DNA of 64,000 nt, from NCBI RefSeq assembly GCF_000005505.3, contig NC_016134.3, positions 21,218,584 to 21,282,583 on the forward strand, written 5' to 3'. Each line of letters starts with the position of its first letter. Positions within the stretch are counted from its first letter, which is position 1. Origin of the DNA: Brachypodium distachyon (taxonomy: Eukaryota > Streptophyta > Magnoliopsida > Poales > Poaceae). The notes under the pieces were generated by a model that ran no database searches, had not been told where the DNA came from, and saw nothing but the letters and a program-made list of their open reading frames with translations. This document shows, piece after piece, positions 1-64,000 of this stretch. Made by a program: the position numbers and the translations under genes.

Positions 1-1250
1 ACAACATATTTGCAAAGACAATTAGACTATGTTCATGATAATTAGTTCAAGCTAATCAAATTACTTATGAACTCCCACGAAAATCAACATCCCTCGGGTT
101 GTTTAGTGACACATGATCCAAATCCACTACACCAAGTCCGATCATCACGTGAGATGGAGTAGCTTCAATGGCGAACATCAACATGTTGATCATATCATTC
201 ATATGACTCATGTTTAACCTTTTGGTTCCTTGTGTTCCGAGGCCATGTCTGTACATGCTAGGCTCGTCAAGTTAACCAAAGTATTTCTGCATGTGTAAAA
301 CTGGCTTACACCCATTGTATGTGAACGTAGAGTTTATAACACTCGATCATCACGTGGTGCTTCAAAACGATGAACTTTTGCAACGGTGCATACTAAGGGA
401 GAACACATTATTATCTTGATATTAATAATGAGGGATCAACTTATAATGCTACCGTCGTCAACTAAGCAAAATAAGATGCATAAAAGGGATAAACATCACA
501 TGCATAAATAATGTGACATGATATGGCCTTTCTTCATGTGCCTTTGATCTCCATCTCCAAAGCACGAGCATGATCTCCATCATCACCAGCCTGTCGCCTA
601 GGTCCTCGGGCGTCAAGTATAGTTGCCTCCACCAACTATTGCTACTACAACTATTGCTACTACTAGCGATAAAGTAAAGCAATTGCATGGCGATAAAAAC
701 ATTGACACGAAGGTCATACAATAATTAATGAGACAACCTACGGCTCCTGCCGGTTGCCAAACTCATCGACATGCAAGTCGTGAAATATTACAAAACATGA
801 TCATCTCATACATCAAATATATCATATCATATCTTGGCCATACCACATCGCATGCCCCTGCAAAAACAAGTTAGACGCTTCTACTTTGTTGTTGCATGTT
901 TTACGTGGCTTTAGGGGCTGCACTAAAAGAACCGTTCTTACTTACGCAAAAGTCACAACGGTGATATACAAATTGCTTATTAACCATATAGGCCTCCCAT
1001 TGCAAATCAGATTTCAACTATAGTGGGAGAGACAGACACCCACTAGCCGCATATGCAATACAAGTTGCATGTCAATTGTGGAACCGGTCTCTTGTGCGAT
1101 GACAAGTAAGGTTGGTCCGAGCCGTTTCATCCCACTATCCCGCAAAATCTGAAGTGCACAAAGAGGTAGCAACATGAACATCAACGCCCACAACCAAGTT
1201 GTGTTCTACTCGTACAAAACATCTACGCATAGATTTAGCTCTGATACCAT
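1..1250 (-). mobile_element. Internal 5' leader of an Angela/BARE-type Copia element (cut by window edge)
   Basis: This sequence lies directly inside the LTR at 1251-3022 and next to a tRNA-Met-type primer-binding site, so on the minus strand it is the region downstream of the 5' LTR. No gag or pol reading frame is present. The longest minus ORFs (63 and 87 codons) match no domain I recognise. Either this is the long untranslated leader of an autonomous element, or the element is one of the non-autonomous Angela-like derivatives. The second LTR and the target duplication lie outside the window. Confidence 0.75.
1238..1249 (-). promoter_or_regulatory. Primer-binding site, tRNA-iMet type
   Basis: On the minus strand this reads TGGTATCAGAGC, the standard initiator-Met primer-binding site of plant Copia elements. 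It sits one base inside the LTR boundary, which fixes the orientation of the element. Confidence 0.9.
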
Positions 1251-3022
1251 TGATGGGTTCGGTGCATGGAAAACAAAAATTTTCCTACGAGAAGTGTGGA
1301 AGAAACCCAAGATCATATATACTAGATGTAAGCAACGAGAGGAATTATGAGCATCATACCCTCATAGACCACAAAGCGTTACGATCACGGGATCGTTGTA
1401 GGCGTAGTGGAACTTTCGATGAGATCAATCTCAGTGCAGAACCGACGACACCTCCTTGGTATCCATACGTTCAGCTTCACGTCGTCTCCTCCTTCTTGAT
1501 CCAGCAAGCGAGGGGAAGAGGTCGATGAGATTCCAGCATCACGACGACGTGATGGTGGCTATGGTGGAGAGCTCCACGGGCAGGCTTTGCTGCGCGCGAG
1601 AGAGGAGGAGAGTGGCTCAGGGGAGAGAGATCCAGCTGAGGGCTTGGTGTGTTCTCTCCTCCGCCCCTCACCTCTATTTATATAGGGGGTGGTGGCCAGG
1701 GTTTGCCCCTCCTCCAAGAAAGAGGTAGGACCGGCCGGGGGGGGGGGGGGAAAGGAGTCCCCGGGAGGACTCCCTCCCCACGAACTCCTCCCCCACGTAC
1801 AGTTCTCCACGGTACGGTGGAGTTGTTCCTCCCCTTTCCCCCTAATGGGTCTAGGCCCATTAGGGGATAACTAATTAGATTGCTCTAATTAATTAATATA
1901 AAGGCCCAATTAAATTCTCAGAAATATTCTGGAGCATTCCAGAACCTTTTGGGAACTTTCGGAACCTTCTAGAACATTCCCCGTCGATACCGGAAAATAT
2001 CCCAAACTTTTCTGAAACCCTGAAACAGCTTTCCCATATATAATTCTTTATCTCCGGACCATTCTGAAGCTCCTCATGATGTCCTGGATCCCATCCGAGA
2101 CTCCGAATCAATATTTGATATCACCATTTATTATCTCATCAAACCCTAGCGACATTAAGCGTTAAGTGTGTGACCCTACGGGTTCGAGAACATGTGGACA
2201 TGACCGAGACACCTCTCCGATCAATAACCAATAGCGGGACCTGGATGTGCATAATGATTCCCACATATTCCACGAAGATCTCATCGGTTGAACCACGATG
2301 TTGAGGATTCAATTAATCCGGTATTCTATTCTCTTTTCTCGCGATATATTACTTGCCTGAGATTTGATCGTCGGTATCACCATACCTAGTTCAATCTCGT
2401 TACCGCCAAGTTCTCTTTACTCGTACTACAATATAATATCCTGTGACTAAACACATTAGTCACATGCTTGCAAGCTCATTAGGATGTTATATTACCGAGA
2501 GGGCCCATAGATATCTCTACGTCACATGGTGTGACAAATCCCAATCTTGATCCATACAACCCAACAAGCACCTTCCGAGATACCTGAAGAACACCTTTAT
2601 GATCACCCAGTTACGAGATGACGGTTGATGTCCACAAAGTATTCTTCTGGTACCAGGGAGTGGCATGATCTCATGGTCTAAGGAAACGATACTTGACATA
2701 ATAAAAGCATTAGCAATTTAAATTTAAATGACACGATCAAAAGCTATGCTTAGGTTTGGGTCTGTCCATCACATCACTCATAATGATATGATCTCGTTAT
2801 TAAATGACAACACATGTCTATGGTTAGGAAACGTTAACCATCTTTTAATCAACGAGCTAATCTAGTAGAGGCGTATTAGGGACACGGTATTTGTTTATTT
2901 ATCCACACATGTATTTAGTTTCTTGTTAATACAATTATAGCATGGATAATAAAGCTTTATCAAGAACACGGAAATATGAATAATAACAAATTTATTATTG
3001 CCTCTAGGGCATATTTCCAACA
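1251..3022 (-). repeat. 5' LTR of Angela-type Copia element (1772 bp)
   Basis: Read on the minus strand, the LTR begins TGTTGGAAATATGCCCTAGA, the recognised start of Angela/WIS/BARE LTRs, and ends CCCATCA, giving TG...CA termini. The length matches this family. A TATA-like box (TATATAAATAG, minus) lies near 1674-1686 in the expected promoter part. The GC-rich stretch around 1640-1860, with a G tract at about 1739-1750, produces several overlapping spurious ORFs. The flanking bases after 3022 are GTTCA. Confidence 0.93.
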
Positions 3023-4153
3023 GTTCATGTGCAGGTAGTCGATGCCGTGGTCGAGTGTTCATCGACGATCGCCTTGCGTCACTTTGTCTCCTCAAGGCGG
3101 TGGAACAGAGGAGGAAGAGGAATCCGATGGTGGACAACAACTGAAGAGAAGGGTATTACGGCAAAAGTTTTGAACGACGTGTCTGGCTGAACCACAGATA
3201 GACGACCTAGGTTTGGCAGGGAAGGTAAATGCGAAGTTCCATCGCACGCAAAATTATGATTAACACCCTGCATGTCAACGTCGGCAGCATGTGTCGCTAA
3301 TTTATGCATGAATTTGACCATTTGGACTAAAGCGAACGTCTCGGCCAAGTTCATGGATCCGCTTTTCAAATTTGTTGGTTTATGGATGAAAGTGAACATC
3401 CTGCCAAGTTAATCTACCCAGCATGCAATTTCCTCATAATGTATTGATGAGATTCCTAAATTTGTCCTCGGTCTACATCAACTGTTATGCTCCGTGGATG
3501 TGTGTCTTGGTTGTGCGTACGAAGAAAAGGGATTTCCCGATTAGAGTTTATTTCCCCCACAAAGGTAGAACTAGGAAAAAAGTTAAGGGATGGAAAATTG
3601 AAATACAGAAAAAGTTTAGTTCATTATCAAAGCCATCACCATCCTAGAGATTCATGTCATCAGCTTTCGAATCCAACCTAGTGGATCTGTTACAGTGTTT
3701 CCACATAATGAAAAGGAAACGATAATTCTATCTTCAGGGTACACAACTACCTAACACCAAATGATCTGAAGATGACTTGGCTGATCCTTTGCTTACCAGC
3801 ATTGCTAAACCAATACGTCGCATGAATTGTTAATCTGGTGTGAAGAATACTGGGTACCACTTTTGCTCCCTTTTTCTACCAATGGATGTGTAAAATGGTG
3901 CCGACCGGCGACCAGCAACCACAGCGCACATCCACGGAGTACTATACTAGTTCAAGGCGGCTAACGAGTAACGCCTACATCATCGCCATGCGTTCAGCTC
4001 CAAAACAATTTGTTCTGCGTCAGTAGCGTCATGGCAAACTTAGTTTCATCCATATGCAAAGATGGTAGCAGCTTGAAGACCAAATGGGTACAAGTCGCGT
4101 GATGCAAGTATATCAGTGACACCGGAAACTTTGAACGTCCAGACACAAGTGCA
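3023..4153. other. Intergenic, no gene recognised
   Basis: The sequence between the Angela LTR and the retroposed LINE tail has only short ORFs (up to 106 codons) without recognisable domains. It is probably the distal 3' flank of the ZNF511-like gene, which is transcribed leftward toward it. Confidence 0.5.
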
Positions 4154-4605
4154 CCCTGAAGAATATTTTTTTTTAGAGCAAAAGGGCCTCGCCCCCGTTC
4201 CATTCATCTCGATAAATGAAACAATATCCAGTTTAGACGGTTTGTAGCGCAACCGACAAGCCAAAAAGCATCTAGTTCAATTCGCAAAAGCTAAACGTTA
4301 TTACAGCCCAAAATGAGCAGAGAAACTGCAATAGACAGACAGCAAACTTCCAGCTTCTCGGCATCCAGCCAACCTCAGAGTATAGCAAGAATAGGACAGC
4401 CTTCAGGAGTGGACCATTCACTTGCAGCAGAGGCGTCCTTCAGGGATTGAGCCTGTAGACCCTGACAAGCACACATTGGCATTGAAACAGCCTTCCTCCT
4501 CTTCAACGCGAGAGCAACCTTGGAGTCTGCATGGATCTGGCTTCTAGCAGCAGCAGAATATGCTCCAGCGCCTGCCAATTTGCGCTTGTGCCCTGAAGAA
4601 TATTT
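4154..4605 (-). mobile_element. 5'-truncated LINE 3' end with 15-bp target-site duplication
   Basis: The 15-mer CCCTGAAGAATATTT occurs at 4154-4168 and again at 4591-4605, bracketing a 422-bp insert. The insert starts with a T run (4166-4174), i.e. a poly(A) tail on the minus strand, and just inside it is the GGGGGCGAGGCCCTTTTGC-type tail usual for grass LINEs. A short open stretch on the minus strand (4375-4578) may be the end of a LINE coding region. The duplication and tail are the signature of target-primed reverse transcription. It lies within 70 bp of the ZNF511-like stop codon, so it is close to or inside the 3' UTR. Confidence 0.85.
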
Positions 4606-4673
4606 GTCCGTACAAAAAATGATACTTGCAAATAGTCAGGCTGTCATAATAAAGAGAGTGGCAGCAAGTGTCG

Positions 4674-7244
4674 TCATTTTGCTTCTGGCTGGGAGACCTG
4701 CTTGTTCTGCTTAATTGACCTCGGGACAAAAGTAAGACCACGAGAACGACGGTGGCCGAAGGTGATGCTTGAAGGAGTCGAATCTGCGGTGCTCAGCTTT
4801 GATACAGCTGAGGTAAGCTCATCCATCTTCTGTTCGACCTCCATATCATTATCCTTGGCCTCCTTATGGTGATGTTTGTTTTCTATTGACTCCTTATGGT
4901 CGTGTTGCTTGGGTCGATATCTCCATTTCGTTTGCCTTGGGCTCTTTCCATCAACATCCATCAAAGTATCCCGCGTCTCTTCTCCCTTGTACCTCCAATG
5001 GTACTTCTGACGATGGCGCTGGGAAGGTTGCGCCTTTTTAAAGAATTCAAATGACTTGGGAAACTGATGCTTATCAATAAGGTGCTGCTGCCGACTTTTG
5101 TAGGTCTTCAACTTCACCACACAACCCTCCACCAAACACTCATACTGTTTAAAAAAAAGCATAATTTCAGCATATAAAGGGTAGTCCAAAGTCATATCGG
5201 TAAATTTGCAGAAGTGTGAAATGCAGGTATATGCTCAAATAGCTGAAAAGGACAACATAACTATGTGAATGCTAATGGATGCCGCAACTGATAACTAAAA
5301 ATAATTTTAAGATAACCTTCCAAAAACACATTATACTGGAAATATCGAGTTTGTGTCAAATCTACCATTGTCCAATTAAATTAATATGTCAACAATTACT
5401 TGTGCGGCAAAGGAGTAGATGCTATTACCATTGGAAAACCATGAGCAACTTTTGCTTCGAAGAAGGAATCATGTGCCTCAGAAATATGAATACTCAGCAA
5501 CCTTGAAGTTGGATATACTCTTGAACATACAGAGCATGAAGCAGTATGCCGAGTGCTGTAGTGGTCTTCAAAGTCTTCCAAGCAATCTAGATGGGCACCG
5601 CAACCAGCAATTGGACAACACACCGTGCTGCAGGAATTTTTACACACGTGATGAATCAAAGGAACAATACCAAATATAGTTCATAACATGAAGACAGGAA
5701 CTGCAGTATTAGCAGCTATCAGGATAAAACACACACCTATCATTGTGAAGTATGAACCTTTTTTTTTTGAGGAATTGTGAAGTACTCCCTCCGATCCATA
5801 AAAAGTGTCGCCCATTTTGTACTAAGTATAAATTTTGTACTAAGTGAGCGACACTTTTTATGGATCGGAGGGGGTATGAACCTAGGAGAGTTAAGTTTGT
5901 AGATGCCCAATTGTCATTTGCTCAAACATTTACAATTATTGCACGCAACGAATTTATGTGTCTGACATGCAAATAAATAGATATATAATGCACACATTCC
6001 ATTTTTGATCTACAAGACACAGTCATAATGAAGACAAGAATATAGTGTTAGTTTAACTAGATTTTTCTATATCCAGTAGATATTGCAGTGCATATGAGAC
6101 GACTCATACCTGTCAGAACTGTATTGTGGAGTACCTATATAGGATAGAAATCAAAATATACCAAATAGCTCCACATGATTATCTTCTATTCTAATCCAAC
6201 GTCACCCAGTTCCATCATATGGCTTACAATTTCCATGTAGCCTTCTGAGCGAAGCAATGCAGAATCACACTAATTTTGTGGATAGATGAGAAATTGCTCG
6301 CACGGCAAGGGCCCTTGTTGATTTGAATAACCAATTTCAATTTGCCTCTCACTATCAGATTAATGTTGAACCTCCTCTATATGAGAGAAGGGTAAGTCTG
6401 GTGTTGTGAAATGGACAACAGAAAAAGACTTAAGGCAATTGCAAATATTATCCTGGTTATAGGTCACTAGCACAGTAACATCAGCACATACAAAATGACA
6501 AGAAATGATATGATGTATAATCTAAAAACAAATCGCCATGACCAGTAAATGACATCCAAAGATCATTAACCACCTCACGCTTGCCACATCCATCTTCTCA
6601 AGTTGATACCGGTCATCATCTGAGAGATCCAGCGCAACCTACAAACATCCACACAAACACTTGAGGGTACGATTTTGCACAGTATACAGTTAACGAGTAC
6701 AGAAGACTCCCCCGCAAAGAAAAAAAAACGAGGTACAGAAGACGCATGCTAACTGGGAGTCTGGGACAGACAGAAATCCACTAAGTTTCAGTACATACAA
6801 ACTACTCTAAGTTGTATCGCGGTTCTTTATGTAAATTCAGTGGCAGCACAAATAATTGGACACTGTAGGAACAAACTTAAGAATGGTTCCTGCAAGTAAG
6901 AAGGTGCCACGCAGTATTAGGCACCAACTTTTAAAGGTAAATTCAACTTGAGGTTTCTCCAAAATCGCGAAGATCGCCCGTCAAAAAAAAAAATCGCGAA
7001 GATCTTCCGGGTCAAATAGGGGAACCTACAAGGAGGGAGGGAGGGAGGGGGGGGGGGGGCATACGTGTTTAGCGAGCAGTTCGCGTTCCATGTCGCCGGC
7101 AGCGAAGAAGGGGTCGTCGGGAGCCAATCGCCGCCGTGTGCCCGCCCAAAAACCTAGCGACGTCCCCAGCGCTTTAGGGGCCTCGGTCTCCCCATCGTCA
7201 CCCCGCGCGCAGACCTCCATGGCCTCGGCCGGCTTCTGCTGCAT
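4674..7244 (-). CDS. ZNF511-like C2H2 zinc-finger protein, four exons
   Basis: Exons on the minus strand are 7244-7065, 6638-6574, 5627-5429 and 5144-4674, all with GT...AG introns and consistent phases. The predicted protein is about 304 residues. An alternative start codon lies in frame at 7220. Three C2H2 fingers are visible: C-x4-C-x12-H-x4-H early in exon 3, C-x2-C-x12-H-x4-H later in exon 3, and C-x4-C-x12-H-x4-H at the start of exon 4. Finger spacing and the text around them match the eukaryotic ZNF511 family, a poorly characterised, probably nuclear protein. The C-terminal third is lysine-, histidine- and glutamine-rich and looks disordered. All exons are open with no stop, so the gene is probably functional. 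Exon 2 (65 bp) is inferred from splice sites and phase only. Intron 3 or its neighbour holds a Stowaway MITE, and a LINE tail sits just past the stop codon. Confidence 0.88.
5785..5874. mobile_element. Stowaway MITE (90 bp) in an intron of the ZNF511-like gene
   Basis: The element begins CTCCCTCCGATCCATAAAAA and ends with its inverted complement, and it is flanked by TA at 5783-5784 and 5875-5876. These are Stowaway (Tc1/Mariner) terminal repeats and target duplication. It lies in the intron between exons 2 and 3. Confidence 0.92.
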
Positions 7245-7962
7245 CCTGCCCTTCTAGATCCGCCGATCGGTCAGCTGCGCTCGCCGCGTCGATTCCCGTG
7301 TCGTCCTCTTCCGGAGAGAGCGTGAGACAGAGGTGGGGAATGGCGATTCGAATTCACAAGGATGGTCGGATTCCGCGATGCAGATGCAGCTCATATGGGG
7401 AATCAACGGATGGGCCCAGGGAAGGTGATGTGTTCTGCAGCCCAGGCCCAGCTACGCTATTCCCTCCTTCACAAGCCCATGCTGACTGCAGTAGGTTTTT
7501 CCAAATGGAGTATAACTCCCGGTCCTTGCACCAAACATGGATTTGTATAGATTCATATACAAATCTACGTGGGACAGGAAAATATTATTTATTAAAGTCA
7601 GACAAGAAAATCGAACAAAATGTATCAAAAAAGACAAAACAGTGAATCCACCATGCGTATGGTATAAGCCGAAGCAAAGAAAAAAAAAACACATTTCTTA
7701 AGCAAAGGCTTCAATAAGGAACGTCGCACGTGTGCCGGTGATGACGAATGACCTTACATTGAACAGGGGGTTTTAATCCCCAAATCCAAACTTCAATCCA
7801 CCACCTTCAACAAGGGCACGACGAAGTCACGCGACGATATTGCCTAACTTGAAATCAAGTGTTTTCAATGGAGTGCGCAATCATCATCAAAATATCGCTT
7901 ACGGACCAGCAGCAACTTGCATAACTTGGTGCCTCACCATGAGTCGTCGTACGTAGCATCTC
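7245..7962 (-). other. Upstream region of the ZNF511-like gene
   Basis: This holds the presumed 5' UTR and promoter of the minus-strand zinc-finger gene. The first about 120 bp are GC-rich, typical of a grass 5' UTR. No clear TATA box was identified. A 115-codon plus-strand ORF at 7298-7645 has no recognisable domain and is probably chance. Confidence 0.5.
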
Positions 7963-8982
7963 TGATGTTGGTCGGGGTGGCCCGATCTTTCGATGAGATT
8001 GATAGCTCTCGATTTGGGTAGGAGGTGACGTTGACGATCCAACTACAGCCTAAGAGGCAGCGCCTTAGCAATCGATACACCAACTCCAAAGGGTTATTAA
8101 TCAAGCGGGGCACGATCAACCTGACCACGAAGGTCTTTGTTCCTGCAAGCAATCGAAGAACAAGCAAGAACAAGATAAATAGCGGATGCAATCTGAAATT
8201 GCGAATATACTATATCAAACCAATGTCTCAATGAGACGATAAGTTGGGGTTCTGAAAGCGGTAAAGCAGGTGGTCTAACCGACACAGGCGATTACACGAA
8301 GTAGTAGCGATGGCTAACTTTTAACTAAACAAAACTCAAGGCTCCTTAAGGGGGCTCATGAGGTATATAAAGGAGGAGAAAGATGAATTTTCGGCCAACT
8401 TGGGCATGGGGCCGAAATCCAACTCTATCTCTAAGTTTCCTAACAAAACAACAACTCTTTAGGAAACAGAAAAACATATCTGTCAGCTTGTTTTGTCCGT
8501 CACGGTCAGCTCGCGTCGAATCTTCTGGTGGGGCCGGATCCTTTGGAAAGATCTCGAAATTATCTTTCCAACAAGTACTTATGTGCTTAATTTGGACTCC
8601 GGATGCGGCCTGAGTGACTAAAACAAATTCGGGTCTCCTGACACCTGGGACCCGAATCGGATTCAACTTTAATTCGTGATATCTTTCTCTAGTAAGCTCC
8701 GAATCATGTGTCATTTGATTTGTTGGAAAGTATACTTGATAGGCTTCACTTTGAATCTTCCTTTGCAGATATCACACTTCATCTTCACTTTGGACTTGTA
8801 AAATTCAATAAGATGCCTACGTAATAAAACGAGACAAGATAGTAGTACTATCTTGAATTATTACTTCATAAATATGACAATGAAAACAATTATTACTTGA
8901 ATTCACCTGATTATAAATCTTGTCAAATATTATAGAATTGAGGGTACCAAAGGTCGTATTCAAAGTTAGCATGTCCATATCA
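7963..8982 (-). repeat. Solo (or truncated) Gypsy LTR, same family as 44447-49266
   Basis: About 1020 bp begin TGATGTTGGTCGG and end GTCCATATCA, and they align along their length with the LTR at 44447-45476. Flanking 5-mers are ATCTC and ACCTC, a 4/5 match compatible with a worn target duplication of a solo LTR. However, the bases after 8982 (CCTCCTCTTGACAAAG) resemble the polypurine-tract side of the full element, so a truncated element with a few internal bases is also possible. Confidence 0.75.
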
Positions 8983-9552
8983 ACCTCCTCTTGACAAAGT
9001 CCCCGCCCACAACGAACACAAACAAACATGTTGGCATCGCCAAAGGCCGAGACCCAGATCAGCCATCGCAATTCGGGAAGACAAGGAGAACAATCCGTGT
9101 ACCCTCCGGAGAACGCCGACGCCATCACCATCCAGCAGCAAATCTGGCGCTCAACTTCACGCACCCCCGGCCATAGCCTGCAGTGCCACCACCATATGAA
9201 TCACCGCCGCGGGGAGCTCAGCCCCCACCTTTGTGAGCAAGCGCTGCGCAGCAGTGCCATCGTCTTTCTAAAGGCGCTCTTTCAGCCCATTACATTCGGA
9301 ATTAAGCAATTTTCGATGATAGATTGGGATGCCAAGGTAAATAATGGGCAAGTCCCAATCGCGCAACCGAACTAACTCAGAATATCGCGGAGCAGAGGTC
9401 AATACCTAGGCGAAAGAAAATAGTTTGCTCAAAAAAATAATTTTTAAATCCGACAATTGCTCCAAAATACAAAGCATGAAGAGTTCCATCATGTGAACGT
9501 AATCAAATCAAGGCTTAGGACCGCCGATGCCCCCTTTGAATTGACGGGTTAA
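8983..9552. other. Unassigned sequence between LTR and LINE
   Basis: The interval is moderately GC-rich at 9000-9260 with overlapping short ORFs on both strands and nothing recognisable. It may be a remnant of the LTR element's internal region or of older host sequence. Confidence 0.4.
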
Positions 9553-9713
9553 GTTTTTTAAGATAATGGAAGCTTTATTACCTCCGGCCTCTGCATTCAG
9601 AATGCATACAGCCTAAAGTCGTACATTATTCTCAACAATTGAAAAAACATGACCACATTCACAAGTGTGAGAGGCCACACGGAGAACCGATCTACAAAGT
9701 AAGAAGTCTAGAG

Positions 9714-10690
9714 CTAGCACGCCACCCAAACCGGGACATAAACTCCCTGGTGATCCGCTCTAGTCGCTTGGCGCCAGACTCCATCGGTTCCTTGTGCTGC
9801 ACCTTGTGGCAATGCCCATAATCGCAGCCAATTGGTACATAAGAGCAAAACCTGCATACATGATCGAGTGCATTTTCTTTTTATAAAAACAATGTCATTA
9901 CGGCATAACCAAATAGACCAGAAAACTGCCGCCGCCCCTACTAAAATGAGAGGACGCAAAGTCTTGTCAACCCCCTGCAACCATGCCCCAAAAATATGGG
10001 CCATATTATTTGGAGGCGAAATATTAAATGCCAAATGAATTGTTGTCCACATAAGTCTACCCATTGCACAATCAAAAAAAGATGTTGAATCGATTCGTGC
10101 TCAGAACAGAAGGCACAACGTGTATCCCCTTGCCAACTTCGTTTGAGCAGATTATCCTTAGTAAGAATGACCCCCTTACAAAGGAACCAAAGAAAAACTT
10201 TTATTTTGAGTGGAAAATTGAGTCGCCAAAGAAGTCTCGATCTAACTCGAACTCAGGAATCCATAAGAGCTGAATACATTGATTTAACTGAAAAAATCCC
10301 ACTAGGAAGAAGACTCCAATGAAAAGAGTCTGGCTCTGTCGACAATGTAACAGACGCGATAGAGTCAACAATGGCATTCCAAGCCTCACGATGATGTCCT
10401 AACAAGGACCGCCGAAAATCAACATTCAACATAGTTGCTCCAAGAACTGAAGCCACCGAGACATGCTTGTTCCGCACAATATTAAACAAACGTGGGTACT
10501 TGTTGCATAAAGGCATGTCCCCAATCCACGTGTCCTCCCAAAAACGGACCAATTCACCATTACCAACCTTAAACTCGCCAAATTGAAGAAAAGTGTTTTT
10601 GACCCACATTAGCCCCTTCCAGAAATGGGAATCCGTAGGACGACATTTAACTAGGGAAAGAGGTATTTGATACGTAAAAGCGATTGCCAA
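9714..10690 (-). pseudogene. LINE ORF2 C-terminal zf-RVT region (broken)
   Basis: Two reading frames (10690-10253 and 10064-9714) correspond to the region downstream of plant LINE RTs. It contains the GNGELVRFWEDTWIG segment that precedes the zinc-binding domain and the W-SIWLCRND segment near the C-terminus. The frames are separated by about 190 bp with breaks. Confidence 0.75.
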
Positions 10691-12289
10691 ACACCATCCT
10701 CAGTCAGTTTAAACAACCATTTGCTCAGAAGACACTGGTTCTTAGCCTCAAGGTCCACTATGCCAAGACCTCCTTGATCTCGAGGTTGGCACAAAATACA
10801 CCACTTCGCTAACCTATATTTCTTTTTGTGCTGGTCAGATTGCCAAAAAAAACGAGATCTATAAAAATCCAGTCGTTTCCTGACCCCTTTTGGAATTTCT
10901 AAGAAGGACAACATGAAAATAGGGAGGCTACTCAAGACAGAGTTAATGAGTACCAAACGACTCCCATACAAAAGATTGTTGGAACGCCAACTGCTCAGTC
11001 GTTTCTCAAATTGGTCTTCTATACATTTCCAATCTCGATTGCGAAGCTTACGATAATGGATAGGAATGCCTAGGTATTTAAAGGGGAAAGAACCCACTTC
11101 GCAGCCAAACAACCTAGTATAATCATCTTCAAAATCTTTCGCATTACCAAAACAGTACAACTCACTTTTATGAAAATTATTTTTTAGCCCTGAGAGTTGC
11201 TCGAACACACAAAGGATAAGTTTTAAGTTTACTGCCTTAGCCAAATCATGATCCAAAAAAAGGATCGTATCATCCGCATACTGAAGGATTGACAACCCAT
11301 TGTCTACTAAATGTGGGATAACACCAGCGACCAGACGCTCAGCTTTGGCTCTATTAACGAGAGTGGCCAGCATATCAGCGACAGAGTTAAAAATAATTGG
11401 GGATAAAGGTTCCCTTGCCGCACTCCCTTGTTTGTCTGAAAAAAAGGGCCAACGTTATCATTTACCTTAATCCCAACACTACCCTTTTTAACAAAATTTT
11501 CAACCCAGGTGCACCACACCGAGGAGAAGCCTTTTAGCTTTAAAGTTTGTGGCAAAAAAGGCCATCTTACTTTGTCATTAGCTTTTTCAAAATCTATTTT
11601 AAGAATAACCCCATCAAGCTTTTGAGAGTGCATCTCATGGATGGTTTCGTGAAGAATAACGACCCCCTCCATGATGTACCGTCCTGGCAAAAATGCCGTC
11701 TGAGTGGGTTGAATAACGTTGAGCGCTACTGCTGTAACACGATTTTTTGCCACCTTCGTGAAAATTTTAAAGCTCACATTGAGGAGACAAATGGGACGAT
11801 ACTGCTGAATTCTAGTGGCCTCAGACCCTTTCGGCAACAGCGTGATAATCCAAAATTGAGCCTATGAAGAGGCAAGATGGCCTTATGAAAATCTGCAAAG
11901 GGTGCAAGGAGGTCCTCTTTAATAACCTCCCAAAAGGTCTGATAAAACTCAGTTGGAAAGCTGTTTGGGCCTGGGGATTTATTGTGCTCCATTTGAAAAA
12001 TCACATCGCGCACCTCGTCCTCCGAGAATTCTGCCGTTAAAATAGCGTTTTCAACCGGAGACACCTGGGTAATGTCATCCCTCCTAGACTCATCTAATGA
12101 TACATGGCATTCCTCGGGAGGCCCAAACAAATTTTTATAATACGAAGTAATATAGGACTTGAGAGCTTCCTCCCCCTCAATGGTGCCCTCATCCTGCTCA
12201 AGTTTAAAAAATTTCTTATTACGATGACGACCATTCGCAACAAGGTGAAAATATTTAGTATTGCTATCACCTTCTTTCACGTCTTGCAC
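10651..12289 (-). pseudogene. LINE ORF2 reverse transcriptase (broken)
   Basis: Three overlapping frames (12289-11774, 11837-11307, 11373-10651) together cover the RT. The segment YRPICLLNVSFKI and the catalytic YADD box (11269-11280) are typical of plant L1-type RTs. The motif usually reading EKAYDKV has Asn in place of Tyr, and the GVRQGD-type motif is also altered. Together with the frameshifts this shows loss of function. Confidence 0.88.
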
Positions 12290-12483
12290 TTTTGCCCTCT
12301 GACGCCAATAAATCTCTTCTTCTCGGGCTAGCTAAGCCACCCGCTCCTGACACCACCTTTTTACCCCCCATTGAAAATGAGAAAGACAGGAGGATTCGGC
12401 TTTAATATCCAAATCATCAATGATAGCCAAAAGTTTTTGTTTTTTTTTTGTTATAATTACCGCGCAAATTTTTTGCCCAGCCC

Positions 12484-13347
12484 CTAAGAAACTGCCGCAG
12501 CACGCGATTTTGTTCTGCCATCGTTCCACAGCCGACGACCCACGATTTTCATGTGCCAAACAAAGGCAACCATATCATAGAAACCTTCGCATTCCAACCA
12601 AGCTAGTTCAAAACGAAATAGAGGTTGGTTGCCAGAGTGGGAGGCCGACCCTGAATTGACCAGCAAGGGTGTGTGATCCGAGAGGAAACGGGTTAAAGCT
12701 CGTACGGAAACCAAAGGAAACTTATGTTCCCAGTACGAGCTCATAAGAACTCGGTTGAGTTTTTCAAAGGTGGGTTCCTCCAGCGAGTTTGCCCACATGA
12801 ACTGACGAGCAGACATATTTACCTCACGCAAGTTGAGGTTATCAATCACCGCATTGAAAAGAAAAGGCCAATGAGGTTTGAAGTGATCATTGTTTTTCTC
12901 CTCCTCACGCCGAATAATATTGAAGTCGTCACCCACTAAAAGCGGCAGCATCTCCTTGTTACAAGCCCGGACAAGCTCAGATAAAAAAATCCCGCTTAAA
13001 TTCGGGCTGAGCTGCACCATAAATGGCCACCAAAATCCATTGAAAACCATCCGCCTTATTACGGAGTCGGAATTTGATGAAGAATGTATCCAACTCAATT
13101 GAGGCCACATAAAAAATCGACAGGTTAACACCCAAAAGAATACCCCCAGATTGGCCTCGAGGTGGAGTCCAACTCCATAAGAAATATCAGCCCGCCCCCA
13201 AATTTTTTTGGTGAGTGTGAGAAAACCCATGTTTCCTGGTTTCTAAAATGGCAATAAAATCCAGGTCATGCTCTTTAACTAAATCCGCAACGTGAGATGT
13301 TTAGCCAGGTCATTAAAACCTCTGCTATTGCAAAAAATGCCTCTCAT
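12484..13347 (-). pseudogene. LINE ORF2 endonuclease domain (broken)
   Basis: The domain starts at the ATG at 13347 and is interrupted by an in-frame stop about 20 codons later, then stays open from 13230 to 12484. Exonuclease-endonuclease-phosphatase hallmarks are visible: a VGDDFN motif near the middle and an SDHTPLL motif near the end, matching the catalytic Asp/Asn and terminal His segments of plant LINE endonucleases. In an active element this domain nicks target DNA to prime reverse transcription. Here it is not intact. Confidence 0.85.
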
Positions 13348-13551
13348 GTTTTAACTTTCTTAGATTTGGATTTAGGCCTAGACGACCGTGTGGAAATATT
13401 GACCTTCCGAGAAGAATTCGGAGTTATGCTGCTTTGCTTTCCATTTGTCTTGGATAGCTAAGAAGCTAATTTATGCTTTCCTGTTGTGTGTAGTAGACCC
13501 ACTGTGGTTCTCAGATCAGATACAAGCTTGTGTACTGAACAATATTCACAG

Positions 13552-13777
13552 TGTTATAAAATAACTAGTTGTAATGTAAGGGAATATATAGAATGGAGAG
13601 AGTGAGAGATGAAATTGGAAATTCTTATTGCCTTTCCAATACATAAGCTCTCATATATATAGCCATACATGTGAGATGGAGTTACAAGCATTGATGCTAG
13701 GAGAGTTAAGCCATTAAACTAGAAGGTTATAACTTTGATGGTATAGGGGTTATGGACATCCACATTATTTCATAACA
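13552..13777 (-). repeat. 3' LTR of the nested Copia element (226 bp)
   Basis: The LTR begins TGTTATAAAATAACTAG and ends TTTCATAACA, with TGTTAT/ATAACA terminal inverted repeats. It is the left copy on the plus strand and pairs with 31818-32046. Confidence 0.95.
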
Positions 13778-13909
13778 CTCGTCCTTGGATGTCCATTAAC
13801 ATGTGAATTGCATGCCTCGTTAAAAACCTTGCCAAGGGAAAACCTAGTGGGAAAAAACCATGGTCAAGGAAAAAAGAGTACACACATATTCACTCCCCTG
13901 ATGGCAACA

Positions 13910-14787
13910 TCACTTGATGTCTTTCAGCCGTCGCAATTCGATACCATGTACCAATTTCTTGAATACTGAAGTAGGGAGTGCCTTTGTGAACAAGTCCGCT
14001 AGATTCTCACTTGAACGAATTTGCCGCACTGTTATAATACCATCCTTCTGGAGATCATGAGTGAAGAAAAACTTTGGCGAGATATGCTTCACTCTGTCTC
14101 CTTTGATATATCCGTCTTTTAGTTGGGTTATACAAGCCATATTATCCTCGTGTATGACTGCAGGCGCCTCCTTTCCCAAAAGTAAGTTACACTCTTTGCG
14201 AATATGATGTGACATACTCCTCAACCACACACATTCTCGGCTAGCTTCATGGATTGATAAGATCTCTGCATGGTTAGATGAAGTTGCAGCTATAGTTTGC
14301 TTCATTGAATGCCATGAGATTGATGTGCCTCCACACATAAAGACATATCCAGTTTGTGATCGACCATTATGTGGATCAGATAGATATCCTGCATCTGCAA
14401 AACCAACTATTTCTTCTTTGATTGTGTTAGAAAAATATAAACCCATGTCCTTTGTACCTTGAAGATAACGTGGTATATGCTTCACACCGTTCCAATGTCG
14501 CCTTGTAGGACAAGAGCTATATCTTGCTAACAAATTAACGGAGAATGCAATATCAGGTCGTGTATGAGTAGAAAGATACATTAATTAATGCTCCAATGGC
14601 ACTTAAGTAAGGAACCTCAAGGCCAAGAACTTCATTGTCATCCTCTGAGGGCCTAAAAGGATCTTTCCTTATATCAAGTGACCGGACAACCATTGGGGTA
14701 CTCAATGGATGTGCTTTATCCATGTAAAATTGTTTGAAAATTTTGTATGTATAAGTTGTCTGATGCAAAAGAATGCCATCTTTGAGA
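13910..14787 (-). pseudogene. Copia RT C-terminus and RNase H
   Basis: Two overlapping frames (14816-14553 and 14581-13910) cover the end of the RT thumb and the complete RNase H domain of a plant Copia polyprotein. Diagnostic segments include a TRPDIAFSVNLLARYSS-type stretch, FADAGYLSD (catalytic Asp), the EDNMACI segment and a final ADLFTKALP motif, ending at the TGA at 13910-13912. A frameshift near 14560-14580 separates the frames. The upstream continuation is displaced by the solo LTR to 15509. Confidence 0.9.
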
Positions 14788-14792
14788 TGTTC

Positions 14793-15503
14793 TGTCGTAG
14801 CCCGGGGCGTAGACACCGGGGGTGAGCGGCACCCCCTTTTAGGTTCAGCATAGGGCGTCGGGGATCGTTTCGGCGATCGCCGGCGAAGCCAATGTCAAGC
14901 GTGAGGATGCACACAATCGTTTTTACCCAAGTTCGGGCCACCCTGAGGTGTAAAACCCTACGTCTTACTTCAGCGTTCTTATTAGCCAATGAACAAGGGT
15001 TTACAGGTTGCCGGGGGAGTTCCCAGGCGTTCTCTCCTTTTCTGCTAAGAGCTACTTGCTATTTCTGGCCAAAACTAGTAGAAAACCGAACCCAACCCCT
15101 TGACCGTTGGCAATGGTCCTCCTTTTATACTCAAGGGGATACCACGGGTGCCTTGGTGCATGGGTGACAAGTGGCGAGCAAAGAACTAGGGCAGCTTGCC
15201 CTCGGTGTGCTGGCTTGCATGCATGATGAGTAGTCCTGCAGCTAGGGCGCTACGTGCCTAGAATTCACACCGGACCAGTCACTGTAGGCTGACTGGATGG
15301 TGAATCCCCTTTCTGTCGGAGCGCCTAGGCAGGAATTCTCTCGCTGCCCTCCAGGGCAACCCCCGCAGCCCGGCTAGCCCTGCCGGGCTGGTGACTTGCC
15401 GGGCAGCTTGTGCGGTGCTGCCCGGGGTGCGATCCTTCCGGGGAGCAAGCGAGGTGGCCCACGCGTCATGCGGCGGTGGTACCCGGGTGCCACTGGTGCG
15501 ACA
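14793..15503 (-). mobile_element. Solo LTR of the Tat-type Gypsy family, inserted in Copia RT
   Basis: A 711-bp LTR begins TGTCGTAGCCCGGGGCG and ends GTGCGACA. It is flanked by identical TGTTC duplications (14788-14792 and 15504-15508). It aligns in inverted orientation with the 5' LTR at 53696-54595. With no internal sequence left, it is a product of LTR-LTR recombination after insertion into the older Copia element. Confidence 0.93.
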
Positions 15504-15508
15504 TGTTC

Positions 15509-15838
15509 TATTTGTAATCCAAGGCAAAATTTGGTCTTCCAAGATCTTTCATCTCAAATTCCCTTTTCAAGCAATCCATTGCCTCGGAGGGTCCTTGAGA
15601 TGTAACAATCAGATTTACATCATCAACATATACAACTATTATCACAAATTCAGCTCCGGATCTTTTTTTGAATATACATGAACAAATAGAATCATTTTTG
15701 TACCCTTTTTCGCCAAATATTCACTGAGACGATTATACCAAATTCGTCCAGATTGTTTTAGTCCATATAGTGACTTATTCAATTTGATTGAATATTGTTC
15801 TCGAGAACCTGCCTCAGGCAGTTTAATTTGATAATATA
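15509..15838 (-). pseudogene. Copia RT catalytic segment
   Basis: Read on the minus strand, this stretch continues the Copia RT and contains the YVDD catalytic box (15619-15630) and the SLYGLKQS-type segment upstream. It is stranded between the solo LTR on the left and the viral block on the right. The protein text joins up with the RT fragment at 28448-28860, which shows that 15839-28429 is an insertion. Small frame disruptions occur near 15665-15675. Confidence 0.88.
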
Positions 15839-15839
15839 C

Positions 15840-16107
15840 TTAAAGAATACCAAAAAATTGCAGAAAAAACTATAGTTTGAATAATAAAATTGATATAGTT
15901 CTGCATAAGCTAGAAGAAGCCAAAACAAAACAAAGTATAGTTTGTAAGAATAACGATTACATTAAAGAAGAAGTGTTATCCATTGGAAAAAGCATAGGAC
16001 ACTGTCTAAATAAAAATAAAGACTCTTTACCAAGCACTGGAACAAGACAAGATATAACTGAAATTAAAAGACTGGTACAAGAGGTAAAAACTTTGATCCT
16101 CTCGTAA
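15840..16107 (+). pseudogene. Pararetrovirus ORF I end and ORF II-like small ORF
   Basis: The first 41 bases read as the C-terminal end of an upstream frame that stops with TGA at 15878-15880. A 76-codon frame then runs from 15877 to 16107 and overlaps that stop as TTGA. In rice tungro bacilliform virus, ORFs I and II overlap as ATGA, so this looks like the same junction with the ATG lost. The small product is Lys/Glu-rich and probably helical, in keeping with the coiled-coil virion-associated role of ORF II in this virus group. The functional assignment rests on position only. Confidence 0.7.
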
Positions 16108-16110
16108 TTT

Positions 16111-17603
16111 GTATGACTGAATATAGCTAAGCATTAAAAGAAGTAGAAAAATATTTAACGCCGTCAATTGGCTTTTCTGACCACGATTCTCCAAAGGAAG
16201 ACTCAAAAATAATAATAAGACAAAAAATACAATCCTGCAGTTATTAATTCAGATTTTAGATAAGCTAAATAGTGAACAAAGTAACAAAGATATTGTGTTA
16301 GCATCATCTGAAATAAGTGCATCACCAAGGAATATTAATTCAGAAAAATGGACTTATCTAAAAGCCTCATTAGAAGAGACAGAAACCTCCAATTAATAAG
16401 ACAAGATTCAAAGCCGCTAACAATGATGCATAGGATGTCATGCAGCAAGGCTGATGACATCGATAGTTTAGAAGAAGTTATAGAGTTAGAAAGAGATCTG
16501 GAAAGGTATAAAAAAGATACATTGAGAAAAATAAAACCGCAGCAGGTATGCCACATGGGTTTGTTTGAAGGGAGAGGTGGATTATATAGAATATCTAGAG
16601 AAGTAGAGTTAAGTGTGTTAACACATCCAGTAGAATTAAGAATTGTGAGTAAGAATATTGAAAAAATGAACTCAAATATTGTGGGTACAAATATATCCAT
16701 CAAGGTATGTATATCATAGGAGTTAAAGGAATGACAAGAAAGAAATTAGGAGCAAAGGTGTTAATAACATTATTAGACAAAAGATGGGGATCAGTAGATA
16801 AAGCTTCATTAGGCTTTATGAAAGGAGATATGAATGAAAACATATTAATAACCTATATAGCTCCAGACTTAATGATGCCTGTGAAGGAATTTATTGATAA
16901 GATGAGTCTTGGGTTCCAAACTAAAGGTTATGAAGAATTTAAAGGTACAAATCTATTAGTAAGTATAGAGTTTATAGGAAGACTAACTAATAAAAGCAAC
17001 TCTAAATATAGAGTAAATGTAGACGATGTAATTGAAAGCATGCAATCAAAAGGTATAAAATTCATGAGTCCTCTTAAAATCAGTTCTGAAGAAAGAGCTG
17101 GAGAAGAGTGGAAAATAAGCGAGCTAATTGAAAAGAAGGAATTAAAGCAACCTAATAACTACATAAGTTACCAAAACTGTGAAGGAACCAGCAGCATTAG
17201 ATTCACAAATAATAAATCTGCAACCATAGATGATACTGAATCTTTTGCTTCTGAATCAGAGTTTAATGAAAATAAAAATAGTGGCGTGACTGAATACATG
17301 GAAAAGTCAGATTTACACGATGAAATAATTCATTATGAAGGAAAATTGAAACATATAGAATGGGAATATAATAATTCTATGACAAAAGATTGGCCTAAGA
17401 TAAGAGAAAAGGAATTGTTTTTCATTAGAGAGATTGCAAGACTTAAAAGATTAAAAAATGAGAAAAAGCCTGCCATTGGTAGTTCAATCAAACTAAATAA
17501 GAACATAACTATAGAAGAAAATAAGGTTGGTAGTAGTAAAACCAATAATACAGACCAGAGCTATAAAAATAAAGATATAGGTGAAGAGGAGCAAGGGACA
17601 TAA
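16111..17603 (+). pseudogene. Pararetrovirus ORF III start and movement-protein region (broken)
   Basis: An ATG at 16111 is followed within six codons by a stop, and 16130-16340 carries further breaks. From 16348 to 16719 and, after a frameshift near 16705, from 16707 to 17603 the sequence resembles the caulimovirid movement-protein domain. That family moves virus particles between plant cells through plasmodesmata. The region after about 17100 is acidic and Lys-rich and probably disordered. The assignment rests on the conserved core around 16560-17090 and its position ahead of the coat region. Confidence 0.75.
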
Positions 17604-18540
17604 ATAATAAAATACTAACTGAAAGTTTTGAAGAAGAAGAAGAATTAATAAAAGATATGCTTAAAGAAGATGAAGTTTTTGATGGATCTGAAGAAAATAG
17701 TGATTTTATAAACTCTCTAGGTAATGTAGGAATACACAATTTAGAAAATGCAATGGAAGCTATGGAAGTAGAAATGAATAACAAAAGAAGAAGGACATAC
17801 GGTGATACTTCAGTAAAAAGAGAAGGAGAGAGAGAAAGACCAAGAAGGGCAGCCGGAACATGGCCTCCAGAAAAAGACGATTTCCAACCAACATACATCT
17901 CTGAACAATATAGATATATGGGTACTAAAAGAAGAGATTTTGAAAAACCAGTACAATTTCAAAATTATAAGAATGAGGGTGCAATATTAAATCTAGCAGC
18001 CCATGACCCAATAGACTGGCCTAATATAATTAGCATATGGAAAGGTTTAATAGTTCAAAAATATATACAAAATCAGCATAGCATAGGCAATAATGTGGAA
18101 GATATGATAACCTATCTTGAAACCTTTTTAGGAGAATCTGTAAAAGTTTTATGGGAACAATGGATAGAAACATTTCCTAGTCAATATGAAGAATTAAAAG
18201 CAGCTGGAAGTAATCCCCATAACTTCGCTAATATTATATCACTTATAGTCATAGCAGAAGATCCAGATTTAGGAGATACCACATTGCAGAATGAGAGGTT
18301 GCGAGAAATAGAAAAATTAACATTAACAAGTTGGAAAGGTATAAAAGAATTCCCTCAGCATTATTTATATAATGCTACCACCGCTAAACAAGGTTTTAAT
18401 AAAGAGGTAGTAGAAAGATATTTTAACAAATTACCTGACCCTTTAGGATCTATAATATTCGAGGAATATAAGAAACAAAAGAGGGTTCGGTTTCAAATAT
18501 ATCTCAAGCCATTAATTTTGTTTTTAAGCAACTAAGAAAG
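17588..18540 (+). pseudogene. Pararetrovirus coat-protein region (broken)
   Basis: A frame shifted relative to the movement-protein frame is open from about 17588 to 18535. It has an acidic N-terminal part, an arginine/lysine-rich stretch around 17780-17850 and a core matching the coat-protein position in ORF III. Frame breaks flank it near 17600 and 18500, so it is not joined to its neighbours. In this virus group the coat protein is cut from the polyprotein by the viral protease. Confidence 0.75.
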
Positions 18541-19446
18541 GTATGTATGAGTATACAAGCCCAAAGATCTATGAAAAAAGCAGACTACAATTTTTGCAAT
18601 AATATTGTTCAAATACCATTAACATACGGAGAAAATAGGCATAAAAATAAAAAATATTACAAACCCCAGAGGAGAGATAATAGGAACTTTAGGACAAACA
18701 AAAGATATTTTCTAAGAAGATCTGATAATAGAGCTCCTTATCTACATAAGAGAAATGTAAGAAGATATGATCCTAGAAAAACTTATGATAAAACATGTAG
18801 GTGTTTTATATGTAATTCACCAAATCACCTAAGTAAAACTTGTCCTAATAAAGATCAGAAAATGTACTCTAGTAAATATGAAGAGTAAGAAATAGTGTTA
18901 ATTATAGATAGTGTTAATGAAAATATCCTAGTATGCGATGAAGAAATAAAAGATGATGAGTCGATATACTCTATCATAGAAACAGATGAAGTAGAAAATG
19001 ATACTTTAAAAGAAGAATCAAGTGAAGATAAAATAGACCTAATAGATGATTTAGCCGGTTTAAAAATTGAAATGATGAATCAAGTAGATTGTGAACACGA
19101 TTGGATTAGAGGTAAAGGAGATTATAATATAAAATGTGCATTTTGTATATACTACCCAAGCCAAGAAAATAGGTCTACATGTAGTTTATGCTTAAGACAA
19201 GCTTGTGCCTCTTGTTTAAAGGCTAGAAATCAAGCCTGGAGACAAGAAATAAATTGTGAACCAGAAGAACGAATCCTATTTAGTAGAGTTAGAAATTTAG
19301 AGAATATAATAAATAAACTAGAAGCAGATCTAGAAGAAGTAAAATATAATTTAGAAAATAATAGTAGTGGTAATCAATATCAAGAGGATAATATGGACAA
19401 AAATATTGAATTAAAGGATCAAATGGTGACAGGCTTATCCAACTAA
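18541..19446 (+). pseudogene. Pararetrovirus zinc knuckle and second Cys-rich motif region
   Basis: One frame is open except for an in-frame TAA at 18886-18888. The first part is very basic and carries a CCHC zinc knuckle (C-x2-C-x4-H-x4-C, 18802-18843), the nucleic-acid-binding end of the coat protein. The second part carries a pattern C-x2-C-x11-C-x2-C-x4-C-x2-C at 19135-19215. This second motif distinguishes badnaviruses and tungroviruses from other caulimovirids. A helical, acidic stretch follows up to the stop at 19446. Confidence 0.85.
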
Positions 19447-21529
19447 AGGACGCCAATACTAGTTTTGGAAACAAATATATAGTACGTTTACCATTTAAGG
19501 AGGTTTTGGGAATAAGAATCCCAGTCAAAATAGTATTAAAACCAAATATTTCCTATAAAATATTAGCACTATTAGACACAGGGTGCACAAAGAACATCAT
19601 TCATGACAAGTATTTTGCGAGATGCCCTGAAATAGTTAAAACTATAGACAACGATAAAGCTGAAGTCTCCACAGACATGTCAGGAATACAAAAGATTCAT
19701 AATCAATTGCCCTATAATATTGAATCTTACATAAATGGAACAAAATATATTATAGATGAAATTACAATTAGAGATTTGTCAGTAATAAAGGATGACATGA
19801 TACTGGGTTTAAGATTTTTACAACAATCCTTACAAACCACTATTATACATGAAGAAGGAGTTACATTCATCCCATATCAAGATAACGTTCCATACATATC
19901 TGAGATTATAAGACAGAGAAAATCCATACAAAATGCAGAAATATCTAATATAGATGAAGAATATAGTGCCGATGAAGACCCTCTTGAAATCTGCAAAGAA
20001 GAAGAGCTTAGTAATGCCGTAGAAGAATACCATATTGAAAATACATGTACAGAATGTATAGGTTTACAATCATTCTCAGCAAATTGGTATAGAGATATAA
20101 AAACCAAGAAAGATATAGACAAAATAGTGCAAAAATTAGAAGACATACAAATCATTGGAGAAGTACCAATGAAACATTGGGATAAGAACTCCATAGTCTG
20201 CAAGATAAATATTATCAACCCTGATTACATAATCAAGTCAGGACCAATAGAAGCTACTCCCAAGGATATAGAAGAATTCAAAATGCATATTGAAGAGTTA
20301 TTGAAATTAAAAGCCATCAGGGAGAGCAGAAGCCCTCATAGGTCAGCTGCCTTTATAGTTAGGAATCACGTTGAGGAAGTCAGGAAAAATTCTAGAACGG
20401 TTATTAATTACAAGAGACTTAATGATAATGCAATAGACGATGCATTCAATATATCCAATAAGCAAGAATGGATTAATAGAATACAAGGAAGCAAATATTT
20501 TTCTAAGTTTGATTTAAAGGCCGGGTTTTGGCAAGTAAAAATGGTTGAGGAATCTATTCGTTGGACAGCATTTACATGCCCTCAAGGTCATTATGAATGG
20601 CTGGTAATGCCCTTAGGATTAAAAAATGCGCCTGCATTATTTCAAAGGAAGATGCAAAATATATTTAATGAGAATCAAGCATTTGTATTAGTATATGTAG
20701 ATGATTTATTGGTTTTCTCAAAATCATACAAGGAGCATATTGCTCACCTTGAAGTCTTCTTTAGAAAGGTAGAATAAAACGGTCTAATCTTATCTAAAAA
20801 GAAAATGGAGATTTGTAAAGAGAAAATAAATTTTCTCGGGCATGAGATAGGAGAAGGAAAAATACACCTGCTAAAGCATATTGCTAAGAAAATTTTACAA
20901 TTTCCTGATTCTATGAATGACAAAAAGGTCCCACAACAATTCTTAGGAATTGTAAATTATGCGAGAAATTATATAGATAATCTAGCAAAACTAGCTAGAC
21001 CTTTATATGCTAAATTAAAAAAGAATGGGCAAAGGTATTTTAATTCTGAGGACATAAAGTTAGTCAAGGCCATAAAAGAAAAGGTCAAAAATTTGAAACC
21101 TTTAGAATTGCCATTAGAAGATTATTACTTTATAATCAAAACCGATGCATCTAAAGTAGGTTGGGGTGCTATATTAAAGCAAAAACCTAATAAGTACTCT
21201 CCAAAGGCAGAAGAAAAGATATGTAGGTATGCCTCAGGAAGTAATTAAAAACAGTAAATAATATTGATAGAGAAATCCTCGCGGTAGTCCATGCAATAAA
21301 CGTGTTTAGGCTATACTTGGGATTTAAAGAATTTACAGTACGCACTGGTTGTGAAGCAATATGTAGATACTATAATCAAATCAATAGTAAGAAAAGTTCT
21401 ACTAGAAGATGGGTTTTATTTGAAGATATCATAACTGGAAATGGATATAAAGTTGTTTTTGAGCATATTAAGGGAAAAGATAATTGTTTACCTAACATAT
21501 TCTCCCGTTCATCAATTTTGCAGGAATGA
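19447..21529 (+). pseudogene. Pararetrovirus protease, reverse transcriptase and RNase H (broken)
   Basis: Frame one is open from about 19470 to 20777 and contains a retropepsin DTG (19575-19583) and the RT with its YVDD box (20694-20705). An in-frame TAA at 20775-20777 interrupts the RT. The same frame then runs on to 21248 and includes the RNase H catalytic Asp near 21144. A frameshift at about 21240-21250 leads to the last frame, which ends at 21527-21529. There is no integrase after RNase H, which separates this from Gypsy elements. The enzyme would reverse-transcribe the pregenomic RNA, but the breaks rule out function here. Confidence 0.93.
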
Positions 21530-22387
21530 AGCATGGATTGCTTCCCAATGGGGTGGAAGTATTTACCTTTGGAAATGAAAACACACTGAAAATATTTCCC
21601 CCGGATACATTTAAATTCAAATCTAAGGGACATACTGCCCTCGATGAAATTCAAAAAATGCATACTTGACAATTTCTGGTTCCAATATAATAATAAAAGA
21701 GAAGAAAAAGGCTATATGCTATCAATTCTGAATAGTCTAGCAGAATATTTCAATATGATGAACAAGAAGTTACCAATATTAGCAAATATTGCAGTGCAAG
21801 AATATAAGCCATTATATGTACTGTTTGATGGAATCAAACCTAGAATATATATGACCTTTGAAGAAATAATAAAAGAAAAGCTAGACGCAAGGAAAACGAA
21901 AGAGGACATAACATGGAAGAAATATGTTGATGTCAATGAAGCCTTGAGTAAAACAAGAAGTATGATAGGTGAAAATTATTACATAGAACCGAAAGCCGAA
22001 GAATATATCCAGAAGATCAAAGGTGAAGAAATTTTTTCTTCATCAAATACGAAGAATGTAAAAGAAGAAACATTAATATTAAAGAATGTAAAAGAAGAAT
22101 CTCCTAAATATCAAACATACAAAGACTGCCTAATAAAAGGAGTGGATCCTTTAGATTCTGAATATATAGATCTGAAGAAAAACGAAGTATTAGAAGATAC
22201 CTCAAAAATATGGAAAGAAGAGTTAAAAGAAGAAATTTTAAAAGAATTACGACTTGAACTCATGCAAAAATTTGAAAAAATGAAGAAACAATATGATTTA
22301 AAAATTGAACTAAATCTTTCAAAATTTGATTTTAATCTTTCAGAAGATGATCACATGGATATTGCAGGCCAGAAACCAGAATTTTAA
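21526..22387 (+). pseudogene. Pararetrovirus ORF IV-like region
   Basis: An ATG at 21526-21528 overlaps the pol stop as ATGA. After 44 codons a frameshift in 21644-21668 moves the reading to a frame that stays open to 22387 (247 codons). The product is Lys/Glu-rich with a probable coiled coil near the C-terminus and a short internal duplication (AAGAATGTAAAAGAAGAA at about 22051 and 22082). A fourth ORF downstream of pol is a hallmark of rice tungro bacilliform virus. I see no enzymatic motif. Confidence 0.75.
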
Positions 22388-22502
22388 TTGATATTACTAT
22401 CAATTATTCGGGCGGGGAGGACATATACACCACACCTCCGAACATATACACCTATACCCCAATAGTTGATAGAATATAATTTGATTTGAATATGATTGAA
22501 AA

Positions 22503-22533
<31 letters not shown>

Positions 22534-23025
22534 GTAAATAATAATTAAAAATATAAAATCTTAAGAGCCATCGTTAGCATGTATTAGGCATATAAGACCC
22601 ATCATCAGCATACAAGATCACAAATGCATGGGATCCTATGATTTATGGTGTGCAGACGAAAAATAGCCAAGGAAGCAGACAATAAGGCTGCAGTGTGTCG
22701 TAAACACTATCATTAAAACGCAAGACTACTCCCAAGATGAAGGAAGCCACGTTTGCATGCAACCAAAGAGTGAAGTGGCAGCCAAAAGACCCCTTATCAC
22801 CATGCATGCATGCATCCAAAGGCTATAAAAGAAGCTTAGGACCTATAAAGGAGGTGCATCATGGACATGGAGAAAGGTGAGGTAAATAATGCATGAGAGC
22901 ACTATTTGAGCCAGCCATGGTGCCTATATAAGGAGGCTCTTTGCAGCATTGGAGGACACACAACCATCGAGCACAACACAAGCTTTCAGAGCAGCAAGTA
23001 GTTCAAGGCAGCTAGCCAGAAAACT
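22388..23025 (+). promoter_or_regulatory. Pararetrovirus intergenic region and promoter, plus-strand copy
   Basis: This noncoding stretch follows ORF IV. It contains an (AAT)n microsatellite at about 22506-22533 and a TATA box (TATATAAG, 22925-22932) followed by a GC-richer leader start. It is the counterpart, in opposite orientation, of 23952-24576. The similarity breaks off at about 23025, after which about 754 bases of leader present in the other arm are missing. Confidence 0.85.
22925..22932 (+). promoter_or_regulatory. TATA box of the pararetroviral pregenomic promoter
   Basis: TATATAAG lies in the intergenic region upstream of a leader-like sequence. The same box occurs in inverted orientation at about 24049-24056 in the second arm, so the two promoters point toward each other. 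Confidence 0.8.
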
Positions 23026-23040
23026 ATTCTTGGGGAAAAT

Positions 23041-23197
23041 ACACATAGTCAGCTAAATACAGTTGTTGATTTAATATATAATTTCTTTATATCTTGGGGA
23101 AAAAGGCAAATTTTTTGTCTAGATTATCTTGCCTTTTTCCCCAAGATATAAAGAAATTATATATTAAATCAACAACTGTATTTAGCTGATTATGTGT
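23041..23197. repeat. Near-perfect 69-bp inverted repeat with 19-nt loop
   Basis: The arm 23041-23109 pairs with 23129-23197, with one obvious mismatch. Both arms are the start of the viral ORF I coding region in opposite orientations. Just left, 23026-23037 (TCTTGGGGAAAA) repeats a piece of the left stem (about 23092-23103), as expected of a template-switch filler at a join. This hairpin is the centre of the larger viral inverted repeat. Confidence 0.93.
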
Positions 23198-23326
23198 AGA
23201 ATGCCAATTATGCTCTTCAGAGGGATTTACTCTGCACCTTATATCAATATTTTCTTTAGTATGTATAACTTTACCTGCGCTAACTTCTAAGTCTACATAC
23301 TTTAATCTTTCAATGATTATAATCTA

Positions 23327-23338
23327 GCTCTAATACCA
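23327..23338 (-). promoter_or_regulatory. Pararetrovirus tRNA-Met primer-binding site
   Basis: On the minus strand this reads TGGTATTAGAGC, one base off the TGGTATCAGAGC consensus used by caulimovirids to prime minus-strand DNA synthesis. It lies between the long leader and the ORF I-like coding start. Confidence 0.85.
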
Positions 23339-23910
23339 CCAATATGCAAAATTAATTAATATTAGATACGTTAATATTCAGATTATTTAGGCTAATATTA
23401 GGTTATATTAAATATTTTAATATTATGATTATCTTTTGCAGGATCTTAAGAGGCTGGTGAGGCCAACGGAACTACCGACGGTTTTCGCAGCAATGTAATA
23501 ATCCTACTCAGTACTCACCGTATTTATTACTATATTGCTTCAGGAGTAGCTAAGTTTATTTTCCTAGGCATCTTTAATCAGGTTTATATGGGTGATTTCT
23601 TATCGTCTTCCCAGGCAGTTCCACCCGAAGGGAACACTTCTCTACGGTTACAAGGTTTTCATTTCAACGCCATACACTCGGCTTAACAGAGAACTACACG
23701 CAGAGGTTTCTCCTATAGGATCCCTAGCATAAGCACCCACCCATATAAACATGCTAAAAAGATCGAGGAAAAAACTAAACTACTTCATTTCACAATATAG
23801 CTTACATACGGTTTTCCCTTTCGGAAACCCCCGAAAGGTTCACACAAAGATAAAGAAATTACCTTACTACCTTCCCAGTCTTATGTTACAAATGCCTTGA
23901 TTACACAGGC

Positions 23911-23916
23911 TTTATT
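23911..23916 (-). terminator. Probable pararetroviral poly(A) signal
   Basis: AATAAA on the minus strand lies about 140 bases downstream of the inverted TATA box. In pararetroviruses a poly(A) signal shortly after the cap site is bypassed on the first pass and used on the second, giving terminally redundant RNA. The role here is inferred from position. Confidence 0.55.
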
Positions 23917-24580
23917 ACAGTGGGAAGTGGTACTACTACTACTAGAGAGCAGATAGTTTTCTGGCTAGCTGCCCTGAACTACTTGCTGCTCTGAAGGCTT
24001 GTGTTGTGCTTGATGGTTGTGTGTCCTCCAATGCTGCAAAGAGCCTCCTTATATAGGCAACATGGCTGGCTCAAATAATGCTCCCATGCATTATTTATCT
24101 TACCTTTCTCCATGTACATGATGCACCTCCTTTATAGGTCCTAGGTTTCTTTTATAATCTTTGGATGCATGCATACATGGTGATAAGGGGTCTTTTGGCT
24201 GCCACTTCACTCTTTGGTTGCATACGAACGTGGCTTCTTTCATCTTGGGAGTAGTCTTGCGCTTAAATGATAGTGTCTACGACACAATGCAGCCTTATTG
24301 TCTGCTTCCTTGGCTATTTTTCGTCTACACACCATAAATCATAGGATCCCATGCATTTGTGATCTTGTATGCTGATGATGGGTCTTATATGCCTAATACA
24401 TGTTAGCGATGGCTCTTAAGATTTAATATTTTTAATTATTATTTACTATTATTATTTTTTATTTTTTTTCAGTTTTCAATCATATTCAAATCAAATTATA
24501 TTCTATCAACTATTGGGGTATAGGTGTATATGTTCGGAGGTGTGGTGTATATGTCCTCCCGTCCGAGCATTAAAATTAGC

Positions 24581-27500
24581 ACCGAGCGACCCCCGCCCCG
24601 CACCAAGTCTTCTGCATGCGACGTAACCATATTACGTTGGTTGATTCCAATAGTATGAAAGCACGAGCGCACGTCCCGTTCAGTTTTTCTGCATGCAGCG
24701 TAAGAAATTTACGTCCAGGCTACCCGGCTTTGAAATGAGCGCCCGCTTGTGCTTGCACGAGACGTAAGAAAGTTAGGGTCGATCGAGTGGTTCAGAAGGC
24801 TCTAGTGCTTGCTGTGTAAAATTATTTCGCCGGTGCAGATTCTCATGTGACACAACAAGATTATACTTGCATGCACTGCCCCTTTTATACTAACTAGCCT
24901 CATACTAGGCAGTGTGTACTGCCTTGAGCGAAAGAACTGGCTTGATTAACAAAATAGTGGCAAACAAAATATTTCAAGCATCACTATAGAGGTCAAATTG
25001 AGCAATCCGGGAGCATAATGGAGTGAGACAATATTTTTTTCACAGCAGCAACGAGTACAAGTAAAACGCATGCCTCACTTAACTGCTCAATCACTACAAC
25101 AACAGAAGACAAAAGGTATACACATGATTGTAACTATGCAAGCCCTTTCAGACTCATCATTCCTCCTTCGGCAACACTTCTCTCCATTTGAAACAATGAC
25201 TGCCTGCAAAATTGCCCAATATCCTGCAAATGATAGCATAACACAATGTTACCCAACTCTGTGTTTGCAAGATATTTTTTAAAACTACATCAATATAATT
25301 GAGAAATGCCGCACCTATAAGTTAGTATTTGCACATTCTTGCTTGAGTATCTGTCACGAGACTTGCCGAAACAACAAGACATTAGGTTTCGGATTATATC
25401 ATCATCATTAACGGCAATCATATCTTAGACTCTAAGCATGTCTCGTTTCATCAAACAAAGAGTCAAAGGCTACAATATATATTTTGTCAAACTCACATCT
25501 GATAGTCCAGTGGGCTTTGAATCTTGAACCATACACAAAGTACTTTTGTCCAACCTCCTAACCTGCAGCGTTTGGAATACAAGTAAACAAGTTCTCACCG
25601 GAACAAAATTAACTTCAAGTTTTATTATCCTCAGAATTTCATCAACGTTAAACAAGAGTTAGCATAGCATACCTTACACCATGCTCACAAGTAAAATCAG
25701 TGGAAGTTTATGTCTCTGTAGCTCTCTTAATTTCAAGAATAGAGTAGTCTCAGCTCTGAGCTGTCAGTTTTGACACACGCATCCACAAAGAAAAAAGTCA
25801 AAGTCCAATTTTTCCAAATAGATTAGTACAGATTGTAATTTTGGAACACAAAATTAATCGTAGTTCCAAATACGAAAACAATTATTCAATTAGCAATAAA
25901 TCAACACACAAACTATATATGTACACAATCAAAAACTTATGACACACCTGGTTTACCGGCGATCGCCACACTGCGGCGGCTAATTCCACACGAGCTGCTG
26001 GCGAGGGGAATATCACAACAGTGGGGAGGAGCCGGCCGACGAGGTAGGACTGGGCTGAGCGGCAGACTGGGCGCCGAGGTCGCCGATTAGCCCAACGATG
26101 CGAGTTGTGGGCCGGCGTCTGCGTCGACCTCAGCATCCACCATTGTTCTTCCAAATCCAGCATCATTCCCGCCCTTCACGCCATCGAGCTTGGACCACCT
26201 CGCCCCATCTCGCGTCGCCAGCGCTGACCCTGAAAGAAAATCGGAGCAAGCCCTGTCAACAGAAGTACTACCTTACATGCTATTTATAAACAACTCTTCT
26301 TGACAATAGCACCAGCATGTTCTTGAAACAGATTAGTTAAAAATAATGGTCAGCCACAGCAGCAAAATCAAACTGATAACATTCATGGGCACAACAATCC
26401 GATTTCTCCTAACTTACCAGATTGAATTATGCAACAACTAAGATTGCATAAGTTTTCAGGTCACAAATCTTGTCAGCTTTAGACTTTAGTACACCATTAC
26501 CACCACCATGATAACTAGAAGGCCACCTATGCATTGCAGGTTGAATATCAGAGGAACTGAACATAGGTCCTTACAATATTGCACAAAACGCACATATATT
26601 ACAGCTGAGTTTGTCATGTTCCGGCCATAATTTGAACTAGAAGGCCATATATTACACACATGTTCTGGCCATGTGTGTGTAGTTACAATTTTTTATAGTT
26701 TGAACTCAACAACAACTACTTTCTACACTACCGAAACAATAGACATTTTCTGCATTACTGAAAATCTGCACCTTATGAAAATCTGCATTAGCTTTGTTCA
26801 GTTGGATTGAACAGCAGAAAATGAACCTCTTGAATTCCAGCAGGAGCCTTTTATCGAACAAACCAAATACGAAAAGAAAGGAAAAAAGGAAAGTAGCTGT
26901 ATATCACAAACATAAATGATGTTGGATATACTTCCTTGGGGTCAGCAAGCACACCAACCGTTCCATCGAATACGTCTTCAGACCAGACAATAAAATCTTG
27001 TAAAATTGGTCAGTGTTTCAAGCTTGCAGAGAAGTAAGTAAAGAACAAATCTGCAGTATACCAAAAAAAAAAACATTCTCACGAGCATTCCATCGAACAG
27101 TTGCAAGTCAACTTGATCCAACATGATATTTCTCATGGCTGATGCAATTAACTACGCCATATGTGATCGCATCAAAAAATTTAATCCCAAGACAAGGCAA
27201 AACACGAGCATACAGAGTCCATCGATTCATGCATTTTGCATTGGGCGGCAGCATCGACTTACAGGGTGGAGTCTGCAGAAGCAGCGGCAAGTACGACGGG
27301 ATTGGCCGATGTCGGTGGCCACGATGGCAGCGAGGTTACCGTCGCGGCCGGGGGAGGAGCTGCCGGTGAGGAGGCATCAGAGACGAGCATGTGCGTGTCA
27401 TCGGCGAAGCGCCTGGCCCTGGACGGTCACGTCGTGCGGAGCCAAGGGGCGCCGCCAATCGGGGAGAAGTGGAGGCAGAGGTGGGATCCGCCTTTGCGTT

Positions 27501-28429
27501 GCTGGGACGCGCTTCGCCGGAGGAGAGACGCCGAGCTCTTCGCCGGAGAGAGAGAGACGCAGGCGCTGTCGCCTCCGGTTGATGTCGGGGTTCCTCACGC
27601 TGGACGGTCGTGCCGGGCGAGCCGCCTCGCCCTCACCGAGCACGCGGTGGCCCCAGTCGTCGTCAAGGCGGCCACCGTCGCCTAGGCTCGCCTCTCGCCA
27701 ACTCCACCCGAACCGCAAGCACGATTTGATAACTCCAGCGACATCGGAGCAAGCCCTGTTAGATCCAACCAAATCGAAATTAAAAATAAAATCCAACCAA
27801 ATCGCAACCACGCCGCTGCCTGGCAAGGAGCTGCTCACCCGCCGAGTACGACAGCGACCGCTCGCCGAGGCCACTCGCACGTCGCCGCCGGCCGCAGCGG
27901 TGAAGTCGCGGGAGAGGTCGAGGCGCTGGAGGAGGAGGTCTTGCGCTCGGCGAGCTCGCGGTAGGCCTCCTGCTCGAGCTTGTCGAGCTTCTCCTCGCTC
28001 AGGCCCCAGCCGTCGTCGTTGAAGCCACCGCCTCGGCTGCAACTGCCGGTGCCGCCTAGGGTCGAGCCGGCCCGCCGCGTCACCCGTCGCCGCCACGCAT
28101 CTTCTCTCACGCGCCGCTCCTCTCAGCCGCCACCGACCGTTCCTTCCCGAGCTGCCACTGGCGCCGCCTAGGCTCGCCGCAATTCGTACTGCAGCAGCTC
28201 GCCACTCTAACCGCACGCACGATTTGGGGGTGGTTTCGGGGTTTGGGTTTTTTTCGTGGGGAGGTGGGTTCAAGAGAGAAACGACCGTCGTAAAAGAAAA
28301 AAAAAGGTTACGTTCGATTCAGAGAAAATACGTTCGCGCTGGAATCCGGCTGGTTTGGACCGACCAGCGGCTCGTTGGACCGACCCGGGTGCAGAATAGC
28401 TTATTCTGCACCCAGGTGTATAATAGAGT
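24581..28429. other. Unassigned 3.8-kb segment between the viral block and the Copia right half
   Basis: It is neither Copia nor recognisably viral. The left part (24581-25900) is AT-rich with short ORFs. At 25949-26229 a minus-strand GC-rich stretch looks exon-like, bounded by a TTTCAG-type acceptor and a CAG|GTGTGT-type donor. The part 27240-28200 is strongly GC-rich with long overlapping ORFs on both strands, resembling the 5' coding end of a grass gene. One minus frame around 27900-28110 reads acidic and helical (SEEKLDKLEQEAYRELAER). I do not recognise the parent gene. Captured gene fragments carried by a DNA transposon are possible, but I found no terminal repeats. Confidence 0.4.
28387..28413. 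repeat. 12-bp perfect inverted repeat (hairpin)
   Basis: GGGTGCAGAATA (28387-28398) pairs with TATTCTGCACCC (28402-28413) across a 3-nt loop. It lies 17 bp from the Copia junction and may mark the end of the unassigned segment. No family was assigned. Confidence 0.8.
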
Positions 28430-28447
28430 TATATATATATATATATA
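28430..28447. repeat. (TA)n microsatellite at the right insertion junction
   Basis: Nine TA units join the unassigned segment to the Copia RT sequence. The left junction near 15830-15838 is also TA-rich. Pararetroviral integrations in grasses are known to favour such AT dinucleotide tracts. Confidence 0.9.
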
Positions 28448-28860
28448 AGTATCAAGTGAACCATGCAAGTATGCTGTAATAACATCCATTAGATGTAATT
28501 TAAGATTTTTTTTTATTGCCAGACTAATAAGATATCTAAAAGTCGTTGCATCCATCACAGGAGAGTATGTTTTTTCATAATCAATTCCCGGTCTTTGGGA
28601 GAATCCTTGGGCAACTAATGGTGCCTTGTATCTCATAATTTCCCTTTCTCATTTCGCTTTCGCACAAAGACCCACTTGTAACCAACAGGTTTCATACAAC
28701 AAGTGTGCGGGTTATGGGTCCGAAGACTTCTCTTTTTGTAAGAGAATTTAATTCTGCTTGAATTGCATCTTTCCATCTTGGCCAATCTTGTCTTTTCTTG
28801 CATTCCTCGACCGATCGAGGTTCATGATCCTTAGTTTCATCCATAATTTCTAGCGCTAGA
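28448..28860 (-). pseudogene. Copia RT N-terminal segment
   Basis: The minus frame 28636-28448 has the segments YKAPLVAQGFSQRPGIDYE and TYSPVMDATTFRYL, standard for the start of Copia RTs, and breaks off at the (TA)n tract. Upstream (28860-28640) the sequence still encodes the preceding region in a broken frame. Its continuation is at 15838 on the other side of the insertion. Confidence 0.9.
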
Positions 28861-30717
28861 TGATGACTTTGTCACGGTTCCAATTTTTTCCTGACATGAC
28901 ATAGTTTAATGAGATCTCATTTTCTAAAGAATCAGGTACCTTTGTCTCTTCTATAGCAATAGCATTTGTCATGTCTACAATCTCCTCGGGAGATTTTTCT
29001 TGGTTTATTATTTCCTCGGATTGACCATCTTGATCCTTTGCTCCCTTTCTTTTCCGAGGATTTTTATCTTTGGAACCCAATGGTCTACCTCGTTTCATGT
29101 TAGGTTTTGATTCATTTGCGGTAGACGGTTGCCCATGTTGGACATCAATTCTTTCAGGAGCATTAGCAGCTGGAATATATGACTTTGTCACTCTTTTTAA
29201 GTCTGTGAAAGCGTCTGGCAAATTATTCGCTAAGCTTTGTAAATGAATGATCCTTTGAACTTCTTGCTCACATAGGTTTGTACGAGGATCAAAGTGAGAT
29301 AGTGATAATTCATTCCAGCTTATTTCTTTATTTAGCTGCTTATCCTCTCCCCCTGTTGTTGGGAAATTTGACTCATCAAAATGACAATCAGCAAATCTTA
29401 CTGTAAATACATCTCCTGTTGATGGTTCAAGATATTTTATTATAGAAGGGGACTCATATCCAACATATATTCCCAACCTTCTTTGAGGTCCCATCTGTGT
29501 GCCCTTTGGTGGAGCAATTGGGACATACACCGCACATCCAAAGATTCTTAGATGGGAAATATTAGCCTCTTTGCCAAAAACCAACTGTACAGGGGAAGAA
29601 CTATGGTAACTTGTTTGGCCTGATGCGAATTAATGCTGCTGCATGCAAAATAGCATGTCCCCATGCTGACATTGGGAGTTTTGACTTCGCTATTAATTGG
29701 AGACGTTTAATAAATGTCTCAGCACGGCCATTCTATGTATGAACATGTGCAACCGGATGTTCAAGACTTAGTTCAATCGGCATGCAGTACTCATTGAAGC
29801 TTTTTGATGTAAATTCACCGGCATTATCCAGGCACATAGTTTTGATCGGATTATCTGGAAACTGAGCTCTTACTTGATTATTTGAGCCAACAGCCGCGCA
29901 AATGCTAGATTGCGAGTTGATAGTAAGGAGACGTGAGACCATCTAGTTGATGCATCAATTAAAACCATAAAATATCTAAATGGCCCACTTGGTGGATGAA
30001 TTGGTCCACATATATCTCCTTGTATGCGCTCCAGAAAAGCGAGGGACTGATGTCCAATTTTAGCCGGTGATGGGCGCATAATCAGTTTCCCTTGAGAGCA
30101 TGCGATGCATGGGAAGTCATTCGATTGGAGAACCTTTTCGTTCTTTAGTTCATGCCCGCATGAACTATTAATAATTTTTCACATCATTACTGATCGGGAT
30201 GGCCTAGCCGGTCATGCAATATAATAAAATTGCTATGGTTGGTGAACTTCGGTTCCACCACCATATATGACTCATTCCTTTTGAGACTTGTATAGTATAA
30301 ACCAGAAGATAATTCTGGTAATTTCTCCAACACATATTTTTTCCCTGATGACATCTTTGCAATGTTGAGGTACTCCACATTACCCTCACACATTGTCTCT
30401 ATATGATAGCCATTTCGGCGTATATCTTTAAAGCTCAACAAATTTCTTTGAGACTTTGGGGAATAAAGTGCTTCATTTATGTCTACCTTTGTCCCACAAG
30501 GTAACATTATTGTGGCTCTTCCTGAGCCCTCTATCAATTTAGCACTTCTAGATATTGTATTAACAACTGCCTCATGTACCACAAGGTACGAAAAATATAC
30601 TTTACTATTTATTATGGTATGCGTTGTTGCACTGTCTATAAGACATATATCTTCTTCTTTCGGAAGATCTTGAGCTAAAGAGTTTTCCATATATACTTCA
30701 AAAGAAACATATACCAA
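28856..30717 (-). pseudogene. Copia protease and integrase (broken)
   Basis: The frame 30717-30187 holds the protease (DSATTHTI) and the pre-integrase His region (HDRLGHP). The frames 30079-29870 and 29942-29733 hold the integrase core with catalytic Asp residues in the segments IQGDICGPI and CLDNAGEFTS. The frame 29584-28856 holds the integrase C-terminus (FGKEANISHLRIFGC) and an acidic linker before RT. Breaks include an in-frame TAG near 29733 and frameshifts near 29590 and 30180. Integrase would insert the cDNA; this copy is inactive. Confidence 0.9.
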
Positions 30718-30902
30718 TAAATATTAGTTTATTAGAATAAATTTATTAAATACTAAGCAATTACATGCATGAGTATTAAACACATATATGAATTTATTCT
30801 GTAGCAAAGGAAGTTACAACATACTTAACTCTTATTGTAATTAAGACATATTTATTCTTATGTGGACTAGAAAGTTACGATATAAATTATTCTTGAATGA
30901 AG

Positions 30903-31651
30903 AAATCAGAAACTTCCAATACTTTGGTGTTCGGCAGTTTCGTGCCCAATGGGGTTTTCCTCCACAACGATGGCATGGATATTCAGTTTTATCCATTTCA
31001 CGATTTTCTTTATCTCTCTTTTCTTGTCTTTCATGAGGTCTAGTTGTGTTCTTGAAGCGAACACTATAATTTCCTCTACCACGACCTCGGCCACGTCCAC
31101 GTCCTCTATTTTGGTAATCATATCTTGTCGCATTCGCTTCAGGGAATGAACTAGAACCACTTGGGCGTGACTCATGGTTTTCATCAAAAGCTCATTGTTT
31201 TGTTCAGCCACAAGCAAACAAGAAATAAGTTTAGAATATTTATTGAATCCTTTCTCACGGTATTGCTGCTGAGGCAGCACATTTGATGCATGGAATGTAG
31301 AGAATGTTTTCTCTAGCATCTCTTCATTTGTTATTATTTTCTCCACACAACAGTAACAGTGATGTGGCTGAATTGTATTCAGAAACACTTTTGTAGTCTT
31401 GCAACCTTAGGTGCAACTACTCATAACGAGCTTTAGGGAGGATCACTGTTTTCTGATGATCAAATCTTTCTTTTAGTTTGTTCCAAAGAACAAATCCAAA
31501 GCCTTAGCTTTATCTTGGCTAGATGCATTTTTTTTATCGCATCACCAAGTCCATTGGCATTCAAGTGAGTTTCAGCATCTAGCACCCATGACAAGTAATT
31601 CTTGTCTGAAATATCCAGAGTCGTGAAATCAAGCTTGGCAAGATTCAACAT
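30903..31651 (-). pseudogene. Copia gag with CCHC zinc knuckle (broken)
   Basis: The N-terminal part (31651-31460) has the LDFTTLDISDKNYLSW segment typical of plant Copia gag. After frame breaks, the C-terminal part carries a C-x2-C-x4-H-x4-C knuckle near 30920-30965. An AT-rich stretch of about 185 bp (30718-30902) separates it from the protease frame and encodes nothing visible. Confidence 0.85.
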
Positions 31652-31817
31652 AGTAAACTACAAAATATATAGATTGCAAAATTCAAACAATCCCGCAAGA
31701 ACAAAATATAGAAACAAATACAAAGAATAATGTCTTACCCCAAATATAACATTACGATCAACGAAAAGTTTCTTACCTAGTTCTTGATAGCTTTTAGAGA
31801 CAGTCGTGCTGATAACG

Positions 31818-32046
31818 TGTTATAAAATAATTAGTTGTAATGTAAGGGAATATATAGAATGGAGAGAGTGAGAGATGAAATTGGAAATTCTTATTGCCTT
31901 TTCAATACATAAGCTCTCATATATATAGCCATACATGTAAGATGGAGTGACAAGCATTGATGCTAGGAGAGTTACGCCATTAAACTAGAACGTTATAACT
32001 TTGATGGTATTGGGGTTATGGACATCCACATTTATATTTCATAACA
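31818..32046 (-). repeat. 5' LTR of the nested Copia element (229 bp)
   Basis: It begins TGTTATAAAATAATTAG and ends TTTCATAACA. It differs from the left LTR at seven positions plus a 3-bp indel. The bases left of it (TCGTGCTGATAACG) read as a primer-binding-site region on the minus strand. Confidence 0.95.
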
Positions 32047-33711
32047 CACATAATTTACTCTTCTCCCCACATGACACAACCTGCTACTGATGACAAGGCC
32101 TGAAACTGAATTAATTGAGCTACTGTATGCATGCATACTCCGATCTTATTTAGTTTACCAAACCATCCAAGTGGTTACTCATAGCCATTAAAAAGAATCT
32201 TTAATCAACGTGTTATTAAACTACAAAAACATAAAAGCTATCTGTCTCTCTAACTCTTTTTCTCTGTAGCTTAACTTCTGAAATCAGAGCACAGCTTCTC
32301 TCATGTTGGACCAAACCATCCAAGTGGCGCATAGTAGCAAGAAATTGAGATCAAGCATCTCTCTTGTTGGACTAAGTTGAGATCTGGCAACATCTCCTCT
32401 CCTGTCAAGTAAGGAGCAAAAGGTAAGTCGTCTACCTTTGTCACTTTTAATCTTTGTTCAAGTAATAGTAATCAAAAGGCACCAGTCATATTAAATACAG
32501 AGCACATGTTAGATTAAAAGCTAGTACAAGGAATATATTAAAAGTACATGACGAAGCAACCACAAAAAAGATAGACGGCTAGAAAATCCTAAAAAAAAGC
32601 AAAACTTCTTACCATCGATTTGATCCATTATCAAATTAGAACCATCCGATCTTCTTTTAACCTAACAAAGGATGGAAAATCTGCATGTCCCTCTCCAACA
32701 TCCCAGGCTCCCAGCGACGGCTGACGCGCTACTCTCTGTCCTTCTCCTCCCTCCACCCCCCCTCCCCCACCAACCAGCATGGTGCCACCGTTCGAGATTT
32801 ACCTCCCCAGGAGAAGATTTCGTTCGAATCGAAACCGAATCGAGCTCTCGAGGGACAGCGTCAGCACACCTACTTCACCAACTATTGACAAGGCCCAAGA
32901 CCACAAGACGGATGGGCCAGCATCAAGGCCCAAGAGAGCAACTCGACTACCTGTGTGGCTTGCAAGCTAAGATTGGGTCTGAGTACCTTGTAACCACATT
33001 CCTATTTAGTTAGGGTTGTGTCTATCGTTGTAACTTGGCTTTGAACTAACGACCGGACGGACGGAATAGCTGTGAGGGTGGATGAGAGGAACAGCCACCG
33101 CAACAATATTCCTTGTTCTTGCTCATGGTTAGATCGCTAGGTAGCCTGAATCTTACAGACAGCAGCAGGGAGTAGCGGCGAGAGAGGGGTCCTCCCTCCA
33201 CTCTTCGGTTATTCAGTTAATATATATACAAGGAAGCTGAGAGGTCATGGCACATCCCCAGTCAGCGCCTCCTCCATGGCCACGGCGGACTCGATCCTTA
33301 ATGAAGCACGTGGTTGCAGCACAGCCATACTGAAGTGCCGGTATTCTCCTTTTACAGCCATACTGCAGTGCTGGTATTCTCCTTTTGACAGCCATACTAC
33401 AGTGAAACGTGTTCTCTTCTCCTTTTGATAAGCATTTTTTCCGTTTGATTTGGTTGCAGGTATTCTCCTGGTGTTCTGCCATAGGATGAGGCGTTTTCGT
33501 TTAACTGGATGCAGGTGTATTATAACAGGACAAGGCTTCTAATCTGCAGGAACTGATAGATTCATATTCTTTTTCATCAACAGAGCAAAGCATGAGATTT
33601 TTCAAAAGAAGATTCGACAATGCCCAATCATGCAAATCAAAACATGCGAGTAAATGGTGCATCTCCTTAATGAAGGCAATATTGATGAACTATGCAGCAC
33701 CGGTACAGGTA
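32047..33711. other. Intergenic, with possible decayed retroelement sequence
   Basis: AT-rich up to about 32650. At 32672-33013 a GC-rich plus-strand ORF of 113 codons ends in sequence that looks like the proline/arginine-rich C-terminal end of an LTR-element polyprotein, but the match is too weak to name. No LTR boundary was found. No host gene is recognised. Confidence 0.4.
33321..33427. repeat. Three degenerate tandem copies of a 33-40 bp unit
   Basis: Units start ACAGCCATACTGAAGTG, ACAGCCATACTGCAGTG and ACAGCCATACTACAGTG at about 33321, 33354 and 33388, and each ends in TTCTCCTTTT. No function is apparent. Confidence 0.85.
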
Positions 33712-34610
33712 TCATAGGGGAAAGGTGTCCGATCTTTCGATGAGAAGGTAGCTATCGATTATGGTGGAGGTCGACGTTGACGAATCGACTACAAACGTGC
33801 GAGACGTTGCGCCTTTAGCGATCAGTACACCAACTTCCGAGGTTATTGACCACGTCGGAGCTAGATCAACCTGATCACGAAGGATTAATTCCTGCAAGCA
33901 ACCGAAGAACTGGCAAGAATGATAGATGCAATCAAGATATTGCGAATAAAGATGAAACTTTATAGATGGGATTCTGCAAGCGCGTAGTACAAAAGGTCGA
34001 TTTGACACTAATGGGGGTATATATGGGGGAATAGAGGGGTATGCGGCCAGCCTTGGGAAAAAAGGCCGAAAACCCTCCCTAAGTCAATTTCCTTAACCTA
34101 CACGGACTCTAAAAGTTCAGCCCCTTTAAGTGGACGACAATTACATAGGCCTGGCCCAAACTTAAAGGTGACGGATGGACGAAATTATGAAGTAGCAAGC
34201 TCTATATTTCGTCCACGTCTTCCTCATATATTATGGTGGCTTTAAAGTTCTGAAATCTCCAGTGGTGGCGTCATCTTGAACCCTCACACGCTTGCTGCCA
34301 TCCTCTCCATGCATGATCATGCTCCAGTGCTTGTCCCTCTCATCCATGCTAGGTCCATCATTTCTAAGTGTAACATACACATCTGATTTAGCCAGCATCA
34401 TATTCTCATGTATGTGAGGAATCGTTTCAAGAAACGAAAGTACATGATAATTAAGTTGGCGTGCATGAGCTCTTGTGAGAGGTCCTTCTATTGTGGCTGT
34501 AGGTGCAGCGGTTGTATCATCATGTGGGATGTTCTCATCAAGGTACAACACGGAGATGTGTCAATTTTCCAAATTGCAGATTGCATTATCCTTATCCATC
34601 ATCTTTCATC
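33712..34610 (-). mobile_element. Gypsy fragment: LTR plus polyprotein C-terminus
   Basis: The LTR-like part (33712 to about 34225) shares the CCGATCTTTCGATGAGA start region and the following blocks with the LTRs at 7963 and 44447, with substantial divergence. Immediately right, a minus ORF (34551-34231) contains GPLTRAHARQLNYHV, a segment typical of the C-terminal end of grass Gypsy polyproteins, placed just ahead of the 3' LTR. The element is truncated to the right. Confidence 0.75.
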
Positions 34611-35054
34611 TTTCTAGCTCAAATTTCTCATCAACCACTAAATTTATTGGGATAAGTTTCTTGATCTTAGTTCTTCCTCACCTAGGTCAACAACTCAAGA
34701 TATGTTACACGACACATCTTCTTTTTAATTTTTCCAATATATGCTATTCAACATTGGTACAACGTGACAGTTTGAAAGGCAGTTCTGACTTTCACTATTA
34801 TTCTGCTGCATATATAACACCAATGATAACCACTATGTGCAGTTAGTTGCTTGGTCTTATCGGTTTTTCTACTTTCAAACTGCTTATTATTATACAATAG
34901 AGAACATGTTCAAACCTGAAGTTAAAAGGGCAAGCTCAAGCTCAACTTTTCATAAGCGGAGAACACGCATCTTCTATTTAGGACGTGGGCCAGATAAATC
35001 GCTGCAGCAAAATATCAAAAATCATGTTGGATTTTGTTCTGATATTAACTGCTA

Positions 35055-35166
35055 CTCCCTCCGATCCTAAATTGTTGTCGCAATATTACATGTATCTAGA
35101 CATGTTTTAAGAATAGATACATTCATATTTGATCAAATTTGAGTCAAGAATTTAGGATCAGAGAGA
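35055..35166. mobile_element. Stowaway MITE (112 bp)
   Basis: It starts CTCCCTCCGATCCTAAATTG and ends with a degenerate complement (TTTAGGATCAGAGAGA), flanked by TA at 35053-35054 and 35167-35168. Confidence 0.88.
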
Positions 35167-35921
35167 TACCTTTTACTTCCCAATCTGACAATATAGCTAC
35201 AAGATTGATCCACCATGGACCAAACACAATGTTAGAGTCTACAAAACAATATAGTAAAGACATGTTCGCTATATCCTCTTATATGACAAAAAAAAATAGC
35301 AAATGCAAACTTTGCCTCCTTAGATACATCAAACCATAGTGTAAAGGATTGTCTGCATCCAATTATTTGACAAAGAAAACTGAACTCTTCAAATCCCTTT
35401 ACTCAGCTGAACCTGGCCATTTATACAGGAATCAACACCTCAAAAATATTTGTACATCAATTTTCAGTACCTTCTAATCCACCTTGTGCTCCAGTTTTCT
35501 TTGGTGTATCCAGGATTGCATTGCAAGTGTGTACGCGCTGACGTACTGTCTTAAAGATAATCAAACTACGCTCTGAATACCAATAAATGATAAATTAGTC
35601 TATGCTTAAATTAAGTGGCTGAATTGTGCACAATTGTGCGGTCGTGGTTGACTTTCCAATCTCTAAAAATGAATTGTAGTTCCTCAAATATATTATCATT
35701 TGTGTGAGTTTGATTGATCGTGTGTAGCTTTAGGTTTTATACGGTCAACAATGTGGTCTAGATGGAAAGTACATGAGCTATCAGAACTTTCAATTATATA
35801 CCACATCTTTGTGATGAAGAACATATTGAAATGCTGAAAATGCAAGGAACCTGTTGAACATGCTGATAATTTGAAGCATGAAATTGTTTCACTCGACATC
35901 AAGTGAATAATATTAGAAATA

Positions 35922-36111
35922 GGGAGTGTCTATTTCTCAGTCGCCTAAGAAATAGTTATTTCTTAGTCAACAATCGCAGCCATCCAATCAAGATTTTTTT
36001 ATCCATCGGGCCTACAATAATCTTACATGAATCTCAGTGATTGAATCAAAAGGTTGTTATTATCGATTGAGAAATAGTTATTTCTCAGTCGCCTAAGAAA
36101 TAGCAAAACCG
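35922..36111. mobile_element. Mutator-type MITE (190 bp) with 9-bp target duplication
   Basis: TTAGAAATA occurs at 35913-35921 and 36112-36120. The ends carry imperfect terminal inverted repeats of about 40 bp built on CTATTTCTCAGTCGCCTAAG. A 9-bp duplication is the Mutator signature. Confidence 0.88.
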
Positions 36112-36337
36112 TTAGAAATAATCAAATAGTATGATCCAGTTAGACTTTGCTTGTATCAAGCTGTAACATACCAATTAACTGTTGATGTATCCTTATTTGT
36201 CCAGTCATCTTCAACTTCTGCTCTCCTTTTTGAGTCACCAGGGAAATTAAGTTTAGACCTTTTTCATTTAAGTAGGTGCCGATGTATAGGTCGCGGATGG
36301 ATGAGTTGATGATGGATAAGAATTGTCTTAAGTAATA

Positions 36338-36451
36338 CTCCCTCGGATCTATAATAAGTGTTTTGGATTTAGTACAAAGTTAGTACAATTTTTTACTAAA
36401 TCATATTAACTTTTTACTAAATCCAAGACACTTATTATGGATCGGAGGGAG
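36338..36451. mobile_element. Stowaway MITE (114 bp)
   Basis: It starts CTCCCTCGGATCTATAATAA and ends TTATGGATCGGAGGGAG, flanked by TA at 36336-36337 and 36452-36453. Most of the element is palindromic. Confidence 0.92.
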
Positions 36452-37405
36452 TAGTGTCTAATATGAGAGAGTTGAGGGAAATTAAGGATTTTTCATTTTA
36501 TCTACAAATATCAATTGAACATGTTAGTCTAGAAATGTTTAGAATGTCAATAATTTTGATCTCTATGGGGATGTTTTCCCCATTGACCGTACTGCTATCT
36601 CAATGTATTAAGATATGGGCAATGTGCGTTCATGTAAGTTATGAGCTTTCTATGACTCTCTGTAACAATAAATGTATGTATTGGATTATTCACTTATTTT
36701 GTAATATTGACATAGCTAACGTTGCCTGATGAGTCCAAGGAAGTGCTCTACTATATACCTTAGCTTAGTCGTATATGTCATATCTATGAAGTAGTATAAT
36801 ATATATCCCTTTCAGTGGACAAAGTTCATGGCGGCAGCTACCGAGAGGGATTCAGGTTAGAGGGAGTGGAAGTATCTTGGTAAAATAAAGTGTGACAAAT
36901 GTGTTGCTTTGACAGTGCGAGGCCAAAGGAAAGTGGAGCAAATAATAAAATGGGAGGAACCTAACTACATGGTAAATTCAGGACAGGGAATAGATCGCAA
37001 TGTGTTCCTAAATATATATACGTAACTTTTCATGTGTTAATTAGTAGCATTTACACCTAAATTTCGTTTTGAATTCTTTTTAATTTTGAATTAATCATTG
37101 TGTTCCTAAATATAAGAAGTTAAATTTTTGTTCTTAGTCAAACTTATTTTAAACTTTATACAAAAATATACCAACATCTTCAACTCCAATTTTGTTTTTT
37201 TAATCCATTAATGTATATATCTTCATATTATACTTATCTGATATTGTAGATGTTGGTACATTTTTTCTTGCCTTTCGTACATGTGCAGTTTCAGAAAGCA
37301 TAATAATTTTTGAAATATATGCGTGCTAAATAATTGGCATATTGGATCTTAATATGTTCTTACAAATAGTATTTTATTGATTTAATAAAACCGATTAAAG
37401 ATGTT

Positions 37406-37435
37406 GCCCGCACAATGTGCGGGCCAGTTCGCTAG
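37406..37435 (+). mobile_element. Helitron-like 3' terminus
   Basis: A perfect 8-bp hairpin (GCCCGCAC at 37406-37413 and GTGCGGGC at 37417-37424) is followed seven bases later by CTAG (37432-37435) and then T. This is the canonical Helitron 3' end. A 5' end starting TC after an A could not be fixed, so the length is unknown and no Rep/helicase sequence is seen. It is probably a non-autonomous copy. Confidence 0.7.
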
Positions 37436-38120
37436 TTAAATAGAAATCACAGTTCCTAGCAAAGCTGTTGTACAACCACGATACACAGATTTGGTGTGAT
37501 GCTCTGGAGCTTTTGTGCTTACTAGCCGACGATGATGAAGGAAAGATACACAGAATTCAATCCTTGTACTTCATATTATGATGATTTCTTTTTAAATGCT
37601 TCATAACATACAGGATATCATTGGAAAAATACATATCAATGTCTCACAATAAGTGTCTAGCTTGTTATTTAAAAGGCAAAACACTTCACAAGCACACAAT
37701 AAAACAGTAACCACGGTGCAATAGTTTATAATGCCGAATAAGCAAGAGTTTGCAATCGCCAGCTCTAAGTACTCGTAATAATACAATGTCAGGCATTTAA
37801 CATATTTTCATTTATATCTTCATTAAACTCAAGCAATAAGAATATATTTGTATCTTCATTTTTCACAGCCCACATAGCATGATAAATTTCTAGGTCTCAA
37901 GGAAATTATTGCTGCTGAATTACTGTTGACAATTCTATTTTTCAGATTTGCAAAATCAACTGACATATGTGACAAAGATCCTGTTGTGCACAAGCATACT
38001 CCATACATTGTTATCCTTGTGAAGCTTGCAGAAAAATGGGCAGATGCGCATGTTGGGCACTTACCTTCGACCAGGCAAGAAAAAAAGGAAATTCAAACAC
38101 CAGCTGACTAATCAGGTATA

Positions 38121-38201
38121 TTTTCCAATTCTGAGATTGCCTCTTTCCAATTCTGAGATTGCATCTTTCCAACTCTGAGATTGCCTCTTTCCAATTCTGA
38201 G
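38121..38201. repeat. About 3.6 tandem copies of a 22-bp unit
   Basis: The unit TTTCCAATTCTGAGATTGCC repeats with few changes. No function is apparent. Confidence 0.9.
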
Positions 38202-38964
38202 TGAGCTGGCCAGAGGCGGTGACGGGCCGATGACCCGCTGGACAGAGGCGGTGGCGGGGCGGTGAGCAGTGAAGGCGGAGCTCGCAGGGAAGGAGGAGCC
38301 CGAGGCAGGAGGATTGCCCGAAATTGTTCATGTTCGAAATGCAAAGGATTTTTCTATAAAAATGACATTTAGTTCAAATTAATTTTTCATCACGTCAGGG
38401 AGGGAGTCACTCTAGATGAATTCTAGAAAGTGCACATCGTTCGTAGAGCCGGCGTGTACAATGATATACTGGGCAGACTCTGATCTGAAATTACTCGTCC
38501 ATGCAGAGCAAAACAAACGATCGATGATCTTGAAAGGCACGCGGGCATCTCCGTACAAAAACTCGTCGATGAGGTCTTCTTGGAGCAGCAGGCAGCAACA
38601 GCACACCCTCGCAGGCTCGTAGACAAGCAGACACAATCAATCATACAGACGCCATTCGGAGCAAATAGAAGGAAATCAAGAAAAAAAATTAAGGATCCGG
38701 TTCACACTCAAGGGACACCCGGCAGGCAAAGCAACGTTCGAGTCCAGAGGCATGTGCACGAAAATCCTCGCATACTCGCACCGCTTTGTTACTACAAAGT
38801 CCAACCAGGTGCACTTGTAAACTGCAAGCAAAGCAATCCACGGTGCGAAGGTCGAGGCGAGGAGAGGAATTCTGCATGTAAAGTTGAAAGAATGTGGATT
38901 TGTTTACAGGCAAGTTGCAGCAACAGTTTTTTCATCATAAAAATAGTACATAAGTTGTACTATA

Positions 38965-39182
38965 CCTCCGTCCAACAATATGAAGCGTATTAGTTTTTCT
39001 TTTATCAATGTTTTGACTACAAGTTGCTCAATTAATATATAATCATACGATATAGATTCATATTCATTATATTCTTACTCAACGATATTTGCTTATGATA
39101 TAATTTTAATCACATTAGTCATATATTCATGAAGTAATTTGTGGTCAAACCTAATATGCCACATATTGTTGGACGGAGGGAG
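38965..39182. mobile_element. Stowaway-like MITE (218 bp)
   Basis: Ends CCTCCGTCCAACAATATG and CATATTGTTGGACGGAGGGAG are complementary, flanked by TA at 38963-38964 and 39183-39184. The left end lacks the first bases of the usual repeat. Confidence 0.88.
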
Positions 39183-39624
39183 TACAGTAGTATTATTACT
39201 GGTAACTTGTACAAGACGATGATAGTAGCAGGCAGAGTTTGAAGAAGCGAACGACGATGATGTCGCAAGGCATGCGGCCGGCCGGGCTTCCCTTCTCGTA
39301 GGCGCGCGAAGCAGCGGCACTTTTGTTTCGCAGTCAAAGACACAACAAGAAGAATCACGCACACAAAAAGCATCTACAACTACAACAGAGCAAACACAGG
39401 CACCGAGCGGCAAGGGATTAGGATTGAGTTTCGCACCAAAGTTGCCAGACACATCGGGAAATCAAAAGGAACCGCTGCCCTAGCTAGTGGTGTGCCAAGT
39501 GAGAAGAGTCCATAGTAAGAGCAACCTCGAACACTTGGACCGCGCCGACCCGAAGAACGACGCTCCGAAGTCGAATCTGGCCAAGTCCGTCCGTAGACTT
39601 TGTACGGAGTACCATGTAATATAT

Positions 39625-39940
39625 GGTAGTGTTTGGTTGAGATCATGAACTGAAATGAAATGAAATGGTATCAAAAGTTGAGATGATTTTTGTGTTTGGT
39701 TCTTAGAACACAGATAAGTGGAATGAAACCATATGATTTTTCAAAAAGGAATATTCTTTCAATATGCTTAACCATTTCATTGCTCAAAAATGTAGGAATG
39801 AGTTGGTTCCAAGTAGAACCAGTGATCTAAATGTTTGGTTTTTAGGATATAGAAAAGTAGAACCGGTTCATTACATTCCATTCTTATAAAAATAGAACCG
39901 TTCCGTTCCATTCCACCTCGTTTTAGAACCAAACGCTACC
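39625..39940. mobile_element. TIR MITE of uncertain superfamily (316 bp)
   Basis: Ends GGTAGTGTTTGGTT and AACCAAACGCTACC are complementary with one mismatch. The GTTTGGTT core recalls Tourist/Harbinger or hAT MITEs. No clean target duplication was read (flanks TAT and TAA). Confidence 0.7.
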
Positions 39941-40990
39941 TAAAATTCAAGCAAAGGATGTGGCTTAGGAAGAAATTGAAATCTTTTAGACATGTCTCGA
40001 TACCCAACCGTGCCAGCACGCAAGCACGTGGCCTCTTGGCTCGCTCGTCGTCACGCCGTTGGAACTACTGTAAGTTTCGATCTCGTTTGGTTTAAGTAGT
40101 ATTAATCGTATCATGGTCGTACCATGTATAATCTCCATTGTTAAGGGGCAAGTTGTACTAACAGTCAACTTGTACAATATCACTAACTGTTAGTCTGTTA
40201 CTACTGCCTCGCCATTATCTCCAAGAAAAACGCATGCAGTGACCAAGTGATGTTCTCACAAAAAGCAGTGCAATGTCATATATGCCTGTATGCCTGTATA
40301 GGAATGCCGGCAAGAACATATAGATGCGAGCAACGCAACGACGACAGAACAAGACTGCAAGGGCAACGATCGATTTCACTTGCCGGCAGCCCGCATTGTC
40401 GAAAGCGGCAGGGCACTTGGATAGTTGCCAAAGAAGCTGAACTGAATGCATCACTCCCCACCATTCCTACACATGCTAGCACAGAGAAACCATGGCAATG
40501 GCATATAATTCGGTGCCAGTTCAGAACGAGTAGTAGGTTTCAGAAGGAGTCTTCTAGGTACAAAATGTACAGTACATATGATGGCTGATAATAATGATTA
40601 AAGTACTAACATTCAGTTAACGGAAAGGCCAATCTGCACTACCTTTGGGCTCAGGAGTTTCAATGAAGGCCGGCGAACCCGAGAGGTTTCTTTGTCAACA
40701 AATTCTGAACACTACCATCACGCTACCATGGATGTGATTCTGAAGTATACCCATTTCACACATCTTCCCAAGGAAAGCAAAAAACACTCAACTCTCGGCA
40801 TGCTTCTATTCTGAACTAATGTACTGATTGTATTAAACAATACTATAATCAAATAGTCGGTAGGTACGGTCCATTTAGCTACAGTGTGGTAGTATTATCC
40901 AACGCATCTTCTCCCTGTATGTATAATACGTACATAAAAAACAGCTCACACATGAACATATACAAAAGAAAAAAGTTAACAGATTAAGTA

Positions 40991-41152
40991 CTCCCTCCGT
41001 TTTTATATATAACTCGTGTAAATTTTCAGACAATTTTCCATAATGTAAGGTGCGGACCTAGCACCGGCCAGTTTCTTGCGCGGGACTAGTAGCAGGCAGT
41101 TTCTCTGCTGGCCTTATGCGTTGATGTTGGTGCTATAAAAAAACGGAGGGAG
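40991..41152. mobile_element. Stowaway MITE (162 bp) with duplicated right end
   Basis: It starts CTCCCTCCGTTTTTATATA and ends TATAAAAAAACGGAGGGAG, flanked by TA at 40989-40990 and 41153-41154. The right terminus plus flank (about 41142-41167) is repeated in tandem at 41168-41192. Confidence 0.88.
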
Positions 41153-41520
41153 TATTAACGAATGCTGAACGGAGGGAGTATAACAAATGCTGAGTACTCC
41201 AGTACAATCCGCAGCACACCTGCCCATATTGTGCCGGCTGCAGAGTACTCCATACAAAGCAACATACAGTGCGCACTAAACTAACACACCGCGGATTATA
41301 TTTTATAACCATATTGCTAAACTATACTAGTATACACAATAATCACCACAACTCAACCTTTACAAAAACCAGTTATTAGTGGCTAATTACACCATCACAA
41401 GCACACCATACTATCGTCCATCCATTTCACCACCCAAAAGGTTAAAAAAAGCACCAGTAGTAAAAAAAGAAGATAAAAAGTTACATGTGTCACGAGAGCC
41501 CAAGATAGCGGAAGGCACGC

Positions 41521-42432
41521 TCAATGCACCTTCTTGGAGAAGAACCCCTTGATGCCGAACAGCCCGCCGTCGCCGGTGCTCCGGCCGCCTGTGACGCCTG
41601 CGTCTGCCCGGCGGCAGCTCACCTGGTGCCGGTACCCGATGCAGGAGTTCACGCTGAGGTTGATGCCCCGCATGCCGCCGCCTCCACCGACGCTGGTCTT
41701 CTTGCCCTTGTCCTTCTGGTGGGCCCGTCTGTCAGCGGGTTGATCTGCCGCGAAGGGCTTCGGCGGCGCTGTGCGCTTGATCTGCCAGACCGGGCTGGAC
41801 CTTCCGACCGGGACGCCGCCGCCAGCGCGGCCCGGGCTCGCGGCCCACCGGCGAGGATGCTGTATCGACGGCCCGGACTCGCGGCCCACTGTGTCTCCGC
41901 GCGAGTTGCTGCGCGAGCACGGCGCGCTGCTGATCTTGCGCGGCGCAGCGCGAGGCTTGGAATTCGATGACCCGCCCCCACCGGCAGAGCGGCTCCTGGA
42001 GAAGGGCCAGATGTTTATGTTCAGCTCCGAGCCTCCAGTCGGCGCGGGAGGTTTCCGTGGGGCGGCGCCGTCCTTGCGCTTCTCCGCCTTGTCCTCCGCG
42101 GGCTTCCTGGCGAACATGTCCGTCCACCGCTTGGAGCCACCGGGTGGCGCCGCGGGTGATGTGATGGCGGCGGACAGTAGTACGGCACCCACGGTGGACG
42201 CCCCGGGGCACGCCGCCTCCGCCCGATCCGGATCCTCCGGGGCGGCGCAGCAGTTGTCCTCATCATGCCGCCGGGCGATCTTGTGGGGGAGGACCGGGAG
42301 AGGGAGGATGAGGCCGTCGGCGAAGAGCTCGTCGGCGCAGGATGGGGACGCGGCGGGGTTGGCGTGGACGGGCCAGAACTCGAACTCCGGCGAGGAAGAG
42401 ACGCTGCTCCTCCGCCGCTCGGCCGCGTCCAT
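41521..42432 (-). CDS. Uncharacterised protein resembling membrane-associated kinase regulators (MAKR/BKI1-type)
   Basis: A single uninterrupted exon of 303 codons, GC-rich like grass coding DNA, runs from the ATG at 42430-42432 to the stop at 41521-41523. The N-terminus has FEFW followed by CADELFADGLILPLPVLP, resembling the SPADELFYxGxLLPLHLP signature of plant MAKR/BKI1 proteins. The middle has Lys/Arg-rich and Ser-rich stretches (SKRWTDMF, FSRSRSAG, CSRSNSRG), and the C-terminus is basic (GIKGFFSKKVH). Known relatives bind membranes through Lys/Arg motifs and dampen receptor-kinase signalling. Applying that role here is inference. There is no signal peptide or membrane span. The 5' leader is pyrimidine-rich, and no clear TATA box was seen. 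Confidence 0.75.
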   Translation of the reverse strand: MDAAERRRSSVSSSPEFEFWPVHANPAASPSCADELFADGLILPLPVLPHKIARRHDEDNCCAAPEDPDRAEAACPGASTVGAVLLSAAITSPAAPPGGSKRWTDMFARKPAEDKAEKRKDGAAPRKPPAPTGGSELNINIWPFSRSRSAGGGGSSNSKPRAAPRKISSAPCSRSNSRGDTVGRESGPSIQHPRRWAASPGRAGGGVPVGRSSPVWQIKRTAPPKPFAADQPADRRAHQKDKGKKTSVGGGGGMRGINLSVNSCIGYRHQVSCRRADAGVTGGRSTGDGGLFGIKGFFSKKVH

Positions 42433-42849
42433 CGCGAAGACTTTTCAGGTAGTTTGGTTTTGGTTTCCGGAGATGGCGAAGAGATGGGGGGGGTGGGAGG
42501 GGAGGAGGAGGAAGAAGGGGATGATGGGCTAGTGCGAGGAGGCTTTGTACTACCGGAGGCAGGGCAGGGAGTGCGCGAGAGGCGGGCACATGGGAGTTGG
42601 GCCCCGCGCACGGCCTCCCGTTCCGGCAACGATAATAAAGTGGAGGAGGAGTAGAGGGGAAGCTGCAGTTAAGACGGTGGTGTGGGACCTTACTTACAGG
42701 CCTTGAGGCTTGGTCGGTCAGCCTTGGAGGCGAGGCGAGGGCGTCCGTCGCTGATATACCAGGTTGCTCGGTATCCTCTCCGTCAGGAAAGTAAGCTCCC
42801 AAATCCAGAAAAGTACTCCATGAATCATGGCAATTTCAGGAGAAAAAAT

Positions 42850-43269
42850 TCAAATAAAATCTCCAAATAATATTCGTCATCGTCTCTTCTTTCATTGCCC
42901 TTTGCAATTGCCGGCGGAACTATTTGTGTCCTCGTTTTGTTCCGGTTAACAATGTGCATCATAACATCACGAATCTTAAAGTCAGGCTGGCTTTTCCATT
43001 TGCCTTTGAAATTGTCACCGCATCTTGCTGGAGCATTTGGAAAATCAGAAATGATTGTATATTTATTGGGATACAACCATCCCTTTATAGATGCATAAGA
43101 ATTTTCATTGAAGAGATGAATTTGGTTTTTCATAGAGCTAAAAAAAAAGTCCCATGTGGGTCTAAAGGAATGGCTAGATAGATTTTTGTAATCTCCTTTC
43201 CTTTTTAGCTCTTGATAACCGCTTTGGTTATCCCCTGTACAGTTTGTTTCATTTTTCCCTAAAAAAAAA
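42850..43269 (+). mobile_element. 5'-truncated LINE 3' end
   Basis: The plus frame around 42924-43181 contains CWSIWKIRNDCIF and FHRAKKK, typical of the extreme C-terminus of grass LINE ORF2. It is followed by about 90 bp of 3' UTR and an A run at 43261-43269. The 5' edge is approximate and no target duplication was read. It lies upstream of the minus-strand kinase-regulator-like gene. Confidence 0.78.
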
Positions 43270-44264
43270 TTTTAGTTGAGTTTGGCATGCTCAATCTTAT
43301 ACTCCTGTATTAACCTCGCACACGAAATGCACATCTCGGCAGATTGGGCAAAGAGGATTTCTGCATTGGGGATCTTGTCATGTGATCGTAATACCTTCCG
43401 CTTCCGTTCCAAATTAGTTGTACATAGCCTTAGACAGTTTTCTCAAAAATACTTGTACATTTAGATTTACAAAGCCCGATCATGCTCTTACTTTTAGGAA
43501 ACAATTTTAATGTCATCATCTTATTGGATGAAGAGAGGTAGAGGTAAGCAGATATTGGAGGAGATTTAATACACGATGCAACAAATTGGAGATTGCCAAG
43601 GTATAGTAATCGGGGCAGACAATTCATATGGATTAATGCGGAATTCGTTTCCTGTCGTGCGTCACGTCAGAAGTCGGTTAGCGTTTTTTCTGACACTACT
43701 TGTTCGGACGTGTCAAAGATGATCGACTTATCTTATCTATGCGGCCTGTCGGAAGCTGTCTTTGACAAGCTCATATAAGATGCGTCAGCAATGAAAGGCC
43801 CTGCAATGCAAGGACGATGATTTTTGTAGCAATGAAGAGGCAAGAAAATGCATCCAAAGTTCGTGTGAGGAAGGTGGGATAGTTTGGATGTACACAATCC
43901 TACCGTAGTATATGTGGTCATGTTGATACAAGTTGCTCGTCAGCAGCCATTGAGTGCAACTCGGCGAATAATTATTGGTATCCCATCCACATGACTACAT
44001 GTACTACCTACGAGAAATGATTATGGGCCCAAGAGAAAAAAAAAACGGCTTGAACTTTTATGTGAAAATAGGTACAGTAACTACTGCCAAGGATGATTTT
44101 GGGCCAAATGTCATGTCATATTCATCGTAGCAGATCTGAGATACATAAGCCGGGCGATGATTACCCGAAAAAAAAAGATACATAAGACGATTAGCAGCAG
44201 GTCAACATCGGCTATGATTTCCCGCAAAAGAAAAACATCGCCGATGACGATAAAGTAAAGTTTA
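43270..44264. other. Intergenic, no gene recognised
   Basis: The interval between the LINE tail and the Harbinger-type element has only short ORFs on both strands and no recognisable repeat ends. Confidence 0.45.
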
Positions 44265-44446
44265 GAGCATCTCCAATGACATATCTAAATCTATCACAAA
44301 TGTCCTATTTATGACAAATGGACATCTTGGCCCAAAAATCAACTCAATGGGCTACCCAAAAAGACAAAATGTCCTGTTTGTCCGGCCTGCTCCCCCAAAT
44401 TTGGCCGAGGTTTGGGGTGTCCGGACGTGGTCCCTGGGCATGTCCG

Positions 44447-45476
44447 TGATAGCCTCGAGGCTGTCCCGATTTTTCGATGAGATACCTAATTATCGATTTG
44501 GTAGGAGGTTACGTTGACGATTCGACTACAACTTAGGAGGCAGCGTCTTAGCAATCGATACACCAACTCCAGAAAGTTATTGATCCCGCGGGGGCACGAT
44601 CAACCTGACCACGAAGGTCTTTGTTCCTGCAAACAATCGAAAAACAAGTAAGAACAAGATGAAAAACAATCTGAAATTGCGAATAGGAGATATGAAGGTT
44701 CACGAATCTGAATACTCAATATAGTTGGAATTTTGATGACGGTAAAACAGGTGGTGTAACCGACACACGCGATTACACGAAATTAGCAAAGGCTAAACTT
44801 TATCTAATCAAAACCCAAGGCTCCTTAGGGGGGCTCATGGGGTATATAAAGGAGGAGGGAGAGAGATTCATCCACCTTGAGTAAGGAGGCCGAAATCCAA
44901 GTCTATCTCTAACTTCCCTAACAAACTACAACTCTTTAGGAAACCGAAAAACAGATCCGTCAGCTTATTTTGTCCTCCACGGTCAGCACGCGACGAATCT
45001 CCTTGTGGGGCCGGATCCGTTGGAAAGTTCTTGTAATTACCTTTCTAACAAGCACTTGCTTGCTTGATTTGGACTCCGGATGCGGCCTGGGTGATTAAAA
45101 CAAATTGGTTCTCCTGACAGTTCGGTCCCGAATCGGATTCAACTTGAATTGGAGATATCTTTCTCTAGGAAAGTTCAAATTATGCGCCATTTGATTTATT
45201 GAAAAGTACACTTGAAATCCTTCTCTCTCAGCTGTATGGATGCTTGATTCTTGTTGCATCTTCCATTGGCTTCCATCGTATCTCATATTGACCTTGGACT
45301 TGAAAAGCTCGACAAGATCCCTACATAATAAAATGACACAAGATAGTAGCTCCGCCTCTTCATACATATGACATTGAAAACAATAATTACTTGACTTCAC
45401 CTGACTGTGAATGTTATCGAATAATCTATAATTGAGTGGACTCAAGGTTGTATCCATGGTCAGAATGTCCATATCA
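44447..45476 (-). repeat. 3' LTR of the gag-only Gypsy element (1030 bp)
   Basis: It begins TGATAGCCTCGAGG and ends GTCCATATCA. It is full-length compared with the related LTR at 7963-8982. Confidence 0.9.
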
Positions 45477-45489
45477 TCCTCCCTTTCTT
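45477..45489 (-). promoter_or_regulatory. Polypurine tract
   Basis: TCCTCCCTTTCTT on the plus strand is a purine run on the coding strand directly next to the 3' LTR, the expected plus-strand primer. Confidence 0.8.
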
Positions 45490-46187
45490 AAAGAAAAGCC
45501 GTCCTCGATGTCGTTTATGTTGAAAAGGAACTGACAAAATAGGCAAAGTGTGTGCATGGTATATGTATATGTCATCCATCTTAAAGCGTCTCCTTTCTTG
45601 CAAAAGTAATGTCTTATAACAAAATCTCATGAGATTATTAGTCAAAGAATCATCATGAATAATATTCCAGCAAGAAGATTGACAATATTGTTTGCATATA
45701 TAAGGAAAACAATTTCTTGTATTTATTTTGCACCGCTCACCATTATACTATCCCGACACTGGAGAATAATAATTAATAATACTCAAATTAGTTACTACAA
45801 CATGCTGAAATTTAGAGCAAGTCAAAGCACTAATATTCAAACAATCATTTAAATAACTATTTGGCAAATAATCAACACCAATATTGGAGGTCATATCAAA
45901 ATGATTAAGCATATGGAAAAATTTATTTTCTCTCAAATAAAACAAGTTATCACAAACAATGCAAATCTGATGCACCAAAAATTTATTGTTCACATCATGT
46001 TCTCCAATTAATTGAATAGTGTATCCATGAGCATTAGCAAAAGATTTTGAAATTGTTAACTCAGAAACTTTCTCCATTGCATGTGACAAATATATAGGTC
46101 TATCAAGTGTAATATTGCAAAGAATTAATAGGTGGATCCTTATCAATCACCCCATGTGAAATTAACTCGACACAACCTAAACCAAAT
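45490..46187 (-). other. Gypsy internal region downstream of gag, no pol
   Basis: A minus frame of 132 codons (46146-45748) follows gag but matches no retroelement enzyme. The remaining sequence to the polypurine tract is AT-rich and noncoding. Confidence 0.6.
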
Positions 46188-47052
46188 TTATCTATCTCCC
46201 AAAACATTAGTTATTTCCTCACATGATCCGTTCTTATCAATATCAAAATTAATATGTGCACTCAAATCATTAGAAGAATTAATTTTAGCAGTAGGTGCAC
46301 TCGAATCAGCATTTACGTCAATAATTTCACATGGTGCAGAAAATTCAACAGGTATCTCATTTATTTCATCACATGTCATATTTAGTTCAGCAACACAATC
46401 ATCTTTATCATTACCTTCTGGGCTCAACTCATTTCTAGAACACCTTCTCTGCAATTTCCTCTCCACTTCACGAGCAAGATTCAGCAAACACAATAGAGAG
46501 TCGTATTTTCCATATTCATTTATGTAAGAAATATTAAAGTTAAGCCCACAATAAAACCTATCCATGTTTCTTTGTTCGGTTTCATCTAAACCAGATCGCA
46601 ATGTTATAGTTTGAAACTCATGGTAGTAATCATCAACAGTTTTATCATCTTGTGTCAAATGTCGTAATTTGGAATGCAACTCATAAGCATAACTTGGAGG
46701 AACATATTTTTCTCTCATGATTTTCTTCATATCAATCCAAGTGTGAGGTATTTTGTTTTCTCTAACTATCTCACTCCACCAAGATAATGCATCAAAACAA
46801 AATTTACTATTAGCAATTTGACCTTACGACTATCTAGTACATGGAAGCATGTGAATTGTTCAATACAGCTATTTCCCAATCAGTATAAGTTTCAGCATCA
46901 TTATTTCCATTAAAGAAAGGTCCAAAACAATTATTGGCATTACAAGGATTGCAATATACCTTTGCCTTGCCAATGTCAACAAGAGACGAGGAGGATGGAT
47001 GTGGTGAAAAGCGCTCATGTCGGTCACTTGATAGTATAGGCCTATTTTCCAT
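46188..47052 (-). pseudogene. Gypsy gag of the non-autonomous element (broken)
   Basis: The N-terminal part (47052-46834) has the FFNGNNDAETYTDWE segment, and the later part (46730-46188) has the retrotransposon-gag core (KYVPPSYAYELHSKLRHL, DDYYHEFQ). A frame disruption lies between 46730 and 46834. Gag would form the particle. No zinc knuckle was seen in the readable part. Confidence 0.85.
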
Positions 47053-47952
47053 TCTTCATGTAAGTCCTGTCATGGTTAGTAGAAGACAAGAAACAAATCG
47101 CAGGAATATGTTCCTATCAACTACTAGGACGTGGATACAAATCGCTCAACTCTCAAGCTAAATGTCAAGTTCTTACGAGTTCTTACCATGCAAAACAGGA
47201 AGGTGATGGACAGCGGTGTAACTAAGCCCTCCGAAGATTGAATGTATTGATGCCTCGGTAACAAACCAATCTAGGTGTAGAATCTGTGGAGCTTGAAGGC
47301 TTTTGTGAGTAGCAAGGATAAGCAAATAATCAAATCAGCAATGCAAAGTTGAAAAAATGCTCAATAATGCTAGTCCTAGCTGCCGGAGTCGACAAGAACG
47401 AATTACATAAATAATCTAATCCTAGATACTGAAGAAGGTAGTAATAGAGATCAAAAGATGGCACAACAAGTAAAACTCTGAGATTTTTTTTCTTTTTTTC
47501 TTTTTCTTTTTGTGGCCTTCTGTTTGGCTTCTTATTCTTTTTTTCTTTTTTTTAACCCCAGAAACTCAAGCAAAAGAAGGAACGGAAAACTGTACGTCGG
47601 TCTGTCGAAGAACAGCAAAGGCTGTATCGACACAGGCTTTCCAGCAAGGGCAAGATCACTCAAAACAGATGTCGGACGGTGGAGAAAACTGAAAAACATC
47701 GGGCTGTAGCAACGCTGGAAAACGGATGCAGAAACTTGGAAGCTTGGAAAATCCACCTTAGAAGCCGAATTTGAGGGTCAAAGTGCAGGGCAAAGTCCTG
47801 GATATTTCCTGATGCGCCTCGTCATGAGATTTCCAAAGAGTCCAAGAACGTCCAAATCCGAACTGGTATGCAAAAGATAAGGCCGTTTTACTGAACACGG
47901 CTCAAACCCACTCGGAACTATAATTCTCCTCCAGGTCGGATACGAAATTGAT

Positions 47953-47978
47953 TCTTCTCTCTCTCTCTCTCTCTCTTT
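47953..47978. repeat. (CT)n microsatellite in the Gypsy leader
   Basis: A CT dinucleotide run followed by a long T/C-rich tract (to about 48020) lies in the untranslated leader between the primer site and gag. Confidence 0.9.
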
Positions 47979-48515
47979 TCTTTTTTTTCTTTCCTTTTTT
48001 TCTTTCCTTTCTTTTTTCACAACTTTCCGAACAACTTTATCTCCAAACAAAAAAAATGATCTCTTTCCTTATTCCAAAACACTTTCCAAAATTTCTCCTG
48101 ATTGGACTCGGACTCGAAAACGGTGCGGAAGGCAACTGCGATGCGAAACAAAATTGATGAAGGCGGATATGATGGTGGAAGTGATGGATTGTAGGCGTGG
48201 TGGTGGTGTGGTAGGGAGATTGGCAGCGGAAGATTGACGAAGGGAACCTGCGTCACACGAAGAACAAGAAAACCAAAACCAAGTTCGATCTAGTAGAATT
48301 TTTTTTCTAAAAAATGATCCAATCTAATCCAGCAACTCGACACGATTAATGCAGCAAAAATTCAACAATGCAAATACTAATGTGAAAATTGCAAGGCTCA
48401 GATTGGTTTTAGGACAAAGGTAATTAATCTATTTATTGTTTTGGCTTTTTCTGGACGATAGGTAAAACTAATCTAGACTACGGATAAACAGGAAAATCTC
48501 ACGGAGCAACCTTTA

Positions 48516-48527
48516 GCTCTCATACCA
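48516..48527 (-). promoter_or_regulatory. Primer-binding site, Met-type with one mismatch
   Basis: On the minus strand this reads TGGTATGAGAGC, one base off TGGTATCAGAGC, two bases inside the 5' LTR. Confidence 0.8.
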
Positions 48528-48529
48528 CG

Positions 48530-49266
48530 TGATATGGCTGCGGGGTGTAGCAGGTGGTCTAACCGACACACGCGATTACACGAAGTAGTAGCGATGGCTA
48601 ACTTTTAACTAAACAAAACCCAAGGCTCCTTAGTGGGGGCTCGTGGGGTATATAAAGGAGGAGGGAGAGAGATTTTCGTCCACCTTGAGTAAGGAGGCCG
48701 AAATCCAACTCTATCTCTAACTTCCCTGACAAACTACAACTCTTTAGGAAACCGAAAAACAGATCCGTCAGCTTGTTTTGTCCTCCACGGTCAGCACGCG
48801 TCGAATCTCCTTGTGGGACCGGATCCGTTGGAAGGTCTTGTAATTATCTTTCTAACAAGTACTTGTTTGCTTGATTTAGACTCCGGATGCGGCCTGAGTG
48901 ATTAAAACAAATTGGGTCTCCTGACAGCTCGGTAATCAGATTCAACTTAAATTGGACATATCTTTCTCAAGGAAGGTCCAAATTATGCGCCATTTGATTT
49001 ATTGAAAAGTACACTTGAAATCCTTCTCTCTCAGCTATATGGATGCTTGATTCTTGTTGCATCTTTCATTGGCTTCCATCGTATCTCATCTTGATTTTGG
49101 ACTTGAAATGCTCGACAAGATCCCTACATTATAAAGTGACACAAGATAGTAGCTCCGTCTCTATGACATTAAAAACAATAATTACTTGATTTCATCATGC
49201 TGCGAATGTTGTCGAATAATCTATAATTGAAGAGATTCAAGGTTGTATCTCAGAATGTCCGGATCA
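48530..49266 (-). repeat. 5' LTR of the gag-only Gypsy element (737 bp, internally deleted)
   Basis: It begins TGATATGGCTGCGG and ends GTCCGGATCA. Relative to the partner LTR, about 290 bp corresponding to about 44460-44745 are missing. The rest aligns throughout. Confidence 0.9.
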
Positions 49267-50197
49267 GTCCGTCTCCGGACTGGCCCACGAAACAGTCACG
49301 GACGTCTTTTTCCCTGCTCTCTTTCTCTCGCATCTCGGTGCTCTCGCGCCGCCCTCCCTCTCGCTGCTCTTGTTCGCCGGCCATCTCCTCGACCTCCCGC
49401 GACGGCGTAGGCCGCCACCGGCCCTCTCCTCCTCCGTCTTCCTCTCCCTTCTCTCTCTCTCTCTCATCTTCCTCCCTCTCCCTGCTCTCTCTCCCTCCCC
49501 GGTGAATTCTCCTTCCCTCTATTCTCTATGGCTGCCGCCGGATCCGACCAGTGTGGGCCCAGTCTTTGATGAGTGCGCCGCCACGGCGAGCCAGTCCACC
49601 ATGGCTTCCTCCTCCTCGTCCTGCCACTGGCCTCGCGTCCTCGAGGAGTTCGGGTGCTCGGTGGCGGCCGTGGAGGAGCCGAGCAGCGGCGGCGGCAGAG
49701 ATAACTGACTCGGTCCACCTGTGCTTCACGGGAAGAGAGTCCTTTACCTGCAGCTCCTCGTCCTCAAGAACACGCGAACAGACCGTAAAATCTCATCTTC
49801 CAATTTGTGATTGGTCCGAGCAGGCGTTTGGTTTATTTCCTCACTAGCTCACCGTGTTCTGACGTGAATTCCTGAGTTTAAATCCCGCATCCGTGAGCGG
49901 TGTCCAGGGGCAGGCGACGGGCGCGGGTCGGTGGTACGGATTGTGGAGCTCGCCGGAGCTCATGGTAGAGGAAGCGGCTAGCCGAAGTTCATGGCAGAGG
50001 CGGCGGCTCATGGGAGAAGAAAAAGAAGTGTAGAGACCGAGAAGACTAAAAGAAGAAAAAACATCTGAGAGAAATTTGGGTATGTTGTTGCGTGATGAGG
50101 CCGGGCACAGGACGGACTTATGTCCACTAGCCCCACCAAATAGAAAAAAAAGATATTTGGGAACAAAACTAAGGAAATCCCGTCGTAGATGCTCTTA

Positions 50198-50607
50198 TGT
50201 TTCCAAAGAAAAGACAGCTCTGATATTATTATCATTATTGTGGACAGCAGAATGTACCAGGCTCTGAAATCGACGCGTGTACGTACGGCTTGTTTTCGCG
50301 TAAAGAACAAGTAAAGAACAATTAATTGGCAAGCCAGAATAAATCCATGGATGCAACTGGATCCTACACAACACACTGCTGGCCGGATCGAGCCTCTATC
50401 TTCATGTCTGGATCGCTAGTCCCTCTCGACTCGATGGTTCACTGCCATGCATCTTACCGTGCAAATTTAGCTAGAACCGAGCGGCCGGCCATTTGATGGA
50501 TGCAGTCTAGCTAGATTATTCGTACGTTGCATGATCTGAATATGGCATCGATCCTAACTAGTGGTACGTGCGTTTCTGCCGGTTGTCTGTTGTTGCACCG
50601 CAGCCGC
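50198..50607. other. Spacer between Harbinger-type and CACTA elements
   Basis: No gene or repeat end is recognised. Confidence 0.45.
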
Positions 50608-51290
50608 CACTACGGGAGAAACCCGCTTTGCCGGAGGTCAGGGGTCGCCGGCAAAGACAAATTTGCCTCCGGCAAAGCCTTTGCCGGCCGCTTTCCGTTG
50701 GGGCCGCCGGCAAAGACCGTCGACACAGAGCTCCACCGGCAAAGGACTCTTTGCCGGCGGCTTTCACACGGGGCCGTCGGCGAAGCTTTTGCCGGCGGCA
50801 AAAATCACGGCCTCCGGCAAAGAAAAAGGGATCACGTCTGGCAGTGGCGTTAACGGCGAACCCGCTCTGGGCCCACATGTCGGGCCTTTGTCGGCGGCCA
50901 GGAAAAAAGCCGCGGGCAAAGGAATGGGACGTGGCTCCTGCCGGGCCGGCCACGCGTGGCGTGCGGTAGCCCACATGTCGGCCTTTGCCGGCGGCAAGGT
51001 AAAACGTTGCCGGCAAACGGCACGTGGCACGTCCCAAGCCGGCCACGCGTGGCGCCCGGTGGCCCCCTTGTCGGCCTTTGCTGGGTGGCCAGGGAAAAAG
51101 CCGCCGGCAAAGAGCTGGCACGTGGCACACCCCGAGCCGGCCACGCGTGCCGCGCGGTGGCCCACCTGTCAGCCTTTGCGGGTGGGGGCAAAAATTCTGC
51201 CGGCAAAGGCCTGACACGTGGCACGATCTGGGGCCGGCCTGACATATCCTATGCCGGCGGCCAAGACTGTGGCCGTCAGCAAAGGATCTT
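50608..51290. repeat. CACTA subterminal repeat region
   Basis: Dense direct and inverted copies of GCCGGCGGCAAAG-type motifs bind transposase in known CACTA elements. They also create long GC-rich ORFs in all frames (such as 50561-51214 and 51436-50558), which are artefacts. Confidence 0.85.
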
Positions 51291-51659
51291 TTTTTTTGTT
51301 TATCGTAGCAATTAAAAATATTTTGACAGCACATATATATAGATATATATTCACGCACATCACAGCAATATGACCACACAAAATCATACACGCATACACA
51401 TATAGCATTCACATCACAAGCGTACAAACATCTCATGAAAGTCTGAAAACATCACATATCTCACAACAAAAGTATTACAGGTGTTCATCACATGGTAACA
51501 ACATATTACAAGTGTTCATACATGAAAAGAAGGTGACTCGGGCACCTTCAACATCCACCACCCATTGCACCAATAGAAACTTATGAAATAGAATTGGAAT
51601 AGGATAATTAGAGAGAATTAAAGACATTGAAGTGACAATTGTATTATTTGAAGTGGAAC

Positions 51660-52430
51660 TTAGCAATTTGGCTTAAAAATGGTGCAATGGTTACATAAAT
51701 GAGCCAAATGGCCCAAAAATGCCACCAAGGCACCATTTTGAAGCCAAATGAGCCAGAAATGGCACCAAGGCACCATTTTGGAGCCATTATGGCTCATTTG
51801 ACTCCAAGATGGTGCCATGGTCGCATAAATGAGCCAAATGGCCCAAAAATGCCACCAATGCACCATCTTGGTTCCAAAACGAGCCATTTGGCTCCATTAT
51901 GCCACCATGGAACCATTTTTGAGCTAATATGGCTCATTGTGCTCCAACAATGGCACCAAGGCACCATTTTGGAGCCAAATGATCCATAAATACTCTAAAA
52001 TGGCACGATGGCACCATTTTGGAGCGAATATGGCTCATTTGGCTCCAAGATGGTGCCTTGGTCGCATAAATGTGCCAAATGGCCCAAAAATGCCACCAAG
52101 GCACCATTTTGGCTACAAAACGAGCCATTTAGCTCCATTATGCCACCATGACTCCATTTTGGAGCCAACATGGCTCATTTGGCTCTAAAATGGTGCCATG
52201 GTCGCATAAATAAGCCAAATGGCACAAAAATGGCACCAATGCACCATTTTGGAGCCAAATGACCCCTAAATGGTCTAAATGATACCAAGATACCATTTTG
52301 GAGCCAATATGGCTCATTTGGCTAATGGTGCCCCTGGTGGTATTTTTAGGCCCCAAAATGCCACTAAGACACCATTTTGGAGCCAAGTGAGCGCTCTTGG
52401 CTCTAAAATGGGATCTATGTCACTATGTGA
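51660..52430. repeat. Degenerate tandem repeat inside the CACTA element
   Basis: The core CACCATTTTGGAGCCAAATG and complements recur throughout. A boundary motif GGTCGCATAAAT recurs at about 51820, 52060 and 52200, so units are about 137, 240 and 142 bp, with shorter subunits inside. The repeat is partly self-complementary. Confidence 0.85.
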
Positions 52431-52856
52431 TGCTAGGTTATGCAGTTCTACGTGTGGAGACAAGAAAGTAAGTTTTCAAAACAATGGACCTCGAGATGAG
52501 ACAAGTTTGTGGCAACTTATCCGAATCAGTGCCCAGGAGCAGGTGATTGGCCAAGAGGGTTGCCTCCAGCAAGGCTTGTGTGTGAAGAAGGGTCGTTCGA
52601 GCCACGGCCGGATTGATGCTGTTGCACAGATGATTAGGTATTGACCCCAACCCTCAACGAAAGCAAGAAAGTCATGAATGGAGATTGAAATGTTTCGAGT
52701 GAACTCACCGGAATCTATGGAGAAGGCTGTGGAGCATGCTCAATCTGGAGATTGACAAATGCCAAGGCGAACGGCGGTGGTGCCGTAGGCGCCTCTTGAG
52801 AGGTGGCGGCGAGGTACGGCTACATATTGAAAAGACAAATAGTTGCAGTTACGAAA

Positions 52857-53695
52857 CTAATACCGTGCTTTCTTGGCTATTATGTTCGGTAAACATACCC
52901 TAAGGTGGTCGTACTGAGCCCTCAGTGCGGCCTGCATCTGAACCATCTGAGCCTGCATCTGAGCCTGGACCTGAGCCGCCACCTGAGCCTGGATCCGAGC
53001 CTCCTGAGACTGCCTCTGAGCCTCCATCTGAGTCTGCACCTGAGCCTGCACCTCCTAGTTCATCTGCGCCCTTACCTGCTCCACTACACCCGCCACCTCC
53101 TGCAATGCCATTACAAGATCATTGTCGTTACAATGAAATGCGAAAAGACACGAGATGGTGAATGAAGAACAATTAACCTCCTGTGAGAACTGCCGTGCAC
53201 CTAGACAGCTGCGTATACTAGCAATCGAGCTCGTGGAAGTAGCCTTCAGGTGAGGTAGGCTGGGAGCGGTGCTCGGATCAATGGTCCCATTCCTGAAGAC
53301 CAGCCTATCGTGCTTCTTGCCTCCTTCCGCCCTCACGACCACTTCCACATTCAGGTCGTGCTGGCTAGGATCAACCCCGGGGCCGTGCACCTCCTCAAAC
53401 ACTTCGACACGGTGCTCGCCTTTCCCCTGAGGGCGCAGTCAACGGCCGTGAAACTTGTGAGGCGTTCTTTATTCGGATGAGCCTTCGCCTGAAACAACAA
53501 GCAACAACAAGATAGTTAGGGGTGAGGCTCACACATGAAGATCTTTTGGGAGAGAAACACATACATAGTTGTTGATGTAGCCCCGTAGGTTCACGCTCCC
53601 TTGATGGTGCATTCCGCTTGGGTTGGCATACCTCCTCTCCCTAAGGAGCCCGTGAGTCTCCACGTACTCCAGCTGCACCACGAGTTGTCGCACCA
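52857..53695 (-). pseudogene. CACTA transposase-associated (Transposase_24-type) coding fragments
   Basis: In minus order, an exon-like stretch around 53695-53570 reads ...RRYANPSGMHHQGSVN, then after a probable intron AKAHPNKERLTS (about 53490), then the 53402-53160 frame with GGKKHDRLVFRNGTIDP, then a Gln/Ala-rich coiled stretch (53051-52857). These are features of the plant Transposase_24 family carried by En/Spm elements. The N-terminal part is displaced by the Gypsy insertion. Confidence 0.8.
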
Positions 53696-54595
53696 GTGGC
53701 ACCAGGGGTACCACCGCTGCATGACGCGTGGGCCGCCTCGCTTGCTCCCCGGAGAGCATCGCACCCCAGGCAGCACCCCGCGAGCTGCCCGGCAAGTCAC
53801 CAGCACGGCAGGGCTAGCCGGGCTGCGGGGATTGCCCTGGAGGGCAGCAAGAGAAATCTCGCCTGGGCGCTTCTCGGAAAGGTAATTTGCCGGAAAGGGC
53901 GTTCCCGGGCGCAGGTGTCCGTTATAGGAGCAGGACCGAGCGGGCAGGACAGTGACGCCACGTGGCCGCTCGGCGGGCTCCCTGCATGCAGGGTTCGTCA
54001 GGACAAGGAGTGAAGCACACGCCAGCATTAAACGCCTCGACAGCAAGGACATTCCCCGTCCAGTCAGCCTACAGTGACTGGCCTGGTGTAAATTTTAGTC
54101 ACCTAGGGCCCTAGTTGCAGGGCTACCCAACCTGCATGCAAGCCAGCGCAGTGGGGCCGATCTGCCCTAGCTCTTTGTCCGCCATTTGTCACCCATGCAC
54201 CGAGGCACCTGTGGTATCCCCTTCGGTATAAAAGGAGGACCCCCACCAGCGGTCAAAGGGTTCGGTCCGGTTCAGTTGGAGGATCGGGTTTTTAGTTCAC
54301 TGCTAGTAGTAGCCAGAAGTGGCAAGTAGCGCTTAGCTAGAAAGAGAGAGCACCCGGGGACTCCCCCCGGCAACCTGTAAACCCTAGTTCACTGGCTAAT
54401 AACAAACTCGGAGGCGGGACGTAGGGTTTTACACCTCAGGGTGGCCCTAACCTGGGTAAAAAGCGTTCTCGTGTTCATTGTGCTCTTACGGTTCACATTG
54501 GCCTCGCCGGCGATCGCCGGAGTGATCCCCGTCGCCCACTGCCGAACCTAAAAGGGGTGCTCGTTTCCCCGGTGTCTGAGCCCCGTACTACGACA
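53696..54595 (+). repeat. 5' LTR of the Tat-type Gypsy element (900 bp)
   Basis: It begins TGTCGCACCAGTGG and ends GTACTACGACA. A TATA box (TATAAAAG) lies at 54227-54234. It is the same family as the solo LTR at 14793-15503 (inverted), which is about 190 bp shorter. Confidence 0.92.
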
Positions 54596-54597
54596 TC

Positions 54598-54616
54598 TGG
54601 CACGCCAGGTAGGGGG
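54598..54616 (+). promoter_or_regulatory. Primer-binding site of the Tat-type element
   Basis: TGGCACGCCAGGTAGGGGG follows the LTR by two or three bases, the position of a tRNA primer site. The tRNA species was not determined. Confidence 0.75.
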
Positions 54617-54703
54617 CGCGTGAGGAGAGCTCGCCGGTGACCGCCGAAGGCGACGTCCACAACAGCACCGGTCTCGTCTACCCCGACAACAGAGCCAGTC
54701 GCC

Positions 54704-56360
54704 ATGCCCCCCAAGCAGACTGGTGACTCTCGGATCGACCCGCGTGACACCCCAGCAGTGCACACGCGATTGCACGACGCGCAACCCGCGTCGCAGGCTA
54801 AGGAGAACCCTGAGCCCTCTCGGGCGCAGCAGTCGCTGCTGCCACCCCCGCCTCCTCGGCCGTCGGCGGACAACCGGCTGAGGGAGCAGCGGCTCCCAGC
54901 GCTGGAGCCACTCGCACAAGCGGCCACGATGCCGCCCGCACCGGCCAGCGAGTTCAATCACGGGCCGAAGGCGCGTAGCGGCAGCTGCGCCATGAACACA
55001 ACGCGTCGCGACGCCGACGGGATCGCACCCTACTCACCCGGGTGCACCGGGGGACAGGGCGGAGGGCAGCCGGTCAGAGAATCGAAGACCCTGGCAGAAG
55101 CCATCATTGCCGCGCGAGTCATGGTGCGGTACGAGCCGTAGCAAGGCACGTCGGCACACGAGTCGTGGAGGGCGGAATTGGACGCGCTCCTTGCACTTGC
55201 CGCCTAGCAGCCGCAGGGCGAGGGTGCCCCGGCTAGCTTAGGCCATGGGCAGAACGCGGGGCGCGGAGACGCACCCCGCGTCTCGGGGCAGGGGGAAAAC
55301 CCTCCCCCGCAGGGAGGGCAAGGAGGCGGGGATCCTGAGGGTTCCTCGGATTCGTCACCAACCGTCACACGGGGTGACGCGCGCGGCGTCCTGAACGCCC
55401 CCCAACAGGAGGATCTCCGCCAGTGCCTAGAGCGCCAGCGCCGGCGTGAGGCAGAGCGCCAGCGTCCGGAGGAGCAGGAGGATGCTCCCATGGGCACCGA
55501 GGACGGCTGCACCGCTATCACCCGTGAGCTGCGCGGGGTGACATGGCCCCGCAAGTTCCGAGCGCCGGCGCTCGGGACGTACGACGGGACCGTGAACCCG
55601 AAGGATTTCCTCCTGACCTACACGTTGGGGATGCATGCCATCGGCGCCGATGACAAGGTCAGGGCTAACTGCTTCCTGATGGTCCTCAAGGGATCAGTGA
55701 GAACGTGGCTGCTCAACCTGCCGGGTCCATAGCCACTTGGGCGGACCTGCACGAGCAGTTCGTGAGCGCGTTCCAGGGCAGCTTCAAGCGCCCGGGAACC
55801 ATAGCGGAGCTGCACACCGTGGTGCAGAAGCCGGGAGAGACGCTGGGGAGCTTCGTCAACTGCTTCTCCTGCCTCTCCTACTCCATCCCGAAGGCGGAGG
55901 TTGCCGCCATCGTCAACACCTTCGCCATCAACGTCCGCGACCCCAAGATGCGGGAGAAGCTGAGCACGCATCGGATCCAGACGACGCAGGATCTCTACGC
56001 CCTGGCGCACAAGTGTGCCATGGCCAAGAAAGGGCGCCTGGCGCCCGAGCTTGCAGCTAAGGCTGCCGCGAGCCCAGCTGAGGGCTCGTAGAAGAAGAGT
56101 TCCGGAAGCGTAACGGGAAGCAAGTCCTCGCCGAGGAGTCGAGGTTGCCGCGAGGCCTGCGAAGAAGGCCTCGCCCGGTGGCGGGTCTGGCAGCAAGCCG
56201 GGCTACGCGTCCCGCTGCCCCATCCACGCCAACGCTACCCACGACGCGTAGGATTTCCGCATCCTGCAGGGTATCAAGCAGACGCGCGAGCAGCGTCACA
56301 AAGAGAGACGAGCGGCCAGCGCCTGCTTCAACTGCGGCGACATCGGGCATCTCCCGAGAT
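54704..56360 (+). pseudogene. Gypsy gag (broken)
   Basis: One frame runs from the ATG at 54704 to 55732, interrupted by TAG at 55139-55141 and 55205-55207. It begins with a Pro/Gln/Arg-rich region and enters the gag core around 55540. A frameshift near 55720 moves the core (WADLHEQFVSAFQGSF) to 55705-56091. A zinc knuckle start (CFNCGDIGHL) lies near 56322-56352, but a frame break follows it. Confidence 0.88.
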
Positions 56361-56677
56361 TGCCCCAACGACCCCAGAGCGGGGCCGAAGCCTGCCGGTG
56401 GGGATGCCGGCCGAGGAGAAGCCCAGGGGGGACGTGCCCAGGCCCGTGTTGGCAGGGAGCGCCCTCCCCGGGGTGAGACAAGGCTGGCGCTGAGGAGCAG
56501 CGCAAGTCCGATTGCAACGGTGGCGACGAGCTCGGCTTCCAGGAGCCTCGCGGCGTCGCCTACATCCATGGGGGAGCTTATGCTCTCTCATCCCACGCCG
56601 CGGTAAAGCGCCTCACCCGGTAGGTGTGTGCTCTGTTGCCGGACGCGGAGGCGTAGCAGCCGCTGAAGTGGTCGCAC

Positions 56678-57397
56678 ATGGCGATCACCTTCAGCGCTGA
56701 CGATCACTCAGCCCGGCAGCTGGGTTCAGGGGTTTTACCCTTCGTGGTCTCACCGATCATCAACAACATGACGGTGACCAAGGTACTGGTGGACAACGGA
56801 GCGGGGTTGAACCTCCTGTCCGCCAGGTTAGTGGAGAAACTTCAGCTGCCGCTGGAGCAGGTGAAGCCCACTGACCCGTTCCGGAGATTGAACCCCGGGA
56901 TCGTGCGCCCCTTGGGGCGTATCACGCTGCCGGTTACCTTAGCGTTCAGGACCGAGCACCTAGTGTTCGACGTGGCGCACATCCCGTTGCCCTACAACGG
57001 GATCCTTGGTCGGCCGGCGCTGATCAAGTTTGTGGCGGCGACTCACTGCGCTTACGGCGTGATCAAAATGCCGTCCATGTATGGAGTCCTCTCCATCAGG
57101 TGCGATCTCAAGGACGTAGCCTGGTGTGTTGGCGAGGTCATCAAGGCCGCCGCCGCAGCCGATTCCGGTGATAGGGACATCGCCGAAAGCGAAGGTTCGG
57201 TGCCGGGCGATCGCCCGGCACCGAAAAAGGCCCGCGCTACCCTACAAGAGCTTGCCGGGGAAGGCGCAGGCTCGAGCTCGTGCCTCGGCAAGGGCCAGAA
57301 GCTCATGGAGGGGGCTGCCAAGGTGAAGAAGCTACCCCTCCAAGCCGGCAGCGAGGAGCGCACCGTCACCGTCGGTGCGAACCTCAATGCCGAATAG
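56678..57397 (+). pseudogene. Gypsy aspartic protease region
   Basis: An open frame of 239 codons has the catalytic segment VDNGAGLNLL and the later LGRPALIKF segment, typical of Tat-type protease domains (Asp with Asn-Gly in place of Ser/Thr-Gly). It ends at TAG 57395-57397 and continues in frame into RT. Confidence 0.85.
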
Positions 57398-58104
57398 GAA
57401 AGCACCCTCATCACTTTCCTCCGGGAGAATGCCGACGTGTTAGCTTGGGAACCGTCGGACCTCCCCAGAGTCCCTAGGGAGGTGATTGAGCATCGACTCG
57501 CGGTGCGCCCGAACGCCCGCCCCGTAGTAGTACCGAAGGGGGAGCGCAAAGATTTCATGAAGCAAGAAGTGGACAAGCTTAAAGCTGCGGGGGCTATCAT
57601 TGAAGTACTGTACCCCACTTGGTTAGCTAACCCTGTAGTAGTACCGAAGGGGGAGGATAAACTTCGCATGTGTGTAGATTTTACTGATCTTAACCGTGCG
57701 TGTCCTAACGATCCTTTTCCTGTACCTCGCATTGATCAAATAGTAGATTCCACTGCCGGTTGCGATTCGCTGTGTTTTTTGGATGCGTTTTCCGGCTACC
57801 ATCAAATTAAGATGGCAGCCGAAGACGAAGAAAAAACGGCGTTCATCACCCCGGTTGGCTGCTACTGCTACACGTGCATGCCTTTCGGGTTGTAGAACGC
57901 GGGCTCAACATTCCAGCATGCGTTACGCGAGTGTTTGGGATCCCAGCTAGGCCGAAACATGAGGCCTACATGGATGATATCGTCATCAAATCGAAACGCG
58001 GGGACTCGCAGATTGATGACCTGCGGGAAACGTTTGACAACCTCCGCAGGATCAAGCTCAAACTGAACCCTGAGAAATGCACCTTTGGTGTGGACTCGGG
58101 CTAG
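57398..58104 (+). pseudogene. Gypsy reverse transcriptase (broken)
   Basis: The first part (57437-57895) has RMCVDFTDLNRACPND and FLDAFSGYHQIKM. It stops at TAG 57893-57895, just after MPFGL, and a frameshift then leads to the frame with the YMDD catalytic box (57967-57978). A further shift near 58090 leads to RNase H. Confidence 0.92.
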
Positions 58105-59300
58105 CTTCGGTTTCACACAGGGGATTCAAGCCAACCCAAAGAAGATAGAAGTTATCGAGAAAATGGGGGCTCCCTGCAGGGTGAAGAACGTGCAGCACCG
58201 CAACGGCTGCGTAGCTGCGCTGGGGCGCTTCATCTCCAGGCTGGGCGAACGCGCCCTGCCTTTCTTCAAGGTGATGAAGAGGAAGGTCCCGATCGATTGG
58301 ACCTCCGAGCCTGAGGCGGCGTTCCAAGATCTCAAGCAGTACCTGAAGTCGCCGCCCGTCCTTGTTGCCCCCAAGCCGGGCGAGCCGCTGCTACTCTACC
58401 TAGCCGCGACTGACCAAGTGGTTAGCTCGGTCCTAGTTGTCGAAAGAGAAGAAGACCTCCCGGGGGCTGAGCCCCTGGGGCCGGGGGTTGAGCCAGCCCC
58501 GGCAACCGCCCAGGACCCGGGAACCGCCATCGAGTCAGCGACGTCAGCACCGCGCAAGCGGCTCGTGCAGCACCCGGTGTACTTCGTCAGCACGGTGCTG
58601 CGCGACGCCCGCACGCGGTACCCGAAAGTGCAGAAGCTCTTGCTGGGGATTCTACTTGCATCACGCAAGCTGCGCCATTACTTTCAGGCGCACCGTGTGT
58701 CGGTGGTGTCGGGATTCTACCTCGAGCGGGCCCTCACCAACCGTGAAGCCACCGGAAGGGTGGCCGAGTGGAGGATGGAGTTGTCGGAGTTCGACCTACA
58801 CTTCACCAACACCAAGAGCATCAAGAGTGCGGCTCTGGCCGATTTCGTTGCGGAGTGGACTTCGACGGGCATAGAAGAAGAAGAGCCGGAGACCAGTCTG
58901 CCCGACAGGATGGACGAAGGCCATTGGATCCTGTACTTTGACGGTGCATTCAGCCTACAGGGAGCAGGCGCCGGAGTCGTCGTCGAGTCATCCACAGGAG
59001 ACCAGCTGAAGTTCGCCATCGAGCTCGACTTCCCCAACTCTACCAACAACACGGCCGAGTACGAAGGGTTGCTTGCCGGGTTGCGGGTGGCGATCGCCCT
59101 GGTATCAAGCGCCTGGTTGTTCGCGGGGATTCCCAACTCGTGATCAACTAGGTTAACAAGGACTACGACTGCCCGCTGATGGCAGCGTATGTGGATGAGG
59201 TCCACAAGCTGGAACGCAAGTTCAAGGGCCTACGATTCGAGCACGTCAAGCGCAGGGATAACTTCGCGGCTGACGAGCTGTCCAAATTGGTAGCAGAGCG
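58085..59300 (+). pseudogene. Gypsy RT connection and RNase H (broken)
   Basis: A 352-codon frame (58085-59143) covers the connection domain, a Pro-rich insertion (about 58450-58560) and an RNase H with YFDGAFSLQGAGAG and NNTAEYEGLLAGLR. A frameshift near 59100-59145 leads to the RNase H end (HVKRRDNFAADELSKL) in the next frame. This plant-type RNase H after an older one is typical of Tat elements. Confidence 0.88.
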
Positions 59301-60681
59301 CCGGAAGGTTCCGGCGGGGGTGTTCTGGCACAGGCAGACTGCGCCTTCGGTTGCGCCCAAGCCGGCAACCGAAGGAAACCCCGCAACAGCGGAGGTCCAT
59401 GCCGCAGACGTAGCGGCATGCATGAGCAGGGAAACCCCGCCTTGGGCGGTGGATATCGCCCGCTACTTGGAGGGGGAAGCCCTCCCGGAAGATGACGTTG
59501 CCGTGGAACGCGTAGCCCGGCAAACCAAGATGTACGCCTGGGTGGACGGGAACCTCTACCGGAGGCGTGCAAATGGAGTGAAGCTCCTCTGCGTGCCCCA
59601 AGATGAAGGGCGCGCACTCCTGGAAGAGATACACCGAGGCACATGTTCCCACCGTGTAGCCTCCCGGGCTCTGGCCGGCAAAAGGCTTTCCGGTACGGCT
59701 TCTACTGGTCTACGACGCTAGTCAATGCTGAGCAGCTAGTCAAGACATGCGAGGCGTGCCAGTTCCACGCAAAGAAGAGTAACCAGCCGGCACAGGCCCT
59801 GCAAGTCATTCCATCCTCCTGGCCGTTCGCGGTCTGGGGGCTGGACATCGTCGGCAAGTTGCCAAGAGCGGTTGGCGGCTACGAGTACTTGCTCGTGGCC
59901 ATCGACAAGTTCTCCAAGTGGGTGGAAGTGGAGCCAGTGCGGAAGGTGACCGCTCAGGTAGCCATCAAATTCTTCAAGGGCATTGTGTGCCGGTTCGGTG
60001 TGCCTAACGGCTTCATCACCGACAATGGCACACCATTTACGAGCGCCGTGTACCAAGCCTACTGCGAGGACATGGGCACCAAGATCCACTTCGCTTCTGT
60101 TGCTCACCCGAGGAGCAACGGACAGGCGGAGCGAGCCAACGCAGAGGTGCTGCCGGGGGCTCAAGACGAGAACCTTTGACAAGTTCAAAGGCCACGGGAA
60201 GCACTGGGTCGAAGAACTCCAGCCCGTGCTGTGGTCGATCAGGACCACACCTAGCCGGGCAACGGGTGAAACTCCTTTCGCCCTTGTCTACGGGGCAGAA
60301 GCAGTGCTGCCCCTCGAGCTCAAGTATGGATCCCCTCGAGTACGCGCGTACGGCAACCATAGCCAACACGAGCAGAGGGTTGACAATATAAACTTCATCA
60401 AAGAACTTCGATGTCGGGCTGCTGTGCGGGCTGCACGCTACCAGCAGAGACTCCGCCGTTTCCATGACAGGTGGGTCTGTTCCCGGGAGCTCGAGAGCGG
60501 AGACCTTGTCCTCTGCCGGATACAAGGAACGAAGGCCGGGAACAAGCTGGCTCCGAAATGGGAGGGCCCCTTCCAGGTGGTGCAGGTATCCAGGCCGGGG
60601 GCTATCCTGCTAGAAACCGAAGAAGGCTTGCAAGTGCAAAATTGTTGGAACCTTGAGCACTTGCGTAAGTTCTACCCGTGA
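59179..60681 (+). pseudogene. Gypsy integrase (broken)
   Basis: Three frames (59179-59721, 59643-60179, 59983-60681) cover the zinc-binding HHCC region (CEACQFHAKK), the DDE core (WGLDIVGKLP, ITDNGTPFTS, NGQAERANAE) and the C-terminal GPFQV segment. No chromodomain follows, and the frame ends at TGA 60679-60681. Frameshifts lie near 59690 and 60140. Confidence 0.9.
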
Positions 60682-62213
60682 AGCGGTAGAGCCCGACCCA
60701 CAGGTGATGCTCCGACAGCATACCTCTCGAACTAGTGTAGCCGGACAACCCCCGATTGTAAACCACTAGTTTTATGAATAAAGATAAGTGCTTTCCTCTG
60801 GGTTTCGAGTTGTCTCGGTTATTTGCCTGTTTTTTCTTCTGTCTCCTGCTTTAGGTGTACAGAAATCTCGTTCCATCCTTGGTTGTGAGCAGGGGGCTGC
60901 CGGAGCCTCGAAAACGAAAACCCGTTGCCGGAACGTTCCGGCACGGGCCCATGCCGTTGCTGGGCTCCCCGCAACACGCATCACGCAGAAGCTGCATCTT
61001 GGAATGAAAGAGTGATCACAACTCAAGTTTGGCATCGACCCTTCTGTGCCCGGGGGCTGGGAGGCAGGAGGGTTACCTGTGCTCTACCTATGTTGCATCT
61101 TTTTCGTGCGTTTCAAATTTTTTTTGCAGCATTTTGGGTGCGGTAAGAATCTGACATGCAGGACTAGGATGGAATCGGGCGCACTGTGGTGCTCGTGGAC
61201 TGCTCACGGGCTGTGTCATTTAGTGGTGCTCAGTAGTGCGTGGTGACCGCACTTCAAGGTCCTCACCGCACTTCGAGGCTCCTGCTGAGGGAGGGAGCCG
61301 CCACGTGTGCCGCGACGACTTGGTGCGCATGGTGGCAAGGCCTTGGCCACACTTCAAGTGGTGTGGCACCATGGGTGCCGCGGTGACTCGGCGCGCATGG
61401 TGGCAAGGTTCTTCGCCGCGCGTATAAAAGGGCGTGGTGGCCATGGAGCAACTCAGAGCGAAGCCAAGAGGATAACTTCCAAGGTGAGCGAGGCCGCAGA
61501 GGCACGTTGGGTGTGCATGCCATCAGCGCTCAACGCTGATGGGTGCACTGCCGTCGTGCCCTTGCCGTACCCCTCCAATAGGTTGTTCCGAGGCGAGGGC
61601 TGCCGCGGAGACGCTGTGGTGGAGCCGCCAATCGTGCTTGGCACCGACGGCGGCCCCGCCACAGCGTTCCTGCCGCATCCATCCAACGAGCGTTCCAAGT
61701 GCGAGAACAAACAGCTAAGTACATGGTCCTGATCACCTGACTTTCTGATGCTTAGCATTGGCTCGCTGGTGTGGCTCGAGCCCTCCGTGTGGCTGGGGTG
61801 TTAGAAGGACGCTTGCGGGGGGAGTGCGCCCCTCGTGCGGCTCGCGGGTCTGTCCTGTGAGCTCATGCTTGGGGGTAGCTATCCTGCAAGCGGAGTGGCT
61901 CGCCGCCGCTACTTGACCCCAGGTCGGCACTGCAGGTCCGTCCCGGGTCCCTGGTCTGGTTAAGTGTGTTGCGCGCGAGTCTCCGGCAACACAAGGCATA
62001 GCACACAACGGCCGGTAGATCCGCTCCGCGAGTCAATCCCGGGAACAAGAAACAAGTACCAAGTAGAACCGGAAAGCGAAATTTGTAAAATGCAGTAAAA
62101 ATTACACGAGCTAATAAAACGTTAATTGTTCGAACGGTGCCAAACGCGGTACTTGCAGGAATCAAAAACAAAGACACAAAGATAAAACAAGGATCGGCAG
62201 GGGGTGGCGGCGA
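60682..62213. other. Noncoding region of the Tat-type element after pol
   Basis: This has short ORFs only, on both strands. It separates pol from the antisense gene, an arrangement seen in Tat elements such as Grande and RIRE2. I see no LTR start. Confidence 0.6.
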
Positions 62214-64000
62214 CTAGTTGCCGGGGTCTTCAGCTGGGGGCTCCGCTTCTGGCTCCGGTTCTGGCTCCGGCTTCCTCTGCATCCGGTCCGCCACCTCCTC
62301 GACGAACCTGCTCACTGCCTTGCAGTGAGTAGGGCCGTCCTCGTTGTGCGACCAGGCTTCCAGCAGCATCTCGAAGGGGAAATCCGGGTGGTGGAGGTGC
62401 ACCCGGGGGAGGATCGTCTTAGCGATCTCCCTGGCGCACGAGACTATCTCCCCGTCGCAGAACTTGGAGATCCACACGTCGAGCGCCCCGAGCTTCCCCA
62501 CCATGTCAGAGAAGAAGGGGATCAACGTGCTGACGTCCGTACCATCCACCTTCGCGGCCTAGATCTCGAATCTCGGCAGTAGGTCGTGCACGGCCCGGGT
62601 GATCTCGTGGAGCTTCTTGGTCTCCCTCCGCCGCTGCTCCGCCAACTTGTCGTGGTTGCCGCGTGCCAGCACCACCGCTTTCTTGGCCTGCTGGAGGAGT
62701 TCTCCTCGCCGCGAGATCTCCGTGGCCTTGGCCATGTTGTCCTCGCCCATCTTGACGAGCTCGCCCCGGGCAGTGGCCAATTCGGACTCGAGTTGGGCGC
62801 TCTTCTCCTTGGCGGAGTTGAGTTCCTTATCCCGCTGTGCAAACGCCGCTGCCGCGTCCTCGGTAGCCTTGGTCTGCTCCTCCAGCTTGGTGCGCAGCCC
62901 CTGGAGCTGGGAGAGGTAGCTACATACCAGCTCGCTCTTCTCGTTGAGGCGAGCTTGGGCCGTAGCGAGCACCTCCTCATGCTCCTTCTTGGTCTTCTCC
63001 TGCACCGTGGCCAGCGAGTCCAAGGCTCGCTGGTGCTCGGCGCGCTGGGCCTCCAGTTGCCGACGGAGCTCCACCTCGGGGACGACCGGCGCTACGGCTT
63101 CATCCCTGGCTTGCCGGGCCAGGCGCGTCTCCTCCCGTAGCCGGGAGAGCTCCTGCCGCTCCCTCTCAACGCCTGCCGCACCTCACTGAGCTGGCCCTTC
63201 GCGAGCCCATGGCGCTCCCTCACCTGGTTGAAGGAGGTGACGAACGCCAGCTGGTGTCAAGGAGCTGGTGCCCCTAGTCGTAGATGCTTGGGTCCCAGGT
63301 GATTGGGTCCCAAGTCAGCCCGCCAAGGATGCCGGAATCTGGGCCGGTGGTAGCAGCGGATGATGACGAGGTCCCTGCCGCCACTGTTTGGCCGGGAGGG
63401 GTGTCGTCCACTTGCGGCGGAGCCTCTTGTTGCTCTCCTACCGCAGCCTCCTCCACACCCGCGGCCACGGGTTGCGGGACCGGTGGAGTTGCCGCGCCCC
63501 CGGCAGGAAGTGCCTCATGCGGGGAGACCGCGGGATCCGCGTCATCGGCCTGCATGGCCCGGGACGCGCCGCCGAGCTCCGCCTCAGGAGCGACAGTGGG
63601 CGCCGCAACTGTCGTGTCCGGCACGGTGGAGCTTGGCGCGGGAGCCTCTTCCGGCTCCTCTCTCGCCCCCGCATCTTCGGCGTCGGAGCCGAGATCGACC
63701 ACCGCATCGCCCGCTCCCGTCGCGGGCGCAGCCGGACTGTGAAAAAGAAAAGAATTAGGATCCAAAAATAAACTAAGTTACTCGGTGGTGAACGCAGGTA
63801 AGCTCCGAACGAGTACCTTGCGGGGCCGCCGGGCTTGCGGGAGGAGCCTCCTCCCCCTCCGTCCCAGCCTCTGTTGCCGGAGCGCTCGCCACGGGCTCGA
63901 CTTCGCTTGCGAATCAAGAAAGTAGCGCGGTTGTGAGTCAACAGGCAGGAGAAGCACGAACAATGGAGCCAGGGGAGGGGTCAGTACCTGTTGACGGCTC
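62214..64000 (-). pseudogene. Antisense spliced gene of the Tat-type element, coiled-coil protein
   Basis: On the minus strand, exon one contains an ATG at 63941 and ends at 63817. An 80-bp intron with GT and AG (63816-63737) follows, then an exon from 63736 with an acidic Pro/Ala-rich region. The frame reaches a stop at 63274-63276, and a frameshift region (63080-63270) leads into a strong coiled coil (63074-62562) rich in Glu, Lys, Arg and Gln. A TAG at 62559-62561 interrupts it, after which the same frame runs on to 62214 with an acidic tail. The role of such antisense genes in Tat elements is unknown. No enzymatic motif is visible. This copy is broken. Confidence 0.7.

What the first reader, a model, noticed from the sequence alone, without database searches (positions are those of the whole stretch)
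15839..24580. Fossil tungrovirus-like pararetrovirus in a probable Triticeae genome
The block has caulimovirid movement, coat, protease, RT and RNase H regions, no integrase and no LTRs, and an extra ORF after pol. That fourth ORF is characteristic of rice tungro bacilliform virus, whose known endogenous relatives were described mainly from rice. If the host is Triticeae, this may be a separate lineage with a wider grass host range. All coding regions are broken by at least eight stops or frameshifts.
Basis: partly seen in the sequence, partly recalled or inferred. Interest (0 to 1): 0.88.

Follow-up and report, generated by a model that had tools for sequence, protein, structure and literature searches.

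The report
Broken orendovirus fossil in Brachypodium genome
[quoted passage not shown] what it adds is detail on how such viral DNA is captured by chromosomes.

Summary
The host assembly (271.3 Mb, five large contigs) fits Brachypodium distachyon, tribe Brachypodieae, not Triticeae. RT places the copy in a clade whose named members are all grasses (Avena, Aegilops tauschii, rice). This matches the proposed genus Orendovirus, for which 'Brachypodium distachyon virus' and 'Aegilops tauschii virus' are in print, so it is not a separate new lineage. RTBV itself could not be put in the tree. Three features were missed. (1) The locus carries a second, inverted copy of the intergenic region (IGR); matching breakpoints suggest one element with an internal inversion. 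(2) At least 51 IGR copies lie in the genome; IGR ends cluster at the tRNA-Met primer site (19 of 32), mostly against dinucleotide repeats, and IGRs flanking one element are near-identical, LTR-like. (3) The ORF4 family contains an RNase H1/viroplasmin (Cauli_VI) domain, a motif noted once for rice ORFz and reported absent from RTBV. Junction targeting was partly known from rice.

The parts
15500..15826 (-). Host Copia (RVT_2) fragment; left host flank
   Evidence: Six copies in the same genome match nearly this whole stretch at 92-95%; the five that were fetched run on past the 15826 point with other sequence. RVT_2.
15827..16107 (+). 3' part of viral ORF1, no Met codon; cut off at 15827 by the junction
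   Evidence: Open frame without M; in 8 of 11 other copies examined the frame runs 164-165 codons or more from the primer-site side without M.
16114..16396 (+). ORF2, broken in this copy
   Evidence: 6 of 11 other copies examined have a 109-codon open frame here, two more 94 codons; the window does not.
16350..17603 (+). ORF3: movement protein region
   Evidence: PF01107 2.5e-5.
17585..18888 (+). ORF3: coat protein region with CCHC knuckle
   Evidence: PF22909 5.6e-17 and 9.2e-10; zf-CCHC 0.0052, below cut-off.
18889..19446 (+). ORF3: linker with second Cys-rich stretch
   Evidence: Sequence read; no Pfam family reaching a cut-off.
19563..19823 (+). ORF3: aspartic protease
   Evidence: PF21024 3.9e-4, below its curated cut-off.
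20118..20768 (+). ORF3: reverse transcriptase
   Evidence: RVT_1 7.7e-28; tree; 8r0s 6.9e-57.
20778..21529 (+). ORF3: RNase H
   Evidence: PF17919 4.8e-8, PF17917 2.0e-6.
21590..22387 (+). ORF4, 265 aa open; about the first 19 codons out of frame against relatives
   Evidence: 105 proteins at E<=0.1; 55 rows in the genome.
21812..21961 (+). ORF4: RNase H1 hybrid-binding / viroplasmin (Cauli_VI) domain
   Evidence: Family-level evidence; place in the window. The window's own ORF4 gave no PF01693 hit.
22396..22421 (+). Left-terminus motif ACTATCAATT (22396) and purine tract GGGCGGGGAGGA (22410-22421), copy A
   Evidence: four other copies begin exactly at this motif.
22388..23027 (+). IGR copy A, 5' part only; TATATAAG at 22925
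23040..23198 (.). Fold-back of the ORF1 5' part (70-nt arms, 99%)
   Evidence: arms map to the stretch behind the primer site in other copies.
23127..23326 (-). ORF1 5' part of inverted copy B, open without Met
23327..23338 (-). tRNA-Met primer site, one mismatch, copy B
   Evidence: by motif alone within chance for the window (6 hits, 3.98 expected), placed by alignment to other copies.
23339..24566 (-). IGR copy B, near full: TATATAAG at 24055, AATAAA at 23916, leader
24567..25160 (+). Right host flank, a repeat with at least three further copies (94-97%)

Best explanation
The block is one germline-captured, decayed copy of an orendovirus-type caulimovirid in Brachypodium distachyon. The virus had the RTBV-like plan PBS - ORF1 (no AUG) - ORF2 - ORF3 (MP-CP-PR-RT-RH) - ORF4 - IGR, about 8.05-8.08 kb. 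Viral DNA joined the chromosome without integrase, as filler in double-strand break repair, mostly at dinucleotide repeats. Its ends were often set by the viral strand discontinuities at the tRNA primer site and near the purine tract after ORF4, which leaves an IGR at each end. In the window copy the part from ORF1 to the 3' IGR was then, or at capture, inverted with a short fold-back, and the frames decayed over roughly 2-5 million years. Shown: the parts, the family, the junction pattern, the matching breakpoints. Inferred: break repair, use of the discontinuities, the single inversion, the age.
For: Domains. RT in a clade with 100/100 support whose named members are grasses (Avena, Aegilops, rice); host Gypsy outside with 100/100. 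Family copies: 51 IGR copies of at least 500 bp in 36 places (from, each capped at 40 scored candidates), 40 MP rows, 55 ORF4 rows. Junctions: 19 of 32 PBS-side ends at -2..+8 of the primer site, 11 at exactly +6; 4 of 20 left ends exactly at ACTATCAATT; dinucleotide repeats beside 24 of 32 and 13 of 20, against 111 of 10,238 background positions. Six IGR pairs outside the window, each from one element or place, are best partners of each other, 97.3-100% against a mean of 94.5% over all rows. In the window, copy B ends where copy A begins in ORF1, within about 5 nt.
Against: The window pair is not mutual best (93.9% over 625 columns), so two separate viral molecules joined tail to tail cannot be excluded. 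13 of 32 PBS-side ends and 16 of 20 left ends lie elsewhere. Junction anchors and offsets were set by hand, junctions to other viral sequence or unclear ones were left out, and the IGR searches are capped. RTBV is absent from the tree.
Confidence: 0.85

Rival explanations
1. Two different viral molecules were captured next to each other in opposite orientation: one from ORF1 to IGR, one from IGR to ORF1.
For: The IGR arms are only 93.9% identical and are not mutual best partners. 7 of 36 IGR places hold both orientations, so inverted joining is common in the family.
Against: Copy B stops in ORF1 within about 5 nt of where copy A starts, which two independent fragments would match only by accident.
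Confidence: 0.3
2. It is a member of Tungrovirus proper.
For: Four-ORF plan, ORF1 without AUG, ORF after pol. A 2018 review (PMC5902531, passages) describes rice orendovirus reconstructions as resembling RTBV ORFs I, III and IV.
Against: RT is 85-87% identical to rice endogenous copies, and Kunii et al. 2004 give 63% RT/RH between those and RTBV. Sukal et al. 2018 report that RTBV ORF4 lacks the TAV domain, which this ORF4 family has.
Confidence: 0.1
3. It is a Gypsy-type LTR retrotransposon that lost its integrase; the IGRs are its LTRs.
For: In some related elements IGRs at both ends, a primer site right behind the 5' IGR, a purine tract before the 3' IGR, and lone IGRs.
Against: Movement and caulimovirus coat domains. 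RT away from host Gypsy with 100/100 support. The common ends are ACTATC.. and ..TGGTAT, not TG..CA.
Confidence: 0.02

Closest known systems
Orendovirus (proposed): Brachypodium distachyon virus, Aegilops tauschii virus
   Same: Host species fits; both named as representatives in Diop et al. 2018 (passages seen); RT clade with an Aegilops tauschii protein.
   Different: Their sequences were not at hand, so identity with the published Brachypodium distachyon virus is inferred, not shown.
Rice eRTBVL / ERTBV (ORF x, y, z)
   Same: RT 85-87%; ORF4 51% to Os08g0437566; ends in the IGR and at discontinuities, AT repeats beside 93% of ends (sections read).
   Different: About 8.05-8.08 kb here in the two elements measured against 7.5 kb; ORF2 frame present here and reported absent in rice.
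Rice tungro bacilliform virus (Tungrovirus)
   Same: Order of four ORFs, ORF after pol (RTBV side from papers and recall).
   Different: ORF4 there is reported to lack the TAV domain; no RT comparison was possible.
Dioscorea nummularia-associated virus (Dioscovirus)
   Same: Four ORFs, ORF4 separate from ORF3 with a Cauli_VI domain, IGR of 1247 nt (passages); top BFVD match of the ORF4 model, E 1.7e-3.
   Different: RT of that virus not compared; found in yam.
Petunia vein clearing virus with quasi terminal repeats
   Same: Terminal repeats noted for an endogenous pararetrovirus (passage).
   Different: Petuvirus; an integrase-like motif is claimed there, none found here.

Membership tests
Caulimoviridae | MP, coat, protease, RT and RNase H domains in this order on one strand | tested here: met
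   (protease below cut-off).
Caulimoviridae | RT groups with caulimovirids, outside Gypsy | tested here: met
   45 rows, namely the window, 39 of the 120 listed hits, and 5 host Gypsy RTs.
Caulimoviridae | tRNA-Met primer site | tested here: met
   one mismatch in the window, exact in L030; by motif alone not beyond chance.
Orendovirus (proposed) | RT clusters with grass endogenous copies | tested here: met
   8 rows, 6 of them named grasses or the window, 2 unnamed; monocot-specific.
Orendovirus (proposed) | Identity with published Brachypodium distachyon virus | not testable with these tools
   Sequence not held.
Tungrovirus | RT branches with RTBV | tested here: inconclusive
   No RTBV sequence reached.
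Tungrovirus | Four ORFs with ORF4 after pol | tested here: met
   not exclusive, Dioscovirus shares it.
Tungrovirus | ORF4 homologous to RTBV P4 | tested here: inconclusive
   No RTBV name among 105 sequence hits or in the 120 listed of 182 profile hits.
LTR retrotransposon (Metaviridae) | Integrase | tested here: not met
   None in 19 pieces.
LTR retrotransposon (Metaviridae) | Target-site duplication | tested here: inconclusive
   None seen by eye in two insertions with non-repeat DNA on both sides (L037/L018, L082/L081); repeats hide it in most others.
Viroplasmin/TAV domain (PF01693) in the ORF4 family | Profile score over Pfam cut-off and matching fold | tested here: met
   2 of 10 members scanned singly pass the cut-off; 16 of 26 match at E<=10; hhalign 1.7e-7; 3bsu as best PDB fold, E 0.051. 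The window's own ORF4 has no hit.

The most novel reading that the evidence does not exclude
Orendoviruses enter the chromosome as a retrovirus-like linear DNA with two LTR-like IGRs. The ends are fixed by the two priming sites of reverse transcription: the purine tract with its small hairpin on the left and six nucleotides of the tRNA primer site on the right. The DNA is caught by break repair at dinucleotide repeats and can later leave solo IGRs. If so, IGR pairs are a molecular clock for integrase-free viral fossils.
Probability: 0.45. Interest if true: 0.6.

Novelty: new member of a known kind. Interest (0 to 1): 0.33.

Why it matters
As a find, the locus is ordinary: one more copy of a grass caulimovirid family in print since 2004 (rice) and 2018 (Brachypodium, Aegilops). 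It matters for two narrower questions. The Brachypodium copies, some young enough for identical IGR pairs, show at nucleotide level where captured viral DNA began and ended, which makes the open question of how viruses without integrase enter plant chromosomes testable. The ORF4 domain links the fourth protein of this lineage, called unique together with RTBV P4 in a 2018 review, to the transactivator/viroplasmin proteins of other caulimovirids.

Tried and rejected
Triticeae host: rejected from assembly size and contig lengths with taxonomy. That these are the B. distachyon chromosome lengths is recalled; a 271.9 Mb figure for an assembly of that species is in a table seen.

RTBV in the tree: three scans of viral contigs, with the RT piece, an ORF4 relative and an RT alignment, gave no relative; the protein search leaves out proteins as long as the polyprotein. 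Not achieved.

ORF4 to RTBV P4 by profile: 182 hits at E up to 1 but only 120 listed, all far stronger than a distant relative would be, so inconclusive.

Solo IGRs as proof of recombination: 24 of 36 places hold a single IGR copy, but several of those sit beside ORFs, and captured strong-stop DNA would look alike.

Hairpin nick as in rolling-circle replication, from the TT/AC position of the left end: considered, not tested.

TAV domain as a new discovery: rejected. A 2018 paper (PMC6179347, passage seen) notes a TAV motif in rice ORFz. My searches for prior art on the junction pattern were made, on endogenous copies in these hosts, on the domain. Of the papers I saw search listings, outlines, passages or the sections named; none was read whole, and no supplements were opened.

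Rows left out before counting: junctions to other viral sequence, rearranged or unclear ones (among them L011, L022, L024, L073, L074, L076, L091, L092 on the primer side and L034, L073, L079, L083, L085, L089, L095 and the window on the left) are not in the 32 and 20. In one search one locus of 14 (L032) had no full match and two loci were the same element, leaving the window and 11 others. In one search five copies are present twice among the 36 rows, and only pairs whose IGRs were held were compared (5 of the 14 neighbouring non-window pairs, plus one pair with another IGR between).
Full report
What is there. Open pieces between stops from 15844 to 22387 on the plus strand were scanned one by one, with Copia and flank pieces beside them, 19 in all. 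They give movement protein, caulimovirus coat domain, a zinc knuckle and a pepsin-like protease (both below cut-off), RT and two RNase H pieces, then a 265-aa ORF4. None matched an integrase. The polyprotein lies over all three frames, with about five frame changes and two in-frame stops by my reading; ORF2 and the first codons of ORF4 are disturbed as well.

Host. The window is G000:C5:21218584-21282583 in an assembly of 271,293,937 bases and 11 contigs, the large ones 75.07, 59.64, 59.13, 48.59 and 28.63 Mb. I recall these as the chromosome lengths of Brachypodium distachyon; a table in a 2014 paper gives 271,923,306 bp for an assembly of that species (PMC4241990). It belongs to tribe Brachypodieae, not Triticeae.

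Family. A tree of 45 RT rows (the window, 39 of the 120 hits listed, five host Gypsy RTs) puts the window with Avena sativa and Aegilops tauschii proteins, a metagenome protein, three rice rows and one unnamed row in one clade (100/100), next to a dicot-containing set (95/91). Rows with two named badnavirus-type proteins form another group (98/99), and host Gypsy RTs fall outside (100/100). Orendovirus is the proposed genus for such elements; Diop et al. [quoted passage not shown] A 2023 review (PMC10377300) states that the rice elements are too distant from RTBV for the same genus.

Gene plan. In 11 other copies examined for the 5' region, 8 have an ORF1 frame of 164-165 codons or more without Met starting near the primer site. 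6 have a 109-codon ORF2 frame and two more 94 codons. Rice copies were reported to lack ORF2. The unit length is 8,050 and 8,084 bp in two elements. Some copies in this genome still have the polyprotein frame open (4 of 40 MP rows lie in frames of 1737-1738 aa); none is singled out here.

The locus is rearranged. Behind ORF4 stands IGR copy A (to 23027), a 70-nt fold-back, then a nearly full IGR copy B on the minus strand with the primer site at 23338-23327 and the start of ORF1. Copy B stops in ORF1 within about 5 nt of the point where copy A starts beside the Copia fragment. Five fetched Copia relatives show the host sequence breaking off at 15826; the right flank is a host repeat breaking off near 24566. 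The simplest account is one element, its ORF1-to-IGR part inverted, with the 3' half of one IGR lost. Two joined molecules remain possible, since the arms (93.9% over 625 columns) are not each other's nearest kin.

How copies end. IGR searches gave at least 51 copies of 500 bp or more in 36 places, 7 of which hold both orientations (searches each scored 40 of 75-89 candidates). In 32 PBS-side junctions, anchors and offsets set by hand and junctions to other viral sequence left out, 19 lie at -2..+8 of the primer site and 11 at exactly +6; evenly spread ends over 1,240 nt would give 0.3. Of 20 left junctions, 4 start exactly at ACTATCAATT, the loop of a short hairpin ahead of the purine tract; the others scatter, several near position 50-60 of the IGR. 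Dinucleotide repeats adjoin 24 of 32 and 13 of 20, against 111 of 10,238 background positions. Kunii et al. 2004 already reported IGR and discontinuity ends and AT repeats beside 93% of ends in rice, and the 2023 review calls (TA)n flanks frequent. What I did not find in the listings is the exact +6 end and the paired IGRs.

LTR-like pairs. Six pairs of IGRs belonging to one element or place outside the window were compared: four in the same orientation at the two ends of an element, one inverted pair, one pair 13 kb apart in a cluster. All six are mutual best partners, at 97.3, 97.7, 98.3, 98.8 and twice 100.0%, against a mean of 94.5% over all rows. Nine further neighbouring pairs were not compared. 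Virion DNA of caulimovirids has one discontinuity in the minus and one to three in the plus strand at the priming sites. Melting between them with fill-in, or strand displacement as in retroviruses, would yield an IGR at each end. This step is inference. With a recalled grass rate of 1.3e-8 (or 6.5e-9) per site and year, the window pair gives 2.4 (4.9) million years if its IGRs were equal at the start, and the identical pairs less than about 0.1 million years at the faster rate.

Verdict. A confirmed observation, a known kind, a corrected host and a likely corrected genus. The lasting interest is in the junctions and the ORF4 domain.

Noticed in passing
P0124, P0125, P0138 (protein ids): ORF4 relatives (57-64% identical) lie on contigs of up to 8,175, 8,191 and 8,084 bases in read or metagenome assemblies, close to the viral unit length; they may be circular episomal genomes of living orendoviruses or merely young repeats. 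A viral-contig scan with P0125 found no relative.
   Followed up: partly
window 22925 and 24055: The two inverted IGRs each keep a TATATAAG box and face each other, so transcripts from both could pair; 7 of 36 IGR places in the genome hold both orientations.
   Followed up: partly
window 24567-25160: A host repeat flanks the element on the right; another of its few copies lies about 120 bp from a different copy of the same virus family.
   Followed up: partly
window 10654-11454 (-), 28859-29629 (-), 58067-59140 (+): Other retroelement pieces: weak RVT_1, a retroviral SH3-like domain, and RNase H domains (10 ORFs scanned, 7 without hits).
   Followed up: no
window 1238-1249 (-): An exact TGGTATCAGAGC primer site, possibly of another LTR element.
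   Followed up: no
window 15320-15503: A stretch of about 185 bp repeated in at least 29 other places of the genome at 92-97%.
   Followed up: no
P0033: A protein filed as Corynebacterium sp. is 58% identical to this plant-virus RT piece over half of it; probably plant contamination in that assembly.
   Followed up: no
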